Positions 1-10,000 of a stretch of DNA of 10,000 nucleotides are shown piece after piece. The first letter of the stretch is position 1, and every line of letters starts with the position of its first letter. The notes beneath the pieces were generated by a model. It did no database searches. It was not told the DNA's origin and saw only the letters and a program-made list of their open reading frames with translations. The position numbers and the translations under genes are program-made. Source of the stretch: Thiobacillus sp. (GTDB lineage Bacteria > Pseudomonadota > Gammaproteobacteria > Burkholderiales > Thiobacillaceae); the NCBI GenBank assembly GCA_020216925.1, contig JAIWOL010000071.1, positions 1 through 10,000 of the forward strand, written 5' to 3'.

Positions 1-86
1 CGGGTTTGGATTGGAATTGCTGGCGGTTTTGGATTGGAATGAGTGGCGGTTTTGGAGTGGAATGAGTGGCGGTTTTGGAGTGGAAT
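1..86. repeat. 23-bp tandem repeat at left edge
   Basis: A 23-bp unit is repeated head to tail: a partial copy at 1-17, then copies at 18-40, 41-63 and 64-86. The last two copies are identical. The copy at 18-40 differs from them at four positions, and 1-17 differs from the matching part of 18-40 at one position. The core is GGCGGTTTTGGAGTGGAAT. Because 23 is not a multiple of three, each copy shifts the reading frame. The array runs directly into the cytochrome-like reading frame and may extend beyond the window. It has no spacers, so it is not a CRISPR array. It could be a genuine variable-number repeat or an assembly artefact. Confidence 0.9.
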
Positions 87-430
87 ATGCACGCAAGCAG
101 CAGGCCTGTACCGAGTGCCATACCAGCGCGGTCACCAGCATGGCAAAGGCCGAAGACTGGTTCGCCGACAAGGATCTCGACTACACCGGCATGGGGCCCA
201 AGGAAACCTGCGAGTTCATCAAGACCACGCATCACGGCAAGACCGGCACCCCGGCCGCCATGCTGTCCCATCTGCTGACCGACCCGCGCATCCTCTGGGC
301 CATCAAGGGCGGCCTGCCCAACGCCGGCGCCCTGCCCATGGGCAAAAAAGCCGAACTGATTCCCGGCGACATCGACGAGTGGCGCACCCAGGTCGCAGCC
401 TGGATCAACGGCGGCATGAAGTGTGAATAG
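2..430 (+). CDS. c-type cytochrome-like protein, 5' end unclear
   Basis: The frame is open from the window edge and stops at 428-430. From the only early in-frame ATG (62) it would give 122 residues. A haem c attachment motif CTECH lies at residues 16-20 of that version, and a Met in LPMGKK near residue 93 is a candidate axial ligand. The C-terminal half (TDPRILWAIKGG, then IPGDIDEW and a final GGMKCE) looks like a small mono-haem periplasmic cytochrome, but I cannot name the family. Haem c attachment happens in the periplasm, so a signal peptide is required. None is visible: the codons before residue 8 come from the 23-bp repeat and encode a Trp-rich non-signal sequence. Either the true 5' end lies outside the window or the gene is disrupted. 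The end overlaps the rhodanese gene by 8 bp, suggesting an operon. Confidence 0.65.
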   Translation, partial: GFGLELLAVLDWNEWRFWSGMSGGFGVEYARKQQACTECHTSAVTSMAKAEDWFADKDLDYTGMGPKETCEFIKTTHHGKTGTPAAMLSHLLTDPRILWAIKGGLPNAGALPMGKKAELIPGDIDEWRTQVAAWINGGMKCE

Positions 431-1109
431 GCCCGTCTTGCACATGGGCCGGCGACTGGGCGCGCTTTGCCTGCTCGCCGTCTTGGCCCCCGGCGCGCCG
501 CGTGCCGAGGACGCGGCGGGCCGCGAGGTCCGCATCACCCACGAGCTGTCGAGCGTTACCGTGCTGCATCGCGGCAAGCCCGTGGTGATCGAGCGCAACC
601 CGGATACCGAAAACACCATCGAGCCGGATTTCGCCCTCACCTCGCGGCCCTGCCCGCCCTTCTGCGTTTTGCCGATGACTCTTGCACCGGGCGTGGAAAC
701 CCTGGGCGAACTCGAACTCATCGGCTATCTGCAACAGGTCGGCAAGAACAGCGGCGTACTGGTCATCGATTCGCGCGACGGCTCCTGGCCGCAACGTTCC
801 GGCGTCATTCCCGGTGCGGTGCTGCTGCCCTGGCAGAAACTGCACCCGGCGCACGCCAGTGCCGCCGAAATTGCCGACACCCTGCAATTCCAGTTTGGCG
901 CGGCACGGCAGGACGGCCTGTGGAATTTTGCCGGGGCCAAAACCCTGGTTTTTTACTGCAACGGCCCCTGGTGCGGCCAATCCCCCACCAACATCAGGCA
1001 GTTGCTGGCCTTGGGCTATCCCGCGCACAAGCTCAAGTGGTACCGCGGCGGCATCCAGGACTGGAAAGCCCTGGGACTGACAACTGTGCCATACGACAAC
1101 ACGCCTTAA
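423..1109 (+). CDS. exported rhodanese-like domain protein
   Basis: This 228-residue protein carries one rhodanese fold at roughly residues 95-220. The first rhodanese signature reads VLVIDSRDG...GVIPGAVLLPW (113-137), the active-site loop is YCNGPWCGQS (178-187), and the second signature is WYRGGIQDWKALG (206-218). Cys179 sits where rhodaneses carry the persulfide-forming cysteine; Cys184 lies in the same loop. A further pair, CPPFC (77-81), lies before the domain. The N-terminus is a signal peptide ending near PRA|ED (residue 28), so the protein is periplasmic. It probably handles sulfane sulfur or thiols; the substrate is not readable. The GTG start at 423 overlaps the cytochrome gene. ATG at 444 is an equally good start that also keeps a complete signal peptide, and neither has a strong ribosome-binding site. 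Confidence 0.85.
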   Translation: MNRPVLHMGRRLGALCLLAVLAPGAPRAEDAAGREVRITHELSSVTVLHRGKPVVIERNPDTENTIEPDFALTSRPCPPFCVLPMTLAPGVETLGELELIGYLQQVGKNSGVLVIDSRDGSWPQRSGVIPGAVLLPWQKLHPAHASAAEIADTLQFQFGAARQDGLWNFAGAKTLVFYCNGPWCGQSPTNIRQLLALGYPAHKLKWYRGGIQDWKALGLTTVPYDNTP

Positions 1110-1120
1110 TCCGTTATCAT
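1093..1120 (+). promoter_or_regulatory. candidate sigma70 promoter for the DUF302 gene
   Basis: ACGACA at 1093-1098 (four of six matches to TTGACA) and TATCAT at 1115-1120 (five of six matches to TATAAT) are separated by 16 bp. They lie across the end of the rhodanese gene and the 69-bp gap before the DUF302 gene. The match is modest and read by eye; readthrough from the rhodanese gene is also possible. Confidence 0.3.
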
Positions 1121-1178
1121 CCGCTGCATAAACCGGCCTGATCCACAGGCTTTCAGAACCGTCCGGAGGAATTTTCCC

Positions 1179-1892
1179 ATGACCAAACTGCTGTCCACGC
1201 TCGTTTTCGCCCTGGGTGCGGGACTCGCCCTGCCTGCACTGGCCCAGACCCCGGCCTACCCCAACACCACCAATCCCTACCTCAAGAATGTTCCCGCCCC
1301 CGCGCCGAACCCCATGACCCTGCTGCCCAAGGGCAGCGGCGCGATGAAAGACGCCATTCCCTGGGCAATGTCGGCCACGCCGACCGCCGAACAGAAAAAA
1401 CAGCTGATGAAATCCATGATGCCGCTGATGGCGAACATGGGCCTGAACATCCGCGACGTCATGAACTACATGACAACCAAATACCAGGCCAAGGCAGGCG
1501 TATCCTTCGACGACGTGGTCGAATCCATGAAACTGCGCGCCAACCAGCTCAACCTGAAGCTGGTCGGCCATTCGCCCATGATCAAGGACATCCAGGCCGT
1601 GCTGGGCGACACCACCAGCCCGCGCATGGAAGTGTTCCACTTCTGCGACATCGCCGCCGGTCGCGAAATCATGAAGCTGGTTCCTGAAGCCATCGTCTAT
1701 CTGCCCTGCCGCATCGCGGTCATGGAAGACGACAAGAGAAACGTCTGGGTACTGACCCTGGACTGGGACATGGCGTGGCTCGACAGCATCAACGGCTCGA
1801 TGGGAATCACCCCGGAAATCGCCAAGATGGCAGTGGAAATCCGCGACAAGATGGACAACGTCATGCGCGCAGGCGCAAACGGCGACCTCTGA
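1179..1892 (+). CDS. secreted DUF302 domain protein
   Basis: The product has 237 residues and a signal peptide ending ALA|Q at residue 22. A Pro/Asn-rich stretch follows (about 23-50, including TTNPYL), then a Met-rich helical segment (about 56-100, with LMKSMMPLMANMG). A DUF302-type domain covers about 104-207. Its readable parts are SFDDVVESMK, MEVFHFCDIAAGREIM and IVYLPCRIAVMED, with Cys156 and Cys177 as the only cysteines. DUF302 proteins have no settled biochemical function, though they are often found near sulfur- and redox-related genes. The start is well supported by GGAGGA at 1165-1170, 8 bp before the ATG. The gene lies between the rhodanese gene and the Met-rich pair. Its own Met-rich segment and NPYL motif recall the second Met-rich protein, which may mean they share a compartment or ligand. 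Confidence 0.8.
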   Translation: MTKLLSTLVFALGAGLALPALAQTPAYPNTTNPYLKNVPAPAPNPMTLLPKGSGAMKDAIPWAMSATPTAEQKKQLMKSMMPLMANMGLNIRDVMNYMTTKYQAKAGVSFDDVVESMKLRANQLNLKLVGHSPMIKDIQAVLGDTTSPRMEVFHFCDIAAGREIMKLVPEAIVYLPCRIAVMEDDKRNVWVLTLDWDMAWLDSINGSMGITPEIAKMAVEIRDKMDNVMRAGANGDL

Positions 1893-1893
1893 T

Positions 1894-1907
1894 CCGGCCG
1901 CAGCCGG
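1894..1907. other. small GC-rich hairpin after DUF302 gene
   Basis: CCGGC (1894-1898) and GCCGG (1903-1907) form a 5-bp stem with a CGCA loop just after the DUF302 stop. No T-run follows, so it is at best a weak transcription stop or an mRNA 3' end stabiliser. Confidence 0.3.
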
Positions 1908-1925
1908 CCGGGGCGTACCTTCGCC

Positions 1926-1954
1926 TTGGCCTGGTCGTCCGGACGCACTAGACT
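1926..1954 (+). promoter_or_regulatory. candidate promoter for first Met-rich gene
   Basis: TTGGCC at 1926-1931 and TAGACT at 1949-1954 are separated by exactly 17 bp, each with four matches to the sigma70 consensus. The predicted start near 1961 would give a leader of about 80 nt before the ATG at 2043. This falls in the largest gap of the left block (1893-2042), where a promoter would be expected. The rest of that gap shows no other feature I can support. Confidence 0.35.
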
Positions 1955-2042
1955 GCATGAGCGTTACCCCGTAGCAACTTGCGCAATCCGCTGGCCTTCA
2001 GCGAACGCTCGCCGGACAACCGGCACCAATCGGAGATTTACC

Positions 2043-2399
2043 ATGAACACACGCAAACTCGCACTCGCCGCCGCCCTGCTGGCCAGCCCCCTGGCGCACG
2101 CTCAATTCGGCATGGAGCAGATGATGAACCCCATGGCCATGATGGGTCCGATGATGGCGCCGATGGGCATGATGGCGCCGATGATGGGCGGCATGACCCC
2201 CATGATGGGTTCGATGATGGCGCCGATGAACATGATGGGCCCGATGATGCAGCCCATGAACCAGATGGCCGCTCCCATGGGCGCGATGATGGCACCCATG
2301 GCGCCCATGATGTTTCCCATGCCCCCCATGATGTTTCCCATGCCCCCCATGATGATGCCGCCTGCCGCGCCGGCCGCTGAACCCGCTCCGGCCAAATAA
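2043..2399 (+). CDS. exported Met-rich low-complexity protein 1
   Basis: The product has 118 residues. A signal peptide (1-20, ending AHA|QFG) is followed by a 98-residue mature chain in which I count 38 methionines. These are arranged as MM or M separated by Pro, Gly or Ala pairs, as in GPMMAPMGMMAPMMGG. There is no cysteine or histidine in the mature part. The tail is Ala/Pro-rich and ends in Lys. A 21-nt unit encoding PMMFPMP is perfectly duplicated at 2304-2324 and 2325-2345. CGGAG at 2030-2034 supports the ATG. No enzyme fold is recognisable. By analogy with the periplasmic Met-rich peptide MrpX of Azospira, it could be an oxidant sink; the spaced Met residues would also suit Cu(I) binding. 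A structural role is a third option. The export signal is clear, the function is not. Confidence 0.85.
   Translation: MNTRKLALAAALLASPLAHAQFGMEQMMNPMAMMGPMMAPMGMMAPMMGGMTPMMGSMMAPMNMMGPMMQPMNQMAAPMGAMMAPMAPMMFPMPPMMFPMPPMMMPPAAPAAEPAPAK
2304..2345 (+). repeat. perfect 21-bp duplication inside Met-rich gene 1
   Basis: Two identical adjacent 21-nt units (2304-2324 and 2325-2345) each encode PMMFPMP. Perfect nucleotide identity suggests a recent in-frame slippage or duplication event, a likely route by which the Met-rich region grows. Confidence 0.85.
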
Positions 2400-2412
2400 G
2401 CTTTCCCTGCCC

Positions 2413-2444
2413 TCGAGCCCGCCTGCCGCGGGCTCGATTTGTTT
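2413..2444 (+). terminator. intrinsic terminator between Met-rich genes
   Basis: A perfect 10-bp GC-rich stem (2413-2422 with 2428-2437) closes a 5-nt loop CTGCC and is followed by TTTGTTT. The stem is strong and the T-tract is broken by one G. It lies 13 bp after the stop of the first Met-rich gene, so it probably ends or attenuates that transcript before the second gene. Confidence 0.7.
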
Positions 2445-2486
2445 CAGCCCCGCCAGACAAACTGGCTCACCCCGGAGTTTCCAACC

Positions 2487-3116
2487 ATGAATGCCCGCAC
2501 CCTGACCCTCGCCCTGCTGCTCGCCGGTTCGACCGGTGCCCATGCCCAGTTTGGCGGCATGATGAACCCCATGACCATGATGAATCCCATGGGCATGATG
2601 AATCCCATGACCATGATGGCCCCCATGGGCATGATGGCCGCGCCGATGATGATGCCGATGGGGGCCGGCATGATGTCCAGCCAGATGTACAACCCGCAAT
2701 CCATGATGAACCCCTACCTCAATCCCATGGCGGCCGGCAATCCCTACATGAACCAAGGCGGCGGCATGATGAACCCCTTCGCCATGATGCAGCCCGCGCC
2801 GGCCTACGGCGGATACGCCGCCCCGGCTGCGCCGGCCATGCCGTTCTTCCCCGCAGCCCCGGCTCCGGCACAACAAATGGCACCCATGCCCTATTTCCCG
2901 GCCATGCCCGCAGCCGCCCCGGCTCACGGCTATGCCGCGCCCGCGCCCGCCTACCCCATGATGATGCCGGCCGCCCCGACTGCCGCACCGCAGGCTGCCG
3001 CACCGCAGGCTGCCGCGCCGACCGCCAATCCTTTCGATCCTTCGGTCTGGATGCAGATGATGGGCGGCATGATGGCAGTTCAGCCCGCAACGCCTGCCGC
3101 CCCCGAAACCAAGTAA
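2487..3116 (+). CDS. exported Met-rich low-complexity protein 2
   Basis: The product has 209 residues and looks like a paralogue of the preceding protein. The signal peptide (1-20) ends in the same AHA|QFG junction; 14 of the first 23 residues are identical, and both chains end in an Ala/Pro-rich tail with a final Lys. I count 41 Met in the 189-residue mature chain, densest in the first 60 residues (NPMTMMNPMGMM pattern). A segment with NPYLNP and GNPYMNQGG follows, then Pro/Ala/Tyr-rich sequence and a C-terminal patch WMQMMGGMM. Mature cysteines are absent. CGGAG at 2473-2477 lies 9 bp before the ATG, as in gene 1. Like its neighbour it is a candidate for oxidant buffering, Cu(I) binding or a structural coat. 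The NPY-type motifs and tyrosines leave a structural role open, for example on sulfur granules. No function is established. Confidence 0.85.
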   Translation: MNARTLTLALLLAGSTGAHAQFGGMMNPMTMMNPMGMMNPMTMMAPMGMMAAPMMMPMGAGMMSSQMYNPQSMMNPYLNPMAAGNPYMNQGGGMMNPFAMMQPAPAYGGYAAPAAPAMPFFPAAPAPAQQMAPMPYFPAMPAAAPAHGYAAPAPAYPMMMPAAPTAAPQAAAPQAAAPTANPFDPSVWMQMMGGMMAVQPATPAAPETK

Positions 3117-3124
3117 ACCCCCCG

Positions 3125-3146
3125 CCCGTTCCGCCGCAGGAACGGG
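3125..3146 (+). other. hairpin before the tlpA-like gene
   Basis: CCCGTTCC (3125-3132) and GGAACGGG (3139-3146) form a perfect 8-bp stem with loop GCCGCA. No T-tract follows, and the next ATG is at 3163, so it is not a clear terminator. It occupies the only purine-rich sequence upstream of that start and might affect translation of the thioredoxin. Confidence 0.4.
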
Positions 3147-3162
3147 ACCGGCTGGCGAATCC

Positions 3163-3693
3163 ATGCCCCGCTTCCGGCTGTTTGCCGTGCTCATTGCGCT
3201 GGCGGCCCTCGCCGCCGGCGTGTGGTTTGGGCGTGGACATTACGCGCCTGCGGCAAGCGATGCTGCCGCACTCGCGGCGCTGCACCAGGCCAGCTACCCT
3301 GACCCCCAGGGCCGGTCACAGGCGCTGGCGCAGTGGGCAGGCAGGCTGCGGGTGGTGAACTTCTGGGCCAGCTGGTGCGCGCCCTGCAGGGAAGAAATGC
3401 CGGATTTCGACGCGCTGGCCCGTCGCTATCGGCACAAAGGCGTCGAATTCATCGGCATTGCCGTCGATACAGAAGCCAACGTGCAGGCTTTTCTCCAAAA
3501 GCAACCCGTCAGTTACCCCATTCTCATCGGCGGCGGAAACGCGCACCTGCTGGCACGCCAGCTTGGCAATGCCACCGGGGCCTTGCCGTACACGCTGGTT
3601 CTCGACCGGGAGGGCAGGGTTGTGATTCGCCATCTGGGCCGCCTGCCCCGTGCCACACTCGACGCTGTCCTGCGCGAAAACCTGGCGCATTGA
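3163..3693 (+). CDS. membrane-anchored TlpA/ResA-family thioredoxin
   Basis: The 176-residue protein has an uncleaved-looking hydrophobic anchor (about 6-23) and a thioredoxin-like domain from about 60. The redox centre is WCAPC (71-75) in VVNFWASWCAPCREEMP. The cis-proline is Pro142 in GALPYTLVLD, preceded by the FIGIAVD strand typical of TlpA/ResA. Such proteins reduce disulfides in periplasmic clients such as apocytochromes or copper-site proteins. The actual client here is unknown; the neighbouring rhodanese, DUF302 protein and cytochrome contain cysteines, whereas the two Met-rich proteins do not. The gene starts 46 bp after the second Met-rich gene. In Betaproteobacteria a gene of this type often precedes aroQ-accB-accC, so its link to the left block may be positional only. 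Confidence 0.88.
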   Translation: MPRFRLFAVLIALAALAAGVWFGRGHYAPAASDAAALAALHQASYPDPQGRSQALAQWAGRLRVVNFWASWCAPCREEMPDFDALARRYRHKGVEFIGIAVDTEANVQAFLQKQPVSYPILIGGGNAHLLARQLGNATGALPYTLVLDREGRVVIRHLGRLPRATLDAVLRENLAH

Positions 3694-3728
3694 GAATCGA
3701 CGCACGGAAGCGATTTAGCGTCAATATC

Positions 3729-3758
3729 TAGACAATTTGTATTCATTTACGGCAAACT
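3729..3758 (+). promoter_or_regulatory. AT-rich candidate promoter before aroQ
   Basis: The 72-bp gap between the tlpA-like gene and aroQ contains an AT-rich island (about 3714-3750) that stands out in this GC-rich sequence. TAGACA at 3729-3734 matches the -35 box at five of six positions, but the best -10 at 18-bp spacing (CAAACT, 3753-3758) is poor and very close to the ATG. A promoter for the aroQ-accBC unit is plausible here; the exact boxes are uncertain. Confidence 0.25.
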
Positions 3759-3765
3759 CGCCGCC

Positions 3766-4296
3766 ATGACGCTCAAGCGAACCGGTCGCACGACGACCCC
3801 ATCCGTGCCGAATCTGCGCCCGCATATCCTGGTGCTGCACGGCCCCAATCTCAATCTGCTCGGCAGCCGCGAGCCCAAACACTACGGGCTGGTTACGCTC
3901 GATGCCATCAACCGGGCGCTGACTGCGCGCGGCGAAGCGGCCGGCGCGCTGGTCGAAACCTTCCAGCACAATCACGAAGGCGCGCTGGTCGACCGCATCC
4001 ACCAGGCGGCGCGCGACCAGGTCGACTTCATCATCATCAACCCCGCCGCCTACACGCACACCAGCGTGGCCATGCGCGATGCGCTGGCGGCGGTTGCCAT
4101 CCCCTTCGTCGAAGTGCATCTGTCCAACGTCCATGTCCGGGAAGCCTTCCGCCGCCACTCCTATTTCTCCGATCTCGCGGTCGGCGTCATAACGGGGCTG
4201 GGCGCGCACGGCTACGAACTCGCGCTGGAACACGCACTCCGGCATCATCAAAACAGGACTGCCCATGGATCTCAGAAAACTGAAAAAGCTCATTGA
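3766..4296 (+). CDS. aroQ: type II 3-dehydroquinate dehydratase
   Basis: AroQ converts 3-dehydroquinate to 3-dehydroshikimate in the shikimate pathway; it is cytosolic and usually dodecameric. The 176 residues contain all family signatures: [17 protein letters not shown] (21-37), [19 protein letters not shown] (91-100) and [20 protein letters not shown]. Expected catalytic residues are present: Asn28, Arg35, Tyr40, Glu116, His118 and Arg125. The family is typically near 145-150 residues. The surplus is about 15 residues at the N-terminus and a tail after about 160. A GTG at codon 14 (3805) would give a canonical N-terminus, so the ATG at 3766 is not certain. The tail arises because the frame runs 32 bp into accB, which implies tight coupling. 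Confidence 0.95.
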
Positions 4297-4714
4297 CCTG
4301 GTACAGGAATCGGGTATCGCCGAGCTGGAAATCACCGAGGGCGAAGAAAAAGTCCGCATCGCCAAGAGCATAGCCGGCACCCCCATGATGATGGCCCCCC
4401 AGCAGCATTACCTGCCGGCGGCGGCGCCTGCGGCGGCACCGGCAGCGCCTGCGGCCCCGGAGGAAGACGCCATTCCCGAAGGCCATGTCGTGCGTTCACC
4501 CATGGTGGGCACCTTTTATCGCGCCCCCGCGCCGGGCGCCAACAATTTTGTCGAAGTCGGCCAGAATGTCGGCGCGGGAGATACCCTCTGCATCATCGAG
4601 GCCATGAAACTGCTGAACGAAATCGAAGCGGATCAGGGCGGCGTCATCAAAGCCATCCTGGTCGAAAACGGCCAGCCGGTGGAATACGGCGAACCGCTGT
4701 TTGTCATTGCCTGA
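4265..4714 (+). CDS. accB: acetyl-CoA carboxylase biotin carrier protein
   Basis: The 149-residue BCCP carries biotin between the carboxylase and transferase halves of acetyl-CoA carboxylase, the first step of fatty-acid synthesis. The N-terminal part ([20 protein letters not shown]) is the usual dimerisation region. An Ala/Pro-rich flexible linker covers about 50-68. The biotinyl domain (about 72-149) has the thumb-containing [15 protein letters not shown] and the biotinylation site EAMKLLNE, with Lys115 as the modified lysine. The start overlaps the last 32 bp of aroQ, with AGGA about 7 bp upstream. The biotin carboxylase gene follows after about 100 bp, the common accB-accC arrangement. 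Confidence 0.97.
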
Positions 4715-4729
4715 TTTGGAGACGGGAAC

Positions 4730-4789
4730 CGGGGGCTGGAATCGGGAGGCCAGGGCGCCGCGCCACGCGGCATGATTTACCGGCCCCCG
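4730..4789. repeat. palindromic spacer between accB and accC
   Basis: The 102-bp accB-accC gap holds nested inverted repeats. CGGGGGC (4730-4736) pairs with GCCCCCG (4783-4789). Near the centre GCCGC (4757-4761) pairs with GCGGC (4767-4771) around GCCAC. GGAATCGGGA-like words flank the centre on the left and their complement recurs on the right. There is no T-run, so it is not an obvious terminator. It could be an RNA-processing or stability element, or a degenerate dispersed intergenic repeat. Confidence 0.4.
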
Positions 4790-4816
4790 AATCCTCGCTT
4801 CTGGCCCCTAACACGC

Positions 4817-6166
<1,350 letters not shown>

Positions 6167-6223
6167 ACGGGGCGCGGTGAACGGATATAGCCGCTTGCCG
6201 CCAACTGCTGACCGCGCATCCAC

Positions 6224-7114
6224 ATGCCTTGGCAATCCCTCCGTCTCCTCGTCGATTCCAGGACCGCAGAACCGCTGTCCGACGCGCTGATGGAAGCCGG
6301 CGCGCTGTCTGTGTCACTGGAAGACGCGGATGCAGGCACGGTCGATGAAACGCCGCTGTTCGGCGAGCCCGACCACCCCACGGCCGAGTTATGGCAGCGC
6401 AGTATCGCCGCCGTGCTCTTTGACATGGACGCCGACGTGGCGGCGATCCTCGCGCAGGCTGCGCACGCCATCGGCGCCCCCGCCCCCAGTGTCTACAGCG
6501 TGGAAACCGTGGCGGACGCGGACTGGGTACGCCTCACCCAGTCGCAGTTCGATCCCATTCCTGTTTCACCCCGCCTGTGGATCGTGCCGACCTGGCACGA
6601 TGCGCCCGACGCCCGCGCAATCAACCTGAGACTCGACCCCGGCCTCGCCTTCGGCACCGGCAGCCACCCCACCACCCGGCTCTGCCTGCGCTGGCTGGAT
6701 GCCAACCTCCGGGGCGGCGAAACCGTACTGGATTATGGCTGCGGCTCGGGCATCCTCGCCATCGCCGCCGCCAGACTGGGGGCTGCCCAGGTCGACGGCA
6801 TCGATATCGACCCACAGGCAATCACGGCTTCCAATGACAACGCCGCCCTGAACGAAGTCCCCGCCCGCTTCGGATTGCCCGGCACATTGCCGGAACAGGC
6901 GTACGACATCGTCGTCGCCAACATTCTCACCAATCCCCTGAAAGCCATGGCGCCCCTGCTCGCCGCCAAGGTGCGGCAGGAAGGGAAACTGGTGCTGTCG
7001 GGAATTCTGCTCGAACAGGCCGAGGAGGTGATGGCGATCTACCGTCAATGGTTCAACTTCGACCCGCACGCAGCCGACGAAGGCTGGGTACGCCTGTCCG
7101 GAACACGAAAATGA
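6224..7114 (+). CDS. prmA: ribosomal protein L11 methyltransferase
   Basis: PrmA uses S-adenosylmethionine to methylate ribosomal protein L11. The 296-residue length is typical. The N-terminal substrate-recognition part (about 1-95) is less conserved. The class I methyltransferase domain shows the PrmA signature LDPGLAFGTGSHPTTRLCL (137-155), motif I VLDYGCGSGILAIAA (168-182), the acidic strand VDGIDIDP (190-197) and the NILTNPL motif (233-239). It follows accC after 57 bp with no evident Shine-Dalgarno. Its stop codon overlaps the next start as ATGA, indicating translational coupling to the zinc-ribbon gene. Confidence 0.96.
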   Translation: MPWQSLRLLVDSRTAEPLSDALMEAGALSVSLEDADAGTVDETPLFGEPDHPTAELWQRSIAAVLFDMDADVAAILAQAAHAIGAPAPSVYSVETVADADWVRLTQSQFDPIPVSPRLWIVPTWHDAPDARAINLRLDPGLAFGTGSHPTTRLCLRWLDANLRGGETVLDYGCGSGILAIAAARLGAAQVDGIDIDPQAITASNDNAALNEVPARFGLPGTLPEQAYDIVVANILTNPLKAMAPLLAAKVRQEGKLVLSGILLEQAEEVMAIYRQWFNFDPHAADEGWVRLSGTRK

Positions 7115-8136
7115 ACTACCGCGCCGCCTGCCCCCACTGCGCAAGCGTGTTCCGGCTGGGCGACGACCAGCTGGCCGCCGCGCAGGGCTGGGTGCAGTGC
7201 GGGGTTTGCGGCGCGGCGTTCGATGCGCGGCTGTCGCTGCGTCTGGAAGACGGCTCGACCCTGCCGCACGTCATCGAACCCGCCCCCACCACGCCGCCTG
7301 CCACGTCCCGGCCTGAAACCCGCCCGGCCGAGACGGTCGCCGAAGTCCAGCCCGCGCCGCCGGACGCGACAGGCGAAGCCGGCGCACTTTCCGCCCCGGC
7401 GGACGATGCGGCGTCGGCCACAGCCATCGGCCTGCCTCACGGCGTCCGCGAACGCGAAGACCCCCTCGAACTGCCGTCGATCATCCTCATCGACCCCAAC
7501 CTGCCCGGCAACGACGAACCCGGGCCCATGCCGGATATCCGCCCGGAGCCCGCGCCCGCCCCGGCGGCCACCCTCCCGCCGCCCAGCGTGCCCGCACCTT
7601 CGGCCCCAGCCGCCGCGCGCATCGAATACGCCCACCCCGCCCCCGTTCGACCTGCACGCCGTCGCGCCCGCAAACCCTGGCTCGGCGGACTGGCCGCACT
7701 GCTGCTCAGCCTGGCCCTGTTTGCACAACTCGCCTGGTTTCAGCGCGACCGCCTCGCCACGCAATTTCCGCAGCTGCGGCCTGCGCTCGAACAGGCATGC
7801 GCGCAGCTGGGCTGCACGCTTTCCCTGCCCAAACAGCTCGACCAGATCCGCATCGTCGGTTCAGACCTCACCACCGAAGCCAGCGGCCAGCTACGCCTCG
7901 ACCTCACCCTCGGCAACCGCGCCCGCCATGCCATGGCGTGGCCAGTGCTGGTGCTCACCCTCACCGACCAGGCCGGCCGGCCGCTGGCCCGGCGCAGCTT
8001 TGCCCCCAGCGAATATCTGGCCGACGCCAGCCGCATCCGTGCCGGCATGCCTGCAACCGCCGAACAGGCTCTCAGCCTGCCGCTGGCCGTGCAAGACCTG
8101 GCTCCGATGGGCTTCGATCTGCGGCTCGCCTACTAA
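7111..8136 (+). CDS. zinc-ribbon and DUF3426 domain membrane protein
   Basis: The product has 341 residues when begun at the ATG that overlaps the prmA stop. An MJ0042-type zinc ribbon is formed by Cys7, Cys10, Cys30 and Cys33 (CPHC...CGVC). A long acidic, Pro/Ala-rich and probably disordered linker covers about 55-180. A basic patch PARRRARK precedes one transmembrane helix (about 190-210), so the zinc ribbon should be cytoplasmic. The C-terminal DUF3426 domain (about 220-341) would be periplasmic, with Cys230 and Cys235 as a possible disulfide pair. The function is unknown. Genes of this type commonly follow prmA in Betaproteobacteria. An in-frame extension to 7048 would overlap prmA by 67 bp and is rejected, because the ATGA start places the zinc-ribbon cysteines normally. 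Confidence 0.88.
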   Translation: MNYRAACPHCASVFRLGDDQLAAAQGWVQCGVCGAAFDARLSLRLEDGSTLPHVIEPAPTTPPATSRPETRPAETVAEVQPAPPDATGEAGALSAPADDAASATAIGLPHGVREREDPLELPSIILIDPNLPGNDEPGPMPDIRPEPAPAPAATLPPPSVPAPSAPAAARIEYAHPAPVRPARRRARKPWLGGLAALLLSLALFAQLAWFQRDRLATQFPQLRPALEQACAQLGCTLSLPKQLDQIRIVGSDLTTEASGQLRLDLTLGNRARHAMAWPVLVLTLTDQAGRPLARRSFAPSEYLADASRIRAGMPATAEQALSLPLAVQDLAPMGFDLRLAY

Positions 8137-8148
8137 CCCTGCGGGGTG

Positions 8149-8177
8149 TGGTTCGCGCCGCACTTCTTCGGTATAGT
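8149..8177 (+). promoter_or_regulatory. candidate promoter of the glycine operon
   Basis: TATAGT at 8172-8177 matches the -10 consensus at five of six positions and would start transcription near 8184, just before the first riboswitch helix at 8188. At 17-bp spacing the -35 hexamer (TGGTTC, 8149-8154) is poor, so an activator may help. Position relative to the riboswitch is the main support. Confidence 0.45.
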
Positions 8178-8187
8178 TCGGCTTCCC

Positions 8188-8263
8188 GTTGCGGGAGAGC
8201 GCGGCAACCGCCGCCGCCGAAGGCGCAATTCACCCGGAATCGATCAGGCAAAAGGACCGCAAC
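8188..8263 (+). promoter_or_regulatory. glycine riboswitch, aptamer 1
   Basis: P1 is a perfect 7-bp helix (8188-8194 with 8257-8263). Conserved glycine-aptamer words occur in order: GGGAGAG (8193-8199), GCCGAAGGCGCAA (8216-8228) and ATCAGGCAAAAGGACC (8243-8258). The P2 3' strand reads CGATC (8241-8245) rather than the usual CTCTC, so two of five pairs against GAGAG (8195-8199) become G/A mismatches. This aptamer is joined to the second by a 23-nt linker. It senses glycine in the nascent leader of the gcvT transcript. Confidence 0.93.
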
Positions 8264-8286
8264 TCCCGGATTCACGCCGGGTATCA

Positions 8287-8386
8287 CTCTGGAGAGCGCA
8301 GTGCGGGCATGGCCCGGCTACTGCCACCGAAGGGGCAGCGGACGGCTGAGCAGCCTGCCGTAATCTCTCAGGTACCAAGGACAGAG
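8287..8386 (+). promoter_or_regulatory. glycine riboswitch, aptamer 2
   Basis: P1 is CTCTG (8287-8291) with CAGAG (8382-8386). P2 is GAGAG (8292-8296) with CTCTC (8365-8369), fully paired here. The core words ACCGAAGGGGCAG (8326-8338) and CTCTCAGGTACCAAGGAC (8365-8382) are typical of the second aptamer in tandem glycine riboswitches. The 3' side of P1 directly abuts the terminator stem, so ligand binding can be coupled to termination. Confidence 0.94.
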
Positions 8387-8420
8387 GGGTGAAGCGCATC
8401 CGGCGCTTCACCCTTTTTTT
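8387..8420 (+). terminator. riboswitch-controlled intrinsic terminator
   Basis: A perfect 11-bp stem (8387-8397 with 8403-8413) with loop ATCCG is followed by seven T residues. This is the strongest terminator in the window. It sits between the second aptamer and the gcvT start, so it is the expression platform. The T-run can also pair, with G-U pairs, to AGAG (8383-8386) in P1 of aptamer 2, which would let terminator and P1 compete. Confidence 0.93.
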
Positions 8421-8436
8421 GATTCTGGTACCGCAC

Positions 8437-9531
8437 ATGACAACGCAAGCCGCACTCAAAACCACGCCGCTCAACGCCATCCACCGTGAATCCGGCGCAA
8501 AGATGGTCGACTTCGGCGGCTGGGACATGCCGCTCCACTACGGCTCGCAAATCGAGGAACACCACGTGGTACGCACCGGTTGCGGGCTGTTCGACGTGTC
8601 GCACATGCTGCCGCTGGATATTCGCGGCGACAACGTGCGCGCGTTCTTGCGCCGCCTGGTCGCCAACAACGTCGATAAACTGCAGGTCTCGGGCAAGGCG
8701 TTGTACTCGTGCATGTTGAACGAGAGCGGCGGCGTGATCGACGACCTCATCATCTATTTCATGGACGAATCGTGGTTCCGCCTGGTGGTGAACGCCGGCA
8801 CGGCGGACAAGGATCTCGCGTGGATGGACAAGCAAAACGCCGAGTGGGGCACGAATCTCACGCTCACGCCGCGCCGCGATCTGGCGATGGTCGCCATCCA
8901 GGGCCCGAAAGCCGCCGAAGTGCTGAACAACGCGCTGCCCGGCGTGGACAGCATCACCCGCACGCTCAAACCCTTCAACGCCGCCGCGATGGGCGAGATG
9001 TTCGTCGCGCGCACGGGCTACACCGGCGAAGACGGCTTCGAAGTGATGATTCTCGCCAAATCGGCCCCCATGTTCTGGCGCGCGCTGGTCGAAGCGGGCG
9101 GTCAGCCCATCGGTCTGGGCGCACGCGACACGCTGCGGCTCGAAGCCGGCATGAATCTCTACGGCCAGGACATGGACGAAACCACCAGCCCGCTCGAATC
9201 CGGCCTCGCGTGGACGGTCGACCTGAAGACCGAACGCGATTTCGTTGGCCGCCGCGCACTCGAATCGAGCGAGCTGTCGAAGCAGATGGTCGGGCTGGTG
9301 TTGCTCGACAAAGGCGTCCTGCGCAGTCATCAAAAAGTGCTGACAAGACACGGCGAAGGCGAAATCACCTCCGGCACGTTCTCGCCGACGATGCAGCAGT
9401 CGATCGCGCTCGCGCGCATCCCGATGGGCATCGCGCCGGGGGAAGAAGTCGACGTCGAAATCCGCGACAAAAAGCTGCGCGCGAAAGTGGTGAAGTATCC
9501 GTTCGTGCGCAACGGCAAAATTCTGGTTTGA
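8437..9531 (+). CDS. gcvT: glycine cleavage T protein, aminomethyltransferase
   Basis: GcvT moves the methylene unit from the aminomethyl-lipoyl H protein to tetrahydrofolate and releases ammonia. The 364-residue length is typical. Motifs include [15 protein letters not shown] (23-37), GLFDVSHM (50-57), GGVIDDLI (98-105, holding the likely catalytic Asp102), [12 protein letters not shown] (192-203), [20 protein letters not shown] (226-245) and [11 protein letters not shown]. The start at 8437 gives a canonical N-terminus. An in-frame GTG at 8389 lies inside the terminator and is rejected. No clear Shine-Dalgarno precedes the ATG, only GATTCTGG between terminator and start. Expression should be set by the glycine riboswitch. 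gcvH follows after 79 bp. Confidence 0.97.
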
Positions 9532-9541
9532 CAGCGGCATT

Positions 9542-9571
9542 GAGGCGCAAGCGGGTCTCCTGCCCGGCCTC
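9542..9571. other. bulged hairpin between gcvT and gcvH
   Basis: GAGGC (9542-9546) pairs with GCCTC (9567-9571), and inside it CGGG (9552-9555) pairs with CCCG (9563-9566). A 5-nt one-sided bulge lies between the two helices. A T-run comes only 18 bp later (9590-9594), so it is not a standard terminator. It may set the relative stability of the gcvT and gcvH parts of the mRNA. Confidence 0.35.
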
Positions 9572-9610
9572 TATAGACCTCTCTGTAACTTTTTATTGAT
9601 TGGAGTCCCC

Positions 9611-10000
9611 ATGTCCATCCCCGCAGACCTCAAATACACCCCGTCCCACGAATGGGTGCGCGTCGAAGCCGACGGCACGCTGACCGTCGGCATCACCCAC
9701 CACGCGCAGGATCTGCTCGGCGACATGGTGTTCATCGAAAACCCCGCCGTCGGTCGCGTGCTGAATAAAGGCGAAGAGTGCGCCGTAGTCGAATCGGTCA
9801 AGGCCGCGTCCGACGTGTACGCGCCGGTGGCGGGCGAAGTCGTCGCGACCAACGGCGACACCGAATCCCGCCCCGAGACCGTCAACACCGACGCCTACGC
9901 CGCGTGGATGTTCAAGCTCAAGCCCGCCGACCCCGCCAGCGTCGGCGAACTGCTGGACGCCGCGGCGTATCAGAAGCTGGTCGAATCGGAAGCGCATTGA
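9611..10000 (+). CDS. gcvH: glycine cleavage H protein, lipoyl carrier
   Basis: GcvH shuttles the aminomethyl group and electrons between the P, T and L proteins on a lipoyl arm. The protein is complete at 129 residues, its stop codon being the last three bases of the window. Motifs are [11 protein letters not shown] (9-19), [17 protein letters not shown] (27-43) and the lipoylation site [20 protein letters not shown], with Lys64 as the modified lysine. TGGAG at 9601-9605 supports the ATG at 9611 over a TTG at 9596. It belongs to the riboswitch-controlled operon; gcvP is expected next, outside the window. Confidence 0.97.

Follow-up and report, generated by a model that had tools for sequence, protein, structure and literature searches.

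Two methionine-rich genes, which we call Met1 and Met2, end what appears from gene order to be a sulfur-oxidation operon, both in this Thiobacillus strain and in its sister genome G049. Together with a third protein, Met3, they make up what their sequences mark as an unnamed set of repeat proteins. By analogy with sulfur globule proteins, Met1 to Met3 may be a methionine scaffold, punctuated by proline, that holds zero-valent sulfur; we favor this reading tentatively and give it somewhat less than an even chance. The window, meaning the whole 10-kb stretch of DNA analyzed, is contig C172 of a 2.04-Mb draft genome that is 85% complete. Its features are collected in Table 1, and gene names given without a model, there and below, were assigned by eye or by similarity.

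Table 1. Features of the window, with positions counted from its first letter.
Feature	Position	Strand	Details
23-bp tandem repeat, apparent outer end of a mobile element (IS-like) in the diheme cytochrome gene	1..86	.	TRF, 3.7 copies
Diheme c-type cytochrome gene, 3' part	89..430	+	90.6% identical to the uninterrupted L047 gene (175 aa)
Rhodanese-domain protein, signal-like N-terminus	444..1109	+	PF00581, E 3.9e-8; start from codon-usage caller, longer ORF begins at 423
DUF302 protein, signal-like N-terminus, 9% Met	1179..1892	+	PF03625, E 2.7e-9
Met1	2043..2399	+	118 aa; 38 Met in 98 mature residues
Terminator-like hairpin between Met1 and Met2	2413..2437	+	10 pairs, T-rich tail; pattern scan only
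Met2	2487..3116	+	209 aa; 41 Met in 189 mature residues
Met2 motifs: MNPM repeats, NPYLNPMAAGNPY, PFDPxxWMQMM, Ala/Pro tail	2487..3116	+	
TlpA/ResA-like thioredoxin	3163..3693	+	PF08534, E 2e-23; TlpA/ResA models below cut-off

The tandem Met-rich reading frames described in a sequence-only reading are present at the coordinates it gave, and its other details of them held up. Both proteins carry the junction AHA|QFG after a signal-like N-terminus (judged by eye) and an Ala/Pro tail with a terminal Lys, and a CGGAG leader ends 7 bases 5' of the ATG in Met1 and 9 bases 5' of it in Met2. The Met counts of the mature chains, taken from Q21, are as it stated, and neither chain contains Cys. Mature Met1 has no His and mature Met2 has one, with one Lys/Arg in each. 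Among 70 proteins called on seven stretches of the same genome, for which the median Met fraction is 2.5%, Met1 and Met2 rank first and third and Met3 ranks second; the binomial probability of such a Met content is about 1e-34 for Met1 and 4e-26 for Met2. Met spacing is non-random, with lags of 3, 4, 7 and 10 in Met1, which contains 22 MxxM motifs, and of 6 in Met2, where prolines are mostly spaced by 3, 6 or 4.

Met1 and Met2 are under purifying selection. Compared with the sister genome, Met1 (118 codons) has a dN/dS of 0.08 and Met2 (207 codons) one of 0.11, similar to the values for DUF302 (0.07) and AroQ (0.10). In an alignment of 30 sequences (A1), A20 is invariant, Q21 is kept in at least 90%, and the junction is of the same type as in the window, judged by eye. 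The Met2 family conserves two short motifs, NPYLNP and PFDPxxWMQMM, set in loose sequence, and NPYL recurs in the N-terminus of DUF302. The length of Met1 varies, from 118 aa here to 188 aa in G049 (69 mature Met) and 226 aa in G051 (70 mature Met). The pattern scan that found the hairpin between the two genes returned 2 overlapping sites against 0.5 expected, and such a hairpin with its T-rich tail could set the ratio of Met1 to Met2.

As the earlier reading had said, the repeat pattern corresponds to no named family: Met1 and Met2 have no Pfam or NCBIfam match, and neither does Met3, with Pfam models matching 0 of its 13 aligned members. Searches of PDB sequences with Met2 (best E 0.44) and with a Met3 profile (designed proteins, best E 0.014) gave nothing convincing, nor did Foldseek with a weak Met3 model (best E 3.4), and we dropped a known structural family on these grounds. 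Homology between Met2 and Met3 scored an hhalign probability of 87% over 48 columns, which, in low-complexity sequence, we did not accept as proof. An AF2 model of Met2 has a mean pLDDT of 54.5, a low confidence that is consistent with disorder. For one Met3 sequence, AF2 gave 13 short helices (pLDDT 59.9, pTM 0.37), too weak a model for a fold claim. The open-licence literature that we searched yielded no paper on Met1, Met2 or Met3.

The genes of the window follow the order cytochrome (3' part), rhodanese, DUF302, Met1, Met2 and TlpA, then aroQ-accB-accC-prmA. The corresponding locus of the sister genome, L047, reads fccA-fccB-Met3-soxY-soxZ-cytochrome-rhodanese-DUF302-Met1-Met2-tlpA, with ccsA and a sigma-54 activator upstream of fccA. 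In our genome the upstream half of this operon is found on a second contig, C126 (locus L120), where flavocytochrome c sulfide dehydrogenase (FCSD), SoxY and SoxZ were recognized by models. A repeat similar to the one that opens the window also stands at the end of C126, and the flanks of C172 and C126 map to adjoining positions of the uninterrupted L047 cytochrome gene, with 8 bases in common. Because the repeat ends lie at both contig ends and match in their places in the cytochrome gene, the operon appears to be interrupted in this strain. The element's end (window 1-88 and the low end of L120) we take to resemble an IS21-type end with a short duplicated flank. The split falls upstream of the Met1-Met2 pair and counts against a sulfur scaffold.

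Relatives of Met2 number at least 29 proteins by sequence search and at least 35 by profile; those of Met1 number at least 3. The Met2 family is present in 9 of 56 genomes of the genus, 13 of 117 Thiobacillaceae genomes and at least 1 of 399 order-level genomes, where the match among those listed is our own genome. The first Met-rich scan covered loci of about 2.5-3.7 kb; the family member in L071 was found by search, having been missed by the codon-usage caller, and the genes of two AT-rich loci were called after that caller had been retrained.

The constant neighbor of the Met-rich genes is the DUF302 gene, which lies directly upstream in 12 of the 14 Met1/Met2-family loci that we read. The other two are at a contig edge (G060:C75) or hold a second Met1-like copy (G107:C378). 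Using a cut-off of 70% identity, with the next best match at 57%, we found a DUF302 orthologue in 8 of the 9 genus genomes with Met2 and in 0 of the 47 without it (Fisher 6e-9, ignoring kinship); in the ninth, G060, the contig begins inside the Met gene. SoxYZ genes are near only 4 of 12 DUF302-Met loci across all genera (G000, G049, G129 and G107). The locus was read in eight genomes of the genus, and in six of them (G004, G010, G014, G046, G051 and G066) the 13-18 kb surrounding the DUF302-Met genes held no match to SoxY, SoxZ, FccB or rhodanese. In these six, a cytochrome c4-like gene flanks the DUF302-Met genes on one side and aroQ on the other; resB-ccsA was found in just G004 and G046, and tlpA in just G046 and G051. 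G077 and G126, on contigs that end nearby, showed no SoxYZ or FccB match. The DUF302-Met genes are accompanied more often by a cytochrome c4-like gene than by Sox or FCSD genes, which counts against a sulfur scaffold, as does the presence of FCSD in 38 of the 47 genus genomes that lack the Met2 family.

Met3 is more widespread, occurring in 52 of 117 Thiobacillaceae genomes and 9 of 12 genera, with up to 10 matches per genome; within the genus, the genomes that carry it are the same nine that carry Met2. Its 13 aligned members place N/D/S-Pro every 12 or 13 residues, with a consensus close to MNPxxYxNWMxAP. Ten of them keep this beat after the first gap, and the remaining three have a motif too many or too few. 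Twelve of the 150 Met3 matches listed lie within 3 kb of an FCSD gene on the same strand, in two arrangements, against an expectation of 0.74 that assumes 3.2-Mb genomes and uses the positions of listed Met3 and FCSD matches; for the other 138, no listed FCSD match is that close. Genomes with Met3 average 3.5 FCSD matches and the 65 others 1.2, kinship being ignored in this comparison. Four loci, L135, L136, L138 and L139 (two in G123, one each in G089 and G103), share the order rhodanese-DUF302-Met3-fccA-fccB. Met3 contains about 9-12% Met there, so an extreme Met content is not general. In L135, L136 and L138 (G123 and G089) the cluster continues into an NapA-type nitrate reductase, confirmed by model in L135, and a diheme NapB-like gene, and this gene order suggests a sulfide-to-nitrate unit.

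Matches to SoxY and SoxZ stand beside Met-rich genes in L047, L071, L074, L135, L137 (SoxY only), L159 and L120. No match to SoxY, SoxZ, FccB or DUF302 was found in the other four Met3 stretches of our own genome (L121-L124) or in the gamma loci (L125-L128 and L160-L163), and the further Met3 loci L129-L134 showed no Sox or FCSD match and a DUF302 match in L131. Two Met3 paralogues end in a C-terminal OmpA domain (L122:6358-7617 and L134:7079-8587).

Profile searches placed Met3-like proteins in at least 8 of 369 class-level genomes, seven of them outside the order. In one of these seven, G517, five Met-rich proteins cluster with SoxY, SoxZ, DUF302, a PAS/sigma-54 activator and a sulfur transporter, as recognized by Pfam. 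One of the five (L159:10595-11590) has a signal, one c-type heme motif (CAACH), MNPM repeats and 88 Met in 331 aa. Another neighbor in this cluster is an LTXXQ/Metal_resist protein with a Met-rich N-terminus, which counts against a sulfur scaffold. The loci read in the other six genomes (G547, G687, G826, G590, G596 and G713) gave no match to SoxY, SoxZ, FccB or DUF302, so the association is repeated in 1 of 7 distant genomes. In G713, three Met-rich genes are followed by a gene for an NrfD-family membrane protein. Taken across all loci, the association of Met-rich genes with FCSD, SoxYZ and rhodanese is recurrent, not universal.

Little is understood of how bacteria keep elemental sulfur, which is insoluble, within reach outside the cytoplasm, and sulfur envelope proteins are best known from Beggiatoa and the purple sulfur bacteria. 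The product of FCSD is polysulfide or sulfur; SoxYZ serves as the carrier of sulfane sulfur. We infer that Met1 to Met3 are exported and, from gene context, that they bind sulfur in a scaffold role. Met1 and Met2 would be exported, probably disordered, proline-punctuated Met-repeat proteins that form, together with Met3, a flexible matrix outside the cytoplasm. This matrix might bind and retain zero-valent sulfur as polysulfane chains, S8 or nascent globules, with FCSD as the source and SoxYZ as the carrier. Thioether side chains, spaced by the N/D/S-Pro breaks, could make weak contacts with sulfur without a reactive Cys. The GRAVY values of Met1 and Met2, only 0.33 and 0.07, may count against such a role. 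If the scaffold exists, the family would supply candidate sulfur-binding proteins in a large group of chemolithotrophs, would give the still unexplained DUF302 protein a partner, and would let one ask directly whether sulfur can be held by methionine side chains.

We arrived at the scaffold reading through traits in common with sulfur globule envelope proteins, which are described as exported repeat proteins that have Pro at regular intervals and lack a conserved domain (PMC10386293, PMC7356093). A transposon in a Beggiatoa sulfur envelope protein gene is reported to have gone with the loss of sulfur storage. Like SgpA-D of Allochromatium and the Beggiatoa protein, Met1 to Met3 are repetitive, putatively exported and present in several copies per genome in sulfur-oxidizing hosts, and they too carry evenly recurring Pro along a repetitive chain that has no known domain. 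The likeness drawn here is one of traits; unlike SgpA-D, Met1 to Met3 are Met-rich, and some of their genes lie inside FCSD/SoxYZ/DUF302 clusters. For Met3, a further picture comes from apolipoproteins and perilipins, in which short Pro-punctuated helices coat hydrophobic particles; the comparison applies to Met3 only and is an analogy.

A bolder version, in which thioether arrays act as a solid-phase solvent for elemental sulfur and define a new class of protein, strikes us as unlikely. The 12/13-residue Pro-punctuated unit of Met3 and the 6-7-residue Met repeats of Met1 and Met2 would together form the extracytoplasmic matrix, with some members anchored via OmpA domains or tied to c-type heme. 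It would store zero-valent sulfur and pass sulfur between FCSD, SoxYZ, rhodanese and DUF302, and the heme-bearing members would perhaps pass electrons. Such a thioether-based matrix, if real, would be a new kind of protein. The presence of SoxYZ near only a third of the DUF302-Met loci lowered the chances that we assign both to this version and to the sulfur scaffold.

The repeats could instead organize enzymes, gathering DUF302, cytochrome c4, FCSD and SoxYZ into a complex or condensate with no sulfur contact. We doubt this, though several observations argue for it: the constancy of DUF302 and the frequency of the cytochrome c4-like gene, even where Sox and FCSD genes are missing; NPYLNP and PFDPxxWMQMM, conserved within loose sequence, and the NPYL in DUF302; and the heme-motif protein of G517. 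It leaves unexplained why Met specifically should reach about 40% and why OmpA-bearing paralogues are encoded far from DUF302, cytochrome, FCSD and SoxYZ genes. The sequence-only reading had proposed an oxidant buffer, a copper buffer or a structural coat. Of the three, a structural coat is, by analogy, the one that best suits the sulfur context, whereas the oxidant option is weakened and the copper option disfavored; the msr or copper genes it had looked to near homologues were not recognized in the window, L120 or L047.

MrpX of Azospira and BcrX of Brucella, both hypochlorite scavengers, are small, exported and Met-rich, and Met1 and Met2 are likewise small and Met-rich, with export putative. 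A sacrificial Met sink of this MrpX/BcrX-like kind, recycled by methionine sulfoxide reductase, would use the high Met content, and the adjoining TlpA thioredoxin could feed a reductase; our genome also encodes MsrP, on another contig (C183). We nevertheless judge it quite improbable. The MrpX/BcrX kind is described as MXKDX-repeat proteins with MsrPQ (PMC8315932), whereas Met1 to Met3 have MNP repeats, the MXKDX type is absent from Met1 and Met2 with their single Lys/Arg, and neither MsrPQ nor an ECF sigma/anti-sigma pair was recognized in the window, L120 or L047, MsrP being the only msr family searched by model. Within the genus, MsrP occurs in 7 of 9 genomes with Met2 and 33 of 47 others, which is no difference; on this account the oxidant sink is kept as a rival. 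Across the family, MsrP exceeds the cut-off in 20 of the 52 genomes that carry Met3 versus 47 of the 65 that do not (Fisher 3e-4, ignoring kinship), which weakens the oxidant sink; the difference comes from other genera (13 of 43 versus 14 of 18). A periplasmic buffer in which spaced Met hold Cu(I) or Ag(I) is, to us, a similarly poor prospect. Known proteins use Met motifs to bind Cu(I), and the MxxM motifs of Met1 and the LTXXQ/Metal_resist protein of the G517 cluster point that way. Against it, Met1 and Met2 have almost no His, no Cys and no Pfam or NCBIfam match to a known copper-protein domain. CopB, the copper family searched, passes the cut-off in 1 of the 52 Met3-bearing genomes versus 25 of the 65 others (Fisher 7e-7), and in 0 of 9 versus 19 of 47 in the genus, kinship being ignored in both comparisons.

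DUF302 genes in sox clusters have been published with no role assigned (PMC5037610, PMC5248467). Thermithiobacillus and Acidithiobacillus have a DUF302 gene in a sox cluster, as here; our loci differ in adding Met-rich proteins and, in part, fccAB and rhodanese, and the account of that cluster in PMC5037610 mentions no Met-rich gene. A DUF302 paralogue or orthologue is found at E 1e-50 in 45 of 56 genus genomes. Paralogues of about 50% identity adjoin an 840-aa sensor-like protein in L025, L027, L028 and L030, and the one in L025 also adjoins an FCSD-like flavoprotein and a cytochrome.
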